Below, one piece after another: positions 1 to 64,000 of a DNA stretch of 64,000 nucleotides. Below the pieces are notes generated by a model. It saw only the letters and a program-made list of their open reading frames with translations, was not told where the DNA came from and did no database searches. Both the position numbers and the translations under genes were made by a program. The stretch's first letter is position 1, and each line of letters opens with the position of its first letter. The DNA is from Synechococcus sp. CC9902 (GTDB lineage Bacteria; Cyanobacteriota; Cyanobacteriia; PCC-6307; Cyanobiaceae): the NCBI RefSeq assembly GCF_000012505.1, contig NC_007513.1, positions 1,240,001 to 1,304,000 on the forward strand, read 5' to 3'.

Positions 1-750
1 AACGATGCCGAGAAGCCTGTCGGTGCCTGCAATGGATTTCGTGAGCTCAGCAAACGCCTCAGCCCCATCGCTGTTGAACGACAGGGTGACCTCCCAACTG
101 TTGGGATTGTTTTGCAACGGCTGACGGCCTGCCGTAACCAAATCCTTACCTGTTAGAGCAGCGGGCTCGAACTGTTGAACGATTTCCCCATTCACTTTCT
201 CAAGCAGCTGTTGCAACTGATCGATTTCGCTGGTGGACTCACCATCGAGACCAAAGAGCTTCTGCGCCTCCGCTAACTGGTCGAAATCGATCCCGTCGCT
301 GTTGTCTGGATCGCCATTGCGAGCTTGGTCTTCGCGCAACCGCAAAATGGCCCGGACTTGGGATCGCAACTGACGCAAACTTCTGAGATCTCCCTCCGCA
401 CCAGGCTTTTGTGCACGGAACTCCAACATCGCCGTACTGCCAAGCACCCGTGCAGCTCGCGTTGGATCTTGCTCGCCTGGGAGCTGAAGCACCAACTGGG
501 TATCACCCACGGTTTGAAGAGTCGACTCGGCCACACCAAGACCATTGACACGGCGCTCGAGCACGGCTTTCACCGCCTCCATTTCCTCGGAACCCACACG
601 GGTAATGTCCCCTGCCGGCTGCACCTGCACGGTGAGCTGACTGCCCCCGCGTAAATCAAGACCCAATTCCAACGGGGTCCGAAGCAAGAACATCCCAGCC
701 GCAATGGCCAAGGCAAGAACAAACGCAAACCAACCCTGATAACGCGCCAT
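1..750 (-). CDS. secD: Protein translocase subunit SecD, N-terminal part (cut by window edge)
   Basis: Read on the minus strand from ATG at 750 to the window edge with no stop. The protein opens with a hydrophobic segment (about residues 7-24) followed by LGLDLRGGSQL, the hallmark of SecD just after its first membrane helix, and then a soluble region of the periplasmic/lumenal P1 type. SecD works with SecF to drive late steps of Sec export using the proton motive force. It starts 5 bases after the pdhB stop, so it is probably co-transcribed with pdhB; secF would be expected beyond the window. Only about 250 residues are visible. Confidence 0.93.
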   Translation of the reverse strand, partial: MARYQGWFAFVLALAIAAGMFLLRTPLELGLDLRGGSQLTVQVQPAGDITRVGSEEMEAVKAVLERRVNGLGVAESTLQTVGDTQLVLQLPGEQDPTRAARVLGSTAMLEFRAQKPGAEGDLRSLRQLRSQVRAILRLREDQARNGDPDNSDGIDFDQLAEAQKLFGLDGESTSEIDQLQQLLEKVNGEIVQQFEPAALTGKDLVTAGRQPLQNNPNSWEVTLSFNSDGAEAFAELTKSIAGTDRLLGIV

Positions 751-755
751 CAACG

Positions 756-1739
756 TCAGAGACCCTTTGTGACCATCTCTTTCGCCGCCTCAACAATTTG
801 ATGGGGCTGAATGATGGTCAGATTTTCGAGGGAGCCGTTGTAGGGCGTTGGAATGTCTTGGCTCGACAGCCGAATCGGACGGGCATCGAGGTCGTCGAAA
901 CAGTGCTCGGTAATCAGCGCAAGGAGCTCAGCGCCAATTCCGCCAGTTTTCATACACTCTTCCACCACAATCACGCGGTGAGTCTTCCGAATCGAGCGAC
1001 CAATGGTGTCCATATCCAGAGGCTTCAAGCTGATCAGATCAATCAGCTCAACACTCACGCCTTCGGCCTCTAACTGCTCAACTGCCTTCAGGCAGTGATA
1101 CCGCATTCTCGAGTAGGTGATGATCGTGATGTCACTCCCCTCCTGCACGAGATCAGCTTGATCGAGGGCACAGGTGTAGTCGCCTTCGGGCAGCTCTTCT
1201 GTGAGGTTGTAAAGCAGCACATGTTCAAAGAAGAGAACGGGGTTGTTATCTCGAATCGCTGCCTTCATCAGGCCTTTGGCATTCGTGGGAGTACTGCAAG
1301 CCACGATTTTGATCCCGGGCACGGCATGGAAGTAAGCCTCAAGCCTTTGGCTGTGCTCAGCACCCAGTTGTCGGCCCACACCACCCGGACCGCGCACCAC
1401 TGTCGGAATCGTGAAATTACCTCCACTCGTGTACCTCAACATCCCCATGTTGTTGGAGATTTGGTTGAAGGCGAGCAGCAAAAAGCCCATATTCATCCCT
1501 TCCACAATCGGCCGTAAGCCGGTCATGGCAGCACCCACAGCCATGCCGGTGAAACCGTTCTCAGCGATGGGTGTATCGAGAACCCGTAGTTCACCGTATT
1601 TCTCATAAAGGTCTTTGGTGACCTTGTAACTGCCGCCGTATTGGCCGACGTCTTCCCCCATCACGCAGACGTAGGGATCGCGGGCCATCTCCTCATCGAT
1701 GGCTTCGCGCAGAGCGTTGAAGAGAAGTGTTCCTGCCAC
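756..1739 (-). CDS. pdhB: Pyruvate dehydrogenase E1 component, beta subunit
   Basis: 327 residues, the usual size for a stand-alone E1-beta. The N-terminus has the thiamine-diphosphate-domain signature [18 protein letters not shown], then [17 protein letters not shown] and [18 protein letters not shown], all typical of E1-beta of plastid/cyanobacterial type. The C-terminal transketolase domain includes [12 protein letters not shown]. The enzyme decarboxylates pyruvate with the alpha subunit (not in the window) to feed acetyl-CoA synthesis. It lies directly upstream of secD on the same strand, with a 5-base gap. Confidence 0.96.
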
Positions 1740-1801
1740 GGCTTCACTGTGATCCCGGCTAATCCGGGGAATGAAGCCAAGCTATCTCAGCCTGAGCAAG
1801 C

Positions 1802-1897
1802 TCAACCGCCCGCAGCGAAGGTAAAGAGCAACAAAACAGACAACAACATGGCTGGCGACAACAGCAGCACCAGTTGACCGAGGTCATGGGGCGTCAT
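1802..1897 (-). CDS. Small hydrophobic protein, 31 residues
   Basis: An ATG at 1897 opens a 31-codon frame ending at TGA 1802. The start MTPHDLGQLV is followed by an almost uninterrupted run of Leu/Val/Phe/Ala that would form one membrane helix, then AAGG. It sits between the DUF3082 gene and pdhB on the same strand, filling a gap that otherwise would be empty in a tightly packed run. It resembles the size class of small photosynthetic or NDH subunits, but I recognise no known one (not PsaM, PetL, PetN or PsbX by sequence). No clear ribosome binding site is visible, so expression is uncertain. Confidence 0.4.
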   Translation of the reverse strand: MTPHDLGQLVLLLSPAMLLSVLLLFTFAAGG

Positions 1898-1922
1898 CCA
1901 ACCATCGCGAGATAAATCGACG

Positions 1923-2243
1923 CTAGGCAGGGTTCTGATCCTTGATCGTAAAAAGACTGCGAAGGAACACCAACGTCAAACCAAGGGCCACAAAGCTTGT
2001 GCTGAAGGTGGCGATGAACGACAACCCCACAAGCAGCGTCTTCAAGGTGACAGCAATGTTTTGGGCAATCGGTGAGCTGTAGTGCGGGGGATGAACAGCG
2101 AAATACACCACCATCCGTCGACTTAAACCCAGGGCTAGCCAAGCCAGGAAACCTGCCGTAAGTGCTCCAGACAAAAAGCTCAGAGGGCCTTTTCTCGGAT
2201 CCCGCGGTTCTTCGACTGAATCGGACGGGGTTGGGTCAGTCAT
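1923..2243 (-). CDS. DUF3082-type membrane protein
   Basis: 106 residues from the ATG at 2243, which overlaps the ispE stop as ATGA; an in-frame ATG at 2285 exists but would lie deep within ispE. The acidic, soluble N-terminus ([11 protein letters not shown]) is followed by two predicted membrane helices around [17 protein letters not shown] and [29 protein letters not shown]. The layout matches my memory of the cyanobacterial DUF3082 family, whose function is unknown to me. Overlap with ispE implies translational coupling. Confidence 0.75.
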
Positions 2244-3184
2244 GACGCAATCCTCACGCCATCGCTTCGTAATGAGCAAGCCCAAGCTTTTAACCCTGCT
2301 GCCTTGAGCTTTGGAGAGAGGTCAGCAGCAGCCTGATCGCACTGGTCTTGATCGCCAAACAGGGCAAAACAACTGGGTCCCGAGCCGCTCATGGCAACCG
2401 CGAGGGGCGTGGGGAGCGTCTGGAGCAATTGAAGCGACACCTGAACCGCCTGCGTTTCCGCTGCCACCACCACCTGCAAATCATTCCGAAGAGGCGGAGG
2501 GCACCCAGCCCGCAGTGGCTGAAGCCATGGGGCCTCCCGCAGGTCGCGTCGGCGCTGCTCAAACGCCACCTCCCCCTCGAGGTAATTCTTTCCTTTGAGC
2601 TCCTTACAACGTTGATAGGCCCATGGAGTGGACACACTCACTAAGGGATCTTTCACCAACAGCACGGCCAATCCCTCGGCTGTGGGAGGCACGGGTTCCA
2701 ACAGCTCACCACGTCCAAAACAAAGCTGCGTGCCACCAGCCACGCAAAACGGCATATCCGAGCCGAGTTCAGCCGCCATCGACTCGAGAGCCTCTGCGGT
2801 GTAACCGAGACCCCACAACGCATTCAGTCCCACCAGGGCCGCTGCACCGTCACTAGAGCCGCCCGCCAATCCCGCTCCGATCGGAATTCGTTTCTCCAGA
2901 TACATCGAGACCCCAAGCTCGTTAAAGCCCGACCGAGCCCGCAGCAGCTCAGCTGCCTTCAGCACCAAGTTGTCGGCACCAGTGCTCAGGCTGGAATCAT
3001 CACAACGAAGGGTGATTTGTGCGTCAGCCGTGTTGGTGAACTGGAGGGAATCGGCCAGGTCGATGCTTTGCATCACCATCGCCAATTCATGAAATCCATC
3101 AGACCGCAGTCCCAGCACCTCCAAGTGCAAATTCACCTTGGCCGGTGCCGTCACAGTGAGCATGGCGATCGGAAGGCGACTCAA
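2240..3184 (-). CDS. ispE: 4-diphosphocytidyl-2-C-methyl-D-erythritol kinase
   Basis: GHMP kinase of the MEP isoprenoid pathway that phosphorylates CDP-methylerythritol; supplies precursors for carotenoids, the chlorophyll tail and quinones. Visible are the N-terminal [13 protein letters not shown] strand, the ATP-binding glycine-rich loop [20 protein letters not shown] (about residues 95-114) and the C-terminal [13 protein letters not shown] motif. 314 residues is normal. The start at 3184 overlaps the rsmA stop by 4 bases; ATG at 3163 (MLTVTAPAK) is an alternative that would trim 7 residues. Confidence 0.95.
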
Positions 3185-4005
3185 ACGTCTTGATTCAAAC
3201 CCCTAGCGAGGGCAACCCAGGCCTCAGCAGCCACCTCTTGGGGACGCTGTTGCAGGCTGATTCCCACCGAGGCAGCCAACGGTTCCAAAACCTGAGGGTC
3301 GATTACACCGGCCAGGGTGTTGCGCAACATCTTCCGCCTCGCCTGAAAGGCCTGCTTCAGCAATGCTTCGACGCGACTCGCAAGGTCGATGGGCAGGCGC
3401 CTCTCTGGGGGAAATGGCTTGAGCAGGATGACTTCCGACTGCACCTTCGGTGGTGGTTGAAAACACCGGGGCGGCACGGGGCAGACCAAGGAACAATCCG
3501 CCAAAAGCTGCATGCGAACACTCAAAGCACTGAAGCTGCTCCGCCCGGGCTTGGCGCGAATCCGTTCGGCCACTTCTTTTTGTAGAAGCAGCACCAGACA
3601 GTCATAGGTGGGCTCGACTGGACGATCGAGGCGGCCGATCAGTCGCGCCAGCAATGGACCCGTGATGTTGTACGGAATATTGGCAACAACTTTGTTGGCA
3701 AATCCGCCATCGACCAGGTGGAGCGGCGCCTCCAAGACATCGCCCTCGCGAAGGCTGAACCTGCTCTCGGATCCAAAACGATCGTGCAAACCCCGCACCA
3801 AGTCGCGGTCCAATTCGATCGCATGGATTTGGGCCGCCGGTGAGGCCAGTAAACGCTCCGTCAAAGCACCACGACCGGGACCGACCTCCAACACGCAGTC
3901 GTCTTGCTGCAGACGGGCGGCCTCAACGATCTGATCCAGCACCCGCGCATCACGCAGCCAGTGCTGACCAAAACGCTTACGGGCGGTATGGCCTGAAAAG
4001 GACAT
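3181..4005 (-). CDS. rsmA: 16S rRNA (adenine1518/1519-N6)-dimethyltransferase
   Basis: RsmA/KsgA dimethylates two adjacent adenines in the 3'-terminal hairpin of 16S rRNA. The protein begins with the family signature [10 protein letters not shown], then the S-adenosylmethionine site [16 protein letters not shown] and the catalytic [11 protein letters not shown] motif (NxPY). 274 residues is the usual length. The gene precedes ispE with a 4-base overlap, an arrangement common in cyanobacteria and many other bacteria. Confidence 0.96.
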
Positions 4006-4087
4006 CTCGGTTTCGGGATTCCCTAACTGGATTGCTTCACTGTGCCCGAAGCCGGGACGAGCCGGTGAACCAACACAACGGCAGCGG

Positions 4088-4498
4088 TCAACTCAATTGA
4101 TGAATGGCCAACCAGCGCACGCGTGTTGCGGAGCCGGACAGGTTGACGAGGGCCAACACCACCTGAAGGAGCTGATGACCAGCATCTGGATGGTGGGATC
4201 GCCAACAGTTAATCGCCCGCGCCAAGCGTCGTCGCTTATGGCTGTGAAAGGCATCCAAACCGCCTCGGTCATGCCGTTGAGCCGTCCGACCTTTCACCTC
4301 CACAACCAACAAGCGTTGATCTTTCTGCAGCACCAGATCCAATTCCCCCCAACGGCAGGACCAGTTCCGATCGAGCAACACCCAGCCCTTGCGTTGCAAA
4401 AGCTGGAAAGCGATCTCTTCGGCTCGATCCCCCTGAATCTGTTGCTTGGTCAAACCCTGATGCCCTACACGTCTATCTGAATTCCCAGGACGTCCCAT
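4088..4498 (-). CDS. YraN/UPF0102 family nuclease-fold protein
   Basis: 136 residues. The core GDRAEEIAFQLLQRKGW then RWGELDLVLQKDQRLLVVEVKGR contains the E-x-D...E-x-K pattern of the restriction-endonuclease-like fold, which defines UPF0102. Homologues are suspected to process DNA, but no firm role is known to me. The frame extends upstream of ATG 4498 to a TAG without another ATG/GTG/TTG, so 4498 is the start. It begins the leftward run toward rsmA and is divergent from the pentapeptide gene. Confidence 0.88.
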   Translation of the reverse strand: MGRPGNSDRRVGHQGLTKQQIQGDRAEEIAFQLLQRKGWVLLDRNWSCRWGELDLVLQKDQRLLVVEVKGRTAQRHDRGGLDAFHSHKRRRLARAINCWRSHHPDAGHQLLQVVLALVNLSGSATRVRWLAIHQLS

Positions 4499-4527
4499 CG
4501 CGGCGCGATCCGAGCCAGTCCCATCAA

Positions 4528-4564
4528 AGTCGCTGTCTTCGGAGTCGCTGTCTTCAGAGTCGCC
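4528..4564. repeat. 15-bp tandem repeat in a divergent promoter region
   Basis: Two copies of a 15-bp unit (AGTCGCTGTCTTCGG at 4528, AGTCGCTGTCTTCAG at 4543) followed by a partial third copy. It occupies the short space between the divergent yraN and pentapeptide genes. Read leftward it would code for an acidic Ser-Glu-Asp repeat in the yraN frame, but no start codon lies upstream of it. Confidence 0.8.
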
Positions 4565-4585
4565 CTAGGGTTATGTCATCACGGG

Positions 4586-5083
4586 ATGGAATCAATGCGT
4601 CGCCGACCGCTGGCTTTGTTAGCTGCATTGCTTCTTCTACTAACGCCTCTCCTTTACGCCGCAGCGCCAGTACGCGCGGCGGTGGATGTTGCGAAGCAAG
4701 TGCTGATTGGTGCTGATTACGCCAACAAAGATCTCGTCGGGGCCACCTTCAACCTCAGCAATCTTCGCGAAGCCGATCTCTCCGGCTCCGATCTCCGTGG
4801 AGCCAGTTTGTACGGGGCCAAGCTCCAGGATGCCGACCTCAGCGACACCGACCTGCGTGAAGCCACCTTGGATTCAGCGGTCATGACCGGAACCAACCTC
4901 AGCAATGCAGTGATGGAAGGTGCCTTTGCTTTCAACACCCGTTTCAAAGATGTTGTGATTACCGGGGCTGACTTCACCGATGTCCCCATGCGCCCTGATC
5001 AGCTGAAAAGTCTTTGCAGCGTGGCTGACGGCACTAACCCCGTTACCGGCCGGAGCACCCGCGAAAGCCTTGGCTGCAGCTGA
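4586..5083 (+). CDS. Exported pentapeptide-repeat protein
   Basis: 165 residues. An N-terminal signal peptide (MRRRPLALLAALLLLLTPLLYAAAPVRAA) suggests delivery to the periplasm or thylakoid lumen. It is followed by about 13 A(D/N)LXX pentapeptides (GATFNLSNLREADLSGSDLR...), which fold as a right-handed quadrilateral beta-helix. The short C-terminal part ends with DQLKSLCSVADGTNPVTGRSTRESLGCS, a conserved tail with two Cys seen in cyanobacterial lumenal pentapeptide proteins. The start could also be ATG 4595, which gives a cleaner signal peptide. Its molecular role is not known. Confidence 0.85.
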   Translation: MESMRRRPLALLAALLLLLTPLLYAAAPVRAAVDVAKQVLIGADYANKDLVGATFNLSNLREADLSGSDLRGASLYGAKLQDADLSDTDLREATLDSAVMTGTNLSNAVMEGAFAFNTRFKDVVITGADFTDVPMRPDQLKSLCSVADGTNPVTGRSTRESLGCS

Positions 5084-5086
5084 GCG

Positions 5087-5497
5087 ATGAGTTTCGATTC
5101 CCGCAGCTTGGATCGCTTGCGTGAACTCGGCAGAAGCTTGCCCAAACGGCTGCCTGAGCCCGAGTCCGCGGTGACGCCCAAGGCCCGTCAAGTGCGCCAC
5201 AAAGTTGAAACCGAGCAAGATCCCGACGTCCTCTTTCGGGAGTTGATGCAAGTGAGCCCTGATGGTCAAGTGCCTGAGCACTTAATGGCCCGCCTCAAGC
5301 AACTCGAAGAGCAGCGCTCTCCGCAAAGGCGTAGCCCTAGCGATGCCGCCAACCTCCCTCCCCTTCCCAAAACACAGACCGGACAAGGCAAAACAACCCG
5401 TCCCCAGCGCCCCAATGTTCCCGCCGGCAGCGAAGAAGAAACCCTCTATGTGGCCTTCAGCCAATTGCTGCTCGAGGACGACGAGAGCAGCGATTGA
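5087..5497 (+). CDS. Unknown hydrophilic protein upstream of rlmH
   Basis: 136 residues, no membrane segment and no motif I recognise. The N-terminal half contains a helix-rich stretch ([19 protein letters not shown]) and a conserved-looking segment [27 protein letters not shown]; the middle is Pro/Gln/Thr-rich and likely disordered, and the C-terminus is strongly acidic ([10 protein letters not shown]). It starts 3 bases after the pentapeptide stop, and its stop codon overlaps the TTG start of rlmH, so the three genes are likely one transcript. Confidence 0.75.
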
Positions 5498-5928
5498 ATC
5501 CCTCACGCTGTCGGATTTTGGCGGTGGGCAAAGTTCGCCGCGATTGGATTCAAAAGGGAATTGAGTTGTATCTGAAGCGCCTCCCAGGCCTCACCGTGAC
5601 GGAACTACGGGACAGTTCCCCCGAAAAAGAAGCCGACAGCATTCGTGCCGCCCTACGTCCTGATGAGACCTTGATTGCCCTGATGGAACAAGGGGAGTGC
5701 TTGGGATCGATTCCCTTTGCCAGGCGGTTGAAGCAGTTCGAGAACGAACGACTTGTTTTTGTGATTGGTGGTGCCGATGGACTCACCGCTGAGCTCAAGT
5801 TGCAGGCGCAATGGCAACTGAGCTTGTCGCCACTGACCTTTCCCCATGAACTGGCTCGACTGATGCTGGTTGAGCAACTGTTTCGTGCCCAGTCCATCGT
5901 GCAAGGACGTCCCTACCACCGCGCTTAA
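5494..5928 (+). CDS. rlmH: 23S rRNA (pseudouridine1915-N3)-methyltransferase
   Basis: 144-residue SPOUT methyltransferase that modifies pseudouridine 1915 in helix 69 of 23S rRNA. Visible motifs are [22 protein letters not shown] at the N-terminus, FVIGGADGL (SAM knot) and the C-terminal [26 protein letters not shown]...GRPYHRA that ends almost every RlmH. The only start that retains the first beta-strand is TTG at 5494, overlapping the stop of the preceding gene (TTGA). Confidence 0.95.
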
Positions 5929-5966
5929 TGATGAGATCACCCCGGATGGCTCTCTAGGGTTCCGCC

Positions 5967-6824
5967 ATGACTTGCGATGCCCACAGCTCATCCATGCGCC
6001 TCGCACTGCTTTCGCCAGTGCACGGGACTTCGATTGAGCACATTGCCCGACAGTTAGACAATTATCGGGTTTTTCTAGCTCCCTTTGAGTTACGCCACTA
6101 CCTGCATGTCTCATTCGGAAGTAATGAGAATTTTGAAACAGACCTTACAGCTTTCGCTGCTCGGGAAGGTCACGACATCGTCTTTACCAAACGCAGAAGG
6201 TTAACTTGGCGTTATTGCACCGCTAATGCTTTATCAGAACTCATCAATACCGCACAATCTCATCCATGCGATCATGATGCTGTCCTGATCCACACTGATG
6301 CCGATCTGATCTTCTCAAAAGACATCAAACAATCTATTCTGTCAGGCTTGATTCACTGTGGAGATAAACAGTTCAGAATTCGAACCAAATGGAAATGGAT
6401 CGAACGTTCTCTCTCAGATCCCAGACTTCAGAGATTCGCAAATTTATATTTTGAAGGCGATTTCAAAAAGCTTAGAAGAGGTCGCATTTGCGGATGCTCA
6501 ATGCCATGGAACATCTTTGAAAAATTCAGCAAAATCTATCTTTCCGAATTCAATGATACTTACTTCGAATCTACAATTGATACACAATGGCCCTTAACAG
6601 AGGTCTCGATTCCTTCCATACTCAAAATCGTTATGGGAGAGGACTACCAATTCATGCCTCCTCTGATTTCAGCACCAAAGAAGAAACATATAACCATTCG
6701 GGATATATCAAGCGCTCTCAAAAAAGGTACCAGCTTCGGCCTCAAAAAAATTGCAAGAGACACTAACAGCGAGGCCTTTCAATACCTGATGCAGCTACAG
6801 GAACAAGCCGCACAAGAGAACTGA
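5967..6824 (+). CDS. Glycosyltransferase-like protein (DxD motif), AT-rich
   Basis: 285 residues. An N-terminal strand RLALLSPVHGTS, a central VLIHTDADLIFSKD with a DxD-type metal/sugar-nucleotide motif (D-A-D), and a downstream region with several Trp, Arg and Cys residues resemble the beta-1,6-N-acetylglucosaminyltransferase-like or other GT-A families, but I cannot name the family. The C-terminal 60 residues are Lys/Gln-rich. An AGGG sits 7 bases before ATG 5967; ATG 5994 is an alternative. From about 6060 onward the DNA is clearly AT-richer with codons unlike its neighbours, which suggests horizontal acquisition. The next gene starts 2 bases after its stop. Confidence 0.6.
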   Translation: MTCDAHSSSMRLALLSPVHGTSIEHIARQLDNYRVFLAPFELRHYLHVSFGSNENFETDLTAFAAREGHDIVFTKRRRLTWRYCTANALSELINTAQSHPCDHDAVLIHTDADLIFSKDIKQSILSGLIHCGDKQFRIRTKWKWIERSLSDPRLQRFANLYFEGDFKKLRRGRICGCSMPWNIFEKFSKIYLSEFNDTYFESTIDTQWPLTEVSIPSILKIVMGEDYQFMPPLISAPKKKHITIRDISSALKKGTSFGLKKIARDTNSEAFQYLMQLQEQAAQEN

Positions 6825-6826
6825 AC

Positions 6827-7426
6827 ATGCTGCAAGTAGTAGACAACTTATTACCGCCGATCGCCCTGCAGGAGTTGCGCGACCTCTGCAACATTCATGA
6901 GCGCCTCAAACAACAGCATCCCAGCGACGCCTTATTTAGTTGGCGGCCTGATTCCGGCAGGGCACGGTCGTCCCATGCACCGGAGCAACAAGCCGCAATG
7001 GACACCTACCTGCACCAACACTTGCGTCCTCTTGTTTCCCCTTGGTGCCCCCAAGCCACCGGCGCGGAATGGTGGTGCAACACCAATAACCACCTCGACT
7101 GGCATATCGACAAAGACGAGGTGAGCTACCGCGAGAACGGCCGCTACTCCCTACCCCTTCTTTCCACCGTTTTTTATCCGCACGTGAGTTGCGCAGGTGG
7201 TGAGCTTCTTGTGGCCGACAACCCACCCGTCACCCAAGAACAAACCGGGCCACCGCCACATTTCCGCTCCGTCATCTCCGTCCCCCCCGTCCTGAACCGA
7301 CTGGTGATTTTTTCCCCCGGGATCCTGCACAGAATCAACCCCCTAGAAGGAGAGCGCTACTCAGTGGCCGTCAATCTTTGGAGCCATGAACCCCTCACCA
7401 CGCAGGAGTCAGCGCCACCGGCTTGA
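6827..7426 (+). CDS. 2-oxoglutarate/Fe(II)-dependent oxygenase family protein
   Basis: 199 residues. The facial-triad pattern is visible: H-x-D in LDWHIDKDE, and a distal His plus a 2-oxoglutarate-binding Arg in GILHRINPLEGERYSVAVNLW, within a double-stranded beta-helix of prolyl-4-hydroxylase type (STVFYPHVSCAGGELLVAD before, VIFSPG after). The substrate is unknown. It starts 2 bases after the glycosyltransferase-like gene, so the two products probably act together, perhaps on a glycan or a glycosylated protein. The 3' end overlaps the convergent next gene by 32 bases. Confidence 0.8.
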   Translation: MLQVVDNLLPPIALQELRDLCNIHERLKQQHPSDALFSWRPDSGRARSSHAPEQQAAMDTYLHQHLRPLVSPWCPQATGAEWWCNTNNHLDWHIDKDEVSYRENGRYSLPLLSTVFYPHVSCAGGELLVADNPPVTQEQTGPPPHFRSVISVPPVLNRLVIFSPGILHRINPLEGERYSVAVNLWSHEPLTTQESAPPA

Positions 7427-7808
7427 ACTTCTCCACAGCCATCGTCCAAGCACGTGACGACATGGCTTGTAGAGCCGCCTTCAACGCTTCTGTATCACCC
7501 GTCCTCAGCCAAGCCGCCTTGACCGCCGGCAGATCTTCCGGCAAGCACTCGATCGGCAGCTCCACCAGCAGGAGGCTGTGCAACCCAGCAGCCCGCTGCA
7601 GCGCACCCTCATCACTGCGCTGCCACACCCGAAGCAACAGCTCAAGCGCCAACGCGTGGCCAAGCACCTGGGGGACCTCGCCCTCAGGCGCCACCTCCGC
7701 CTGCGACCGCCCCGCCAAGGGCAACGCCCGTCGCCCTTGCTGATCAAACAACGCCAATGCAATCAGATACGGGGTATCGGCCACCGCAAACCACACAAGA
7801 ACCTCCAT
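7395..7808 (-). CDS. Unknown protein, divergent from umuD
   Basis: 137 residues from ATG 7808 (MEVLVWFAVADTPYLIALALFD); ATG 7829 is an alternative giving seven extra residues. Rich in Ala and Leu, probably all-helical after a short beta-like N-terminus; no known motif. Its start lies only 27 bases from the LexA box at 7836-7849, so it may be part of the same damage-response divergon as umuDC. I do not recognise the family. Confidence 0.65.
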   Translation of the reverse strand: MEVLVWFAVADTPYLIALALFDQQGRRALPLAGRSQAEVAPEGEVPQVLGHALALELLLRVWQRSDEGALQRAAGLHSLLLVELPIECLPEDLPAVKAAWLRTGDTEALKAALQAMSSRAWTMAVEKFKPVALTPAW

Positions 7809-7835
7809 CCTCACCGGCAAGGGAGTCAAAATAAA

Positions 7836-7849
7836 AGTACATTTGTACT
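7836..7849. promoter_or_regulatory. LexA (SOS) operator
   Basis: AGTACATTTGTACT is a near-perfect palindrome (AGTACA / TGTACT) and fits the cyanobacterial LexA consensus RGTACNNNDGTWCB at every position. It lies 13 bases before the proposed TTG start of umuD and 27 bases before the divergent gene at 7808. Repressor bound here would block umuDC transcription until RecA-stimulated LexA inactivation, if LexA acts classically in this organism. Confidence 0.88.
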
Positions 7850-7862
7850 ATTCAGGAATCCG

Positions 7863-8306
7863 TTGGTCTTGGCCTTGAACTTCCAGCGCATCCCGCGACC
7901 GCTACACGCCAGCCGGCCGCAGCAGATCCTCCCTTTGGTGAGCGAGCGCGTTCCAGCCGGGTTCCCGTCCCCGGCCGACGATTACGTGGAGATGGGCATT
8001 GACCTCAATGAGCAATTAATCCGCCATCCCGGCAGCACCTTTTTCTTGAAAGTGAGCGGCGAATCGATGACGGAAGCCGGCATCCATGACGGCGACTTGC
8101 TGGTCGTCGACCGCAGCCTCGACCCACGGCCCGGACGCGTCGTCGTAGCCGTGCTGGACGGGGCCTTCACGCTGAAACGCTTGGCCCGTCATCACGGGCG
8201 TCTCCGACTGGAAGCGGCCCATCCGGACTACCCACCTTTGGAACTCCAACACTGCAGTGATGTGCAGATCTGGGGCATCGCCATTTATGTCATCCATCCC
8301 CTCTGA
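7863..8306 (+). CDS. umuD: UmuD-like auto-cleaving subunit of translesion polymerase V
   Basis: S24 peptidase family. The autocleavage site VPAGFPSPADDYVE (Ala32-Gly33 by this start) matches the Cys-Gly site of E. coli UmuD. The catalytic Ser is in KVSGESM (Ser68) and the Lys in DGAFTLKRL (Lys105), spaced 37 residues as in E. coli (60/97). No ATG or GTG lies upstream of the cleavage site within the conserved region; TTG 7863 has AGGA 5-6 bases before it and is chosen, with TTG 7869 and 7875 as alternatives. It is followed by umuC after 5 bases. Confidence 0.88.
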   Translation: MVLALNFQRIPRPLHASRPQQILPLVSERVPAGFPSPADDYVEMGIDLNEQLIRHPGSTFFLKVSGESMTEAGIHDGDLLVVDRSLDPRPGRVVVAVLDGAFTLKRLARHHGRLRLEAAHPDYPPLELQHCSDVQIWGIAIYVIHPL

Positions 8307-8311
8307 GCGGC

Positions 8312-9586
8312 ATGGCTCAGGTCACCGCCCTCATTGACGGGAACAATTTCTATGCCTCCTGCGAACAGAGCCTGGACCCAGCCCTGATTGGTCGGCCGGT
8401 GGTGGTGCTTTCCAATAACGACGGTTGCATCGTGGCTCGAAGTGCCGAAGCGCGGGAACTTGGCATCGCCATGGGGACCCCATATTTCAAAGCCAGGCGC
8501 GAGCTAGCCCGCCAAAACGTTGTGGTGCGGAGCTCGAACTATGCGCTCTACGCCGATATGAGCCAACGGATGATGAGCCTGCTGGAAGCCCATTGCGACG
8601 ACGTTGAGATCTATTCCATCGATGAAGCCTTTGGACGCCTAAGGCGGCCCAACAATGGAGAGCTCATTCCCTGGGCGCGCCAGCTTCGCGCACGGGTACG
8701 CCAAAACCTGGGACTCCCCATTGCGATCGGATTGGGCGCGAGCAAAAGTCAAGCCAAACTGGCCAACCGCCTGGCAAAAGCGGTCCCCAATCATGCGGGG
8801 GTCTTCGATTTCGGGACTTGCCACAACCCAGATCAATGGCTGGAAACGATTGCGATCGAAGACGTTTGGGGGATCGGCCGGCAATTGGCGGCGTGGTGCC
8901 AGCGGAGAGGAATCAGCAACGCACGCCAACTGAGGGATATGCCCCAAGGAGAGCTCAAAGCGAAATGTGGCGTGGTGGGATTACGACTGCAATGGGAACT
9001 GCGGGGATATGCCTGCCTGCCCATGGATTTGGCACCCGCAGCCAAACAAGAAACATGCGTGAGCCGTAGCTTCAGCCAACCGGTGACCACCCGCGAAGAG
9101 CTGCGCCAGTCGATCGCGACGTATGTGGTGCGCGCAGCCGAAAAATTGCGTAAGCAACAGCAACGCACATCGGCCCTCACGATCTACACCCGCACAAGTC
9201 CCTTCAAGCCCAACTTTTACAGCCGTGCTGCCAGTCGCCAATTGGATGTACCCAGCAACGACACCGCCGTTCTGCTCCAAGCGGCGCTGCCCCTGGTCGA
9301 CCACATCTTTCGTCCGCACCGTCCCCTCGCCAAAGCGGGGGTGTTGATGCAACACCTCCAGGGCATCGACACCCTTCAATCCCACTTGTTGGTACCGATG
9401 AGTGCCGAGCAACAAGACAAACGGGAGAGCCTGATGCAAACCATCGACCAACTCAACCGACGCTATGGGCGAGGCTCCGTGCACTGGGCCGCCTGTGGGC
9501 TGGAACCTGGATGGGCCATGCGTCGCGACCAATTGAGTCGTGCCGCGACAACCCGTTTGAGGGATATTCCTGTGGTCCGGGCTTAA
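8312..9586 (+). CDS. umuC: UmuC, catalytic subunit of DNA polymerase V
   Basis: 424 residues, Y-family DNA polymerase. The first catalytic motif ALIDGNNFYASCEQ carries the metal-binding Asp and steric-gate Tyr/Phe region, and YSIDEAFG is the second carboxylate motif. KAVPNHAGVFDF and WGIGRQLAAWCQRRGI mark the palm end and the helix-hairpin-helix of the thumb; the last 60 residues are the UmuC-specific C-terminal extension (DUF4113-like). It performs error-prone bypass of lesions with UmuD'. The 3' end overlaps the convergent gene by 4 bases. Confidence 0.95.
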   Translation: MAQVTALIDGNNFYASCEQSLDPALIGRPVVVLSNNDGCIVARSAEARELGIAMGTPYFKARRELARQNVVVRSSNYALYADMSQRMMSLLEAHCDDVEIYSIDEAFGRLRRPNNGELIPWARQLRARVRQNLGLPIAIGLGASKSQAKLANRLAKAVPNHAGVFDFGTCHNPDQWLETIAIEDVWGIGRQLAAWCQRRGISNARQLRDMPQGELKAKCGVVGLRLQWELRGYACLPMDLAPAAKQETCVSRSFSQPVTTREELRQSIATYVVRAAEKLRKQQQRTSALTIYTRTSPFKPNFYSRAASRQLDVPSNDTAVLLQAALPLVDHIFRPHRPLAKAGVLMQHLQGIDTLQSHLLVPMSAEQQDKRESLMQTIDQLNRRYGRGSVHWAACGLEPGWAMRRDQLSRAATTRLRDIPVVRA

Positions 9587-9879
9587 GCGTGCTGCAACAG
9601 CTGGATCGCCTGATCCTGCGTACTCAGAAGAAGCACCATCCGCTCGCCATGGGCGTTTAAGCCGGTTTGCTCACGGACGAGATCGGTGCTCGCCAAAGCC
9701 AAACCACAGGTCTCAGTGACGAGTACAGGCAAGGTGCTGCCATGCCCACGCATCCGTTGTAAATCCAACGCCTGAAGGACGGCGCGCTGGGCCCGTTCCA
9801 TGCCAAGCCGCTCCACAAAAGTTGGCCAGAGATCATTCACCGGCGAAAGCGCAGCGAAGTCGAGCGATGAATCAGCCAT
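9583..9879 (-). CDS. Unknown short protein
   Basis: 98 residues beginning MADSSLDFAALSPVNDLWPTFVERLGMERA. The sequence reads as a compact soluble alpha/beta protein with VLQALDLQRMRGHGSTLPVLVTETCGLALAS and a C-terminal helix ending AIQLLQHA. No family is recognised. It converges on umuC with a 4-base overlap. Coding bias and clean start suggest a real gene. Confidence 0.6.
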   Translation of the reverse strand: MADSSLDFAALSPVNDLWPTFVERLGMERAQRAVLQALDLQRMRGHGSTLPVLVTETCGLALASTDLVREQTGLNAHGERMVLLLSTQDQAIQLLQHA

Positions 9880-10041
9880 TCGCGATCGTGGGGATCACCA
9901 CAATTGTGCCCAGGCTTGGGGTGTATGCATCCCAGAAAAGAGATTGGAAAAGCAGAAAACCCCACAAAGAAGCGGTTGAAATCCTCCTGGAGGACAACAT
10001 TTAGAAGCGCCGCAATCACAACAAGACGAACAAATTAGTTC

Positions 10042-10293
10042 TTAGAGATCAGACAAGGCGTCAACAATCATTTGAGCCTGAACAGGAATGGTTTCTAAAG
10101 CGTCTTTGTTATCGAGATATGCATCAAACGAGGCAAAGCGTTCCACATGGGGCAGGGCACCGTCAGCAGCACAAGCCGCAACCCAATCACCATCGTCGGG
10201 CTTCACCGCAACAAACGATTGGAGTGCTTCCTCAAGGTCGCCACCATCACCAATCCCTTCACCATGCCAAATCGCTTCAAAAAATTCAGACAT
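10042..10293 (-). CDS. Unknown acidic protein
   Basis: 83 residues from the ATG at 10293 (MSEFFEAIWHGEGIGDGGDLEEAL); an in-frame upstream start at 10311 would add six residues. Acidic, with many Asp/Glu and no membrane segment; the middle has AVKPDDGDWVAACAADGALPHVERF. No known motif. It stands alone at the edge of a gene-poor stretch. Confidence 0.55.
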   Translation of the reverse strand: MSEFFEAIWHGEGIGDGGDLEEALQSFVAVKPDDGDWVAACAADGALPHVERFASFDAYLDNKDALETIPVQAQMIVDALSDL

Positions 10294-11171
10294 CGTCAAG
10301 ACACAAAACAACCATTTCTGAGAGCACTAATAGCTAATGCAAGTATATTTTACAGGAGGAAAAGAAAGAGAACAATAAACAAGGTTCCCATAAGAATAAA
10401 TCTATCTTTGCTATCATTCAGATCATTCATTTAAGCATTCTATATAGATGATGTCATCGTAGTTCACAAAGTCTCCAGCCGTGAGCAAACTTGAACCATC
10501 AATTATTCAATAGACGCGATCGCAGAGGGCCAGCAAAAAGACCGTGTGCACAGAGATAAAGATTGTTCCTGAAGAATGGTGGGTTGTGGGTTGGGCTATT
10601 CCAAGCACGACTGGCCCAGCGTCGGGATCAGCGAGCCAAGGATGAAATGGCATTGCATCTCTATGATGTTGAAGTGAAAGGGAGACCAATCAGGCGTGGT
10701 TGCTTGCTTTGGTGGGTGGGGTCACGCCTACTGCCTCTTTCACACACATTTGACTGATGCAAACACGACATAGTCCAGGCAAAGGATGACAGCCATTCTG
10801 ATTTTTGATTGAGTGATGGCGAGTCGGGGGTGAATGTTGCTCTCAGTTCACCGACCTCTATCACTCTCTGACCGATCAAACTGAAGACCGCTTCGATCGA
10901 CCAAAAAAAACGCCCCCGTGTGAAAGGTGGGGCGTCGGGGTACGCCTTTCCAAGCGCCCAATCAATTTCTATCCCTGATAGTCACTACTAGGTGTGCCAG
11001 TTTTTACCGAACGCCTTATGGACTGACATCAAGCCAGGACAGCCAAAACACCATCCCATCACTGGTCTTGGCCCCTTAGTTAAAAGCTTGTTTCAGCCAC
11101 AAAAGCATTCTTTTCGATCCCTAAAACTCAGTTATAGCAATCACATTTCAGGTTAGATCGATCAAATTTGA
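10294..11171. other. Gene-poor intergenic stretch
   Basis: About 880 bases between the acidic protein gene and the dnaG stop. The left part is AT-rich, the middle (10560-10880) mixed. Short frames exist on both strands (for example 10563-10757 rightward) but none shows a recognisable domain or a good start. The one clear element is a leftward terminator at 10903-10935. It may hold a decayed gene or a small RNA; nothing specific can be named. Confidence 0.5.
10903..10935 (-). terminator. Intrinsic terminator, leftward
   Basis: On the minus strand ACGCCCC pairs with GGGGCGT (7 bp, 12-base loop) and is followed by eight T residues. It lies about 240 bases beyond the dnaG stop and probably ends that transcript or an unmapped small RNA read leftward from within 10936-11171. 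Confidence 0.8.
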
Positions 11172-13232
11172 TCAGGCCGGCAGCTGCTCACCCGCGGAGT
11201 AGCCCGCACAACGCTGCTCATCCAGATGAGAAATATGCTTACGCTCGGTGTAATAAAGCTCTTGATAACGCAGAGCATCACGATTCAAATCATCGAATAA
11301 CGCCTGGATTCGCATCTCCATATCCGTCGTGTCGTGGGGTTCTGTGGTCTGCTGAATCTGATCGATCAGCACAGCGATACAAGACTCCAACGTTTGCAGC
11401 CGCTGCCCACCCCATGCCTCCAAGAGATGGCGGCAGCGCTTCAAACTTTTCTGACGCTCCAACAGCGCTGCTGTGCCACGCAAGAGCTCCAGCGGCTCGG
11501 CTAACGACACCCGTTGGAGCTCTCCCGGTTCCAGCAAGGGTGTGAGACGCGAGACCAAAGCACTGTTTTCCAGCAGGAGTTGATCGGTCAACAAACGGGG
11601 TAGATCCAGGTCATCCAAACCATCTCCGGCATCATCACGACGGCTAATCGCCTCCAATCGACCCACCCCCAGATTCGTTTCCTCGAGTTCCGTAATGGCA
11701 GCCCAAAGATGGCGATGGTGCTGGATGGCGAAATCCTCCAGCTCCCGCTGACGCAACTCCTGACGAATCACAGCCCGATGGCGAGGGCAGTGCAGGTACA
11801 ACCGCAGAAGATCGGCTTCGGACCGCTCCCGCTGGCTGATCTCACCGGGCTGCTCATGACGACTGGATCGACCATGCCAACGCTGACCCTTCACTTGTTG
11901 ACGCAGGTCTTCCTCGAGCTGCAAGGCAAGGCGTCCCTGACCTCCGCTCAGCCGCTCAGCCACCCGCTGGAGGTAATGCGTGCGCACAGCCGACTGAGGC
12001 AGTTTCCCCAACAACGCCACCAGCGAACTGACCGCTTGCTGAAATTGATCAGCACGACTCAGATCGCGATCAGCCAGGGCCTGCTCGATCTGCCAGTCGA
12101 GCCAGAGCGGTGCCTGATCCAACAGCGCCCGGTAATCGCCAGCGCCGTGGTCTTTGAGGAACTCATCAGGATCCTTACCCGTGGGCAAGTGGAGAACCCG
12201 CAGCTCCAATTGGCCCTGAAGCGAGAGTTGCTCCACCTCACCGATCGCTCGATTCGCCGCACGAACCCCAGCACCATCAGCATCGAAATTGAGCACGATG
12301 CGCTTGCTGTCGGTAACGCGACACAGCTGGGTGATTTGTTGACTGCTGAGGGCCGTCCCGAGAGACGCCACCGCATTGGTGATTCCGGCAGCGTGAAGGG
12401 CGATGACATCGAAATACCCTTCAACAACTACGGCGCGGTCATCCTTTCGGATGGCATTGGATGCCTTATCAAGGCCAAAGAGGTGTTTTCCCTTCTCAAA
12501 CACCTCTGTTTCTGGGGAGTTGAGATACTTCGGCTCGCTGCCATCGAGGCTGCGACCGCCAAAACCGATCACACGCCCCTGACGGTCGTGAATCGGCACG
12601 ATGACGCGATGACGAAAACGGTCATAGAACCCATTACCTCCCTTACGAGGAACCACCAATCCAGCAGATTCGAGCAATTCCGGAGCCAGTCCCTCCACCT
12701 GCTGCAGATGCTTCAGCAGGCCATCCCATTGATCAGGGGCGTAACCCAGCTCGAACGCGTCCTGAACGGCCGGACTCAGTCCACGTTGTTCGGTGAGGTA
12801 GTTGAGCGCCTCCTGACCAGCCGGACTCCGCAACTGACTACGAAACCAGCCAGAGGCGAGGGCCAAAGCGCGTTGGAGCTTGTCGCGACGCGAGAGCTGT
12901 TGGCGTAATCGCTCCTGCTGCGGGCCATCAACCGTCTCAATCGGTAGCTGGTAGCGGCGCGCCAGATCCAGCACCACATCGCTGAAGCTCTGACGCTGAA
13001 ACTCCATCAAAAACTTGATGGAGTTACCCCCGGCCCCGCAGGAGAAGCAGTAGTAGAACTGTTTAGCGGGAGACACCGTCATCGACGGTTTGCTGTCGTC
13101 ATGGAAAGGGCAGATGCCGACGAACTCGCGTCCCTTTTTCTTCAGAACAACGTGCTCACCAACCACGTCAACGATGTCGGCCCGCTCCTTCACGGCCTCG
13201 ATCGTTCGTGGATGTAAGCGGGCGTTGACCAT
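11172..13232 (-). CDS. dnaG: DNA primase
   Basis: 686 residues from ATG 13232 (MVNARLHPRTIEAVKERADIVDVVG); the open frame continues upstream to 13334 but that part is unlike primase and would run into the divergent exporter gene. The CHC2 zinc finger is complete (Cys41, His44, Cys62, Cys65), the RNA-polymerase domain follows, and the TOPRIM motif VVVEGYFDVIALHAAG and acidic FDADGAGVRAANRA are visible. The C-terminal ~250 residues form the helicase-interaction region. It synthesises RNA primers at the fork. Confidence 0.96.
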   Translation of the reverse strand: MVNARLHPRTIEAVKERADIVDVVGEHVVLKKKGREFVGICPFHDDSKPSMTVSPAKQFYYCFSCGAGGNSIKFLMEFQRQSFSDVVLDLARRYQLPIETVDGPQQERLRQQLSRRDKLQRALALASGWFRSQLRSPAGQEALNYLTEQRGLSPAVQDAFELGYAPDQWDGLLKHLQQVEGLAPELLESAGLVVPRKGGNGFYDRFRHRVIVPIHDRQGRVIGFGGRSLDGSEPKYLNSPETEVFEKGKHLFGLDKASNAIRKDDRAVVVEGYFDVIALHAAGITNAVASLGTALSSQQITQLCRVTDSKRIVLNFDADGAGVRAANRAIGEVEQLSLQGQLELRVLHLPTGKDPDEFLKDHGAGDYRALLDQAPLWLDWQIEQALADRDLSRADQFQQAVSSLVALLGKLPQSAVRTHYLQRVAERLSGGQGRLALQLEEDLRQQVKGQRWHGRSSRHEQPGEISQRERSEADLLRLYLHCPRHRAVIRQELRQRELEDFAIQHHRHLWAAITELEETNLGVGRLEAISRRDDAGDGLDDLDLPRLLTDQLLLENSALVSRLTPLLEPGELQRVSLAEPLELLRGTAALLERQKSLKRCRHLLEAWGGQRLQTLESCIAVLIDQIQQTTEPHDTTDMEMRIQALFDDLNRDALRYQELYYTERKHISHLDEQRCAGYSAGEQLPA

Positions 13233-13285
13233 CACACCATTCTGCGAAGTCGCAGGACACCGTCTACCCCGCGATTCTGAAACCG

Positions 13286-14194
13286 ATGCCTGACCACCAG
13301 ACGGCCTCCCCTTGGTGGGCCAGTGAGCAGGCAAAAGGCAGCCGCTCCCTGATTCTCAGTTCGCTTGCCTTCAGTCTGATGACCGTCTGCGTCAAGCAAC
13401 TGAATGGCCGAATCCCCGTCACTGAAATCGTGCTCGTTCGCGCGATCGTCAGCCTGGCTCTCACCGGGATGGGCTTGCGATTGGCGGGGGTTAAGCCATG
13501 GGGCACAGCCAAAGCCCGAGGGCTGCTCTTCGCAAGAGGGATCGCAGGGAGCATTGCGTTGCTGTGCTTTTTTCAGGCCATCGAAAAACTGCCCCTCGCC
13601 GCTGCAACGGTGTTGCAATACACCTACCCAACGTTCACCGCCCTCGCCGCCCTGTTTTTGCTCGGCGAATCCCTGCGCAAAAGGATTGTTCTTGCGGTGT
13701 TGATGGGCTGGGTTGGCATCACGTTTGTGGTTCAACCGGACTGGTTGACCGGTGACGTTCAAGCGTTGCCGCTGATACCAGCTCTCATCGGCATTTTGGG
13801 TGCGCTATTCACAGCCTTGGCTTATGTGAGTGTGCGCCGGTTATCGGCCACCGAACACCCCCTGGTGATCATTTTGTATTTCCCACTCATTTCTGTTCCG
13901 ATCACCCTCCCCTGGGTAATCGGAACAGGGGTTTGGCCAATGGGAATGGAGTGGATATGGCTTCTGGGCATTGGCGTGTTCACGCAGTTAGGCCAAATCT
14001 GGGTGACGGATGGGCTGCGTCGCCTCCCCGCAGCAAGGGCCACATCGATCAACTACATCCAGGTAGTTTTTGCCGCGAGCTGGGGTTGGTTGTGGTTTTC
14101 TGAATCGATCAGCCTTTGGCAAATTGGCGGGGGAGGACTCGTTTTAATCGCAACAATGATCAGCCTATCTGCAAAAAATAATCAACCAACTTGA
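13286..14194 (+). CDS. EamA/DMT-superfamily transporter
   Basis: 302 residues with about ten hydrophobic helices in two EamA repeats (roughly residues 22-150 and 165-295). Features include PVTEIVLVRAIVSLALTGMGLRL in repeat one with the family Arg after helix 2, YTYPTFTALAALFLLGESL at the end of repeat one, and INYIQVVFAASWGWLWFSES in repeat two. Such proteins export amino acids, nucleotides or other metabolites; the substrate cannot be told. It is divergent from dnaG with a 53-base gap. Confidence 0.85.
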   Translation: MPDHQTASPWWASEQAKGSRSLILSSLAFSLMTVCVKQLNGRIPVTEIVLVRAIVSLALTGMGLRLAGVKPWGTAKARGLLFARGIAGSIALLCFFQAIEKLPLAAATVLQYTYPTFTALAALFLLGESLRKRIVLAVLMGWVGITFVVQPDWLTGDVQALPLIPALIGILGALFTALAYVSVRRLSATEHPLVIILYFPLISVPITLPWVIGTGVWPMGMEWIWLLGIGVFTQLGQIWVTDGLRRLPAARATSINYIQVVFAASWGWLWFSESISLWQIGGGGLVLIATMISLSAKNNQPT

Positions 14195-14411
14195 AGGCTT
14201 GTATCAAGGGCAATATCGAAGATTGTCCTTTCAGATATTTGTAGACCTCACAACTTGAGAATTGCAGGATGAAGGATCGACGTATCCAGACCAATAAATA
14301 AATCAAACAAAAAATGCTTGATCAATCAGATGATCGAGCAATCCGGGTCGATCTCAACCAAAGAGCGAAACACAGCTCGATTCAAAGCAGCCAACATTGA
14401 ATCGATGGGCG

Positions 14412-14885
14412 CTACGCCTTGCTCTGACCTAGCGGATACAGCAACCAAGACTGTTGATCCTGGTCTGGTCCATTCGGTCGTGCCAGCCGCCAGCTCTCAC
14501 CACGCTCACCTCGCTGCAGGTAAACCTCAAACGGACTATCCACCTGCACGCGATCGCCTGGCAGCTGCCAATCAAACCGGCCAGACACCCGAAGCCCCTT
14601 CTGCTCCCCAAGATTGAGGGCTTCTTGCTCCTCAACGCGCACACGGCTGACATTGGGGGCCAGCGAAATTGACGGAAGATTCAAAGATTTTGAAATTGCC
14701 GTTTGGGTGAGTTGAATCTGTAAGGAGAGCGCTTCATTCAATAAAGCCCTGGGGGGCTGAGATCCGCTGCAAGCCGTCAACGTCAAAAGCAGCACAAGCA
14801 CGCACAGCCCATGGGCGAAGAAGCGCCAAAGGCCATTGCCAAGATGGGTTCGAGACGGGACAGACGGAGACAGCTGCGGCAACAT
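14412..14885 (-). CDS. Putative lipoprotein of unknown function
   Basis: 157 residues if started at ATG 14885 ([14 protein letters not shown]). A hydrophobic segment [17 protein letters not shown] ends in a lipobox LTAC, so the mature protein probably begins at that Cys. The rest reads as a small beta-rich domain ([35 protein letters not shown], then [10 protein letters not shown]). Other starts are at 14909 and 14936, but these would overlap the ruvA start. Membrane-anchored, function unknown. Confidence 0.7.
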
Positions 14886-14907
14886 GACGCGGTTGATTCG
14901 TTTCTCC

Positions 14908-15552
14908 ATGATCGGCTGGCTGCAAGGACGGCACATGGAGTGCTGGACCCAGGGGAATCGCAGCGGAGTGCTGCTGGTGTGTGCGGGGGTGGGCTATGAG
15001 GTGCAACTCACCTCACGCCATCAAAAACAACTCCAGCCTGACAGTGAACTCACCCTTTGGATCCACCAAGTGCAACGGGAGGATGGCAGCAGTTTATTTG
15101 GCTTCCCCTCTCGCCAAGAACGGGACCTGTTTCGCCTTCTGATCGGCGTCAATGGCGTTGGGCCCCAAGCCGGTTTAGCCCTTCTCCATGAATGCAAGCC
15201 ACAAGAATTGGTCGCAGCGATTAGCGGTGGAGACCTCAAACGGCTTTGCCAAGCCCAGGGCATCGGCAAACGCACGGCCGAGCGTCTCGCCGTCGACCTG
15301 CGCACCCCGATCGCGGCATTCGGCGGACTCGAGCCCCAACCATCCCTCGTGGAGGGACTGGCATCCGAGCAAATCCCCGAAGCGGGAGAGGACGTTGAGG
15401 CAACGCTGATCAGCCTGGGCTACGACGAACTCGAAATTCGCCGCGCCATACGCGCTATTGCCGATGGAGCCAGTGGTGTGCCGCCCTCAGGCACCGATCA
15501 AGACGGTTGGCTACGGAGCTGTCTTCAATGGCTGAGCAGGGAATCCGCTTAA
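14908..15552 (+). CDS. ruvA: Holliday junction DNA helicase subunit RuvA
   Basis: 214 residues from ATG 14908 ([13 protein letters not shown]), which matches the usual RuvA N-terminus; an upstream in-frame ATG at 14836 adds a non-conserved leader. The OB-fold region ([15 protein letters not shown]) is followed by helix-hairpin-helix motifs [17 protein letters not shown] and [19 protein letters not shown], and a C-terminal three-helix domain ([18 protein letters not shown]) that contacts RuvB. It binds four-way junctions during recombination and repair. Confidence 0.95.
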
Positions 15553-15628
15553 TCGGGGACTTCGCGACGAAAAGGGGGCCATCAGTCGGTAGGATGCATT
15601 TTTGTAATGACAGGGCCGCCCCCCGCGC

Positions 15629-15898
15629 ATGTCGCTTGATACCACCGAAAAGCAACAGCTGATCAACACCCATCAGACCCACGGCACCGACACCGGCTCC
15701 GCTGAGGTTCAGGTGGCCATGTTGAGTGAGCGCATTAATCGCCTCAGCGGCCATCTTCAGAACAACATCCACGACTTCTCATCCCGTCAGGGACTGCTGA
15801 AGATGATTGGACGCCGCAAGCGTCTGCTCAACTACATGCGCAGCAAGAGCGAGCAGCGCTACAGCGAGACCATTTCCAAGCTGGGCATCCGCGGCTGA
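15629..15898 (+). CDS. rpsO: 30S ribosomal protein S15
   Basis: 89 residues, exactly the usual length. It contains [31 protein letters not shown] and the [19 protein letters not shown] signature of S15 with its four helices. S15 binds the 16S rRNA central domain early in small-subunit assembly. The following PAM68-like gene starts 12 bases downstream and may be co-transcribed. Confidence 0.98.
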
Positions 15899-15910
15899 TC
15901 GGGATTCCTC

Positions 15911-16324
15911 ATGGCTGAGCAACGCAGCCCGCTTCCCTTTGAGCCAAAAGGCTCAGGGAAAGCGGCAAAAGAACCCGCTGGGACGAAGCAAGAAGCCATT
16001 CCCCGTTACGTCGCAGACCGCATGGCCCGTCGCGTCGCCGTGTTCACAGGATTGCCGTCCCTTGCGGGTATGGGCGTCTTTGTTGCCAGCTATTTCGTTG
16101 TGACACGAGATCTTGCCGAGATACCGCCCGGAGCAACGTTGGTTGGATCAGGTTTTTTCTTTGTTCTTGGTTTGGTTGGCTTGAGCGTGGGGGTTCTAAC
16201 GGCCAGCTGGGACAAGGAACCTGGAACTCTTCTGGGATTCGAAAATTTCAAGCCAAACGTTCAACGCATGCGTGAATCGATTCGGGCGCAAAAGCAAACA
16301 AAGGCAAACTCAAAAGATCAATAA
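15911..16324 (+). CDS. PAM68-like photosystem II assembly protein (DUF3464)
   Basis: 137 residues. A charged N-terminus (FEPKGSGKAAKEPAGTKQEAIPRYVADRMARR) precedes two membrane helices (about VAVFTGLPSLAGMGVFVASYFVV and LVGSGFFFVLGLVGLSVGVLTAS), then the conserved SWDKEPGTLLGFENFKPNVQRM. This arrangement is that of PAM68/Sll0933, a thylakoid-membrane factor that helps early photosystem II assembly and chlorophyll insertion. It supports a cyanobacterial origin for the window. Confidence 0.9.
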   Translation: MAEQRSPLPFEPKGSGKAAKEPAGTKQEAIPRYVADRMARRVAVFTGLPSLAGMGVFVASYFVVTRDLAEIPPGATLVGSGFFFVLGLVGLSVGVLTASWDKEPGTLLGFENFKPNVQRMRESIRAQKQTKANSKDQ

Positions 16325-16501
16325 AGCGACGAAATCAGAGGGGGGAAAGTCTCTGCCGAACCGCACAAATCGATTATCGCAAGAACAGTTCAATACACAA
16401 TTCCAAAAGATTTAATTTTAACTACCCCCAGCAATGGTTAAAAAATACTATTTTTGCAGGGATATTTCGCTTGCAGCAAACTTAGCTCGTAACGTTAGCA
16501 A

Positions 16502-19500
16502 TCAGCCCAACACAAGCCGATCACTACAACGCGCTGTAAACGACTGATCATTCAACGCTTGCACAGCAGCGATGGGATCTCGAACACAGAATTGTGCACC
16601 AAGCCGCACATAACGGACCGAGTCTCCAAGACAAACCTCAGCCACTACTGGAACTTTCACGCCTAACTCATCGCGCTCAGGACGATGTTGCGTCAAACAT
16701 TCACGTAATTTGTGTTGGATAGCGATGTCATTGGCCTGATCAGAGGGAAGCTGAACAAGGAGCAATGTGAGGTCATCAATGGCGCGACAGTCGTCAATGA
16801 TCAACTGAACGCGTTCATCGCGTCGATCGACGCCAGCCCACACGAGCAAGCGAGCTTCTGCCATCAGATGGTCGGCCAATCGGGCATAACTCTTGGGGAA
16901 CACAACCGCTTCACAGCTACCGGTGAGATCTTCAAGTTGCAAAATGGCCATTCGATCGCCTTTTCGCGTGGTTACTTGACGCAATTCAGTGATCATCGTG
17001 ATCGCACTAACCTTGGCTTTATCCGGCTGCTCCTCTAAGGAACCCAAGCCAATGGGTGCCAACAAACGCGATGAAGGAGTGAGCTGTTTCAGTGGATGAT
17101 CTGAAAGATAAAAACCAACAAGATCTTTCTCCAATCTGAGCTTTTCAGAGGGGGGGTAGTCCGGAACTGGCGCCGCCTTCGGAGCCATGCTGAGATCCGT
17201 CGGACCATCGTCCTCCGCAGGGGCAGCCATAAGGTCGAAGAGATTTCCCTGGCCACTATCTCGATCCTTTGCTCGAGAGGAGGCCCAATCCAAAAGCAGA
17301 TCAAGATCTGCCATCAACTGCGCCCGGTTGGCATTCGGATCCATGGCATCCATTGCTCCGCAATGGATTAAGGATTCCAAGCCACGGCGATTCAAGACGC
17401 TGGATGGCAGGCGATCACACAGATCTGCCAAGGAGCGGAACGGACCATCATTTTCACGGGATTCGATCAAACGCCGGATCGCACCATCCCCAAGATTTCG
17501 AACCGCCGACAAGCCGAACAAAATTCGATCGCCATTGGGAGTGAAGTCGATAAGTGAGGCATTCAAATCTGGAGGCATCACCTCAATCCCCATGGCATTG
17601 CAATTGGAGATGTAGCGCTGCACCTTGTCGGCAGCGCCAGCATTCACCGTGAGCAGAGCCGCCATGTAGGCCACTGGGTAGTGGGCCTTGAGGTATGCCG
17701 TTTGATAGGTCACCGCGCCATAGGCAGTGGAATGGCTCTTGTTGAAGCAGTACTCAGCAAAGAGAACCATCTGATCAAAGAGTTCATCGGAAACTTTCAC
17801 ATCGACGCCACGCTTCTTCGCACCCTCGACAAATATGCCGCGGTGTTTTTGCATCTCCGATACCTTCTTTTTACCCATCGCCCGACGCAGAAGATCAGCT
17901 TGACCTAAGGAATAACCCGCTAGATCCTGCGCGATCCGCATGATCTGTTCCTGATAAACCATGATTCCGTAGGTTTCACTCAGAATCGGCTCAAGGATCT
18001 CGTGGGCGAAATCAATCGCCTCGCGGCCATGCTTTCGATTAATAAATTTTGGAATCAAACCGGCATCGAGTGGGCCAGGCCGATAGAGGGCCAAAATCGA
18101 TGAAATATCCTCAAGGGAGGAGGGCTTCAGATCTCGAACGATCTGACGCATGCCACTCGATTCAAGTTGAAAAATTCCCTCTAAATCACCACGAGCGAGC
18201 AACGCAAATGTATCGGCATCCTGGGGCGGAAGCTTGTCGGGGTCGATGCGTGTACCACTACTAACTTCAACAAGTTCCAGAGTCTTGTCGATCATTGTGA
18301 GGTTTTTCAGCCCAAGAAAATCCATCTTGAGCAAACCCATCGACTCAACATCTTCCATGAAGTATTGAGTAATGACCTGACCATCGTTGTTGCGCTGGAG
18401 GGGCACGAGTTGATCAAGGGGATCAGCAGCAATCACAACACCGGCCGCATGAACACCAAAGGTTTTGTTGGTGCCTTCGATCCGCATGGCCATATCAACC
18501 CAGCGTTTCACCACAGGGTCGCCCTGGTATTTCTCACGGAACTCGGGATTGGGTGACTCATCTCCGATCATGGCCTTCAATTTGGCCGGTTTACCCCGCA
18601 CAACAGGGATCAACTTGGCGAGGCGGTCGGCATCTCCATAGGGAATATCAAGCACGCGGGCCACATCCTTGAGGACGGCCTTGGATGTCATCCGGTTGAA
18701 CGTGATGATCTGGGCAACTTTGTCGTCCCCGTAGCGTTCAGTGACGTAATCGATGACTTCACAGCGACGCTCGATACAAAAATCGGTGTCGATGTCAGGC
18801 ATCGACTTCCGTTCTGGATTGAGGAATCGTTCAAACAGCAAGCCATTGCTCACCGGGTCGATGTTGGTGATCCCTAGGGCGTAGGCCACCAAGGAGCCCG
18901 CCGCAGACCCCCGACCAGGCCCCACTGGGATGTTCTGCTCTCGCGCAAAACGGATGTAATCCCAAACCACGAGGAAGTAGGTGGGGAAGCCCATCTGTTC
19001 CATGATTTCAAGCTCATGGCTCATCCGGTCGGCATAGTTTTCAGCGATTGGATCGTCGGACTTGAGCTCCAGTCGGTCACGCAACCCCTGCAGCGTCACC
19101 TCACGGAGATAGGTCACTGCCGTGTGCCCATCGGGAATGGGGAAGCGAGGCATTTGGTACTTACCGAGGATGTCGTAGTCCTCAACTTTCTCCGCCACCT
19201 TGGCGGTGTTCGTTATGGCCTTTTGGACAACATCAGGGTCTAGATGATCCGTAAATAAACGGCCCATCTCTTCTTCTGTCTTGATATATTCCGTACCGGT
19301 GTAGCGAAGCCGTTTTTCATCGCTAATTAACTTTCCGGTTAGTACGCATAGGAGCGCATCGTGCGCCTCCACATCCTGTTTCGTGAGGTAGTGGGCATCA
19401 TTTGTCGCCACCAATTGAATATCGAGTTCCTCGGCAATCTTGACGATTTCGGAATTGACAATTCGGTCTTCAGGAGATCCGTGGTCTTGGATTTCTAGAT

Positions 19501-20020
19501 AAAAATCTTCTCCGAAAACGTCTTGATACCAGCGGGCAACATCGCGGGCAACTTCAGGACGACCTCTCAAAATCGCTTGGGGAATCTCTCCTCCGAGACA
19601 AGCCGTGGCAATGATGAGGCCTTCGCTGTGACGCTGGAGTAAATCTTTATCGACACATGCCCGGGAAAAGATTCCACGGCCCCGCATGCCACGCAGATGA
19701 CTAATGCTGGTGAGCTTCACCAGATTGCGATACCCGATGGCATTCTTTGCCAACACAACGAGGTGATATCGCTTCTCTTTTTTCGGCTGAGGATCATCAA
19801 TCGAACCATTGATGACATACATCTCGTTGCCAATAATTGGCTTTAGGTCGGTTCCCTTACAAAGCTTGAGCAGCTCGATCGCGCCATACATCACACCGTG
19901 ATCGGTGAGCGCAATAGCGGGCATGCCCAGCTCCTTCGCCCTTTCCACCATCGACGGCAACTGCGAGGCCCCGTCAAGCAGGCTGTAATCGCTGTGGTTG
20001 TGGAGGGGAACAAATGCCAT
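16502..20020 (-). CDS. dnaE: DNA polymerase III alpha subunit
   Basis: 1172 residues, close to E. coli DnaE. The N-terminal PHP domain begins [23 protein letters not shown] and [15 protein letters not shown]. The catalytic palm carries [13 protein letters not shown] (about residues 404-416) and [14 protein letters not shown] upstream; the tandem helix-hairpin-helix region and an OB-fold ([22 protein letters not shown], about 1000-1020) follow. It is the replicative polymerase. It is encoded intact here, without the split-intein arrangement known from some other cyanobacteria. Confidence 0.97.
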
Positions 20021-20090
20021 GGACCCAGATTAGAGCCCAACGCAAGATCAAGCGTATCGCTGCACTACCAACCACCACATCTGGCGCTTT

Positions 20091-21566
20091 TTAAGGCACC
20101 AATGGTGCCTTCGGGCGTTGGGACAACACATCAGCCGCTTGTTCGTATTGGTGGGCAACCTGGAGCAAACGCGCCTCATCGAGCACATTGCCAATCAACT
20201 GCACACCGATGGGCAGCCCCGTTTGACTAAAACCGCAGGGAACACTGATCGCAGGCAAACCAGCCAAATTGACTGGGATCGTTAGGAGATCCGCCAGATA
20301 CATCGCCAAAGGATCATCTTTGTGGGCCCCAGCCTTGAAGGCGGGAGAGGGCGCCGTAGGGGTGAGCAGCACATCAACCGATTGGAACGCGGCATCAAAA
20401 TCGCGGCGGATCAACGTGCGCACCTGCTGGGCTTTCTTGTAGTACGCATCGACATATCCAGCGGACAGGGCATAGGTACCGATCAAGATCCGCCGTTGGA
20501 CCTCTTCACCAAAGCCTTCAGCCCGACTGCTCGACGTCATCGTTGCCAAACTCTCCGCATCCGCAGCCCGGAAGCCGTACTTCACGCCGTCGTAACGAGC
20601 CAAATTGGCCGATGCCTCTGAAGGAGCGATCACGTAATACGTGGCGATGCCGTCGTTAAACCGAGGGCAACTCACCTCAACCAATTCAGCGCCAAGGGCC
20701 TCAAGCTGCGCGGCTGCGGCCCGCACAGATGCGTTGACTTCGCCATCCAGCCCCTTGGCGTCAAAGCATTCCTTGATCACCCCTACCTTCAGCCCCTTGA
20801 TCGACTGGTTCAGACCGGCTGAATAGTCGGGAACCTCAACGTTCAGACAGGTTGAATCGCGCGGATCGGGCCCAGCAATCACCTGTAACAGCTCAGCCGC
20901 ATCGGCCACGGAGGTTGCAAAAGGACCCACTTGATCGAGGGAGCTCGCAAACGCCACCAGGCCCCAACGACTCACCCGGCCATAGGTGGGTTTCAAGCCA
21001 ACAACACCGCAGAAGGACGCTGGCTGACGGATCGATCCGCCGGTATCAGAACCCAGCGATGCAATACAACTGCCGGAGGCAACCGCCGCCGCACTGCCAC
21101 CAGAGCTACCGCCTGGGACGTGGTCGAGATTCCAAGGGTTGTGCGTTGCACCAAACGCCGAGGTTTCAGTCGAGCCACCCATCGCGAATTCATCGAGGTT
21201 GGTTTTACCAACCAGAACCCCTCCGGCCTGCCACAGACGCTCCGTAGCGGTGGACTCATAGGGCGGAACGAAATGTTCAAGCATTCGGCTTGAACAGGTG
21301 GTTCGCACACCTCGCGTGCAGAGGTTGTCCTTGATCGCCAGCGGCAAGCCGGCTAGTGGACCCAGCGATTCACCGGCAGCACGGGCAGCATCGATGCGAT
21401 CCGCATCGGCCCGAGCTCGCTCAACCGTGATCTCGTTGTAAACACTGAGGGACGGTTCAGCAGTTTCCAGCCTTTCGATGTGCTGATCAACAAGCTCACG
21501 GGATGAAATATCACCGTTCTGCAGTTGCTGACGCCACGCGCTGATCGTCATGGTCTTGCGATCCAT
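20091..21566 (-). CDS. gatA: Asp-tRNA(Asn)/Glu-tRNA(Gln) amidotransferase subunit A
   Basis: 491 residues, amidase-signature family. The catalytic triad lies in [13 protein letters not shown] (Lys), [15 protein letters not shown] (first Ser) and [15 protein letters not shown] (nucleophile Ser). GatA hydrolyses glutamine and passes ammonia to misacylated Glu-tRNA(Gln) bound by GatB. The start may be 21566 (MDRKTMTIS) or ATG 21551 (MTISAWRQ). GatB and GatC genes are not in the window. Confidence 0.96.
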
Positions 21567-21593
21567 TGCAGGGCCGACGCTATCAGCCGTCTG

Positions 21594-21893
21594 TCACCCC
21601 TCACTGGTGATGGTTAAGGGTTCACCCCTTCGCGTGCGCAGCAACGAATGGCTGATGGACTGGGGATGCTCGGAATTGATGTCGTCCAAGAAGGTGGATA
21701 ACTGTGACTCCAAGCCTGATTTGGTGATGAATGGACCGAACCAGTAGGTGACATCTGGCCCAGATGTTTGGATCCGTGCCCACCAAGCAACACCGAGGCC
21801 ATTGGCGAGGCTTCGCAGTGGCCGGATCAGTGGGCTCATTGGGGCAAAGGTGAGTAAGGCCATTTTGACCTGTGAAGAGGCCAATGAGCTCAT
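21594..21893 (-). CDS. DUF1816-domain protein
   Basis: 99 residues at most; ATG 21863 (MALLTFAPMSPLIRPL) is the likelier start, giving 89. The core AWWARIQTSGPDVTYWFGPFITKSGLESQLSTFLDDINSE matches the W-W-x-x-I-x-T-x-x-P-x-x-x-Y-x-F-G-P-F pattern that defines DUF1816, a small family found mostly in cyanobacteria and related by some to phycobilisome linker-type domains. The role is unknown. It starts close to the rlmB stop and lies on the same strand. Confidence 0.72.
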   Translation of the reverse strand: MSSLASSQVKMALLTFAPMSPLIRPLRSLANGLGVAWWARIQTSGPDVTYWFGPFITKSGLESQLSTFLDDINSEHPQSISHSLLRTRRGEPLTITSEG

Positions 21894-21896
21894 CAG

Positions 21897-23855
21897 TTAT
21901 GGGGAAAGCTTGATGCTCTGATCGAACTGAAGGTCTGGTTCAGGTTTAGAGCCAGATAATTCAAGCTCAATCGTGGGTGCAGGGGGGCTGGAATCCGCTT
22001 GAGGAGACTCCGTTTTCATCAAATCTGACTGGTCAGAACCCGGCGAATCAGACAGCTGTTGATGGAGCGATGCGTTGTCTTCGCTTGCGTGGTCAGATGC
22101 TGATACTTCCGTGTTCGATGAATCAGTGTTCGACGGATCAGTGTTCGACGTTTCACCCACAGGCGGTTCAGACAGAGGAGGGGCTGGGGGAGACACCTCT
22201 TGCGTTTTCATCTGGGGACGCACAATCGGCGGTGATGGAGCCTGACCATGAATGTCTTTCATCCAGTTGCGGCGAGCCACCTCGTAGACACACAGTGCGG
22301 TTGCCACTGAGGCATTCAGGCTGGGGGTGATGCCACGCAGGGGAATTCGCACCAATTGGTCGCAGTGGCGCCGCGTCAGCAACGACAGACCCTGGTCTTC
22401 CGAACCCGTCACCAACACGAGCGGACCCTCTAGATCCACATCCATAAGCGTGACGTCGCCCTCGGCGGCGAGGCCGATCACCCTGTAGCCCGAATCCTTG
22501 AGCTTCTCGAGGGAGCGATTGAGATTGACGACACGCGCAACAGGTAGGTGCTCCATCGCACCCGCAGCCACTTTGGCGGCAGAGCCCGTTAAGCCTGCAC
22601 TCCGACGTTGTGGCAAAACAAGACCATGGGCCCCCATCGCCTCGGCAGACCGGACGACGGCACCAAGGTTGTGGGGGTCCGTAATCCCATCGAGGGCAAG
22701 CAATAAGGGGGGCTCACCAAGCTCGGAGCAACCCTCGATGAGGGCACTGAGATCCAAGGTGTCTGCAGCGGCGGTCTGGAGCGCAATGCCCTGGTGAACA
22801 GAGCCACCTGTGACTTGCGCAAGACGTGCCCAGGTGACCTCTTCCACCAGGACACCCGAGGTTTTGGCTTCACGAAGCAATTGAAGAAATTTCGGAGCAC
22901 TGCGCATCTCTGGCGTGCACCAGATCCTGTGGATCGGGCGGCCTGATTCCAGGGCGGCCTGGGAAGCGTGGCGCCCCCAAATCAAATCATCTGCGGGCGG
23001 CGTCGAGGCTTCAGCCTCGGGCTGCAAATTGGGACGCTGGGAGCGGGGACCCGAGTCGCCAAAGCGGGGCCTTGGGGACGACTGGCGACGCTCATCACCG
23101 GAACGGTATCGATCTGGTGATCGTTCAGAGCGATCTCGGAAGCGTCCTTGGGCCGGGCGATCCGAACGGAACCGATTTGGAGCTGAAGAACGCGTGCCCT
23201 GGTCATCACGGCGCTCATAGGAACGCTTGCCATCGTCATCAGGGCGTCCTGAAAAGCGCGGAGCACGATCATCGCGACGGTCATCGCGGCGGTCATCTCT
23301 GCGGTCATCGCGGCGTGCATAGGGACGCGATCCCTCCTGCCCTCTCTGGCCATAGGAACGCGATGCAGAGCCATCCCGGCGTCCATAAGGACGGTCGCCT
23401 GATGGACCGTTACTAGAGGGTCGCTCTCTCGGGAAACGATTGCTGGGCGAACGGTTACTGGAGAAGCGATCCTTCGAAAACCGATCACCCGATGAGCGGT
23501 TTGCTGAGTAGCGATCAGTTGAAGAGCGGTCACTCGATGCGCGGTCGCTGAAGGACCGATCAGAGGAGCCGCGATCGCGAGAAAAACGGTCGTTCGTAAA
23601 CCGCTCATTCGATGAACGGCTGGCGGATGGTCGATTCCCGTATGGGCGATCACCGCTCGGGCGCTCCCTCGACGGTCGGCGATCGTCATATCCCCGCGGC
23701 GATCTGCTGTCGGAATCCCGGTTGGAATAACCAGATGACGGCGGGCGTCCTCCTGACGAAGGCGGGCGTCCTCCAGACGAGCGACCACCGTTAGCCCCTC
23801 CCTGGCGACCATCGCGGGAGGGGCCGCCGGAACGACGTTCAAAGCGAGGGCTCAT
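21897..23855 (-). CDS. rlmB: TrmH/SpoU-family rRNA methyltransferase with long disordered ends
   Basis: 652 residues, against about 250 for E. coli RlmB. Residues about 288-530 form the catalytic part: a substrate-binding domain (DDLIWGRHASQAALESGRPIHRIW) and a SPOUT domain with ALDGITDPHNLGAVVRSAEAMGA, VLVTGSEDQGLS and SLNASVATALCVYE. The first 287 residues are almost purely Arg, Ser, Asp, Gly and Pro with repeats such as RSSxDR and RRDD, and the last 120 are Pro/Ser/Asp/Glu-rich. The expected reaction is 2'-O-methylation of 23S rRNA guanosine 2251. The start overlaps the Mini-III stop by 4 bases. Confidence 0.9.
   Translation of the reverse strand: MSPRFERRSGGPSRDGRQGGANGGRSSGGRPPSSGGRPPSSGYSNRDSDSRSPRGYDDRRPSRERPSGDRPYGNRPSASRSSNERFTNDRFSRDRGSSDRSFSDRASSDRSSTDRYSANRSSGDRFSKDRFSSNRSPSNRFPRERPSSNGPSGDRPYGRRDGSASRSYGQRGQEGSRPYARRDDRRDDRRDDRRDDRAPRFSGRPDDDGKRSYERRDDQGTRSSAPNRFRSDRPAQGRFRDRSERSPDRYRSGDERRQSSPRPRFGDSGPRSQRPNLQPEAEASTPPADDLIWGRHASQAALESGRPIHRIWCTPEMRSAPKFLQLLREAKTSGVLVEEVTWARLAQVTGGSVHQGIALQTAAADTLDLSALIEGCSELGEPPLLLALDGITDPHNLGAVVRSAEAMGAHGLVLPQRRSAGLTGSAAKVAAGAMEHLPVARVVNLNRSLEKLKDSGYRVIGLAAEGDVTLMDVDLEGPLVLVTGSEDQGLSLLTRRHCDQLVRIPLRGITPSLNASVATALCVYEVARRNWMKDIHGQAPSPPIVRPQMKTQEVSPPAPPLSEPPVGETSNTDPSNTDSSNTEVSASDHASEDNASLHQQLSDSPGSDQSDLMKTESPQADSSPPAPTIELELSGSKPEPDLQFDQSIKLSP
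23265..23316. repeat. 12-bp tandem repeats inside rlmB
   Basis: Four consecutive units of the type GGTCATCGCGNC encode Arg-Arg-Asp-Asp repeats in the disordered N-terminal part of the RlmB-like protein. The units differ by one or two bases. Such an array can expand or contract by slippage while keeping the frame, because the unit is a multiple of three. Confidence 0.75.
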
Positions 23856-24283
23856 GGAGTTGGGGGCGGGGTTATCGAATTGGATCCGGCCATCTCCAGT
23901 TGATCGAGGAGCTCAGCCAGCCGGACTGGATTGTTCAGAAACAGCCAGCCCACCATTGTCTCAAACCCTGTGGCCCTTGCATACACAGCCGCATCAGCTC
24001 GCCGAGGACCGCGCCCGGCACTGTTGCGACCCCGTCGGACCAGATCGAGCTCCTCCGCGTGGAGCAAACCTTGCTGTTCAAGCCACGCCAAAAGGTTCGA
24101 CTGCGCATCAGCACGAACCTCTGCCACGACAGCCTTATGCAGCGCATCGGATCGTCCTGGACGTGCCCCCAGACGAAGACGCTGGTGAAGCTCCCAAACC
24201 GCATCACCGATCCAAGCCAACTGAAGCGGCCCCAACTTGTCGGCACCACCACGGCCAACCTGGGCTCGAATCCAATCGTTCAA
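23852..24283 (-). CDS. mrnC: Mini-ribonuclease III
   Basis: 143 residues, a stand-alone RNase III catalytic domain with no double-stranded-RNA-binding domain. The signature LGPLQLAWIGDAVWELHQRLRL holds the catalytic Asp, and RRGRNSAGRGPRRADAAVYARATGFETMVGWLFL the second acidic cluster region. Mini-III matures the ends of 23S rRNA in Bacillus and cyanobacteria. It overlaps both neighbours by 4 bases: its start overlaps the stop of the STAS gene, and its stop overlaps the rlmB start, implying coupled translation with another 23S rRNA enzyme. Confidence 0.92.
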   Translation of the reverse strand: MNDWIRAQVGRGGADKLGPLQLAWIGDAVWELHQRLRLGARPGRSDALHKAVVAEVRADAQSNLLAWLEQQGLLHAEELDLVRRGRNSAGRGPRRADAAVYARATGFETMVGWLFLNNPVRLAELLDQLEMAGSNSITPPPTP

Positions 24284-24666
24284 GCCGACAAGTTACTGAG
24301 AGCTGTCGGCACGTCATTCACCAGGTGTAAAAACTCCTCGAGTCGCACCAATTTGATGGTTTGCGCTACCCGCGTATTGCCCACAAGCTGAAAGGCCCGC
24401 TTGGCATCGGTGCACTGCTTTGCAAGCTGAACAAGGGCACCCAAGCCAGACGAATCGACAAAGTCGATCTTGCTCAGATCGAACAACGCCGGAAGTTTGT
24501 TGGCTTTCAACACATCGGATGCGTATTCGGAAAACTGTTTTTCGGAATACGCATCAAGTTGCCCAGTGAAATGAAACACCAGACATCGATCCTTTTGTTC
24601 AAACCCGCCTCGCAGTGAAACGGTGAGTCGTTGAAGCTCGCTGATGGGTTCAGGCCCCTCGGGCAT
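24280..24666 (-). CDS. STAS-domain protein (anti-sigma-factor-antagonist type)
   Basis: 128 residues. The STAS fold is evident from RCLVFHFTGQLDAYSEKQFSEYA, then LFDLSKIDFVDSSGLGALVQLAKQC, where the Ser in DSSGLG is the position phosphorylated in SpoIIAA/RsbV, and AFQLVGNTRVAQTIKLVRLEEFLHL. It probably takes part in a partner-switch with an unlinked HPK-type kinase; none is seen in the window. The stop overlaps the Mini-III start by 4 bases. Confidence 0.88.
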   Translation of the reverse strand: MPEGPEPISELQRLTVSLRGGFEQKDRCLVFHFTGQLDAYSEKQFSEYASDVLKANKLPALFDLSKIDFVDSSGLGALVQLAKQCTDAKRAFQLVGNTRVAQTIKLVRLEEFLHLVNDVPTALSNLSA

Positions 24667-24697
24667 TCGGCACGAATTGTAGGGATGGTTTCAGTGA

Positions 24698-25870
24698 TCA
24701 ACCACCCACCGTGCGCCGTTCAGTCATCAAGGCCACGAAACGGGAAAAGTGATGGTCCGCATCGTGGGGACCAGGACTTGCCTCTGGGTGGTACTGAACA
24801 CCAAAGATGGGTTTCTCACGGTGGGCGATGGCCGCAACGGTTCGATCGTTGAGATTGAAATGGGTGACCTCGATCTGATCTGATGCAAGGGAATTCGCGT
24901 CCAAAGCGAATCCGTGGTTTTGGCTTGTGATCTCCACCTGTCCAGTGGTCCCGCAGGGATGATTCAAGCCGCGATGGCCATAGGCGAGCTTGAAGGTGGA
25001 CCCCCCCAAGGCCAAACCAAGAATCTGGTGCCCAAGGCAGATTCCAAACAGCGGAAGATTTTGTTCCTGAAGAAGATCCTTGGCCAATGCAATGCCCTGG
25101 GTTACAGCGGCCGGATCACCAGGACCATTGGAGAGAAAAACACCATCAGGCTGATGGGAGCGAACCGTGGTGAGATCGCTATCCACCGGCAGAACCGTGA
25201 CCTCACAACCATGGGCCACAAGACGATCCAAAATGGCGCGCTTGATTCCAAAGTCGATCGCCACCACGTGGAACGGTCGACTGGGGTTGTTGTGTAGGCG
25301 CTGATCAAAGTCGACGCGACAAGCATTGGTCCAGCGATAGGACTCTTTCGTCGAAACACGACTTGCCAGATTCAATCCCTCCATCGAAGGAGCGGTCCGC
25401 AGCTCTTCGAGCAGAGCAGCCGGACTGCGGCCATCACTACAAATCACACCGTTCATCGCACCGCAATCACGGAGATGGCGAACGAGGGCGCGCGTATCGA
25501 CGCCGCAAATGCCCACCAATTGATGGGCATCCATCCAAGATTCAAGGGAATCCTGGCTGCGCCAATTGCTGAATTTGGGTGCCAACTGCCGAGCGATGAC
25601 CCCACGAGCATGGGGAGAGTCAGCCTCCTGATCATCGGCATTCACACCGGTATTCCCAAGCTCGGGATAGGTGAAAGTCACTAACTGACCTTCATAGGAG
25701 GGATCGGTCAAGACCTCCTGATAGCCAGTCATCCCTGTATTAAAAACAACCTCTCCAACCGCTGTACCGCGGTGTCCAAAACCCACACCGCTCAGGACAG
25801 TGCCATCGGCGAGTACGAGGTGCGCTTCGCCGGATGGGGAATCAGGCATTTGGACCGCAGACAAACTCAT
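24698..25870 (-). CDS. carA: Carbamoyl-phosphate synthase small subunit
   Basis: 390 residues from ATG 25870 ([24 protein letters not shown]). An in-frame start at 25894 would overlap trpD by 17 bases. The N-terminal CPSase domain holds [23 protein letters not shown], and the class I glutamine amidotransferase domain has the nucleophile Cys in [16 protein letters not shown] and His/Glu in [13 protein letters not shown]. CarA provides ammonia from glutamine for carbamoyl phosphate used in arginine and pyrimidine synthesis. It follows trpD by 7 bases. Confidence 0.96.
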
Positions 25871-25877
25871 CTGCCAT

Positions 25878-26933
25878 TCATTGTCCATTTCCATGGGACA
25901 AGGCCCGTTGCAGGTCCTGAAGTTTTTGCCAAGGCAGACCGTCGCGGAGTGTGTCTGACGCCCGTCGAGCGGCTGCTTTCAGATCGAGTTCCACACCAGC
26001 CACCCAGAGAACCAAGGCCGTGTTGAAAGCCACAACATCAATCTGGGCAGGAGTTGCCTCACCCTTTAAGACGTTTTCAAGAATCCGCTGGTTGTCTGCC
26101 AAATCGCCACCCCGTAATGCCTCGAGCGGTGCAGCAGCCAGCCCTAAGTCGTCTGGAGAGACAAAGCGTGTCGCAATCGGTTTTCCTGCTTCGACCATGC
26201 GTAATTCGTTCGCTCCTGCCAGGGAGGCTTCGTCCAAACCGCCAGCGCCATGCACGACTACGGCGCGGTCTAACCCCAGTTGGTCGAGGGCTCCAGCCAT
26301 CGGATCGAGCAAATCAGCTCGGGCTACCCCAAGCACCTGGGCCTGAGGTTGAAGAGGATTCACCAGAGGGCCCAGCAGGTTGAACACAGTGCGAACGCCA
26401 AGACTGCGACGCAAGGGAGCCAGGTTCACCAGAGCTGGATGCCATGCCGGAGCAAATAAAAAGGTGACTCCCGTTGTGGAGATGGCCTCCACAACGGAGG
26501 CAAGCGGGGCTTTGAGGTTGAGGCCTAAGCCTTCCAACACATCTGCAGAGCCCACCTTGCCGCTCGCACTGCGATTGCCATGTTTGGCCACATTCACCCC
26601 GAGGGCGGCAGCGGTGAAAGCCACGGCTGTGGAAATGTTGAAGGTGTCAGCCCCGTCTCCTCCCGTGCCACAGGTATCCACCATTGCCAAATTTGGGCGA
26701 TCACAGGGCAGCGGACAAGCCCCACGCAGCACTGAGGCCATCGCGGCCAGTTCATCAGCCACCATCCCTTTGGCACGCAACCCGGCAAGGAAGGCACCCG
26801 TTTGAACAGGAGACAACTCCTCCGCCAGCCACGCTTGCATCAAAGACGATGCTTCAGAGGCCGAAAGATCCTGCCCCTGCAATAGCTGCTCGAGACGTTG
26901 GGGCCAAGAAATCGTGGAGGGCACTGCAGCCAT
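25878..26933 (-). CDS. trpD: Anthranilate phosphoribosyltransferase
   Basis: 351 residues. The PRPP-binding glycine motif [18 protein letters not shown] (about residues 87-104) and [21 protein letters not shown], the anthranilate-site signature, are intact. It transfers a phosphoribosyl group to anthranilate in the second step of the tryptophan branch. The start ATG 26933 lies only 9 bases after the T-run of an intrinsic terminator (26943-26971), which suggests leader-controlled expression. carA follows 7 bases downstream, so arginine/pyrimidine and tryptophan genes may share a transcript. Confidence 0.96.
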
Positions 26934-26942
26934 GACAGCCAG

Positions 26943-26971
26943 AAAAAAACCCGGGTGCGATGCACGCCGGG
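26943..26971 (-). terminator. Terminator hairpin directly before trpD (possible attenuator)
   Basis: On the minus strand CCCGG-C-GTGC pairs with GCAC-CCGGG around an ATC loop, one bulged C, followed by seven T residues. The trpD ATG comes 9 bases after the T-run. A strong intrinsic terminator at this place can only serve a transcript that starts upstream in the 27000-27100 region, so it fits either a leader attenuator or the end of a short RNA. Confidence 0.75.
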
Positions 26972-26996
26972 CCAGGTGATGGGGACTTCTCCACTA

Positions 26997-27071
26997 TTAC
27001 CAATCCACCAGGGGCTTGCCAGGGTTGCTTGGGCAAATGCCTAGGTTGATCAACCAAACGGACCTACGCAT
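26997..27071 (-). CDS. Possible 24-residue leader peptide with two Trp codons
   Basis: ATG 27071 opens a 24-codon frame (start MRRSVWLINLG, end KPLVDW) ending TAA at 26997. Trp codons are at position 6 and at the last sense codon. It lies just upstream of the terminator before trpD. It overlaps the start of the divergent ABC gene by two bases and has no clear ribosome binding site, so it may be chance. Confidence 0.25.
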   Translation of the reverse strand: MRRSVWLINLGICPSNPGKPLVDW

Positions 27072-28833
27072 GGCCGCATTCCGTCTTGATCTGATCGGCC
27101 GTTATTTACGTCCCCATCGAAAAACGGTGGTGATCGGAGCCATCGCGCTGGTTCTCGTCAATTTCCTCAGGGTCACCATTCCGCTTGAGGTTCGAAATGT
27201 CGTCGACGAGTTACAGCAAGGGTTTTCATACACAGGGATCCTCCGGCAAGCGGGCTGGATCGTGGTGCTCACCACGACGATGGCGGTGATTCGCTTGATC
27301 TCACGCCAGCTGGTGTTTGGGATCGGACGCCAGGTGGAAGTGGATCTACGACAACGTTTGTTTCAACACATGTTGCGGCAGGAGCCGAACTGGGTTCAAA
27401 CCACCGGTAGCGGTGAAGTGATCAGCCGGGCCACTAGCGATGTGGAAAATATCCGCCGCTTGCTGGGGTTCGCGATTCTCAGCCTCACCAACACGCTGCT
27501 GGCTTACGCCATGACCTTGCCGGCGATGCTGGCGATTGATCCAAAACTCACCCTGGCAGCTGTTGGGCTTTACCCCCTGATGCTGGGCACGGTGCGGTTG
27601 TTTGGTGGTCGAATGATGCGCCAACAGCGGGCTCAACAAGAGGAACTCGCAGGGTTAAGCAACCTGATTCAGGAGGATTTGTCCGGGATCGGTGCGATCA
27701 AAATTTATGGACAAGAAGCATCCGAACAGGATGCTTTTTCAGGGCGAAACCGGCGCTATCGCGACAGTGCGATCCGCCTCGCACGAACCCGCAGCACGCT
27801 GTTTCCTCTTTTAGAGGGAATTTCTTCGATTTCGCTGCTGCTACTCCTCGCCATCGGTAGCGGCCAACTCGAAGCAGGAACGCTCAGCATCGGCGGACTG
27901 GTTGCTCTGATTATTTACGTCGAGCAATTGGTCTTCCCCACGGCGCTGTTGGGATTCACGCTCAACACCTTTCAAACCGGTCAAGTGAGTCTTGAGCGTG
28001 TGGAAGAACTTCTCCAACGCGAACCAGCCATCCAGGACCGACCCTCCACAACCTCCATTACCAAGCAGGAGCATCAGCCCCGCGGACGGTTCGAAGCTCA
28101 CAATCTCAAAGTTCGCTACGAGGGGGCTGATCGCGACACCCTCAACGGACTGACGTTCACGATCGAACCAGGCGAGTTGGTGGCCGTTGTTGGCGCCGTT
28201 GGCTGTGGGAAGACAACCCTGGCCAGGGCCTTCGGACGGATGGTGCCTGTGGCGGAAGGAGAACTCTTCCTCGATGGAGTCGACATCACCGATCTCGCCC
28301 TACAGGAGCTTCGCCACGACGTGGGCATCGTTCCCCAGGAGGGATTTCTGTTCACGAGCACCCTGGCGGACAACCTCCGTTACGGGGAGCCGGAGGCCGA
28401 CACGACTCAAGTGGAAACGGCAGCAACCCAAGCCCGATTAGCCGACGACATCAAAGGCTTCCCCGATGGTTACGAGACGATCGTGGGAGAACGGGGAATC
28501 ACGTTGAGTGGAGGGCAACGCCAGCGCACGGCCCTCGGTCGCGCGCTCCTGGTGGATGCCCCAGTTCTGGTGCTGGATGATGCCCTCGCCAGCGTGGATA
28601 ACAACACGGCCGCAGCGATTCTCGACTCCATACGTGCGCAAGATGGGCGAACGATTGTGATGATCAGCCACCAACTCTCAGCAGCTGCTGCTTGCGATCG
28701 GATTCTGGTGATGGACAACGGTCAAATCGTTCAACAAGGGCATCACAATCAACTGATTCAGGTTGCTGGCGTTTATCGCCGTCTGTGGGAACGAGAGCAA
28801 GCGGTGGAAGAGCTCGACGCGATGGCTTCTTAA
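27070..28833 (+). CDS. ABC transporter, fused permease and ATPase (MsbA/lipid-exporter type)
   Basis: 587 residues from ATG 27070 (MAAFRLDLIGRYLRPHRKTV); 27016 is an alternative start. The N-terminal half has six membrane helices of a type-1 exporter with the coupling-helix region FQHMLRQEPNWVQTTGSGEVISRATSDVENIRR. The C-terminal half has Walker A GAVGCGKTTLAR, Q-loop VPQEGFLFTSTLADNLRYGEP, signature LSGGQRQRTALGRALL and Walker B VLVLDDALASVD. It would act as a homodimer exporting lipid or another hydrophobic substrate. A small membrane protein gene follows. Confidence 0.92.
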   Translation: MAAFRLDLIGRYLRPHRKTVVIGAIALVLVNFLRVTIPLEVRNVVDELQQGFSYTGILRQAGWIVVLTTTMAVIRLISRQLVFGIGRQVEVDLRQRLFQHMLRQEPNWVQTTGSGEVISRATSDVENIRRLLGFAILSLTNTLLAYAMTLPAMLAIDPKLTLAAVGLYPLMLGTVRLFGGRMMRQQRAQQEELAGLSNLIQEDLSGIGAIKIYGQEASEQDAFSGRNRRYRDSAIRLARTRSTLFPLLEGISSISLLLLLAIGSGQLEAGTLSIGGLVALIIYVEQLVFPTALLGFTLNTFQTGQVSLERVEELLQREPAIQDRPSTTSITKQEHQPRGRFEAHNLKVRYEGADRDTLNGLTFTIEPGELVAVVGAVGCGKTTLARAFGRMVPVAEGELFLDGVDITDLALQELRHDVGIVPQEGFLFTSTLADNLRYGEPEADTTQVETAATQARLADDIKGFPDGYETIVGERGITLSGGQRQRTALGRALLVDAPVLVLDDALASVDNNTAAAILDSIRAQDGRTIVMISHQLSAAAACDRILVMDNGQIVQQGHHNQLIQVAGVYRRLWEREQAVEELDAMAS

Positions 28834-28900
28834 AGAAGTAGGACACGGGCCGGCCAAATACGCCGTTCGGGGCTTAGCTAATGAAAGGCGACTGAATGTG

Positions 28901-29164
28901 ATGACAGCCGGATCCCCCCTCGCGATGCGCTGCACGCTCTCCTTCGGAGATATCTACGGCCAAGTTTTGGCATGGATGGTGGTGATCTTTGTCAGCCTTG
29001 CTGCTGGATTGGCGCTAATGGGGTCATCACGTCCCCTATTTGCCCTGGTGGGCGTTGGTTTGATCCTTGTGCTCAGCCTTCCTTTTTTACTGTTTGCCTT
29101 TGTGACCACCCTGCTGAACCACATTCAGCTGGAGCCAGTCACCGAAAAAGAAGAGGCTGCTTAG
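28901..29164 (+). CDS. Small two-helix membrane protein
   Basis: 87 residues from ATG 28901 (MTAGSPLAMRCTLSFGDIYG); ATG 28925 or GTG 28898 are possible. Two hydrophobic helices (QVLAWMVVIFVSLAAGLALMG and PLFALVGVGLILVLSLPFLLFAFVTTLLN) are followed by a short acidic tail (EPVTEKEEAA). It stands 67 bases after the ABC exporter and 24 bases before msrA on the same strand. The family is unknown to me; an accessory role to the exporter is only a guess. Confidence 0.65.
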   Translation: MTAGSPLAMRCTLSFGDIYGQVLAWMVVIFVSLAAGLALMGSSRPLFALVGVGLILVLSLPFLLFAFVTTLLNHIQLEPVTEKEEAA

Positions 29165-29188
29165 GCTCGGGTCCACAACCGATTCACC

Positions 29189-29902
29189 ATGCTTCCTTCC
29201 TGGCTGTCTCCCGGCGGCAGTGACGAGCAAAAAAATGCTTCGGTCCATGCCGTGTTGGGGACACCTCTTCGGGCTCCACTGTTGGACGACCAAGAGGAAG
29301 CGGTGTTTGCCTGCGGATGTTTTTGGGGCGCCGAAAAGGGTTTTTGGCGCTTACCAGGTGTGGTTAGTACGGCTGTGGGCTATGCCGGCGGAAACGTTGA
29401 AAATCCCTCCTACAACCAGGTGTGTTCAGGACGCACTGGCCACACGGAAGTTGTTCGGGTGGTTTGGAGCAGCCCAGCGATCGATTTCAGCGATCTCCTG
29501 AAATTGTTTTGGGAATGCCATGACCCAACCCAAGGGAATCGCCAAGGCAATGACACAGGCAGCCAATACCGCTCAGCGATCTACACCACAACTGAGCAGC
29601 AATTGCTCCTCGCCAATGCGAGTAAAGAGGCCTACCAAGTTGAATTGAACCAGCGCGGTTTCGGAGCGATCACCACCGAAATCTTGGCGGATCAACAGTT
29701 TTTCTTTGCCGAGGAATACCACCAGCAGTACCTCGCCAAGCCTGGCAGCCGCCCCTACTGCTCAGCGATGCCGACGCAGGCATTGCTGGCGGATTTTTCT
29801 GGCGCTGCCTACAAACTCCCAAACAAGGTGTGGGACAACTACGACTGGAGCATTCAGCACTGCGTTCTTCGCGGCGACAACAGCCCAATTTCGCTCCATT
29901 GA
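29189..29902 (+). CDS. msrA: Peptide methionine-S-sulfoxide reductase
   Basis: 237 residues. The catalytic motif is [10 protein letters not shown] (nucleophilic Cys), with [26 protein letters not shown] and [28 protein letters not shown] following. This matches MsrA, which repairs oxidised methionine using thioredoxin. The N-terminal 35 residues ([22 protein letters not shown]) are an extension before the conserved core, common in cyanobacterial members. Relevant for a phototroph under oxidative stress. Confidence 0.95.
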
Positions 29903-30075
29903 CAGAACACTTGCCAAATCAATTGTCCGATCGTCAAACTTTGGCTGCCATTGCACTCACCTTGGTTGTGGTGATTGGTTTGGTTCTACTGACTGTGAAG
30001 CCAGAACAAGAGCGAGAGCCTGGTTTGCTCTGGCGAGACCAACCCGACCAACCGACAAAGTCGTTGGCCATCTGA
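29899..30075 (+). CDS. Putative 58-residue single-helix membrane protein
   Basis: Starts at TTG 29899, overlapping the msrA stop (TTGA). After a short polar N-terminus ([13 protein letters not shown]) comes one hydrophobic helix ([19 protein letters not shown]) and a charged tail ([15 protein letters not shown]). The frame stays open upstream into msrA, so an ATG at 29830 is another formal start. No family is recognised; the overlap with msrA and the amphipathic layout favour a real gene. Confidence 0.45.
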
Positions 30076-30142
30076 ATCAATCGGGGGGCAAATTGATGCA
30101 GCGATGCCATCGTGGAATAACTAGAGCGCCTCGAACAACCCA

Positions 30143-30481
30143 GTGAGTGCGCAACGACCTGATCATTCAGAGCAACGGCGCCTGCATCCACTTCCGAGGG
30201 GATTGGTTGAGCTGTACGGACTCATTGCTGTTCTGGTTGTGCTGATTCCTGAGTGGATCGCCGACGGGACCATCAACTTTGGGCAAATCAATGGGGTCGA
30301 TTCGCTACCGATGCGAGCTCGGGCCTGGCGGACGTTGCCTGAACTTCGATTGGCTTCAATGAACCTCAGCGAGATGCGCAACTTGGCGCGCGAGATGCGT
30401 CTTCTGCACTACGCCATGGACACCCGCACTCGACTGAACTCACGGCTCCTGCGCAGACTCAGACGCCGGAATGCACTGTGA
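30143..30481 (+). CDS. Conserved-type cyanobacterial protein of unknown function
   Basis: 112 residues from GTG 30143. A hydrophobic segment LVELYGLIAVLVVLIPEWIADG may be a membrane helix; the rest is basic and helical, with RAWRTLPELRLASMNLSEMRNLAREMRLLHYAMDTRTRLNSRLLRRLRRRN. The RTLPELRLASMNLSEMRNLA part resembles a short helix-bundle motif of nucleoid- or membrane-associated small proteins, but I cannot name the family. The tRNA-Pro gene begins 14 bases after its stop. Confidence 0.68.
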   Translation: MSAQRPDHSEQRRLHPLPRGLVELYGLIAVLVVLIPEWIADGTINFGQINGVDSLPMRARAWRTLPELRLASMNLSEMRNLAREMRLLHYAMDTRTRLNSRLLRRLRRRNAL

Positions 30482-30495
30482 TAACTTTGATTTGA

Positions 30496-30569
30496 CGGGG
30501 CGTGGCGCAGCTTGGTAGCGCACTACTTTGGGGTAGTAGGGGTCGTGGGTTCAAATCCCGCCGCTCCGA
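30496..30569 (+). tRNA. tRNA-Pro (anticodon GGG)
   Basis: A full cloverleaf can be folded: acceptor CGGGGCG/CGCTCCG with one G-T pair, D-arm GCGC...GCGC, anticodon stem CTACT/AGTAG with loop TTGGGGT (anticodon GGG), T-arm GTGGG-TTCAAAT-CCCGC and discriminator A. 74 bases, no encoded CCA. It decodes CCC/CCU proline codons. A strong terminator follows at 30602. Confidence 0.97.
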
Positions 30570-30601
30570 TTTTTGAATCGACCGTCCAAACCTCAACAAG
30601 A

Positions 30602-30635
30602 AGCCACCTACCAGCAATGGGGGTGGCTTTTTATT
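30602..30635 (+). terminator. Intrinsic terminator after tRNA-Pro
   Basis: AGCCACC (30602-30608) pairs with GGTGGCT (30622-30628), 13-base loop, followed by a T-rich run. It lies 33 bases after the tRNA and is correctly oriented to end its transcript. Confidence 0.85.
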
Positions 30636-30774
30636 TGGCTAATCAAACAACCCAGCGCTCCTATCAGTTTTTAGCCAGCTCAAAAAATCAGCAAGCGTCA
30701 ACCAAAGACTTCGAAACCTGAAGAAATCAATAGTGAAATAAAGAAAGCTTTTTCACACCTTTCTTTGAAACCAA

Positions 30775-31761
30775 TTATTTTTCAATCTTATTAACAGCAG
30801 CTTTAGAAGCCTTCAAGATATCCCCCTTTAGAGGAACAAATCCAAGGGAAGGCGCCTTGTCTTGGGAACCATCAGACAACATGTAATTCAGTACATCTTT
30901 AATAGCCGATGTTTTATCGCCGTTGCCTGTTTCATAGGCCAATACCCATGTGAGGGTCGCGATTGGATAGGCACCTTTATTGGTTGGGTTTGGATTTGTA
31001 CCAGCAAGATATTGATCAAGTTGGATGCTGTTTAATGAAATCGCTCCAGACTCAACAGAAGGCTTTAAAAACTCACCTGATTTATTTTCAAGTGCAGCGG
31101 CAACAACATTTCCTTTGATAAAAGACTGATTCACATATCCGATCGCCCCCTCACGGTTTTCAATCACACCTGCAACGCCAGAATTTCCTTTGCCACCAAC
31201 CCCCACAGGCCATTGAACAGACTTACCCGTGCCGAGGGACCACTCAGGTGAAAACGCCTGCATGGAATTCGTAAAAGCTTTGGTGGTGCCAGAACCATCG
31301 GAACGATGCACCCAGGTCATGGTTCCAGCTTCACAACCAAGATCTTTCCAATTCGTGATCTTGCCAATGGCAACTTGAACAGCTTGCTGCTGCGTGAGTT
31401 TTAAATCACAACCAGGTTTGTTGTATCCGAATGCGATGGTTCCACCCACCATTGGAATTTGAACCACACCTTGTTCAACCTGGTCACGATCAACTGCCTT
31501 GATTGGATCATCCGATGCTGCGAAATCAACGGTTTGATCCAAAAAGGCTCGACGGCCTGAACCCGAGCCAACCGCTTGATAGTTCACTTGGGATCCACCG
31601 GATTGGGCCAGATCAGCAAACCAGCTCTGGTAGATCTTTGCTGGGAACGTTGCACCAGCCCCGTTCAAGCGTTTTACAGCTTGGTTGCCACTGCACGCGG
31701 CAAGGCCAACACAACACGCGACCAGCGAAACGCGAGCCAGAACCCGATGCGTAGCAGTCAT
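30775..31761 (-). CDS. pstS: Phosphate ABC transporter substrate-binding protein
   Basis: 328 residues from ATG 31761 (MTATHRVLARVSLVACCVGLAACSG), a lipoprotein signal with lipobox LAAC; ATG 31785 is an alternative. The mature part has the PstS features LNGAGATFPAKIYQSWFADL, YQAVGSGSGRRAFLDQTVDFAASDDPI, and WVHRSDGSGTTKAFTNSMQ, the phosphate-contacting loops. Marine cyanobacteria carry several such genes induced by phosphate limitation. No pstCAB lies next to it, so it is a solitary copy. An AT-rich inverted repeat after the stop may be its terminator. Confidence 0.94.
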   Translation of the reverse strand: MTATHRVLARVSLVACCVGLAACSGNQAVKRLNGAGATFPAKIYQSWFADLAQSGGSQVNYQAVGSGSGRRAFLDQTVDFAASDDPIKAVDRDQVEQGVVQIPMVGGTIAFGYNKPGCDLKLTQQQAVQVAIGKITNWKDLGCEAGTMTWVHRSDGSGTTKAFTNSMQAFSPEWSLGTGKSVQWPVGVGGKGNSGVAGVIENREGAIGYVNQSFIKGNVVAAALENKSGEFLKPSVESGAISLNSIQLDQYLAGTNPNPTNKGAYPIATLTWVLAYETGNGDKTSAIKDVLNYMLSDGSQDKAPSLGFVPLKGDILKASKAAVNKIEK

Positions 31762-31817
31762 GAATGACGTCCAAGGCTTGAACATCCCCAGAGTAATTAA
31801 TGCTGTCGCATGCTCCG

Positions 31818-32120
31818 TTATGGCTGGTTTAAGGAATGATCAAGGATCGCGGAATCAGAGGTGACACCCGTAGCGACGGGTGTGAACCGTGTGGACGTGG
31901 AGTAGCAGTGCAGCCAACGGTTCACCCGTTGGCGATGCTCCGGGGGCACCTCTTCCAGCAACTGGGATAACTCGAGGGCTCCAATCCGGCGCAGGGCACG
32001 GACGTCGACATGCCAAAGCGCCTCTGCCTCACGAATCAGCCGAGCCCACGTCCGCACCTGCTGCCAGTGCCGCAGCCTTGAACGGAGTGGTCGTTGCTGA
32101 TGGTGCCGGAAGCAGGTCAT
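31818..32120 (-). CDS. Unknown basic protein
   Basis: 100 residues, rich in Arg, His and Trp (MTCFRHHQQRPLRSRLRHWQQVRTWARLIREAEALWHVD). The middle AEALWHVDVRALRRIGALELSQLLEEVPPEHRQRVNRWLHCY looks like a small helical domain. No family is recognised. It lies upstream of pstS and downstream of the exonuclease gene on the same strand but separated from both by gaps. Confidence 0.5.
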   Translation of the reverse strand: MTCFRHHQQRPLRSRLRHWQQVRTWARLIREAEALWHVDVRALRRIGALELSQLLEEVPPEHRQRVNRWLHCYSTSTRFTPVATGVTSDSAILDHSLNQP

Positions 32121-32227
32121 GCATTCAGATTGCTGGGGCTCGATTCAGTCGGCGCAAAACAACCCAGTCGCTTCGGAGTGATGAAGCAAATACGGAGGAG
32201 ATTGGACGGAGGAGATTGAACAGTGGA

Positions 32228-33085
32228 TCAGGTTTTGCTGTCTCCGGCCTCCAAATCCACAGGCACAACGGGGAACGACAGCTCTTGGATCTCCCGAGCG
32301 CTCATCCGTCGAGCCCAGGCCCCTTTGATCGGGTCATTCCAGCGGAAGCCCGCATCACGGGCGAGCTGGCGGTCGTCGTACGACACCTTGGCGCGTACCA
32401 ATTTCCGTGGCTCTAAGCCTTGGAGCAAGAGCTGTTCCAGGTCGTCACAACGGGCAAACACTTCCGCCAAGTAAATGCAATCGGTGAGAGCCCGATGGGC
32501 CGCCCACACGGGAACCCCGTAGGCCAACGCGAGATCTCGCACCGAAGGCCGTGAACGCAATTGCCGATCAGCTGGCCAGCGCATGTCCTCCATGGAACAC
32601 AACCAGGGCTGGGTCACCGTCGGTAACTCGCCTCGCCCGAACCATTGGCGATCGAAGGCAGCATTGTGCGCCACCAAAACATCAGCAGCATCTAAAAGGT
32701 TTTGGAACCAAAGAAGCGCTTGTTTCCAAGGCTGCGGAAGGCGGGTCACCGCGGCTGGGATGCGGTTAATCGGCTCGGCGGCATTGGTCTCGGCTGGCAA
32801 CAAAAAGGACTGCTGCGCCAAGACAGCCCTGGATTGCACATCAAACAAAATGGCGCCCACCTCGACGCAACAATGGTTTTCAGGCTCCAAGCCGGTGGTT
32901 TCCGTATCGAGGATTAACAGCGTCCTCGGGACGACGCTCTCTGGTGACGGTGCTTGGGATTCGCTCTCCTCAGCCTGGCTGTCCTCAAGTGGAGAAGTCG
33001 GTGCGGTTGCACGCGGGTTTGATTCGGGCGCACTTGCGCGCACTGTGGGTTGCAATCCACCCAGCAGATCCAGTTGATCAGCCAT
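32228..33085 (-). CDS. DnaQ-like 3'-5' exonuclease domain protein
   Basis: 285 residues from ATG 33085 (MADQLDLLGGLQPTV); an upstream ATG at 33151 exists but reads unlike protein. After a disordered Pro/Ser/Glu-rich stretch (about 50 residues) comes a DEDDh exonuclease: ILDTETTGLEPENHCCVEVGAILFD (Exo I), VAHNAAFDRQWFG (Exo II) and AHRALTDCIYLAEVFA (Exo III with His-x4-Asp). The C-terminal ~60 residues (KVSYDDRQLARDAGFRWNDP...GAWARRM) match a module often attached to these exonucleases. It probably trims DNA or RNA. Confidence 0.85.
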   Translation of the reverse strand: MADQLDLLGGLQPTVRASAPESNPRATAPTSPLEDSQAEESESQAPSPESVVPRTLLILDTETTGLEPENHCCVEVGAILFDVQSRAVLAQQSFLLPAETNAAEPINRIPAAVTRLPQPWKQALLWFQNLLDAADVLVAHNAAFDRQWFGRGELPTVTQPWLCSMEDMRWPADRQLRSRPSVRDLALAYGVPVWAAHRALTDCIYLAEVFARCDDLEQLLLQGLEPRKLVRAKVSYDDRQLARDAGFRWNDPIKGAWARRMSAREIQELSFPVVPVDLEAGDSKT

Positions 33086-33170
33086 CCCCAGAAATCCAGT
33101 CCCGACGTTGATTCTGGAGCCCGGTGGACTGCAAAAGCTGCCTAAGGTCATTCACATCTCACAAACAACC

Positions 33171-33626
33171 ATGGGCCTCGGCATCGGTGATCGCTTACCC
33201 AACTTCAGTGTTGAGGATCAAAACGGAGATCAACGCTCCTCCGAATCCGTGCAAGGCCGCTGGCTGGTGCTCTTTTTCTATCCCAAGGACGACACGCCAG
33301 GTTGCACGGCAGAAGCCTGTAGTTTCCGGGACAACAGCAGCAATTTTGCGGCGCTGAACGCCGAAGTCTGGGGTGTCAGTGGAGACGATGCAGTGAGTCA
33401 TCGTCGTTTTGCCGAACGCCACTCCCTGTCGTTCCCTCTTCTGTGCGACCGGAACAACGCCCTCCGACGCCAGATGGGTGTGCCCAAGGCCTTAGGAATG
33501 CTGCCCGGACGGGTGACCTATGTGGTGGACACAACGGGGGTGATTCGCCACACGTTCAGCAATCTCCTGGACGGCCCTGCCCATGTTCGAGAAGCCGAAC
33601 GTGTCCTCAAGGAATTGCAGTCCTGA
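33171..33626 (+). CDS. Peroxiredoxin, Bcp/PrxQ type
   Basis: 151 residues from ATG 33171 (MGLGIGDRLPNFSVEDQNG); a longer frame from 33108 lacks similarity to the family. The active site FFYPKDDTPGCTAEACSFRD has both the peroxidatic Cys and, five residues on, the resolving Cys typical of PrxQ. It reduces hydroperoxides with thioredoxin electrons and protects the photosynthetic apparatus in cyanobacteria. The next gene starts 3 bases downstream. Confidence 0.94.
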   Translation: MGLGIGDRLPNFSVEDQNGDQRSSESVQGRWLVLFFYPKDDTPGCTAEACSFRDNSSNFAALNAEVWGVSGDDAVSHRRFAERHSLSFPLLCDRNNALRRQMGVPKALGMLPGRVTYVVDTTGVIRHTFSNLLDGPAHVREAERVLKELQS

Positions 33627-33629
33627 GCG

Positions 33630-34355
33630 ATGCAAAGTTGGCGACAGCAAGGAAGCATCTGGCAACTCCGGCCGAGGCAGCCCCAGGGACTGATTGAGTT
33701 CATTGGTGGCAGTTACCTCGCGGCCACGCCGCAGGTGAGCTACCGACGCATTCTCGAAGATCTTTGCGACGCAGGCCTTGCGATCCATGCTTGGGCCTAT
33801 GTGCCTGGCTTTGATCACCAAAGCCAGGCGAAGGAGGCCTGGATGGCCTTCCGTCAGTCGCGGCGACAATTAGAGGATCGCTGTGGAGTGCTCACCGCTC
33901 CTCTGCGTTTGGGACACAGCCTTGGATGCAAGCTGCATCTCCTCGCCCCAGATGGAGGCCGTGGCAGCCATGGCCTGGTGGCCCTGAGCTTCAACAATTT
34001 CCAGGCAGATCGATCGATCCCGCTTCTTGGTGAACTTGCACCAAGGCTTGGGGTCGAAACGGAATTCAGTCCGAGCCCGCAAGAAACCCTTCGGCTGATC
34101 ACCCGTCACTACATCCAAGAGCGCAATCTCGTGGTGCGGTTCGGTCGCGACGAGCTCGACCAAAGCGATGACCTCCTTGAAGCTCTAAAAAAGCGCAGCA
34201 CCGACAACACCGAAGTGTTGCAGTTGCCCGGCGATCACCTCACGCCGGCCAGTGCCGGATTACGCCGGAGCCTGCTTGGCGCATGGGCGGATGACCCAAA
34301 ACGGGTCGAGGTGATCCGCCGCCTCACGCAAACCATTGGCGAGTGGGCTTGTTAG
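33630..34355 (+). CDS. DUF1350 alpha/beta-hydrolase-like protein
   Basis: 241 residues. The N-terminal half reads GLIEFIGGSYLAATPQVSYRRILEDL, then PLRLGHSLGCKLHLL, a GHSLG nucleophile elbow as in alpha/beta hydrolases, and GLVALSFNNFQADRSIP. A conserved His late in the protein (LPGDHLTPASAG) could complete a triad. The layout agrees with DUF1350, widespread in cyanobacteria and plant plastids, without a known substrate. It may be co-transcribed with the peroxiredoxin. Confidence 0.85.
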   Translation: MQSWRQQGSIWQLRPRQPQGLIEFIGGSYLAATPQVSYRRILEDLCDAGLAIHAWAYVPGFDHQSQAKEAWMAFRQSRRQLEDRCGVLTAPLRLGHSLGCKLHLLAPDGGRGSHGLVALSFNNFQADRSIPLLGELAPRLGVETEFSPSPQETLRLITRHYIQERNLVVRFGRDELDQSDDLLEALKKRSTDNTEVLQLPGDHLTPASAGLRRSLLGAWADDPKRVEVIRRLTQTIGEWAC

Positions 34356-34374
34356 ATCAGCCCACGACCGGTTT

Positions 34375-36396
34375 TTAAGCCCGTAGACGATCGAGCACGG
34401 AGCGATCTTCGAGGGTGCTGGTGTCTCCGGTGACCTCTTCGCCAGCGGCGAGAGCACGCAGAATCCGTCGCATGATTTTTCCACTGCGGGTTTTTGGAAG
34501 CGCATCACTGCAGCGGATTTCATCGGGACGGGCAATCGGTCCGATCTCTGTACCGACATGCTTCCGCAATTCAGCTTGGAGTTCAGCGGTGCCTTCCCGA
34601 CCCGTTTCCAAGGTGACGAAGGCGACGATGCCTTCCCCCTTGAGATCATCTGGACGCCCCACGACCGCAGCTTCTGCAACGGCGGGATGGCTTACAAGAG
34701 CTGATTCGATTTCCATCGTGCCCAGGCGATGTCCGGACACATTGATGACGTCATCAACCCGTCCCATCACCCAGAAGTAGCCGTCGGCATCGCGGCGAGC
34801 GCCATCGCCAGCGAAATAAAGATAGGAGCCATCCGCTGGACGGATGTGCTCCCAATAACTCTCCCGGAAACGCTGGGGGTTGCCATGCACCGTGCGCATC
34901 ATTCCCGGCCAAGGAGCACGCACCGCGAGATAGCCCCCTTCGTCATCGCCACAACTGTTGCCCTCAGCATCAATGATGTCGGCCTGAATTCCAGGCAAGG
35001 GCAAGGTCGCTGAACCTGGTTTGGTTGGCGTTGCCCCAGGCAAGGGGCTGATCATCACTCCACCGGTTTCGGTTTGCCACCAGGTATCGACGATCGGACA
35101 ACGGTTTCCACCAATCACGTCGCGATACCACATCCAAGCTTCTGGATTGATCGGCTCCCCGACAGTGCCCAGTAAACGAAGACTGGACATATCGAACTGA
35201 TCGGGCACCGAACGTCCGCCCTTCATAAAGGCCCGAATCGCCGTTGGTGCGGTGTAAAAGATCGTGATGCCGTGCTTCTGAATCAACTCCCAGAACGCCC
35301 CTGGTTTCGAGGGACGTGGGGCGCCCTCATACATCACCGTTGTAGCTCCATTGGAAAGGGGGCCGTAAACGATGTAGCTGTGCCCTGTAATCCAGCCCAC
35401 ATCGGCTGTGCACCAAAACACGTCGTCGTCGCGACAATCAAAAATCCATTGGAAGGTGAGATGCGCCCAAAGGTTGTATCCAGCCGTGGTGTGCACCACA
35501 CCCTTGGGTTTTCCTGTGGAACCAGAGGTGTAGAGAACAAATAAGCGGTCTTCACTTGCCATCGGTTCAGCCACACAGGCGTCGCTTTGGCCCGACACCA
35601 AGTCATGCCACCACTGGTCGCGCCCCTCGACCATCGTCACGTCCTGCTTGGTGCGCTGAACCACCAACACGGAGTGAACGGTTGGGCAGGCCCCATCGGC
35701 CAGGGCAGCATCGACGGCTGGCTTCAGCGAAACAGGTTTGTCTTTTCGGAAGCCGCCATCGGCGGTGATCACCGCCTTCACCTCGCCATCAATCAACCGA
35801 TCCCGCAACGCTTCGGCCGAGAAGCCTCCAAACACCACGGAATGGGGCGCCCCAATACGGGCACAAGCGAGCATCGCAATCGCCGCTTCCGGGATCATCG
35901 GCATGTAAAGCGCCACCAAGTCGCCCTTGCCGAGGCCCATGGCCTTCAGGGCATTGGCAGCCTTACAGACCTCGGCATGCAGTTCGCGATAGGTGAAGCG
36001 ACGCACATCACCAGGCTCTCCCTCCCAGATCAGCGCTGTCTTGTCGGCCGTAGGGCCCTCAAGATGCCGATCGAGGCAGTTGAACGACAAGTTGGTGGTG
36101 CCCCCCTCAAACCAGCGGGCGAAGGGGGCATCGCTCCAATCCAGAACTGTATGAAATGGCTCAAACCAATGCAGTTCGCGACGGGCGGCGTCTCCCCAAA
36201 AGCTGTCCGGATCAGCCTTCGCCGCATCGGCCATGGCCCTGTAAGCCTCAAGGCTGCTAATCGAAGCCTCTGCAGAAAAGCTCGCGGGAGGTTCGAACAC
36301 ACGCTGCTCCTGCAGCACGCTTTCGATCGATGTGTTGGTGTTCGTCAAGGAAGGCTGAACGAGGCGCTTATCGCTCAGGGTAAGGAGCAGATCCAT
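34375..36396 (-). CDS. acs: Acetyl-CoA synthetase
   Basis: 673 residues, usual length for Acs. The AMP-binding motif is [25 protein letters not shown], followed by [21 protein letters not shown] and the C-terminal lysine in [18 protein letters not shown] that is the site of regulatory acetylation in other bacteria. The tryptophan in [11 protein letters not shown] limits the acyl pocket to acetate. It activates acetate for lipid synthesis or scavenging. It is convergent with the DUF1350 gene and divergent from the HAD gene. Confidence 0.97.
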
Positions 36397-36473
36397 GGTT
36401 CTTGCAGACGCTTATCAATCCGTCGAATGCCGTTGAACCGCTTGACTAGAGAAACCGAACCTCCCCTACAGGG

Positions 36474-37133
36474 ATGACGCATCCACCGGTGGCCTGTTTG
36501 TTTGATTTGGATGGGCTCCTGCTCGACACGGAGCCGTTCCATGGGATGGGCTGGCGTCAGGCCGCGGCCCAATTCGGTGGCGAACTGAGCGACGAACAAT
36601 TACTGCAGCTCAGAGGGCGTCGACGCAGGGACTGCGCTCAGCAAGTGGACGATTGGCTTCCAACCCCAATTGGAATTGACACTCTGCTGGCGGTTCAACA
36701 ACCAATTGTTCGAGCATTGCTCCCACAGGCCCCCGCGATGCCGGGGGCAGAAGGGTTGGTGCAGCACTGCTGCGATCACGGCATCAAAACAGCGCTCGTC
36801 ACCAGCAGCAGTCGTGAGGCGGTGGCCTTTAAAACCAGCCACCACCCTTGGGTTGAATCGATCAAAGAACGCATTTATGGCGATGATCCGCAGTTGGCAG
36901 CCGGAAAACCAGATCCAGCGCCGTATTTGCTGGCGGCCAAACGACTCAATGTGAATCCAAGCGAATGCTGGGCCTTTGAAGATTCAAACGCAGGAATGCA
37001 ATCTGCCGAAGCCGCAGGATGCCGCGTTTGGGTTTTATCGAGTGACTCTCAAAAAGACCCTCTCACTCGAAACCCCTGCCGGGTTGAAAGTCTTGAGGTT
37101 GTCTTGAATCAGCTCGTTAATACAAGCGGCTAA
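36474..37133 (+). CDS. HAD-superfamily hydrolase (beta-phosphoglucomutase-like)
   Basis: 219 residues. HAD motif I is FDLDGLLLDTEPFHGMGW; motif II is ALVTSSSREAV; motif III uses Lys in AAGKPDPAPYLLAAKRL; and motif IV is CWAFEDSNAGMQSAEAAG. The cap domain is of the small helical type between motifs I and II, which fits the beta-phosphoglucomutase/phosphoglycolate-phosphatase-like group (CbbY/Gph), but the substrate is open. It ends convergently, overlapping the prenyl synthase gene by 17 bases. Confidence 0.88.
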   Translation: MTHPPVACLFDLDGLLLDTEPFHGMGWRQAAAQFGGELSDEQLLQLRGRRRRDCAQQVDDWLPTPIGIDTLLAVQQPIVRALLPQAPAMPGAEGLVQHCCDHGIKTALVTSSSREAVAFKTSHHPWVESIKERIYGDDPQLAAGKPDPAPYLLAAKRLNVNPSECWAFEDSNAGMQSAEAAGCRVWVLSSDSQKDPLTRNPCRVESLEVVLNQLVNTSG

Positions 37134-38088
37134 GGACAAAATCAGGCAGCTCGAGCAGAGCCCGCTTCGAGGGTGAATCAGCCATCCAAGCAATTGATTC
37201 GCGGGACTCACGGGCAAATTTCTCAGCCAATTCACGGGTCCGAGGAATGGCTTGGGATGAACGGACTAGTTCGAGAGCTTGTTCAAGATCGCCAGCTTCG
37301 CTGAATTCACGATCGATCAACGCTCCCAGCTCAGGATTTTCTTCCAGTGCGTAAAAGGTGGGTGCTGTTAAATAGCCAGTCGCTAAATCGCTGGCAGCTG
37401 GCTTACCCAACTGCTGGTCGCTACCAGTGAAATCAAGAATGTCGTCGACAACTTGAAAGGCCAGACCCAATTGGCGACCGAATTGATAAAGAGAATCTAA
37501 TTCTTGTGGATTGCACTCACTCAAAACACCAGCGGCCCTGGAACTGTTCGCGATTAAAGAAGCTGTTTTGCAGTAACTTTTTTCAAAATACGTCTCAAAA
37601 CTCTGGGACGTATCGAATCGATAAAGGCCTTGTTTGACCTCGCCATCAGCGAGATCCATGATCACTCGGCTCAATAATTTGACGACATCGAGATCATCAA
37701 GATTGGCAAGGTGCCAACTCGCCTGTGCAAAAAGAAAATCACCAGCAAGAACAGCAACGCGGGCATCGAATCGGCTGTGAACGGTGTCGACACCTCGACG
37801 GGTCGATGCTTCATCCACCACGTCATCGTGAACCAACGATGCGGTGTGGATCATCTCGGTAATCTCTGCCAAACGCCGATGGCGCGGTGTGAGCTCTCCA
37901 TCAGCGGCGAGGGCTCTCGAGATCAATAAAACAATGCCGGGGCGGATGCGTTTACCGCCAGCGCTGAACAAATGTTCCGCCGCAGCTTGAAGGATGGGAT
38001 GCCCCGCACCAATCAAATTGCGCAAATCGCCGAGCAAAGTCTCGAGATCGGTCTCAACCGGTTGCAGCAGCTCGGTGACGGTGATCAT
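37117..38088 (-). CDS. sds: Polyprenyl diphosphate synthase (solanesyl type)
   Basis: 323 residues from ATG 38088 (MITVTELLQPVETDLETLLGDL); the frame runs on to 38316 but this part overlaps murI and is not conserved. First aspartate-rich motif is LVHDDVVDEASTRRG, second is VVDDILDFTGSDQQLGKP. It makes the long prenyl tail of plastoquinone by condensing isopentenyl diphosphate units. It is downstream of nit, amiC and murI on the same strand, 37 bases after murI, so the four may form one transcript joining envelope and isoprenoid work. Confidence 0.94.
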   Translation of the reverse strand: MITVTELLQPVETDLETLLGDLRNLIGAGHPILQAAAEHLFSAGGKRIRPGIVLLISRALAADGELTPRHRRLAEITEMIHTASLVHDDVVDEASTRRGVDTVHSRFDARVAVLAGDFLFAQASWHLANLDDLDVVKLLSRVIMDLADGEVKQGLYRFDTSQSFETYFEKSYCKTASLIANSSRAAGVLSECNPQELDSLYQFGRQLGLAFQVVDDILDFTGSDQQLGKPAASDLATGYLTAPTFYALEENPELGALIDREFSEAGDLEQALELVRSSQAIPRTRELAEKFARESRESIAWMADSPSKRALLELPDFVLSRLY

Positions 38089-38125
38089 GAAACCCCTCGG
38101 CGCCGCGATCCTAGTGGCCTCAGCT

Positions 38126-38914
38126 TCAGGATCGCAGCACTTCAAGCTGGACGCGTGGACGTTCTCCGAGCCAGGGAGTAGCCCGCGTCGCGAACCCATC
38201 CGGATCAGCCGTGACACAGAAACGGCAATCATCGAGATGAAGCCCTTCCCCAACGGATGGTTTCGGAGCTCCGAGAACCGAGTCCAGCTGACGCGCCACA
38301 CCGACAGCTGGATCAATCAACTGGACTGAATCCGGTAGTAACTGGCGCAGCACTGGCTCCAACAACGGATAGTGGGTGCAGCCCAGCACGATCGACTCCA
38401 CCGAGGCTTTCAGCAAGGGCTGCAAGTACTCCTTTGCTGTACGGCGAAGCTCATCGCTGCTCAAGTCGCCGGACTCAATCAGGGGCACAAACTCTGGACA
38501 AGCCTGTTCAACCACCAGGGTGCCGGGATGAAGCGCTTCAATGCTGGAGCGATAGGCCTCGGACGCAACCGTTGCTGGCGTCGCCAAGACGCCGACCCGA
38601 GAGGTTTGAACCATGGCCGCCGCCGCACCGATCAAGCCAATCACCGGCCCCCCTGCCTGCCCCTCGGCCACATCACGGGCCAAGGCATTGGTGGTGTTGC
38701 ACGCCATCACCACGGTGGAGACCTGTTGATCGCGCAACCAAGCCACCACCTCCGCCGCAATCAAGCGAATTTCAGGGGCCGAACGGCTGCCGTAAGGGAC
38801 ACGGGCCGTGTCACCCAAATAAATGCACTGAACCGGGCCGTGACGTTCCAACACCTGGCGAAGCACCGTGAGGCCACCGATGCCGCTGTCGAAAAACCCC
38901 AGAAGCGGTGTCAT
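38126..38914 (-). CDS. murI: Glutamate racemase
   Basis: 262 residues. FFDSGIGGLTVLRQV holds the first catalytic-site Asp/Ser, VVMACNTTNAL the first catalytic Cys, and VLGCTHYPLLEPVLR the second Cys with adjacent His. It converts L- to D-glutamate for peptidoglycan. The start overlaps the amidase stop by 4 bases. Flanking genes deal with peptidoglycan (amiC) and prenyl lipids (sds), a coherent context. Confidence 0.96.
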   Translation of the reverse strand: MTPLLGFFDSGIGGLTVLRQVLERHGPVQCIYLGDTARVPYGSRSAPEIRLIAAEVVAWLRDQQVSTVVMACNTTNALARDVAEGQAGGPVIGLIGAAAAMVQTSRVGVLATPATVASEAYRSSIEALHPGTLVVEQACPEFVPLIESGDLSSDELRRTAKEYLQPLLKASVESIVLGCTHYPLLEPVLRQLLPDSVQLIDPAVGVARQLDSVLGAPKPSVGEGLHLDDCRFCVTADPDGFATRATPWLGERPRVQLEVLRS

Positions 38915-40008
38915 CGCACCTCCTGCTTGAGATAGTTCAAGGTGCCCGCCGCAATCGCTAAGGCCAAGCGGCGACGATGATCGGCGAGGGCGAGACGCGG
39001 TGAATCAATGGCCCCGGTGACAAATCCCATTTCCACCAAGGCCGACGGCATGGTGGTTCGACGAATCACAAAAAATCGGCCCCGCCGTACGCCGCGATTG
39101 GGGGTGCCCGGCGACACATCCATCATTTGTTGCTGCAGGTAGGTCGCCAGACGTCCCGAGCGTGGATCCGAGAAGTAGAAGGTTTCAATCCCATTCACAT
39201 CCGGCCGTCTCATGCTCAAGGCATTGGCATGAATGCTGATGAAAGCTGTGGCCCCGAATCGATTGGCCAAGGACACCCGCGGCGGTAAATCCACATCGAT
39301 CTCACTGGTGCGCGTGAGCCGAACATCCACACCTCGGGCCCTCAGCAAAGCGGCAACCTGCAGCGATACATCCAGCACCACATCGGATTCGCGAAGCCCA
39401 CGAATTCCGATAGCCCCAGGATCAGGGCCGCCATGGCCGGGATCGATCACGACCCGATAGCGATTTTTTGGAACGGTTGGAAGGCCCGAGGGGTCGACGG
39501 GGGTTCGCGATGGTGCGAACCGGGGGGAGGTTTGCCAGGCCGTCGCCCGTCCCGTGAGATCTCCTTCTCCCATGTCGTTAAGCCCCCGGATGGGTAAGCC
39601 AACAAAGGCCATTTCCCATCGATCCGGTGCCGTCCCCCGAAGCCGCAAATCCTCTGGATTCAGATCCACATCGGAGCGAAACTCCACCACGAGCCGGGTT
39701 GCCCCAGTCCGCGGCTTACCGATGCGGATTTCCTTCACCGCCCCCCTGCCAGCCAGACGGCGGGGAAAGCGCAATTCACCGGGGAAGTCGATCCAGACCC
39801 GGGTTCCACGGCCATCACCTGCGGCCTGAAAAAAGGCTTTGAGCTGGGCATTACGACTCGTACGCAGCTGCAAGACGCCTTGATCCGTCATCGCCCAAGC
39901 CGCCAGTGCACTCGCCGCCTGAGCGGGCATGGCAGCCAATAGGCCTGGACACTGCAACACGGCAGCAAGCAGCCAGGCCATTCGGCGTGAACGCGCCGCA
40001 ACCATCAC
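38911..40008 (-). CDS. N-acetylmuramoyl-L-alanine amidase with AMIN-like N-terminal domain
   Basis: 365 residues. A signal peptide (MAWLLAAVLQCPGLLAAMPAQAASA) is followed by a beta-rich domain (FFQAAGDGRGTRVWIDFPGELRF, residues about 50-140) like AMIN, then the Amidase_3 domain: VIDPGHGGPDPGAIGIRGLRESDVVLD with zinc-binding His, ADVRLTR-type VRLTRTSEIDVDLPPRV, FISIHANAL with a second zinc His, and LVEMGFVTG with the catalytic Glu. It cleaves the stem peptide from glycan chains, needed to separate daughter cells. Its stop abuts the murI start. Confidence 0.94.
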   Translation of the reverse strand: MMVAARSRRMAWLLAAVLQCPGLLAAMPAQAASALAAWAMTDQGVLQLRTSRNAQLKAFFQAAGDGRGTRVWIDFPGELRFPRRLAGRGAVKEIRIGKPRTGATRLVVEFRSDVDLNPEDLRLRGTAPDRWEMAFVGLPIRGLNDMGEGDLTGRATAWQTSPRFAPSRTPVDPSGLPTVPKNRYRVVIDPGHGGPDPGAIGIRGLRESDVVLDVSLQVAALLRARGVDVRLTRTSEIDVDLPPRVSLANRFGATAFISIHANALSMRRPDVNGIETFYFSDPRSGRLATYLQQQMMDVSPGTPNRGVRRGRFFVIRRTTMPSALVEMGFVTGAIDSPRLALADHRRRLALAIAAGTLNYLKQEVR

Positions 40009-40830
40009 TCAGAACAGGGCGGGCTTGCGGTGACGCAGGCTCGGCATCTGGTTACGAACACGGCTGAGATGGTCGGTGTTCACAGGGGCAATCGCCGCAC
40101 CGGTCTGAACACCAGCGTCGGCCAAGACCGTTCCCCAAGGGTCGATCACCATCGCGTGGCCATGGGACTGACGACGGCCGTAGTGAACACCCGTTTGCGC
40201 GGGAGCGAGCACATAGGCGGTGTTTTCAATGGCACGAGCCTGGAGCAGAACATCCCAATGATCTTTTCCAGTGAAGGCTGTGAATGCGGCGGGAATCATC
40301 AACAAGTCTGCCCCGGACGCCACGAGATATCGATACAGCTCAGGGAAGCGCACGTCGTAACAAATAGACAGCCCCACCCGACACAAACCTGGGATCTCCA
40401 CCACTGGCGGTGGCGCCTGTCCGGATTTGATCGTTGCTGATTCCCGATAGGTATTGCCGTCGGGCAGATCAACATCAAACAAGTGAATTTTGTCGTATCG
40501 GGCCAGGAGCTGGCCATCGCGATCCACCAACTCCGAACGGTTCAAAGTTTGGGCACCATCTCCAGCAGGAACAGGAAATCCACCACCGAGCAGGGCCACT
40601 TGATATCGCCGCGCCATCGTCACCAAGAAGCGGCTGCACTGTTCAGACAGAGCTGAAGCCATCTCCAATCGACGGGAATCGTCGCCCATGAAGGCAAAGT
40701 TTTCCGGGAGGCCAATGAGCTCTGCCCCACGCCGAACCGCCAGGTCGATCTGCTCCTCGGCGGCGTTGAAATTCAACTCGGGGTCCTGACCACTGGTGAG
40801 CTGAATGGCAGCAGCCAGAAAATCGCTCAC
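40009..40830 (-). CDS. Nitrilase-family carbon-nitrogen hydrolase (Nit1/Nit2-like)
   Basis: 273 residues. The catalytic Glu-Lys-Cys triad is visible: Glu in GLPENFAF, Lys in ARYDKIHLFDVDLPDG, Cys in GLSICYDVRFPELYRYL. The KIHLFDVDLP segment and the overall match suggest the Nit branch that repairs deaminated glutathione, though other amidase functions are possible. The stop is directly followed by the amidase start on the same strand. Confidence 0.88.
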   Translation of the reverse strand: MSDFLAAAIQLTSGQDPELNFNAAEEQIDLAVRRGAELIGLPENFAFMGDDSRRLEMASALSEQCSRFLVTMARRYQVALLGGGFPVPAGDGAQTLNRSELVDRDGQLLARYDKIHLFDVDLPDGNTYRESATIKSGQAPPPVVEIPGLCRVGLSICYDVRFPELYRYLVASGADLLMIPAAFTAFTGKDHWDVLLQARAIENTAYVLAPAQTGVHYGRRQSHGHAMVIDPWGTVLADAGVQTGAAIAPVNTDHLSRVRNQMPSLRHRKPALF

Positions 40831-40870
40831 AGAATTACGGCAGTCGTTGGTTTTTGGACTTTACGAGCGT

Positions 40871-41602
40871 CTATGCAGCCTTGAGAACTCCTGGTTCGCC
40901 TTGGGTGGGAACCGTGCTCAGCTGATCAAGGCCGGCGCAACACTGAAAATCTGCATCGTGATTCCCGATGCGAATGAGCCTTTGCCCATGGGTCGCCGTT
41001 CGCAGGCAAGCCTCGGGGTCGTGCATCCACTGCTTCCACAGCGCCAAGGCCGCCGTGGCTTCATCATTCGCTGCAGCATTCGCAGCCGAATCCAATTCCA
41101 GTAGACGATGAACCAAGGCCCCGGCAGCCAAGGAGTCTTCGAGCGAATACGACCCTTCCCAACCGCTGCCAACGATGGCAAGCGTGTCGGGCTTGTGCTG
41201 ATGCAAGCGCTGGGCCACCGCTTCACGGTTGGGCAATGCGGCCGTCATCAGTAGGGGAACATCACGAACCCGATCAAGGGCACGGGTTCCATTGGTGGTG
41301 CTCATGAACAGGCGTTTACCAGCGACGGTTTCAGGGCCCACGGTCACCGGGGAGTTACCCAAATCAAACCCCTCCAATTTCTGACCACCTCGCTCCCCCA
41401 CCAACAGGCGTGCGTCCGCTGGCCAGGCCGCGGCCGCAGTATGCAAAGCGTCGACATCAGCGAAGGCTTGAATGGCCTCGGCGCCGTTATGGAGCGCCCA
41501 AGCGATGGTGGTGGTGGCACGCAACACATCAATCACCACAGCAGCACTGGGACGAACGCTCTGCGGCATCTCAGCTGGCACATGGAAGTAAGAAATCTGC
41601 AT
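40871..41602 (-). CDS. comB: 2-phosphosulfolactate phosphatase-family protein
   Basis: 243 residues from ATG 41602 ([18 protein letters not shown]); the longer open frame to 41752 overlaps the divergent ubiD gene and is not conserved. The ComB signatures [27 protein letters not shown] and [24 protein letters not shown] are evident, as well as [17 protein letters not shown]. In archaea ComB acts in coenzyme M synthesis; cyanobacteria carry ComB without a CoM pathway, so the real substrate is uncertain, perhaps sulfolactate formation. No comA or comC neighbour is present. Confidence 0.9.
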
Positions 41603-41666
41603 GGCCACGCTGTTGAGCAACGTGCGACACAGTACCGAGATCGATCGCGCCGTTTCTGTCCTCCCC

Positions 41667-43229
41667 ATGGCTCTGTTCCAGTCCGGCCCGGCAACGCGTG
41701 ATCTGAGGGGCTTCCTCAAATTGTTGGAAGAGCGTGGGCAGCTCAAGCGCATTACGGCGCCCGTCGATCCCGATCTGGAGTTGGCCGCGATTGCTGACAG
41801 GGTGCTGGGTCAGGGCGGACCGGCCCTGCTGTTCGAAAACGTGATCGGCTCCTCGATGCCAGTGGCCGTGAACACCCTCGGCACCGTGGAGCGGGTGGTG
41901 TGGAGCATGGGACTCGAACGCGCCGAGCAACTCGAGGACTTGGGTTCGCGACTGGCGTTGCTTCAACAGCCACGTCCCCCCAAGGGCCTGCAAGAAACCA
42001 AGCAATTTGCGCGGGTGTTCTGGGACCTGGTGAAAGCCAAACCCGATCGAGATCTCAACCCTCCCTGTCGTCAACAGGTGTTCCGTGGCGATGAGGTGAA
42101 CCTTGATGCGATCCCTTTGATTCGCCCATGGCCAGGGGATGCCGGTGGCGTCATCACCCTTGGGCTGGTGATCACCAAAGATCCAGAGACGGGTGTGCCC
42201 AACGTGGGGGTGTACCGCCTGCAACGCCAGTCGGTGAACACCATGACGGTGCATTGGCTCAGTGTGCGCGGCGGTGCACGTCACCTCCGCAAGGCGGCTG
42301 CGATGGGTAAAAAATTAGAGGTTGCTGTCGCCATTGGCGTTCATCCCTTGCTGGTGATGGCGGCAGCAACCCCGATTCCTGTGCAACTCAGCGAATGGCT
42401 CTTCGCCGGGATTTACGCGGGGGAAGGCGTGCGCTTGGCACCGTGCAAAACCATCGATTTGCAAGTTCCCAGCCACAGCGAAGTGGTGCTGGAAGGAACG
42501 ATCACCCCCGGGGAAGTCAGCCCTGATGGTCCGTTTGGCGACCACATGGGTTTTTACGGCGGCGTGGAGGACTCACCGCTCGTTCGGTTCCACTGCATGA
42601 CGCAGCGACGCGATCCCGTGTTCCTCACCACCTTCAGCGGCCGTCCACCGAAGGAGGAGGCGATGCTGGCCATCGCCCTCAACCGGATTTATACGCCGAT
42701 CCTGCGTCAGCAGATTCCAGAGATCACCGATTTCTTCCTTCCGATGGAAGCTCTCAGCTACAAGCTGGCGGTGATTTCAATTGACAAGGCCTATCCGGGC
42801 CAGGCGAAACGGGCCGCCATGGCCTTCTGGAGCGCCTTGCCCCAATTCACTTACACCAAGTTCGTGGTGGTGGTCGACAAGCACATCAACGTGCGGGACC
42901 CACGCCAAGTGGTGTGGGCCATCGCCGCCCAGGTGGATCCGCAGCGGGATTTATTCACCCTGGAAAACACCCCATTCGACAGTCTTGATTTCGCTAGCGA
43001 GCAGCTGGGGCTTGGCGGTCGCCTTGCCATTGATGCCACCACCAAAATCGGACCTGAGAAAAATCATGAATGGGGTGAACCCCTCAGCCGGCCAGCCGAT
43101 CTTGAACAGCGGGTTTCAGAGCGGTGGTCTGAGCTGGGGCTCGACGATCTCGGCGATGGAGAAGCTGATCCGAGCCTGTTTGGCTACGCCCTTGATCGGC
43201 TCATCCAGGGCATGAAGCTGGGCCAATAG
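41667..43229 (+). CDS. ubiD: UbiD-family decarboxylase
   Basis: 520 residues from ATG 41667 ([26 protein letters not shown]). The family motifs include [34 protein letters not shown]-type [23 protein letters not shown] and the catalytic region [35 protein letters not shown]. UbiD enzymes use prenylated FMN; in cyanobacteria this one is expected to decarboxylate 4-hydroxy-3-polyprenylbenzoate in plastoquinone synthesis. The prenyl synthase for the tail is encoded nearby. aroA follows 24 bases downstream. Confidence 0.94.
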
Positions 43230-43253
43230 GATCAAAGCAGCATTGCCTGAGCC

Positions 43254-44567
43254 TTGAGCGCGTCCGCATCCCGAGATCTCAAGACTGGGGGATGCCTCCA
43301 AGGGCGCGTCAAAGTCCCAGGCGACAAGTCGATCTCGCATCGTTCCCTTTTATTTGGTGCCATTGCCGAAGGCACAACCACGATCGAAGGGCTTTTACCG
43401 GCGGAGGATCCGATCAGCACGGCGGCTTGCCTGAGGGCCATGGGGGTCGGGATCACTCCGATCGAAGCTGGGAAAATTGTCACCGTGGAAGGGGTGGGCC
43501 TCGATGGTCTCCAGGAACCGCAGCACATTCTTGATTGCGGTAATTCCGGCACCACGATGCGGCTGATGCTCGGTTTGCTGGCGGGCCGAGCGGGGCGGCA
43601 TTTCGTGTTGGATGGCGACGCTTCCCTGCGCCGACGACCGATGCGTCGTGTGGGCCAGCCATTGGCCTCCATGGGTGCCGATGTGCGAGGCCGCGATAAC
43701 GGCAACTTGGCTCCGCTGGCCGTGCAAGGAACCACATTGCGCGGAACCATCGTTGGAACGCCGGTGGCCAGTGCCCAGGTGAAGTCGGCCATCCTGCTGG
43801 CGGCGCTCACCGCCGACGGACCCACCACCGTGATCGAACCATCGCAATCACGGGACCACAGCGAACGCATGTTGCGGGCCTTTGGAGCCAACCTTGAAGT
43901 GGGCGGTGAAATGGGGCGTCACATCAGCGTGAAGCCAGGGGCAACGCTTCATGGCCAAACCGTTGTGGTGCCGGGTGATATCAGTTCAGCGGCGTTCTGG
44001 CTCGTGGCTGGAGCCCTGGTGCCCGGATCTGATCTCACCATCGAAAACGTGGGGCTGAATCCAACGCGCACCGGAATCCTGGAGGTTCTGGATCAAATGG
44101 GCGCCAACATCGAAATCGTTCATCCCCGGGATGTTGCTGGAGAACCGGTGGGAGATCTCCGGGTGAAGCACGGCCCACTGAAGCCCTTCCAATTCGGGGA
44201 AGAAATCATGCCCCGCCTCGTGGACGAAGTGCCAATCCTCAGTGTTGCGGCCTGTTTCTGCGATGGGGAGAGTCGCATCAGCGGTGCTTCAGAACTGCGG
44301 GTGAAAGAAACCGATCGATTGGCGGTGATGGCGCGTCAACTCAAAGCGATGGGGGCCGAGATCGAAGAACACGAGGACGGGATGACCATCCGAGGTGGCA
44401 GACCCTTGCGTGGCACGGCCTTAGACAGTGAAACCGACCACAGAGTGGCGATGAGCATGGCCATTGCGGCATTGATGGCCAGTGGCCCATCAACCCTGGC
44501 CCGCAGTGAAGCTGCAGCCGTGTCTTATCCCACCTTTTGGGACGACCTTGCACGACTGCACAGCTAA
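43254..44567 (+). CDS. aroA: 3-phosphoshikimate 1-carboxyvinyltransferase (EPSP synthase)
   Basis: 437 residues from TTG 43254. Phosphoenolpyruvate/shikimate site motifs: [46 protein letters not shown], and [24 protein letters not shown]. It adds the enolpyruvyl group to shikimate-3-phosphate. The alanine-containing [10 protein letters not shown] loop is the ordinary type. The product feeds tyrosine-derived quinones and tryptophan (trpD in this window). It overlaps the next gene by 20 bases. Confidence 0.96.
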
Positions 44568-45540
44568 TTCAGGGCATTCGACTGCTCTGGGAGAACTCCA
44601 GGACTTTCCGACTGCCGATGGAAGCTTCAGTCTTCACAGCGTGCAGTTTGGGGAGGCCTTTCACAACTCCGCTGGTGCGGCAAGTGAAGCTCAGGCCAAA
44701 TTCGTTGGCCCCGCCGAACTGGAGCGTTTTAGGGGCGGTGAACCACTGCAAATCCTGGATGTATGCCTTGGGCTTGGCTACAACACCGCCGCGGTGCTGG
44801 GGGCCTTACCAACACCGGCACCTGCCGTGCGTTGGTGGGGACTGGAAATGGATCGTCGCCCCCTCGAGCTCGCTTTGGCGCAGCCCAGTTTTCAAGCCCT
44901 TTGGTCTGACGCTGTGCTGCACAAACTTGCTGCCATCCGAGACCAAGGGGGCTGGTCGACACCAGGAAACGAGGGGCAACAACTCTGGGGAGATGCGCGC
45001 CGGATGCTGTCCAGCATTCCCGAGGCGGTGCGCTTCGATCTGATCCTGCATGACGCCTTTTCCCCGCAGCGATGTCCGGAGCTTTGGTCGGAGGAATTTC
45101 TTAGTGCCCTAGCCCAGCGGTTGGCGCCCGGGGGGCGACTGCTCACCTACAGCCGAGCGGCCGCGATCCGGGGCAGCCTGAAGCGAGCGGGCTTAGCGCT
45201 TCGATCTCTCCCATCCGCTCCAGGAGAACGGACGGGATGGAGCAGTGGAACGGTTGCTATCAAAGGCGGGGGCATCAAAGCGGGGATCAATGGCGGTGAG
45301 GCTCTGGAGCAAGCAGGGGTGACTTGGCGGCCGCTTTCGACCATGGAACAAGAGCACCTGCTCACCCGTGCCGCGGTTCCCTTCCGCGATCCAGACCAGC
45401 GGGATCTGGCCCCCGTGATTTTGGAGCGCCGTTCACAGGAGCAACTGCACTGCGGCCTGGAAGCCACCAACACCTGGCAACGACGCTGGCGGGCTGCTGA
45501 TGCGAACGGGGGCATAGGCAGCACCAAACTCTCCCAGTAG
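44548..45540 (+). CDS. MnmC-like SAM-dependent methyltransferase, stand-alone
   Basis: 330 residues if started at TTG 44548; no ATG or GTG lies nearer to the conserved part. The opening [35 protein letters not shown], the SAM site [16 protein letters not shown] and [54 protein letters not shown] are typical of the methyltransferase part of MnmC, which modifies the wobble uridine of tRNA. The FAD oxidase half is absent. The C-terminal 90 residues are more variable. Confidence 0.78.
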
Positions 45541-45567
45541 ATTCCGCCGGACCCATTCCTGCTCCGC

Positions 45568-46920
45568 ATGCTCGCTGTTGCCGTTCTTGCCGCTGGGAAA
45601 GGCACACGCATGAAGAGTGCCCTACCGAAAGTGCTGCAACCCCTGGCGGGGGCAACGTTGGTGGAACGGGTTCTCGCCAGCGCCAAGAACCTCCAGCCTG
45701 AGCGCCGCCTGCTGATCGTTGGTCACCAGGCCGAACGCGTCGAACAAACGCTGGAGCACGTGAACGGTTTGGAATTTGTGCTGCAATCGCCCCAAAACGG
45801 CACGGGCCACGCGGTGCAACAACTCCTGCCAGTGATGGAAGGATTCGAGGGAGAACTTCTCGTTCTCAACGGTGATGTGCCGCTCTTGCGGGCCGCAACG
45901 ATCGATGCCCTCGTGCAAGGACACCGCAGCAGTGGTGCCGATGTCACGCTGCTGACGGCGCGTCTGGCCGACCCAACCGGCTATGGCCGAGTTTTCGCCG
46001 ATACGGACGGCCAGGTGAGCAACATCATTGAGCATCGCGATTGCAGCGAAGAGCAACGCGGCAACAACCTCACCAACGCCGGTATTTATTGCTTCAACTG
46101 GGCAGCCCTAGCTGAGGTGTTGCCCCAGCTGAGCAACGACAACGATCAGGGGGAGCTCTACCTCACCGACACTGTGGCGATGTTGCCCCGCGCCATGCAT
46201 CTGGAGGTTGATGATCCCGATGAGGTGAACGGCATCAACAACCGCAAACAGCTCGCCCAGTGCGAAGGGGTATTGCAGCAACGCCTTAGGGATTACTGGA
46301 TGGATGAAGGGGTCACCTTTGTGGACCCAGCCAGTTGCACCCTCAGCGAAGACTGCCGCTTCGGTCGTGACGTGGTGGTTGAACCGCAAACCCATTTCCG
46401 TGGCTGCTGCTCGATCGGAGACAACTCCAAATTGGGGCCAGGAACATTGATTGACAATGCAAGCTTGGGCGATCGCGTCGAGGTGGTGCAGTCGGTGGTG
46501 CGAGAAGCAAAGGTGGGAGATGACGTGAGCATTGGACCCTTTGCTCACCTGCGGCCCGCTGCAGACGTCGGCCATGGCTGCCGCATCGGCAACTTTGTTG
46601 AAGTGAAAAAGAGCAGCTTGGGGGCCGGGAGCAAGGTGAACCACCTCAGCTACATCGGCGACGCCAGCTTGGGCGAGAACGTGAATGTGGGAGCAGGAAC
46701 GATCACCGCGAACTACGACGGCGTGAACAAACACCAAACCGTGATCGGAGACCACAGCAAAACAGGTGCCAACAGCGTTCTCGTCGCGCCAGTCACCATC
46801 GGTGATCACGTCACTATTGGAGCCGGTTCAACCATCACCAAAGACGTACCGAGCAAGGCGCTCTCCATTGGCCGCGCCCGTCAAATGACCAAGGACAACT
46901 GGGCGAATCGCTCGATCTAG
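45568..46920 (+). CDS. glmU: Bifunctional UDP-GlcNAc pyrophosphorylase / glucosamine-1-phosphate acetyltransferase
   Basis: 450 residues. The N-terminal uridyltransferase domain has [25 protein letters not shown] and [16 protein letters not shown]; the C-terminal left-handed beta-helix has hexapeptide repeats ([48 protein letters not shown]) and the acetyltransferase His/Tyr region [37 protein letters not shown]. It makes UDP-GlcNAc for peptidoglycan and LPS. It converges on murF with a 10-base gap. Confidence 0.97.
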
Positions 46921-46930
46921 ATCCCCAGGC

Positions 46931-48280
46931 CTAGAACGACGGCAACAGGGGAAGCAGCCGCTCAAGCGCCACACCGCGGCTGGCCTTCAGCAACACCACA
47001 TCCCCGGGCCTGAGCCATTCCTTTAAGGGTTTTGCAGCGTCCTCCGGAGAAGACACCACAGCAAGACGGGGCAAACCAGCGGCAGCGTTCGCCATCGCCC
47101 GCCCCTCAGCACCACCATCCACCACCACCAACCCATCCAGCTTCAGCGCTGCAGCCTGCGTTGCCACGTCAGCGTGAAGCTGCAGGCTTTGCGCTCCCAA
47201 CTCGAGCATCGTTCCGAGGACTGCAAACCGCCGACCAGGCTGGGACGACAACAGCGTGAGGGCGGCCATGACCGCTTCAGGGGAGGCGTTGTAGGTCTCG
47301 TCGAGAAGGGTGAGTCCCCCTTGAACCAAGCGGCGATTGCGCCCACCCGGCACCGACACCTCCATCGCGTTGAGGGAGGCGCTATCAACACCAAGCTGGT
47401 CTGCCACCGCCAGGGCCAGCAAAACATTACGGGCGTTGTGGCGCCCCTCCAAGGGCAATGGCAGGCGATGCGCACCAACCTCAAGCTGGCCAGCGTCGAT
47501 GGCACCGATGCAATCAGCCGCTACAGGGGTGTCGTCCGCCAACCGAACCCGCACAACACGGCCACTCCACACCTTCGAGAGGGCTGTCTCGAGCAAAGCA
47601 TCACCGGCTGGGATCACCACCACACCATCGGATTTCAGGGCGGCTGTGATTTCACATTTCGCGGCGGCGATCGCCTCCCGGCTGCCAAGACGGCCGATGT
47701 GGGCTGTGCCGATGTTGGTGATCACCGCCACATCCGGCTCGGTGCAGCGCGACAAGCGTTCAATTTCACCAGGACCACGCATGCCCATTTCAATCACCAA
47801 GGCGCAATGGTGGGAATCCGCGGACAGCACGGTGAGCGGAACGCCAATGTCGTTGTTGTTGTTTCCCTCGCTGCAGTGCACATCACCCAGGGGGGCCAGG
47901 GCGGCACGAATCAATTCACGGGTGGTGGTTTTTCCCGCTGAACCAGTCACCGCGACCAGGGGCTGATCCAGCGAACGGCGATGCAGCAAAGCCAACTGCT
48001 GGTAGGCCTTCAGGGTGTCGTCAACGCGCCAGTGCAACAGATCCGATGGCAAGGGATCCGACCAGGACTGCTCCACCACAGCGGCCTGGGCTCCGAGAGC
48101 TGACAACTGGCCTAGGAAGCTGTGGCCGTCAAAATTCTCGCCAACGAGGGGCACAAAAAAGTCACCGGTTTGGAGCGAGCGACTATCGGTGCAGATCCGA
48201 CCGAGGGCCATATCAGGGTCTGGAGTTGGCCCCAACGGAGCTCCCCAGCAGGCGATCAGCTGACGAACAGTGATGGTCAT
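46931..48280 (-). CDS. murF: UDP-N-acetylmuramoyl-tripeptide-D-alanyl-D-alanine ligase
   Basis: 449 residues. The Mur ligase ATP site is VAVTGSAGKTTTRELIRAAL, followed by EGNNNNDIGVPLTVL, the central motif ALVIEMGMRGPGEIERLSRCTEPDVAVITNIGTAHIGRLGS, and LLDETYNASPEAVMAAL. It adds D-Ala-D-Ala to the UDP-muramoyl tripeptide. The upstream gene (48277-49029) overlaps its start by 4 bases. Confidence 0.96.
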   Translation of the reverse strand: MTITVRQLIACWGAPLGPTPDPDMALGRICTDSRSLQTGDFFVPLVGENFDGHSFLGQLSALGAQAAVVEQSWSDPLPSDLLHWRVDDTLKAYQQLALLHRRSLDQPLVAVTGSAGKTTTRELIRAALAPLGDVHCSEGNNNNDIGVPLTVLSADSHHCALVIEMGMRGPGEIERLSRCTEPDVAVITNIGTAHIGRLGSREAIAAAKCEITAALKSDGVVVIPAGDALLETALSKVWSGRVVRVRLADDTPVAADCIGAIDAGQLEVGAHRLPLPLEGRHNARNVLLALAVADQLGVDSASLNAMEVSVPGGRNRRLVQGGLTLLDETYNASPEAVMAALTLLSSQPGRRFAVLGTMLELGAQSLQLHADVATQAAALKLDGLVVVDGGAEGRAMANAAAGLPRLAVVSSPEDAAKPLKEWLRPGDVVLLKASRGVALERLLPLLPSF

Positions 48281-49029
48281 CCCACTGATTTGGACTCGAA
48301 CAAAATCATGCCGCTCCCAACGCGAGCCGAGCGCCCCAAAAGCGTCTGCTGACCATCAACAAGCTGCAAGCTGCTGTAGCCCAAATCCCTAGACCGCTGC
48401 TGCCAGTCTTCGGCGATCGAGGTTCGCACCGATGGTCCAAGGCTGTTCCAGGCATCCGAAACCTGGAGCACCAATCGGTTTTGCGCCGGTTGTGGTGTAG
48501 CCGATGCCAACAACCCTTCAGGGGCCGATCCATCCAAGAACAGATCCAACAACGGGTTGAGATCGAGCTCGGGAAGGGGTGGATCCTCGAAGTCGAACAG
48601 CGTTGGTTCCGGCTCCAACGCTGGCTGCGGTTGCGGGGTGATCAGCGGCTCTGGGAGGAGTGGTGCCGGGAAAACGGTTTCCGGGAGGACGCCATCCGGC
48701 ACAAACCCATCTCCAGCCACAACACTCGACGCTGGTTCAGGAAGGGTTGGATGGGCGCTCTGCCACCAGCGCAGACCGGCCAGAGGCAAAGCCACCACCA
48801 ATACAAGAACGACAGGCCAAAAAGTCGAAGCGAGATTCCGCGGCCAAAAGCCTGGGATGGAGAGGTCCCCCTCACCGTTTCGCCGCCAAAGCTCCTGCGC
48901 CCGTAACTGCAAATCTGCGAACAATGCCTGCAGATTGCGGGAAAACTCCAACCAAGGGCTCACGTAGGGAGCCGGGAGGTTGCCCGGCTCCTGACGGGGA
49001 TCTGATTCGCTGCCGACCTGCACGCTCAA
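48277..49029 (-). CDS. Unknown single-helix membrane protein with Pro-rich linker
   Basis: 250 residues. A soluble N-terminal 65 residues (WLEFSRNLQALFADLQLRAQELWRR), a membrane helix STFWPVVLVLVVALPLAGLRWW, a Pro/Glu/Leu-rich linker (about residues 92-170), and a C-terminal domain LVLQVSDAWNSLGPSVRTSIAEDWQQRSRDLGYSSLQLVDGQQTLLGRSARVGSGMILF. The order suggests an anchored protein presenting a folded domain outside the cytoplasmic membrane. I do not recognise the family. It is placed between glgA (6 bases away) and murF (4-base overlap). Confidence 0.68.
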   Translation of the reverse strand: MSVQVGSESDPRQEPGNLPAPYVSPWLEFSRNLQALFADLQLRAQELWRRNGEGDLSIPGFWPRNLASTFWPVVLVLVVALPLAGLRWWQSAHPTLPEPASSVVAGDGFVPDGVLPETVFPAPLLPEPLITPQPQPALEPEPTLFDFEDPPLPELDLNPLLDLFLDGSAPEGLLASATPQPAQNRLVLQVSDAWNSLGPSVRTSIAEDWQQRSRDLGYSSLQLVDGQQTLLGRSARVGSGMILFESKSVG

Positions 49030-49035
49030 GGGGAA

Positions 49036-50577
49036 TTAACCAGACCGACGGCCAAACAGTCGGTTTAATGGATTTCGTCCGGGGGGCGTCATTGGCGCGG
49101 AGCTGCTGCTGGACGGTTCCACATCGATCTGATCAGCGCGGGATGGATCCGCGTCTTGGCCCCGGGAGAACTGCTCAAGCAACGCTGCGTCGGGAGTGGG
49201 TTCCTTAATGCCACAAACGTCTTTGTACATCAAGTCGTACTCCACGGCGGAACGATCCCAGCTGTAGTCCTCTGTCATGCCGCGTTTCTGGAGGTCTTGC
49301 CAGCTACTGCGATGGCGGTAGGCCTCCCAAGCACGCACCAGGGCTGTGTAGAAGTCGACTGGCTCGAACCGGTCGAAGCAAAATCCAGTGCCGCGATCCG
49401 CATTTGGGTCGTGGGGGGGAACGGTGTCGACCAAACCACCCACGTTCCGCACCACAGGCACTGAGCCATAACGCATCGCATACAGCTGACTAATGCCGCA
49501 GGGCTCGAAGCGACTCGGCATCAGGAACGCATCGCTGCCGGCGTAGATCAGACGAGAGAGATCATCGTCATAGGTCAGAAAAACAGCGCATTTACCCGGA
49601 TAGCGGGAGGCCAGCTGCCAAAGGCCGGATTCAAGGCCACGATCGCCCGTTCCCAACACCACGATCTGCGAGTCGGTGTAGGAGAGCAAACGGTCGGCGA
49701 CCTGCAGAAGGAGATCAACACCTTTCTGATCCACCAGACGGGTCACCATCCCGAGCAGGAACGCGTCATCGCGCACCTCCAGCCCCATTCGCTCTTGAAG
49801 GACCTGTTTGCAAACCGCCTTGCCGGTGAGGTCTGCGGCGCTGTAGTTCGCGGGGAGCGCCTTATCGGTGGCGGGATCCCACGCCTCGAGATCAATGCCG
49901 TTCAGGATGCCGCGCAATTTGCCCGACACAAAATTGAGCAGGCCATGGAGATTTTCACCGTATTCAGCGGTGCGGATCTCTTGGGCATAGGTGGGAGACA
50001 CCGCATTCACCCGATCCGCATTGATGAGGGCAGCGGCCATGGTGTGATCCCCCTGCATGTACCAAGGGCACCAGGTGATTCGATCCAGCTTCCAGCGCCA
50101 TGGACCTTGGTATTTGAGGTTATGGATCGTAAAAACGGTGCTGATCTCTGGGTCTTGATGCATCCAGACCGGAATCATGCCGGTGTGCCAGTCGTGGCAA
50201 TGCAGCACCTGGGGCTTCCACACGTTCCATGAAAATTCCGCCGCAGCGCTGGCAAAAAAGGTGAAGCGCCAATCTTCGTCTTCGCCGCCGTAAATGCGCT
50301 CTGGATCGAAAACGGGATGACCCACCAGATAAATGGTCATGCCATTGGTGGGGTGCTTTGCCTCATAAACGGCAAATTCCGTTCCCATGGTTTGAGCCCG
50401 CCAGATCGGCTCATCAGGGATTTGAAGCTTGCTCCAAAGCTGGCTGTAGCCCGGCATGATCAGGCGTACGTCGTGGCCCAGCTTGGCCAGGGCGGGGGGC
50501 AACGAGCCCACCACATCGCCCATTCCACCCACCTTGATCATCGGCGCGCATTCCGCGGCAGCGAACAGGATGCGCAT
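49036..50577 (-). CDS. glgA: Glycogen synthase (ADP-glucose type)
   Basis: 513 residues. The ADP-glucose-binding [26 protein letters not shown] sits near the N-terminus, and the second Rossmann domain has [24 protein letters not shown] and [33 protein letters not shown], matching GT5. It elongates glycogen chains, the main carbon store of cyanobacteria. The last 60 residues (Ser/Asp-rich, ending NRLFGRRSG) are an extension beyond the usual end and probably disordered. Confidence 0.95.
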
Positions 50578-50636
50578 GGATGAGATACAGCGTTAGCGCG
50601 GCGACTTTAAGGGGAATTTGCCGATCTACTCCCGTC

Positions 50637-51182
50637 TCAAGGCAGCACCGTGACTGGCGTTCCCAGCTTCACTTGGCCGTAAAGGGTGCGCACATTTTCA
50701 TTCCAGAGCCGAACACAACCGTGTGACACCGCCCGACCCACCGTCCAGCGGTGGGGTGTGCCGTGAAAGCCCGTGCTGGTACAGCCCTTGATCGTGATCC
50801 ATTGATCACCGTCATGGGCATCACGGCCACGGCAATCACGGTGAAAGCCAATCCAGTGGCTACCGAGGGGATTCGCACTGCTCTGGTCGGCAACGCGATC
50901 ACCGGACACCGGATGCACCCACACCGGGTTGTCGATTTTTTCCAACACCTTGTAGCGACCGGTGGGGGTTTCCCAGCCGGGCATGCCAATGGCCACAGGG
51001 AATGCTTGACGCAATTCGCCGCTTTCAAGGAGCAACAAGCGACGGCGGTCGCGCAACATCACCACATGGAGGCCTGGCTTTTGACGCAGCTCCTGGGGCA
51101 CAGCCACCAACGCGGCCATCACGGTGTCCATCGACGCTGCCTGAAACAACGGTATGGGCTCAGGCAATGGCGACGGAATCAT
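50637..51182 (-). CDS. L,D-transpeptidase (YkuD domain)
   Basis: 181 residues from ATG 51182 (MIPSPLPEPIPLFQAASMD), 4 bases after the menB stop. The YkuD catalytic motif is GFHGTPHRWTVGRAVSHGCVRLWNENVRTLYGQV, with the His before and the Cys in SHGCVRLWN. YkuD enzymes form 3-3 crosslinks or attach lipoproteins to peptidoglycan. No clear signal peptide is seen in this version; the longer frame to 51290 inside menB does not supply one. Export mode is therefore open. Confidence 0.85.
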   Translation of the reverse strand: MIPSPLPEPIPLFQAASMDTVMAALVAVPQELRQKPGLHVVMLRDRRRLLLLESGELRQAFPVAIGMPGWETPTGRYKVLEKIDNPVWVHPVSGDRVADQSSANPLGSHWIGFHRDCRGRDAHDGDQWITIKGCTSTGFHGTPHRWTVGRAVSHGCVRLWNENVRTLYGQVKLGTPVTVLP

Positions 51183-51186
51183 TGAA

Positions 51187-52056
51187 TCAAGGTAACCAGC
51201 CCGTCTGGCCGAAGTCGGGAGGACGTTTTTCAAGAAAGGCATCGCGCCCTTCCATCGCCTCATCCGTTCGATAAAAGAGGTGTGTGGCATTGCCGGCCAA
51301 TTCCTGAAGACCAGCCAAGCCGTCGGTTTCGGCGTTGAAGGCGGCCTTCAAACACCGAATCGCCGTCGGGCTGTGTTGCATCACCTCCCGAGCCCAGCGC
51401 ACCCCCTCCGCTTCGAGCTCTTCGAGGGGCACCACGGCATTCACCAATCCCATCTCCAAGGCGTCCTTGGCGCCATAGCGCCGACACAGAAACCAAATTT
51501 CCCGGGCTTTGCGCTGACCGACCACGCGGGCCAAATAACCAGCACCAAACCCCCCATCAAAACTGCCAACCTTTGGGCCGGTTTGGCCAAACATGGCGTT
51601 GTCGGCCGCCAGGCTGAGATCGCACAGCAGATGAAGCACCTGTCCACCACCCATGGCATACCCCGCCACCAGGGCGATCACCACCTTGGGCAGGCTGCGA
51701 ATGATCCGCTGCAAATCCAAGACGTTCAGCCTTGGAAGGCCATCGTCACCGACATAACCACCATCGCCACGCACGCTCTGGTCACCGCCAGCGCAAAAGG
51801 CGTAGGCACCGTCCTCCGCCGGGCCAACCCCTGTGAACAGCACCACACCGATGGCCCGGTCATCGCGGATGCGAGTGAACGCATCACAGAGCTCATTCAC
51901 CGTTTGAGGGCGAAAGGCATTTCGCTTGGCGGGGCGATTGATCGCGACCCGGGCAATCCCTTCCGCGGAGCGGTCCACCAGGATGTCTTGGTAGGTGCCC
52001 CACGGCTGCCATTCGGTCAACGACGATCCGGGTAGAACCTGTTGCGATTCGGCCAT
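51187..52056 (-). CDS. menB: 1,4-dihydroxy-2-naphthoyl-CoA synthase
   Basis: 289 residues, crotonase family. [118 protein letters not shown] match MenB with its oxyanion-hole glycines and the active-site Asp/Tyr segment. It closes the second ring of the naphthoquinone; in cyanobacteria the product is phylloquinone of photosystem I. menD precedes it by 5 bases on the same strand. Confidence 0.96.
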
Positions 52057-52061
52057 AGCTC

Positions 52062-53768
52062 CTAAACCCCAGGCTCAACATTCTGGGCAGCCGAACGAAG
52101 CTTGCGGCGAAATGCAGCATCAGCATGGCGATCCGTGCACACCCGCAGCAACACCGGACCTTGCTGAGCCAAGGCCCAGGAGAGCGCTTCAGGCAGATCG
52201 TCGATCACCGCGATGGAGCGACCTGGTACACCATGGGCCGCCGCCAGGGCGATCGGATTCACCCGCTGGGGCATGGCAAACAACGCATCAAACCGCTTCG
52301 GTGAAGCTTGTTCAATCGGGAGTTGCTGGAAGATGCCACCGCCACCGTTATCGATTAGCAGCACCACCAGTGGCGGGCCATCCGATTGGCCGTGTAGCCA
52401 ACCATTGCTGTCGTGAAGCAGGGCTAAATCGCCCGTCACTAGCAGCATCGGACCCGTTTCGAGGGCGAGTCCCATGGCCAACGACAAGGTGCCATCGATG
52501 CCGGAGGCCCCGCGAAAGCTGAAACAACGGCGGTCGCTGCCGGATCGGCCGCTCCAGGTGAGCCAATCGCGCACGGGAGAACTGGCGGAAAGCATCACCG
52601 GAAGGCCAGGCGGCAACAGGTCTGCCAGTTGAAACGCCAAGGCGGGTTCAGAAACCGGACCCTCGGACACCAACTGTTCTTCCAGCCAAAGTCCCAACGC
52701 CTGGTCGCGCCGCAACCAAGCCGAATGGTCTGCCGATAGTGGCCGCGAAGCTTGATCCAACGGCTGCGCACAACACCACGCCGCGAGTCCACCGCTCCAC
52801 TGCGTAGCCAACCCCAAGGGATCCATGTAGCGCGGCTCACCCTCTGTGATCAGCACTTGATCGCCTGCGTTGCGCTTGAGCCAGACCTCTAAACGTCGGC
52901 TCGCGGGCAACGGTCCCAGCCGCAACACCTGCAAGGGCTCAGGGCTGATGAGCTGCTCGAGTTGTAGGTCCCAATGGTGCAATCGTCCTGGCAGCTCGAC
53001 GGGCAGAGCAGACAAGGGATCGGCCAAAAGAGGCCATCCACTGCACACCAACCAAGAGCGAACGGCCTGCTGATGGGCGGACAGATCCTGGGCCAGACCA
53101 CGCCATGGGCCAGCAATGACGACACCCGGCCGCGATGGATCCAATCGGGGGACATCGCGATTGGATTGGATCGTCGACGGCTGGAGGGGAAAAAGCGATG
53201 CTTCGTCGCTGGCTAAGACGGCATCCAGCAGGGGCTGGTGCTCCTGAAGCGGAGCATGGATCGGTTCCTCCACGGGAAGATTGAGATGCACGGGGCCCGC
53301 TGCCGCTTGATCAGCCCCGTGGGCCTGGCTCCAGGCCAGAGCCGCGAGCTCAAGCACGGCATGGGAGGCCATGGCATGCAACCCCTCAGGGGCACCATTG
53401 CCACACCAGCGACAGGCGGGACGCAAAAAATCCTCCTGATTCACCGTTTGATTGGCGCCACACGCCTTGAGTCGGATCGGACGATCGGCGGTGATGACGA
53501 GCAACGGCTGACAAGACCGATCGGCTTCAATCACAGCGGGAAGCAGATTGGCGACCGCCGTTCCCGAGGTGGTCACCACTGCCACGGCAGAGCCACCAGC
53601 GGTGGCCAAACCCAATGCCAGAAACGCCGCCGACCGTTCATCAATGGCAGTGTTGAGCTGGAGCTGCCCGGACGACGCCAGCAAACCTGCTGCTGTCGCT
53701 AACGATCCAGAACGACTCCCAGGACAGAGCACCAAACGGCGCAAACCAAGCTCGATCAATCCCTGCAA
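52062..53768 (-). CDS. menD: SEPHCHC synthase MenD, start uncertain
   Basis: 568 residues counted from TTG 53768. Thiamine-diphosphate enzyme that joins isochorismate and 2-oxoglutarate. Visible are [39 protein letters not shown], the ThDP region [17 protein letters not shown] and the [13 protein letters not shown] part. The frame stays open upstream to 53840 and reads [21 protein letters not shown] there, which looks like the normal MenD N-terminal helix, yet holds no ATG, GTG or TTG before 53768. The real start is therefore probably ATT 53804, ATC 53834 or CTG 53810. Confidence 0.92.
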
Positions 53769-53846
53769 CAGGGTTAGAGAGGCATGGAGGTTGTCGCGGG
53801 CAATCGACAGGGGAACAGGCCAAGCTTGTGTGATCTTCGGTCAACG

Positions 53847-54437
53847 ATGACCAATCCCACGCCTCCTTCCAACACTGATCAGAACAAAGGCTTCTGGCGC
53901 AGCTTGATTCTCTGGGCCGTGCTTGCCCTGTTGTTGCGGTGGTATGTGCTCGAACCGCGCTGGATTCCATCCGGATCGATGTTGCCCACGCTGCAGTTGC
54001 AAGATCGAATCCTGGTGGAGAAAGTGCGTCCACGCGTTCAGCGGATTCAACACAGACACCTGCATCGCAATGATGTGGTGGTGTTCGAACCGCCCGAGGC
54101 CTTGATTGCTTCGGGCTACGACGCCAATGCGGCTTTGATCAAGCGCTTGGTAGGCCTCCCCGGAGATGTCGTGGCCGTTGAGGGGGGCGTGCTGATCCGC
54201 AATGGAGAGCCCGTCAATGAACCCTGGCTGTCGGAAAACATGGATTACGCCATGGCAGCCATCACCGTCCCTGAAGATCAGCTCTGGGTCATGGGCGACA
54301 ACCGAAATGCCAGCCTTGATTCCCATCTGTGGGGAACGCTGCCGGAACAGAACGTGATCGGCACCGCGATTTGGCGGTACTGGCCACTTAGACGGTTCGG
54401 TCCGATACGGTTCTCCGCCACCTCAGATCGCGGTTGA
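53847..54437 (+). CDS. lepB: Signal peptidase I
   Basis: 196 residues from ATG 53847 (MTNPTPPSNTDQNKGFW). One membrane helix (SLILWAVLALLLRWYVL) is followed by catalytic Ser in PSGSMLPTLQLQDRILVEKV and catalytic Lys in ALIKRLVGLPGDVVAVEGG, then VMGDNRNASLDSHLWGTLP. It removes signal peptides outside the cytoplasmic or thylakoid membrane. It is divergent from menD. Confidence 0.95.
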   Translation: MTNPTPPSNTDQNKGFWRSLILWAVLALLLRWYVLEPRWIPSGSMLPTLQLQDRILVEKVRPRVQRIQHRHLHRNDVVVFEPPEALIASGYDANAALIKRLVGLPGDVVAVEGGVLIRNGEPVNEPWLSENMDYAMAAITVPEDQLWVMGDNRNASLDSHLWGTLPEQNVIGTAIWRYWPLRRFGPIRFSATSDRG

Positions 54438-54485
54438 AACCAAGGGCTTGGGTTAGTGTCTGGGCACGGATGCAGAGCACACGGG

Positions 54486-54836
54486 ATGTTTAACCCCGAG
54501 TTCCTGGCCACAGACAACAGTGACGGACAAGCGGGAAACAGCCTGATTCAGTACCTGCAGGATCAGTCCCCCGACACACTTCAACGTGTCGCCAAATCAG
54601 CCAGCAACGATATTCAAGACATCATTCGGCACAACGTTCAAGGATTGCTGGGTGTGTTGCCTGGAGAGCACTTTGAAGTGAAGGTGACGGCCAATCGCGA
54701 CAACCTCGCGAACATGCTGGCCTCCGCAATGATGACAGGGTATTTCTTGCGTCAAATGGAGCAGCGCAAGGAGTTGGAAGAAACCCTGTTTGCTGATGAG
54801 CAAATGGCAGTCGACGACGACGAACTCAATCTTTGA
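54486..54836 (+). CDS. DUF760 family protein
   Basis: 116 residues from ATG 54486 (MFNPEFLATDNSDGQAG). The core NSLIQYLQDQSPDTLQRVAKSASNDIQDIIRHNVQGLLGVLPGEHFEVKVTANRDNLANMLASAMMTGYFLRQMEQRKELE is a good match to the DUF760 pattern found in cyanobacteria and plastids. No membrane helix, acidic C-terminus (DDDELNL). Function is not known to me. Confidence 0.88.
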   Translation: MFNPEFLATDNSDGQAGNSLIQYLQDQSPDTLQRVAKSASNDIQDIIRHNVQGLLGVLPGEHFEVKVTANRDNLANMLASAMMTGYFLRQMEQRKELEETLFADEQMAVDDDELNL

Positions 54837-54865
54837 TGGTTTGCCTTCTTTAAGGGCAACCACTT

Positions 54866-55594
54866 TCAGATCTCGTTTGAACCTGGGAGCGCTTGGGCAA
54901 GAACGGTTGTAAGGGCAGTATCAACGCTCAAAACTCGAGTGCCGAGATTGACGCGTTGGGCGACTGTTTTTTCCGCCAATTGGATTTCAAACGGAACAAA
55001 ACCACCCTCGGGCCCGATCATCACCACAGCAGGGGTTGATGAGCAATCCGATAAGGCGACTGGGGCTTCCATATCGGCAATCCAACAGGGGCGTCCAGCG
55101 CAAATCTGCGTTAGCCGATCTTCCATAAACGGTCGAAATCGGGGGCACAAATGAACACGCGGAGCGATGGTATCCCGCGACCGTTCCATACCAGCGACCA
55201 AGGCTTGATCAATTGCATCGGCTTTCAATAATGGACTCTGCCAATAACTTTTTTCTACCCTGGCGCTGTTGATTAAGTAGAGATTCTGAACACCAAATTC
55301 CGCAATAGAACGAAAAATTCGACGCAGCATTTTGGGCCGAGGCAGGGCTAAAACAAGATCAAAACGATGGCGCGGCGGAGAAGGATCGTGAAGGTCAACG
55401 GTTAAGTGCACCACACCATTCTGGATCGACGTCACCTCGCCTTGGCCTTGCAGGCCATCTCTCAAACCAACCCGCAGTTGGTCACCAACAGTTGATTTCA
55501 AAACATCGCAAATATGGATGGCACGTTCATCACAAAGCAACACTGAATGATCATCCAGCCAGTGATCCTTTGGTGAGAGCAGGATGATATTCAT
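54866..55594 (-). CDS. rsmE: 16S rRNA (uracil1498-N3)-methyltransferase
   Basis: 242 residues of the SPOUT superfamily. The N-terminal PUA-like domain (HICDVLKSTVGDQLRVGL) is followed by LVLALPRPKMLRRIFRSIAEFGVQNLYL and the SAM knot VVMIGPEGGFVPFEIQLAE...VNLGTRVLSVDTALTTVLAQ, which is diagnostic for RsmE. It is downstream of the DUF4336 gene by 27 bases on the same strand. Confidence 0.93.
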   Translation of the reverse strand: MNIILLSPKDHWLDDHSVLLCDERAIHICDVLKSTVGDQLRVGLRDGLQGQGEVTSIQNGVVHLTVDLHDPSPPRHRFDLVLALPRPKMLRRIFRSIAEFGVQNLYLINSARVEKSYWQSPLLKADAIDQALVAGMERSRDTIAPRVHLCPRFRPFMEDRLTQICAGRPCWIADMEAPVALSDCSSTPAVVMIGPEGGFVPFEIQLAEKTVAQRVNLGTRVLSVDTALTTVLAQALPGSNEI

Positions 55595-55621
55595 CAGATC
55601 ATGGAACCACGCAAGCGAGCT

Positions 55622-56896
55622 CTAGATCTGCTTTGGAACAACCCCTAAATCAAGGAGTTGTTGATCGATCGAACCCAGAAATTCCCAACTACCGGTGCTG
55701 GGAGCCCAATCGCGTTGGGTTAATTGGCCGCGTAGTTCTTGGATGCGCTCAGGGGTGAAACTGAGCGGAGCGCTGTAGTGGGCGGGTACCAGCCAACGCA
55801 GTTCAGAACGTTGCGACAGTTGATCCAACCAAGCCAAAAGCGTGGCCCGAGCCCGCGGCAACACCAATCGCTCGAGCACCGGCGCCACCTGAAGGTGGGG
55901 TTCCTGCTCCCCCATCAACGCGTTGGCAGCCGAACGCCAATCGGGCTCCCATTGGAACGGATACAGGCCGAAATGGGTGCGGGCGGAACGCAAGCCAGGC
56001 TTCATCGCATGGCGTAAAACATTCGCAATCGAGGGAACCACCAAGGGTTCGGGCCTCAAATAGGAGGCAAACAACACCAATCGAGCCCAGCCCCGGCGAC
56101 GGGCCTCCGGGCTGTCGGCCAAGGGTTCATCGCCCCGCTCGCGGGAATGAAACAACAAGGGGGTTGGATCTCGATCGAAAATGGCGGGTGGGTTGGCCGC
56201 GATGCCAACCAATGCATCCGTCACCACCAGGGCAGCGGACGGGCGGTGCAAACAACTGATCTCCTGAAAGCGACCCACGCCGAGGTCCAGTGGTCCCAGC
56301 GAAATCCAATCGCAAACGTCGGGGTGGGGAACACCATCATCGAGAAGCACTCGAGTTCGTCCCGCAGGAATGCCAAGCCAACTCAGCGGAAGTTGCACCG
56401 GAAAACTCCACTGCCCGGGGCACACCCAAAGCTCGGCCTTTGGGAACGCACGCGCCAGCGCCGGCAACGGCAATTTGTGCTCCAAACCAGAAGCGGTGGG
56501 CAGCACAATCGTGCAGACGAGACCATGCTCGACTTCGAGCTCTCTGATGGCGGCGCATAACTCCGCCGTGGGGGGCAAAGGGTTGATCAACATCAATCCG
56601 CCTGGCACCTTCACCACGGTGAGTCGGATCGGCACAGCCACGTAATAAACGCCCTGGAGCTGCTCAAAGCTCCACACCTGGCCTGGGATCAGCTCTTCAA
56701 CATGGGTGGCTCGCTTGCCGTAGGGATACAGCGGCAGCAGCGGCCACCAAGGCCAGCGCTGATCTGCCCTTGTCAATGAACCGGGTTGAGGCACAGACAC
56801 CCTCGGATCTCTCCAATTCTCCCGCAGGCTCCAAACCATCCGACTGGGCCATGCCCCTGACCATGGAGACAGGCTTGGTTCACCAGCGACACCCAT
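55622..56896 (-). CDS. DUF4336-domain protein (metallo-beta-lactamase-like fold)
   Basis: 424 residues from ATG 56896; ATG 56839 (MVWSLRENWRDPR) is an alternative. The segment YPYGKRATHVEELIPGQVWSFEQLQGVYYVAVPIRLTVVKVPGGLMLINPLPPTAELCAAIRELE resembles the N-terminal strands of DUF4336, a family related to metallo-beta-lactamases, though HxHxDH is not visible and the metal site seems absent. Middle: LVVTDALVGIAANPPAIF. It follows the PKS gene by 21 bases, so it could be the last member of that cluster. Confidence 0.7.
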   Translation of the reverse strand: MGVAGEPSLSPWSGAWPSRMVWSLRENWRDPRVSVPQPGSLTRADQRWPWWPLLPLYPYGKRATHVEELIPGQVWSFEQLQGVYYVAVPIRLTVVKVPGGLMLINPLPPTAELCAAIRELEVEHGLVCTIVLPTASGLEHKLPLPALARAFPKAELWVCPGQWSFPVQLPLSWLGIPAGRTRVLLDDGVPHPDVCDWISLGPLDLGVGRFQEISCLHRPSAALVVTDALVGIAANPPAIFDRDPTPLLFHSRERGDEPLADSPEARRRGWARLVLFASYLRPEPLVVPSIANVLRHAMKPGLRSARTHFGLYPFQWEPDWRSAANALMGEQEPHLQVAPVLERLVLPRARATLLAWLDQLSQRSELRWLVPAHYSAPLSFTPERIQELRGQLTQRDWAPSTGSWEFLGSIDQQLLDLGVVPKQI

Positions 56897-56917
56897 ATCA
56901 ACGTCATCAGATGAAAA

Positions 56918-58009
56918 TCACATTTGTCGATCAAAAAGCGCCACCTCGGCGGTCAGACCAGGGCCAAAGGCCAGTGCGAGACATGGTCCAGCAGTCGAGC
57001 GCCGACGCAACCGCTCAAGGATGAACAGGATTGTTGCCGACGACATGTTGCCGTGATCTTGGAGAACGGCTCTGGAATCGAGCAGTCGGTTCGGCTCCAG
57101 CGACAGAACCTCGGAACAGGTCGAAAGAATCCTGGGGCCACCGGGATGCACGGCCCAGGTAGTCACCGCCTCAAGCTCAATATCCACATCGTTGAGCCAA
57201 TCTCGCAGCCAAGGCAACAAGGCCGCTCCAACCGTTTCAGGAACGAGGGGCGACAAGCCCATTGCAAAACCGTGATCACCAATCTCCCAGTGCATGAGAT
57301 CTGCACTATTAGGAATCACCATCGAGCCACTGCGTCGCAACGCCAAAGACTGATGGACAGGGGAAGGATTGGCAGTGGCGACAACGGCAGCCGCCCCATC
57401 GGCAAACAAAGCATTCGCAACAACCTTCTCTGGGTGCCAGCCATAGGCCATATGGAGGCTGCAAAGCTCAACAGCGCAAAGCAGAACAACGGCCTTGGGA
57501 TCCATCTCGGCAAAGGCGTGGGCAACACGCAACCCATTCATGGCGCCATGGCATCCCATAAAACCGACGTGTGTGCGCTGAACACTCGGCGATAGCTGGA
57601 GCTGGTCCATCAAAAACAGATCAACACCAGGCGACTGAAAACCAGTACAACTGACGGTGACGAGGTGGGTAATCGTCGCTGATGAGATATCGCCATCGCT
57701 CAGCGCTTTTTCAGCGGCCTCAAGAGCCAATCCACCGGCGTAATCATCAAAAGCCTGCATCCGTTCGGCTGTACTAGGGCTTTCTGCGCCGTAGAAACTG
57801 AGACGCTCCTGGATCGTGGCATCGTCTGCATCCTTTTCGAGGAGCACACTTCCACGGCTGAGCACCTTGGTTTTCTGATAAATCCGCGACAACAGCCTTG
57901 TCTGCTCAGGGGTTTCAGCATTGATCCGATGCGCCACTTGCACCGCGTCTGTCTGGCTCAGTCGCCGAGTTGGCACCGCCGTACCAATGCCGTGAAGGAT
58001 GAGAGGCAT
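56918..58009 (-). CDS. Type III polyketide synthase (chalcone/stilbene synthase family)
   Basis: 363 residues. The Cys-His-Asn triad is intact: Cys153 in VGFMGCHGAMNG, His288 in WAVHPGGPRIL, Asn321 in DHGNMSSATILF. The GFGPG-like loop near the C-terminus reads LAFGPGLTAEVALF. Such enzymes extend an acyl-CoA with malonyl units to make pyrones, resorcinols or phloroglucinols. It is preceded 3 bases upstream by the flavoprotein gene and then the methyltransferase gene, as in bacterial alkylresorcinol/quinone clusters. Which starter is used cannot be told. Confidence 0.93.
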   Translation of the reverse strand: MPLILHGIGTAVPTRRLSQTDAVQVAHRINAETPEQTRLLSRIYQKTKVLSRGSVLLEKDADDATIQERLSFYGAESPSTAERMQAFDDYAGGLALEAAEKALSDGDISSATITHLVTVSCTGFQSPGVDLFLMDQLQLSPSVQRTHVGFMGCHGAMNGLRVAHAFAEMDPKAVVLLCAVELCSLHMAYGWHPEKVVANALFADGAAAVVATANPSPVHQSLALRRSGSMVIPNSADLMHWEIGDHGFAMGLSPLVPETVGAALLPWLRDWLNDVDIELEAVTTWAVHPGGPRILSTCSEVLSLEPNRLLDSRAVLQDHGNMSSATILFILERLRRRSTAGPCLALAFGPGLTAEVALFDRQM

Positions 58010-58012
58010 GAA

Positions 58013-59158
58013 TTAGGAGCTCGCCATCAGGGGGGACACCTGATTGAGACTGCTAATCACGCGCTGCGGAATGGAAGGCCATTGGCACCCGATGCTGAAC
58101 AACGCATTTGTCGTGAGCGGTTGTCGTAACAACGTCGACAACACACTGCAAACACGTTGACGGCTGATCGTCAGATCCACCAACCGCCTTTGCCAGCGCC
58201 GCTCGAGATCCGCTGACCATTCCCCCTGAGCCTCCTCCACAAATGGAGCAACCGCCGCCCCAGCAGCAAGAGCCCAGGCCATGCCCTCACCGGTGAACGG
58301 CTCCACGTAACCGGTCGCGTCGCCAAGCAACAAAAAGCGATCTCCTGCGAACAAACCAGCCCGACGGGTGAGTGCAGGAGTTAATTGCCAACGAGACGAC
58401 TCCAAACTTCGCGGCAAGGGGAAGCCGGCTTGACTAAGAACCTCTTCTGCCGCCCGAGTCACACCGCCAGACGACTTGACCACAGCGCGGTCGAAAGCAG
58501 CAGCCAGGTTGAGAGCACCATCCTCACGTCGAACCAATCCGACATAGCCACGCTGGCCAATGGCCATGTGAATCGCCCCAGACGCATAAGAGCCGTTGTC
58601 ATCATCGATAAGGCAGCCTGCCCCAAGCCTCGATTGCGGCGTGCTCCTTGAGCTGGCCGCATGAGTTGGAGACATCACTTGGTGTTGCAGACCGGCCGCA
58701 ACGAGAACGACACGGGCCCTGATTCGTTTAACGGGTGCATCACCCGGCGGCCGTAATCGCACCATTCGCCCACCGGGAGTGATCTCCTCGAGCACTGCAC
58801 TGGTTTGAAAGCGCACTGATGCACCAGCAGCCTCAGCCGCGTCGACCAAAGCCTGATCGAAGCGCTCCCTCGAGAGTGCCCAACCGCCCGGCAACTCAAG
58901 GTTGAGCGACTTACCACTCCAACCAAGACGAAGTTGATCGAGGGGCACAGCACCTTGATCACGAAAGACGTTCGGGAGGCCTGAGGCTGTGAGTGCTGCT
59001 AAGGCATTGGCGTTAAAGCAGCAACCACAGACCTTCCAGCGGGGGAAGGAGCGTTTCTCAACGAGCAGAACTCTCAAGCCTCGACGTGCGCAATCAAAGG
59101 CAGCCAAGCCACCGGCAACTCCTGCCCCAATCACAATGACGTCCCAACTGTTCTGCAT
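58013..59158 (-). CDS. FAD-dependent oxidoreductase of the PKS cluster
   Basis: 381 residues. The N-terminal Rossmann motif VIVIGAGVAGGLAAFDCARRGLRVLLVEK is followed by RWKVCGCCFN, the Cys-rich segment of geranylgeranyl-reductase-like and halogenase-like flavoproteins, and GDRFLLLGDATGYVEPFTGEGMAWAL for FAD ribityl binding. It could hydroxylate or oxidise the polyketide product. The start ATG lies in the second copy of a 13-bp tandem duplication (59151-59176). The stop is 3 bases before the PKS start. Confidence 0.9.
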   Translation of the reverse strand: MQNSWDVIVIGAGVAGGLAAFDCARRGLRVLLVEKRSFPRWKVCGCCFNANALAALTASGLPNVFRDQGAVPLDQLRLGWSGKSLNLELPGGWALSRERFDQALVDAAEAAGASVRFQTSAVLEEITPGGRMVRLRPPGDAPVKRIRARVVLVAAGLQHQVMSPTHAASSRSTPQSRLGAGCLIDDDNGSYASGAIHMAIGQRGYVGLVRREDGALNLAAAFDRAVVKSSGGVTRAAEEVLSQAGFPLPRSLESSRWQLTPALTRRAGLFAGDRFLLLGDATGYVEPFTGEGMAWALAAGAAVAPFVEEAQGEWSADLERRWQRRLVDLTISRQRVCSVLSTLLRQPLTTNALFSIGCQWPSIPQRVISSLNQVSPLMASS

Positions 59159-59176
59159 CTCAGTTCTGCATCTCAG
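59151..59176. repeat. 13-bp exact tandem duplication at a gene junction
   Basis: TTCTGCATCTCAG occurs twice in direct succession (59151-59163 and 59164-59176). It spans the end of the methyltransferase gene and the start of the flavoprotein gene. On the minus strand each copy carries an ATG; the first gives only a three-codon frame (MQN stop), the second opens the flavoprotein gene. Confidence 0.95.
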
Positions 59177-59889
59177 TGGGGTTTCCAGCAGAGCCGATAA
59201 CGCTCAGGCCAGGTCCGTTCCAAACCAAAGTCGCGCAAACCAGCCTGAGAGGCGAGGTCAAGAATCTCCGTGGGAGTAAAAGCCGCCTTCACAGATATTG
59301 GGCCATCGTGATGCACCACCCAAGATCGGCTCAGCAGTCGCGTACCCATCCAAGCCAAGGAATAACCAAGACGGCTTCGGATCAGATCGTCAACAATCAC
59401 AAGTCGACGAGCCCTAGCTGCCATCCCTGTAAGGAGTCGAACCACATCGGGTGGATCGAGATGGTGAACAAAAAGTGTGCAGTACACCACGTCAAATTGT
59501 TTGGACCCAGACGCGTCAAGAGCATCGGCAACAAACACACCAACGTTGCTGTCTGACCTGGCCACATTGCGGCGGGCGATCCGCACCGCTTCAGGATTCA
59601 GATCGCAGGCTTGAACCGATATATCTAAATCGCGTTTTCGGGCGAGCGCAGCAAGTTCAATCGCCGTGTCACCTCCCCCGCAAGCCAGCTCCAGCACACT
59701 CAGCTGAGTCGATGGTGTCTCGTATGCGAGCGCCTCAACTTGACGAAAAAGCCCTGGCACGCAGCGACTGATTCCATTAATCCGACGAAGACCTTGAAGA
59801 GCGCGGTCATGCTCTGCAGGATCAAGCCCCGGCTGATCCATGACTTCGGGCCGCCGATCACGTTGCATCGAGGTCCAGCCCAACGACAT
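59173..59889 (-). CDS. SAM-dependent methyltransferase of the PKS cluster
   Basis: 238 residues from ATG 59889; ATG 59868 is an alternative. Motif I is VLELACGGGDTAIELAALARK, then VQACDLNPEAVRIARRNVAR, and FDVVYCTLFVHHLDPPDVVRLLTGMAARARRLVIVDDLIR. This is the class I fold with the VHHL loop of small-molecule O- or C-methyltransferases. First gene of the leftward methyltransferase-flavoprotein-PKS run, so its upstream region (59890-60112) should hold the cluster promoter, back to back with the metal-regulated operon. Confidence 0.9.
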   Translation of the reverse strand: MSLGWTSMQRDRRPEVMDQPGLDPAEHDRALQGLRRINGISRCVPGLFRQVEALAYETPSTQLSVLELACGGGDTAIELAALARKRDLDISVQACDLNPEAVRIARRNVARSDSNVGVFVADALDASGSKQFDVVYCTLFVHHLDPPDVVRLLTGMAARARRLVIVDDLIRSRLGYSLAWMGTRLLSRSWVVHHDGPISVKAAFTPTEILDLASQAGLRDFGLERTWPERYRLCWKPH

Positions 59890-60052
59890 ATGCCATCACT
59901 CTTGTGTGAACAACCTAAGTAGAACGGCATTGAGGCCGCAGGCTTTGTCGGAGCTGCCGGCAACGTCTATTGGAGGGGGCAAAGAACCTATTGCTCGGCA
60001 TTGCTGACCTGATCATTTGATTCAGCCGCAAGAATCATTTGAACAGCCATAC

Positions 60053-60067
60053 TGAGAATGATTCCCA
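60053..60067. promoter_or_regulatory. Candidate Zur/Fur-family operator
   Basis: TGAGAATGATTCCCA is a 7-1-7 imperfect inverted repeat (TGAGAAT / ATTCCCA, one mismatch) close to the cyanobacterial Zur-type pattern TGANAATNATTNTCA. It ends 45 bases before the start of the CobW-like gene. A direct repeat ATCATTTGA (60012 and 60034) lies just upstream. Specificity for zinc versus iron cannot be decided by eye. Confidence 0.55.
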
Positions 60068-60112
60068 CTCCGGCCTAGCCCTGGGGCGGAGCGCCGACTG
60101 AAGCCTTTCACG

Positions 60113-60895
60113 ATGCAGCAGACCTGGTTGATCACGGGCCCACCTGGCTGCGGAAAAACCAATTGGATCCGCGAAACCCTGCTGAACCACGGGGGTGCCT
60201 GCGCTTATCTGCGACTCGACGGGGCGGCCCATGAAGAGTTGGGGCTGGGCCATAACGCAGGCATCGACCAAGGCTGGTTGATGGACCAGATTCCCCAGCT
60301 GGAGGATTGGTCTGGCTCAGCCCCCAGTTCATCGGTGCCTTCAGACGATCGTCTCGTGCTGATTGAGGCCCAACAGTTTTCTTCGTCAACTCAGAGCGGA
60401 GACGGACTTGATCCGCAAATCAAGCAGCAGCTGCAGCGGTTCAACCTCACGCCAGATCGAACGCTGCATTTCGGCATCGATCCAGACCTACCCAAACAGG
60501 ACACGCTGGACTTCACCGAGCTCGAAGCCTGGCACCTCGCGCTTCAGGGTTGCGTCTGGGATCCGAACAGCCTCAGCAGCTTCTGGTTCGAGTTGGTGAA
60601 CGGCGCCTATGGGGACGTGTATCGCGCCAAGGCCCTGATGAACATGCCGGATGGGCGCTCTTTTTTCTGCAACTGGATGGTGAGCCAATCGGGGTCTCAA
60701 TTTCTTCCTTTACAGGCGGTAGCGACGCCCACCGGCAGGCCCAATGGTCTATCCCACCTCGTGATCCAGGGAAAGGGCCTGATTCCCACAGGGATCGAAA
60801 GCACAATCCAGGATTGCCTACTGAGCGACGACGTGTTGGAGCTTCAACAGGCCCCGCTGCGCGACCAACAACCCAATCTTCAACCCACTCTTTAA
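60113..60895 (+). CDS. CobW/COG0523-like P-loop protein lacking the Cys metal motif
   Basis: 260 residues, short for COG0523 (about 320). Walker A is WLITGPPGCGKTNWI (Lys15, Thr16); RLVLIEAQQF (about residue 83) resembles the Walker B/Glu segment of CobW. The C-terminal part FWFELVNGAYGDVYRAKALMNMPDGRSFFCNWM resembles the CobW C-terminal domain, which begins with a similar GDVYRAKG pattern. The CxCC metal-transfer motif and the guanine-specific NKxD are missing. The gene lies behind a Zur/Fur-like box, which fits a metal-linked role. It is followed 15 bases later by the phosphoesterase-like genes. Confidence 0.75.
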   Translation: MQQTWLITGPPGCGKTNWIRETLLNHGGACAYLRLDGAAHEELGLGHNAGIDQGWLMDQIPQLEDWSGSAPSSSVPSDDRLVLIEAQQFSSSTQSGDGLDPQIKQQLQRFNLTPDRTLHFGIDPDLPKQDTLDFTELEAWHLALQGCVWDPNSLSSFWFELVNGAYGDVYRAKALMNMPDGRSFFCNWMVSQSGSQFLPLQAVATPTGRPNGLSHLVIQGKGLIPTGIESTIQDCLLSDDVLELQQAPLRDQQPNLQPTL

Positions 60896-60910
60896 TCCCC
60901 CTGTTTGACG

Positions 60911-61726
60911 ATGGCCCACGCCGTGATCTCCTGCCTGCATGCCAACCTCGCGGCGTTCGAAGCCGTGCTGGACGACATCGACCAACAAGGCATCACAACC
61001 ATCACATGCCTCGGCGACCTGGTTGGCTATGGCCCCCAGCCCAATGAAGTGGTGGAACTCGTGCAGCAGCGCGCCATCCCCACCTGCCAAGGCTGCTGGG
61101 ATGAAGACATCATTGATGGCCTCAACGCCTGTGAATGCAGCTATCCCTCACAGTTGGCCGAACGGCGGGGCCATCAAGCCCATCACTGGACAGCGGACCG
61201 TTTAACGGACAACAACAAAGCATTCCTGGCGACATTGCCGATCACCCTGCGTAGGGACAAGTTGCTGTTCGTACACGGAAGTCCGAATAGCCAGCACGAG
61301 TATTTGCTGCCCGACATGAATGCTTTTGCCGCATTGGAGCGGGTGGAAACGGCAGGAGCTGAAACGTTGTTCTGTGGTCATACCCATCAGCCCTATGTGC
61401 GGGAACTCAGCGGTGGTTCAATCCGCGTCAGCGTGCAGCAACGCGGCAATGGGCCCGCGACTGAACAGGAGATGACACTGCCGATGCGCCGCATCGTGAA
61501 TGCTGGCTCCGTCGGAGAACCCAGGCACGGCACGACCAAGGCCACCTACGTCGTCCATGACGACAACACGGGCAACGTAAGCATTCGCGAGGTGGACTAT
61601 GACGTGGCCAAAACCTGCAGGGCGATTGTGGAGGCGGGATTGCCCGACGTGTTTGCCTGGCGACTGAGCCATGGATTCGAATATGCCGAGCGCGCCGAAG
61701 ATGCCAGCCACGTGTGCGAGCGATGA
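60911..61726 (+). CDS. Metallophosphoesterase with Cys at two ligand positions
   Basis: 271 residues from ATG 60911 (MAHAVISCLHAN). The family pattern D-x-H...GD...GNH...H...GHxH is recognisable: SCLHAN at motif I with Cys8 in place of the Asp but His10 kept, CLGDLVGYGP at motif II with Asp36, QGCWDE at motif III with Cys62 where Asn is usual, FVHGSP at motif IV and FCGHTHQPYV at motif V. A NAGSVGEPRHG loop follows. The gene start (MAHAV) follows the CobW-like stop after 15 bases, and its stop overlaps the next start by 4. Confidence 0.8.
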   Translation: MAHAVISCLHANLAAFEAVLDDIDQQGITTITCLGDLVGYGPQPNEVVELVQQRAIPTCQGCWDEDIIDGLNACECSYPSQLAERRGHQAHHWTADRLTDNNKAFLATLPITLRRDKLLFVHGSPNSQHEYLLPDMNAFAALERVETAGAETLFCGHTHQPYVRELSGGSIRVSVQQRGNGPATEQEMTLPMRRIVNAGSVGEPRHGTTKATYVVHDDNTGNVSIREVDYDVAKTCRAIVEAGLPDVFAWRLSHGFEYAERAEDASHVCER

Positions 61727-62436
61727 TGGAACGCTGGGCCCTAGTGAGTGGACTGCGTGGGGATCTTGATCTCTACGAGCAGATCCAAGCCGACATAAAA
61801 AAACAGCGCGGCGCGGCACATTTATTTGTGTTGGGCGACATGATCAGTCCTGATCGCAACTGCGACGCGCTATTAACACGATTACGCCGACCCAAGCGCG
61901 GTGATCTACAGCCCAATTGCATTTATGGATGGTGGGAAGAGCAACTACTGGTCGACTACGGCTACCGCGGTGACCAAAAGGCAGAGGTTCGATCCGATCC
62001 TGACGGTGCAACCACGAAGCACCAGCTGCGTGAAGCCGTAAGCAAGGAGCACATCAACTGGCTGGCATCGCTGCAGTTCGGCTTCATCGAACTGGACTGT
62101 GGACTGATCCATGGCAGCTCAGCTGATGTTGGTGATCCGTTGAAAGAAACCACCTCGCCCTTGATCCTTTTGGATCGACTAACACGCCTGGATGTGAACC
62201 GACTGTTCACCGCTCGCAGTGGCCAGCAATTCCGATTGCAACTCACAGGGGGCCAAATTCAGTCCAAAGTGAAAGATCCCAGAAGCGAACAACAACGCGA
62301 ACAAGCAGTGCCCAAACGCAGTGTGATCGGAATCGGATCTGGAGAGAATTACACCTTGTATGACCCGGCCAGCGATCGTGTTGAATTTCTCAGCGCTGCC
62401 CTGAGATCACGACTAACGAACCTTGGCTTTGGCTGA
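61723..62436 (+). CDS. Degenerate phosphoesterase-like protein
   Basis: 237 residues from ATG 61723, whose last two bases are the start of the previous stop (ATGA). The outline of the phosphoesterase fold persists, with VSGLRGDLDLYEQ at motif I (Asp and His replaced by Gly and Arg), FVLGDMISPD at motif II, IYGWWEEQ at motif III and LIHGSS at motif IV, but no GHxH motif. It is probably a non-catalytic partner or paralogue of the preceding protein. The C-terminal half (SVIGIGSGENYTLYDPASDRVEFL) is distinct. Confidence 0.7.
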   Translation: MMERWALVSGLRGDLDLYEQIQADIKKQRGAAHLFVLGDMISPDRNCDALLTRLRRPKRGDLQPNCIYGWWEEQLLVDYGYRGDQKAEVRSDPDGATTKHQLREAVSKEHINWLASLQFGFIELDCGLIHGSSADVGDPLKETTSPLILLDRLTRLDVNRLFTARSGQQFRLQLTGGQIQSKVKDPRSEQQREQAVPKRSVIGIGSGENYTLYDPASDRVEFLSAALRSRLTNLGFG

Positions 62437-62468
62437 AACCGCGCACAAGCATGCTGAACGCGATGCGA

Positions 62469-63152
62469 CTAGGCGCAACGATCTTCTAATCGCGAAACAT
62501 TCCAACCGATTGGCATCGGAATGACTTTCCGATGCGGCATCAGTAATTCGATCTCATCACAAGCTTTCGAATAGGCATAAAACCCAGACATTCGTCGCCG
62601 ATCAGAGCGTCCATTTTTTGTAACGGCACGATCAACAGTGACACCCTCCGTTTCCGCATTTTCAAACGCATTTAAGAGCGGGATTTCCGTGCGAAGAACC
62701 TCAATATCAAAGCCCTCCAAGATTTCTCTAGCGATTTGAATGGATGATTTTTTCCTTGTATCGGCCTTCACGATGAGTGCTGCATAAGGGATATCGAACT
62801 TATTCAGCATGCATGCCATTTCAACAGTGAGCTCAATGGATCGGCTTTGTGCAGTCGTCGGAAGAACAATAAAGTCCGAACCCTCAACTAAATTCTTCAG
62901 CTCTTCTTCGTTGCTACTGGCCTGACCATCCGTCACCACAATATCGGCACTTCTTGTTGCTTTTGCCGCTGCCTCCATCGGAACAACTGCATAAGGAAGC
63001 AAACCTCTTGAGGCATAGGCGGTGGCTGATCGATTCCGATCCGCATCAACCAGGACAACCGACCGGCCAGCATTCGCCCAATGCGCTGCAAGGTGAATGC
63101 TGGTACAGGTTTTAGCTACGCCACCTTTTTGCCCAAAAGTTGTGACAAACAC
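62469..63152 (-). CDS. ParA-family ATPase, orphan
   Basis: 227 residues. The deviant Walker A is TFGQKGGVAKTCTSIHLAAH (KGGVAKT, Lys9 and Lys14), followed by VVLVDADRNRSATAYASRG (Walker A' Asp), IVVTDGQASSNEEELKNLVEGSDFIVLPTTAQSRSIELTVEMACML and IVKADTRKKSSIQIAREILEGF. No parB gene or obvious parS site is nearby. Such orphans position plasmids, carboxysomes or other cargo, or work in other regulation. The C-terminus (PHRKVIPMPIGWNVSRLEDRCA) is unusual. It faces the previous gene with a 32-base convergent gap. Confidence 0.88.
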   Translation of the reverse strand: MFVTTFGQKGGVAKTCTSIHLAAHWANAGRSVVLVDADRNRSATAYASRGLLPYAVVPMEAAAKATRSADIVVTDGQASSNEEELKNLVEGSDFIVLPTTAQSRSIELTVEMACMLNKFDIPYAALIVKADTRKKSSIQIAREILEGFDIEVLRTEIPLLNAFENAETEGVTVDRAVTKNGRSDRRRMSGFYAYSKACDEIELLMPHRKVIPMPIGWNVSRLEDRCA

Positions 63153-63407
63153 AATGAGATTTCACAGTGATAACCACTTCTACCTCATTATTTGATGCGC
63201 GCAAGAGGGCGATAAGAGAATTCAAAGGGCACGGCACATTCCCCTTGAGATTGAGACCTAGAGAATGAAAATGATGTTCACCTTGATGGCACAACTTCAA
63301 GGTGTCTACGTTCCTGGTGGGTCTTTACGACCCGTTCAGACGGTTCTCCTCATGCTCAAAACCAGTTGATTGAAAGAGAGTTAACCCACGTCATGAGAGG
63401 GCGGGCA

Positions 63408-63445
63408 AGACCTCTGGGGAGTGGATTCCCCAGAGGTCTTTTTTT
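63408..63445 (+). terminator. Strong intrinsic terminator of an unassigned RNA
   Basis: AGACCTCTGGGGA (63408-63420) pairs perfectly with TCCCCAGAGGTCT (63427-63439) around a 6-base loop, followed by T residues through 63445. It implies a rightward transcript from within about 63153-63407. Confidence 0.9.
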
Positions 63446-63548
63446 GATCTCCTAACCCAGCAGCAATTTTGTACTCATCCCTACAAGGGTTCTTGAGCCA
63501 GTGCATAACAATTACATCGTCACCGCAGGGGTGACGGCGTCGAGCGTG

Positions 63549-63576
63549 GGGAGGTCTGGGGAGACCTCCCTTTTTT
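63549..63576 (+). terminator. Second intrinsic terminator of an unassigned RNA
   Basis: GGGAGGTCT (63549-63557) pairs with AGACCTCCC (63562-63570), 4-base loop, followed by six T residues. It would end a short rightward RNA starting after 63446. Confidence 0.88.
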
Positions 63577-63707
63577 ATGGGAAAGATCCGTTCTCCCAAT
63601 GGGATGTACGGGACACCAGCGATGCATTCAATGGCTGCAATGCTGCACCACCAATCAGGTCACCCCTTTGTGTCAAAGGGAGCGAAGTGCCCCCTTGGCG
63701 AGCAGAT

Positions 63708-63875
63708 TCAGTTGGTCTCGGTGACTGCGGCTGGCGCTGCACTCTTACCTGACATCTCTTTGAGCGAGTCAGCGGCGCAGAGGCTGGAGAGAGCGATAAC
63801 AACGAGGGCAACTGTGTTGACAACGTTGAGGACAACAGGCAGATGCGTGTTGACCATGTCACGGACGTTGGACAT
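63708..63875 (-). CDS. Small single-helix membrane protein, 55 residues
   Basis: ATG 63875 to TGA 63708. N-terminus MSNVRDMVNTHL, then one hydrophobic helix (PVVLNVVNTVALVVIALSSLCAA) and a soluble C-terminus DSLKEMSGKSAAPAAVTETN. No recognised family. The codon pattern is regular, and the amino-acid layout with a polar head, helix and Ala/Thr-rich tail is typical for small cyanobacterial membrane proteins. There is no clear ribosome binding site. A second in-frame ATG is at 63857. Confidence 0.6.
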   Translation of the reverse strand: MSNVRDMVNTHLPVVLNVVNTVALVVIALSSLCAADSLKEMSGKSAAPAAVTETN

Positions 63876-64000
63876 CGGAAAAGTTCAGAGCGAACATTCC
63901 CATGGTGCAAGGTCCGTCAAGCCAAGCAGACTTAAAAGAGTGCGCAGCATTGAATCCAACTCCAAGCGTTTCAGACGACTCCTGATCAATCAGAAGGAGT
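63876..64000. other. Upstream region at the window end
   Basis: 125 bases without a gene. The last bases (AGAAGGAGT) look like a strong Shine-Dalgarno site for a rightward gene that starts beyond the window. Confidence 0.5.

Follow-up and report, generated by a model that had tools for sequence, protein, structure and literature searches.

The minus strand of Synechococcus sp. CC9902 carries a type III polyketide synthase (PKS) gene in tight succession with genes for a methyltransferase and a FAD oxidoreductase, which raises the question of what these three enzymes may produce together and whether their product belongs to a known class. The locus was analyzed within a stretch of 64,000 nucleotides of contig NC_007513.1 (positions 1,240,001 to 1,304,000, assembly GCF_000012505.1), here called the window, and all coordinates refer to this stretch. 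Based on the gene order, the placement of the PKS among its relatives and the key residues of this enzyme, we consider it highly probable (about 0.87) that 56918-59889 represents a hidABC-type (hierridin) operon, which would direct the synthesis of a hierridin B-like methoxylated alkylphenol or hydroquinone lipid. The cluster is already known in kind and does not represent a new pathway.

Organization of the locus

In the direction of transcription on the minus strand, the methyltransferase gene is followed by the genes for the FAD oxidoreductase, the type III PKS and a DUF4336 protein, with 14, 3 and 21 bases, respectively, between the open reading frames (Table 1). The open frames together with the Pfam and NCBIfam families bear out an earlier note on this DNA, which had placed the first three genes on one strand, 14 and 3 bases apart. 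The HidA-type methyltransferase scores 311.9 bits against the NCBIfam model PRK06202 (cut-off 243) and has the SAM motif ELACGGG at residues 67-73. Each of the 33 hid-type operons read in regions of the same family has a HidA homologue in this position. The PKS is the sole match to Chal_sti_synt_C in the 2.23 Mb single-contig genome.

The promoter of the operon is presumably located in the divergent intergenic region upstream of hidA. No match to the sigma-70 consensus was found in this region, and a promoter and terminator scan at the hid locus gave no more matches than expected by chance.

Table 1. Features of the hid-type locus and of its neighbourhood (window coordinates)
Feature	Position	Strand	Basis
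hidA-type SAM-dependent methyltransferase, 238 aa, first operon gene	59173..59889	-	Methyltransf_25 4.8e-15
hidB-type FAD oxidoreductase, 381 aa, probable aromatic-ring monooxygenase	58013..59158	-	DAO; FAD_binding_3 1.7e-11
hidC-type type III PKS, 363 aa, predicted long-chain alkylresorcinol synthase	56918..58009	-	Chal_sti_synt_N/C 2e-27, 1.4e-23
Catalytic Cys153 codon (CHS Cys164)	57551..57553	-	alignment
Catalytic His288 codon (CHS His303)	57146..57148	-	alignment
Catalytic Asn321 codon (CHS Asn336)	57047..57049	-	alignment
Trp241 codon, at CHS Gly256 position, equated with ArsB Trp281 (resorcinol-type cyclisation)	57287..57289	-	alignment
Met250 codon, at CHS Phe265 gatekeeper position	57260..57262	-	alignment
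DUF4336 gene, 424 aa, neighbour outside the cluster	55622..56896	-	DUF4336 6e-116
Divergent intergenic region, 223 bases, between hidA and the plus-strand gene 60113-60895	59890..60112	.	gene layout

Relation to described systems

In Streptomyces griseus, the same three enzyme classes form methoxylated alkylbenzoquinones, and in mycobacteria they form polyketide quinones. Like the window locus, the srs operon of Streptomyces griseus and the mycobacterial PkQ system combine a PKS with a methyltransferase and a flavoprotein; in these actinobacterial systems the enzymes act on an alkylresorcinol, and the comparison with them is one of enzyme classes and gene order. The earlier note had compared the locus with srs, and the set of PKS, methyltransferase and flavoprotein is indeed shared. 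The srs operon has the PKS gene first; at the window locus, the methyltransferase gene precedes the FAD oxidoreductase and PKS genes.

The closest described system is instead cyanobacterial and has the same gene order as the window. It is the hierridin operon hidABC of Cyanobium sp. LEGE 06113, in which HidA is the methyltransferase, HidB the oxidoreductase and HidC the PKS (PMC8086630). The hierridin genes of this strain were assigned by Costa et al. (2019, J Nat Prod 82:393), as related in PMC8086630 and PMC10896814. The window shares with LEGE 06113 the three enzyme classes, their order and the Met gatekeeper of the HidC clade, a likeness established from the published order, residues and PKS clade. 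Products of an orthologous cluster, which the earlier note had named as a finding that would count against its reading, have already been described in the same family, namely hierridins B and C from Cyanobium. Clusters of the hidABC type are reported to be common in Prochlorococcus and Synechococcus (PMC8086630), and a hierridin B region is annotated in another picocyanobacterium, Synechococcus sp. LA31.

Beyond the cyanobacteria, a hidABC-type operon has been reported in Planctomycetota (PMC10896814). In Gimesia maris and Rhodopirellula baltica the gene order is that of the window, and in a Gimesia sp. locus (L121) the PKS, methyltransferase and FAD oxidoreductase are 48%, 46% and 41% identical to their counterparts in the window. 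Planctomycete PKSs that cluster with HidC yielded pentadecyl- and heptadecylresorcinols, i.e. C15 and C17 alkylresorcinols, upon expression in C. glutamicum (PMC10896814). These operons differ from the window in belonging to another phylum and in the outcome of their tailoring pair, since the methyltransferase and oxidoreductase of Gimesia maris, when expressed together, brought about a single, apparently carbon-linked methylation with no hydroxylation reported, and the role of the oxidoreductase was left open (PMC10896814). The tailoring steps that we propose below are for this reason tentative.

The locus could be read as a functional polyketide-quinone operon of the srs or PkQ type, whose product would be an alkyl-benzoquinone acting as an electron carrier in the membrane, not a hierridin-like phenol ether. 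The precedents in Streptomyces griseus and mycobacteria speak for this possibility, as does the fact that a hydroxylated, singly O-methylated resorcinol would be a readily oxidised hydroquinone. We nevertheless regard it as unlikely: the gene order differs from the PKS-first order of srs, and a cyanobacterial operon with the order found here has been linked to hierridins. A search of 300 genomes of the family detected PKS homologues in 101, including 10 of the 24 of the same genus. The lack of a detectable PKS in the other 14 argues against a general respiratory role.

Active site and predicted product type of the PKS

Alignment with alfalfa CHS2, which served as the reference for residue numbering and whose sequence was checked against PDB 1bi5, confirmed that the Cys153/His288/Asn321 triad described in the earlier note is intact and matches Cys164/His303/Asn336. 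The column of ArsB Trp281 and ArsC Gly284 is, on our assumption, the CHS Gly256 position, which is occupied by Trp241 in the window PKS. ArsB of Azotobacter vinelandii is a type III PKS that forms alkylresorcinols and, like the window PKS, has Trp at the position that determines cyclisation; in contrast to the window locus, it operates with fatty-acid synthases and is not known to act with such a methyltransferase-FAD oxidoreductase pair. ArsB with Trp281 forms alkylresorcinols and ArsC with Gly284 alkylpyrones, and an exchange of this residue shifts the product (PMC6274091). For the HidC clade, Met has been reported at the Phe265 gatekeeper position (PMC8086630). Together, Trp241 and Met250 predict, at the level of sequence, that the PKS forms a long-chain 5-alkylresorcinol. 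Both residues are also common to most of the non-hid PKSs in the aligned set; they therefore predict the type of product and do not prove membership in the hid group. For the same reason the Met gatekeeper, present in most other PKSs of the set, was rejected as a hid-specific marker.

The predicted structure of the PKS (pLDDT 88) matches the fold of PKS18 best, with a TM score of 0.89, and PKS18 is also the best solved-structure match by single sequence. This resemblance would be compatible with an alkylpyrone synthase of the PKS18 or ArsC type, with the flanking genes serving to decorate a pyrone, and for one Prochlorococcus enzyme, whose cavity is large, a pyrone product has been proposed (PMC8086630). 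Several observations make such an activity very unlikely, namely Trp241 at the position that steers the product in ArsB and ArsC, Trp towards resorcinols and Gly towards pyrones, the presence of Leu and Cys in PKS18 in place of Trp241 and Met250, and the resorcinols obtained from the expressed relatives that cluster with HidC.

The clade of the window PKS has Ser at the CHS Met137 cavity position (residue 126, 57630-57632); with few exceptions, the remaining hid-type PKSs of the family have Ala there. The Ser might influence the choice of substrate.

The HidB-type flavoprotein

The earlier note had likened the flavoprotein to geranylgeranyl reductases, as opposed to classic hydroxylases. This holds in so far as GG-red-SF (TIGR02032) is its best NCBIfam model; the score of 112 bits falls below the cut-off of 158.8, and the folds closest to the structural model (pLDDT 88) are those of FasV, RadH, PqsL and Bmp2, i.e. 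of flavin halogenases and monooxygenases, the latter including aromatic ones. Geranylgeranyl reductases carry the motif (Y/F)xWxFP and flavin halogenases the motifs WxWxIP and FxPxSxG; a search of the HidB sequence for these found none of the three. A function as geranylgeranyl reductase was rejected in view of the score and the missing motif. A halogenase, which would offer an explanation for the chlorinated hierridin C, was likewise rejected, as both motifs are absent despite the close fold.

Classic group A aromatic hydroxylases are characterized by the motifs GxGxxG, DG and GD. The HidB-type protein contains GAGVAG at residues 11-16 and GDATGYVEPFTGEG; GxGxxG and GD are present, and the DG position reads AAG, ATG or ASG in the hid-type sequences aligned. 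We regard HidB as a probable aromatic-ring monooxygenase.

Conservation of the operon

The earlier note had named the gene order in marine genomes as a point to be surveyed. In 33 of the 40 larger regions of the family that were read, the three genes lie on one strand in the order A-B-C, and these are all the regions with a hid-type PKS (33/33); the remaining seven contain more distant PKSs with different or no A/B-type neighbours. Counted with mechanically picked start codons, the B and C frames share 10 bases in 20 of these 33 hid-type operons, which suggests that their translation may be coupled. The identity of the window PKS to hid-type PKSs from other genera of the family is about 53-76%.

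In the PKS tree, all 73 sequences from loci of A-B-C order and three others form a group of 76 (SH-aLRT 99) that includes the window PKS. The HidA (a quick tree), HidB and HidC trees are broadly congruent, and the three genes therefore travel together. Among the best 80 relatives on GTDB contigs, from which the named relatives are drawn and which do not comprise LEGE 06113, the A-B-C arrangement also occurs in Planctomycetota, some Acidobacteria, Omnitrophota, one Gemmatimonadetes MAG and one Halomonas. Within the PKS clade of the window, the A-B-C order holds for nearly every locus in this set, whether from planctomycetes, Acidobacteria or elsewhere; relatives from Bacteroidetes, Pseudanabaena and Thermosynechococcaceae show different arrangements. 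The three genes probably work together; that they are chance neighbours and not one operon, as the missing sigma-70 consensus upstream of hidA might be taken to indicate, is hardly conceivable given the gaps of 14 and 3 bases, the overlap of B and C in many operons and an order that is kept in several phyla.

The Halomonas strain, an unexpected host, has a full A-B-C operon (L141, 2035-5089) with a PKS 45% identical to that of the window. Some genomes of the family (G090 and G292; loci L053 and L066) encode a distant type III PKS, about 30% identical, without HidA or HidB neighbours; in G090 it accompanies a hid operon as a second copy.

Genomic surroundings and possible mobility

The DUF4336 gene, mentioned in the earlier note as following the cluster, does adjoin it at 21 bases. 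All 19 near-complete genomes of the genus carry this gene, with or without hid. In the other genomes of the genus that have hid and in which both could be placed, the two are separated by about 5-19 kb, so that the close adjacency is peculiar to the window genome. A fourth cluster gene was accordingly rejected: DUF4336 is core to the genus, unlinked to hid elsewhere and outside the cluster.

In G147, a hid-less genome, the DUF4336 gene and the homologue of 60113-60895 are neighbours about 0.8 kb apart (L112), and the interval, which corresponds to 56896-60113 of the window, is apparently an empty hid site. DUF4336 adjoins homologues of window 60113-62436 in this genome (L112, 4187-8399). Other genomes of the genus differ greatly in the length of this interval, which looks like an insertion hotspot. 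Just past the hid region, a gene for a ParA-type partition ATPase (62469-63152) has a G+C content of 0.48, compared with a window mean of 0.57, and homologues of this ATPase are encoded upstream of DUF4336 in several genomes that lack hid.

The relationships of the hid proteins within the genus do not follow those of the core genes. In the draft genome G285 (L033; L077 was also compared) the hid proteins are 92-94% identical to those of the window and DUF4336 only 75%; in G089 the corresponding values are 92-93% and 95%. The comparison with G285 suggests that the whole hid operon may have been transferred recently between lineages of the genus, and the data are compatible with an operon that moves from lineage to lineage. 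Horizontal transfer of hid was also tested on another pair, G162 and G112; forcing these two together, as they stand in the core-gene tree, made no significant difference in the topology test (p-AU 0.124).

Proposed pathway

We propose that HidC would accept a long-chain fatty acyl thioester, probably C16 and perhaps in the range C14-C18, add three malonyl units and, by C2-C7 aldol closure and decarboxylation, release a 5-alkylresorcinol. A side chain of C15 would derive from a C16 starter, as the acyl carbonyl turns into a ring carbon. HidA would then methylate the ring, most likely on oxygen, and HidB would add a ring hydroxyl to give a hierridin B-like methoxylated alkylphenol or hydroquinone lipid. 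The absence from HidB of the DG motif of classic group A hydroxylases counts against the tailoring part of this proposal. A C14 starter is mentioned by Larsen et al. What the analysis establishes is the gene set in its order and conserved close spacing, an unbroken catalytic triad, Trp241 at the cyclisation position and the clade to which the PKS belongs; we infer that the genes are co-transcribed, how long the starter is, where and in what sequence the ring is methylated and hydroxylated, and which compound results.

It is distinctly unlikely that the product serves picocyanobacteria as a redox carrier of the polyketide quinone or hydroquinone kind, or as a protective membrane lipid, made with a DG-less flavoprotein that would work unlike classic single-component hydroxylases. 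The earlier note had postulated a small aromatic lipid or quinone; a lipid of the methylated alkylresorcinol or hydroquinone class is probable, and this structural class is known from the hierridins.

Conclusion

Overall, the hidABC-type assignment adds one more picocyanobacterial genome to the likely makers of hierridin-type phenolic lipids. The PKS was detected in 10 of the 24 genomes of the genus, and the operon is kept whole and apparently moves from one lineage to another. Such behaviour is more in keeping with an accessory trait, for example in defence, allelopathy or the adjustment of membranes, than with a housekeeping function.
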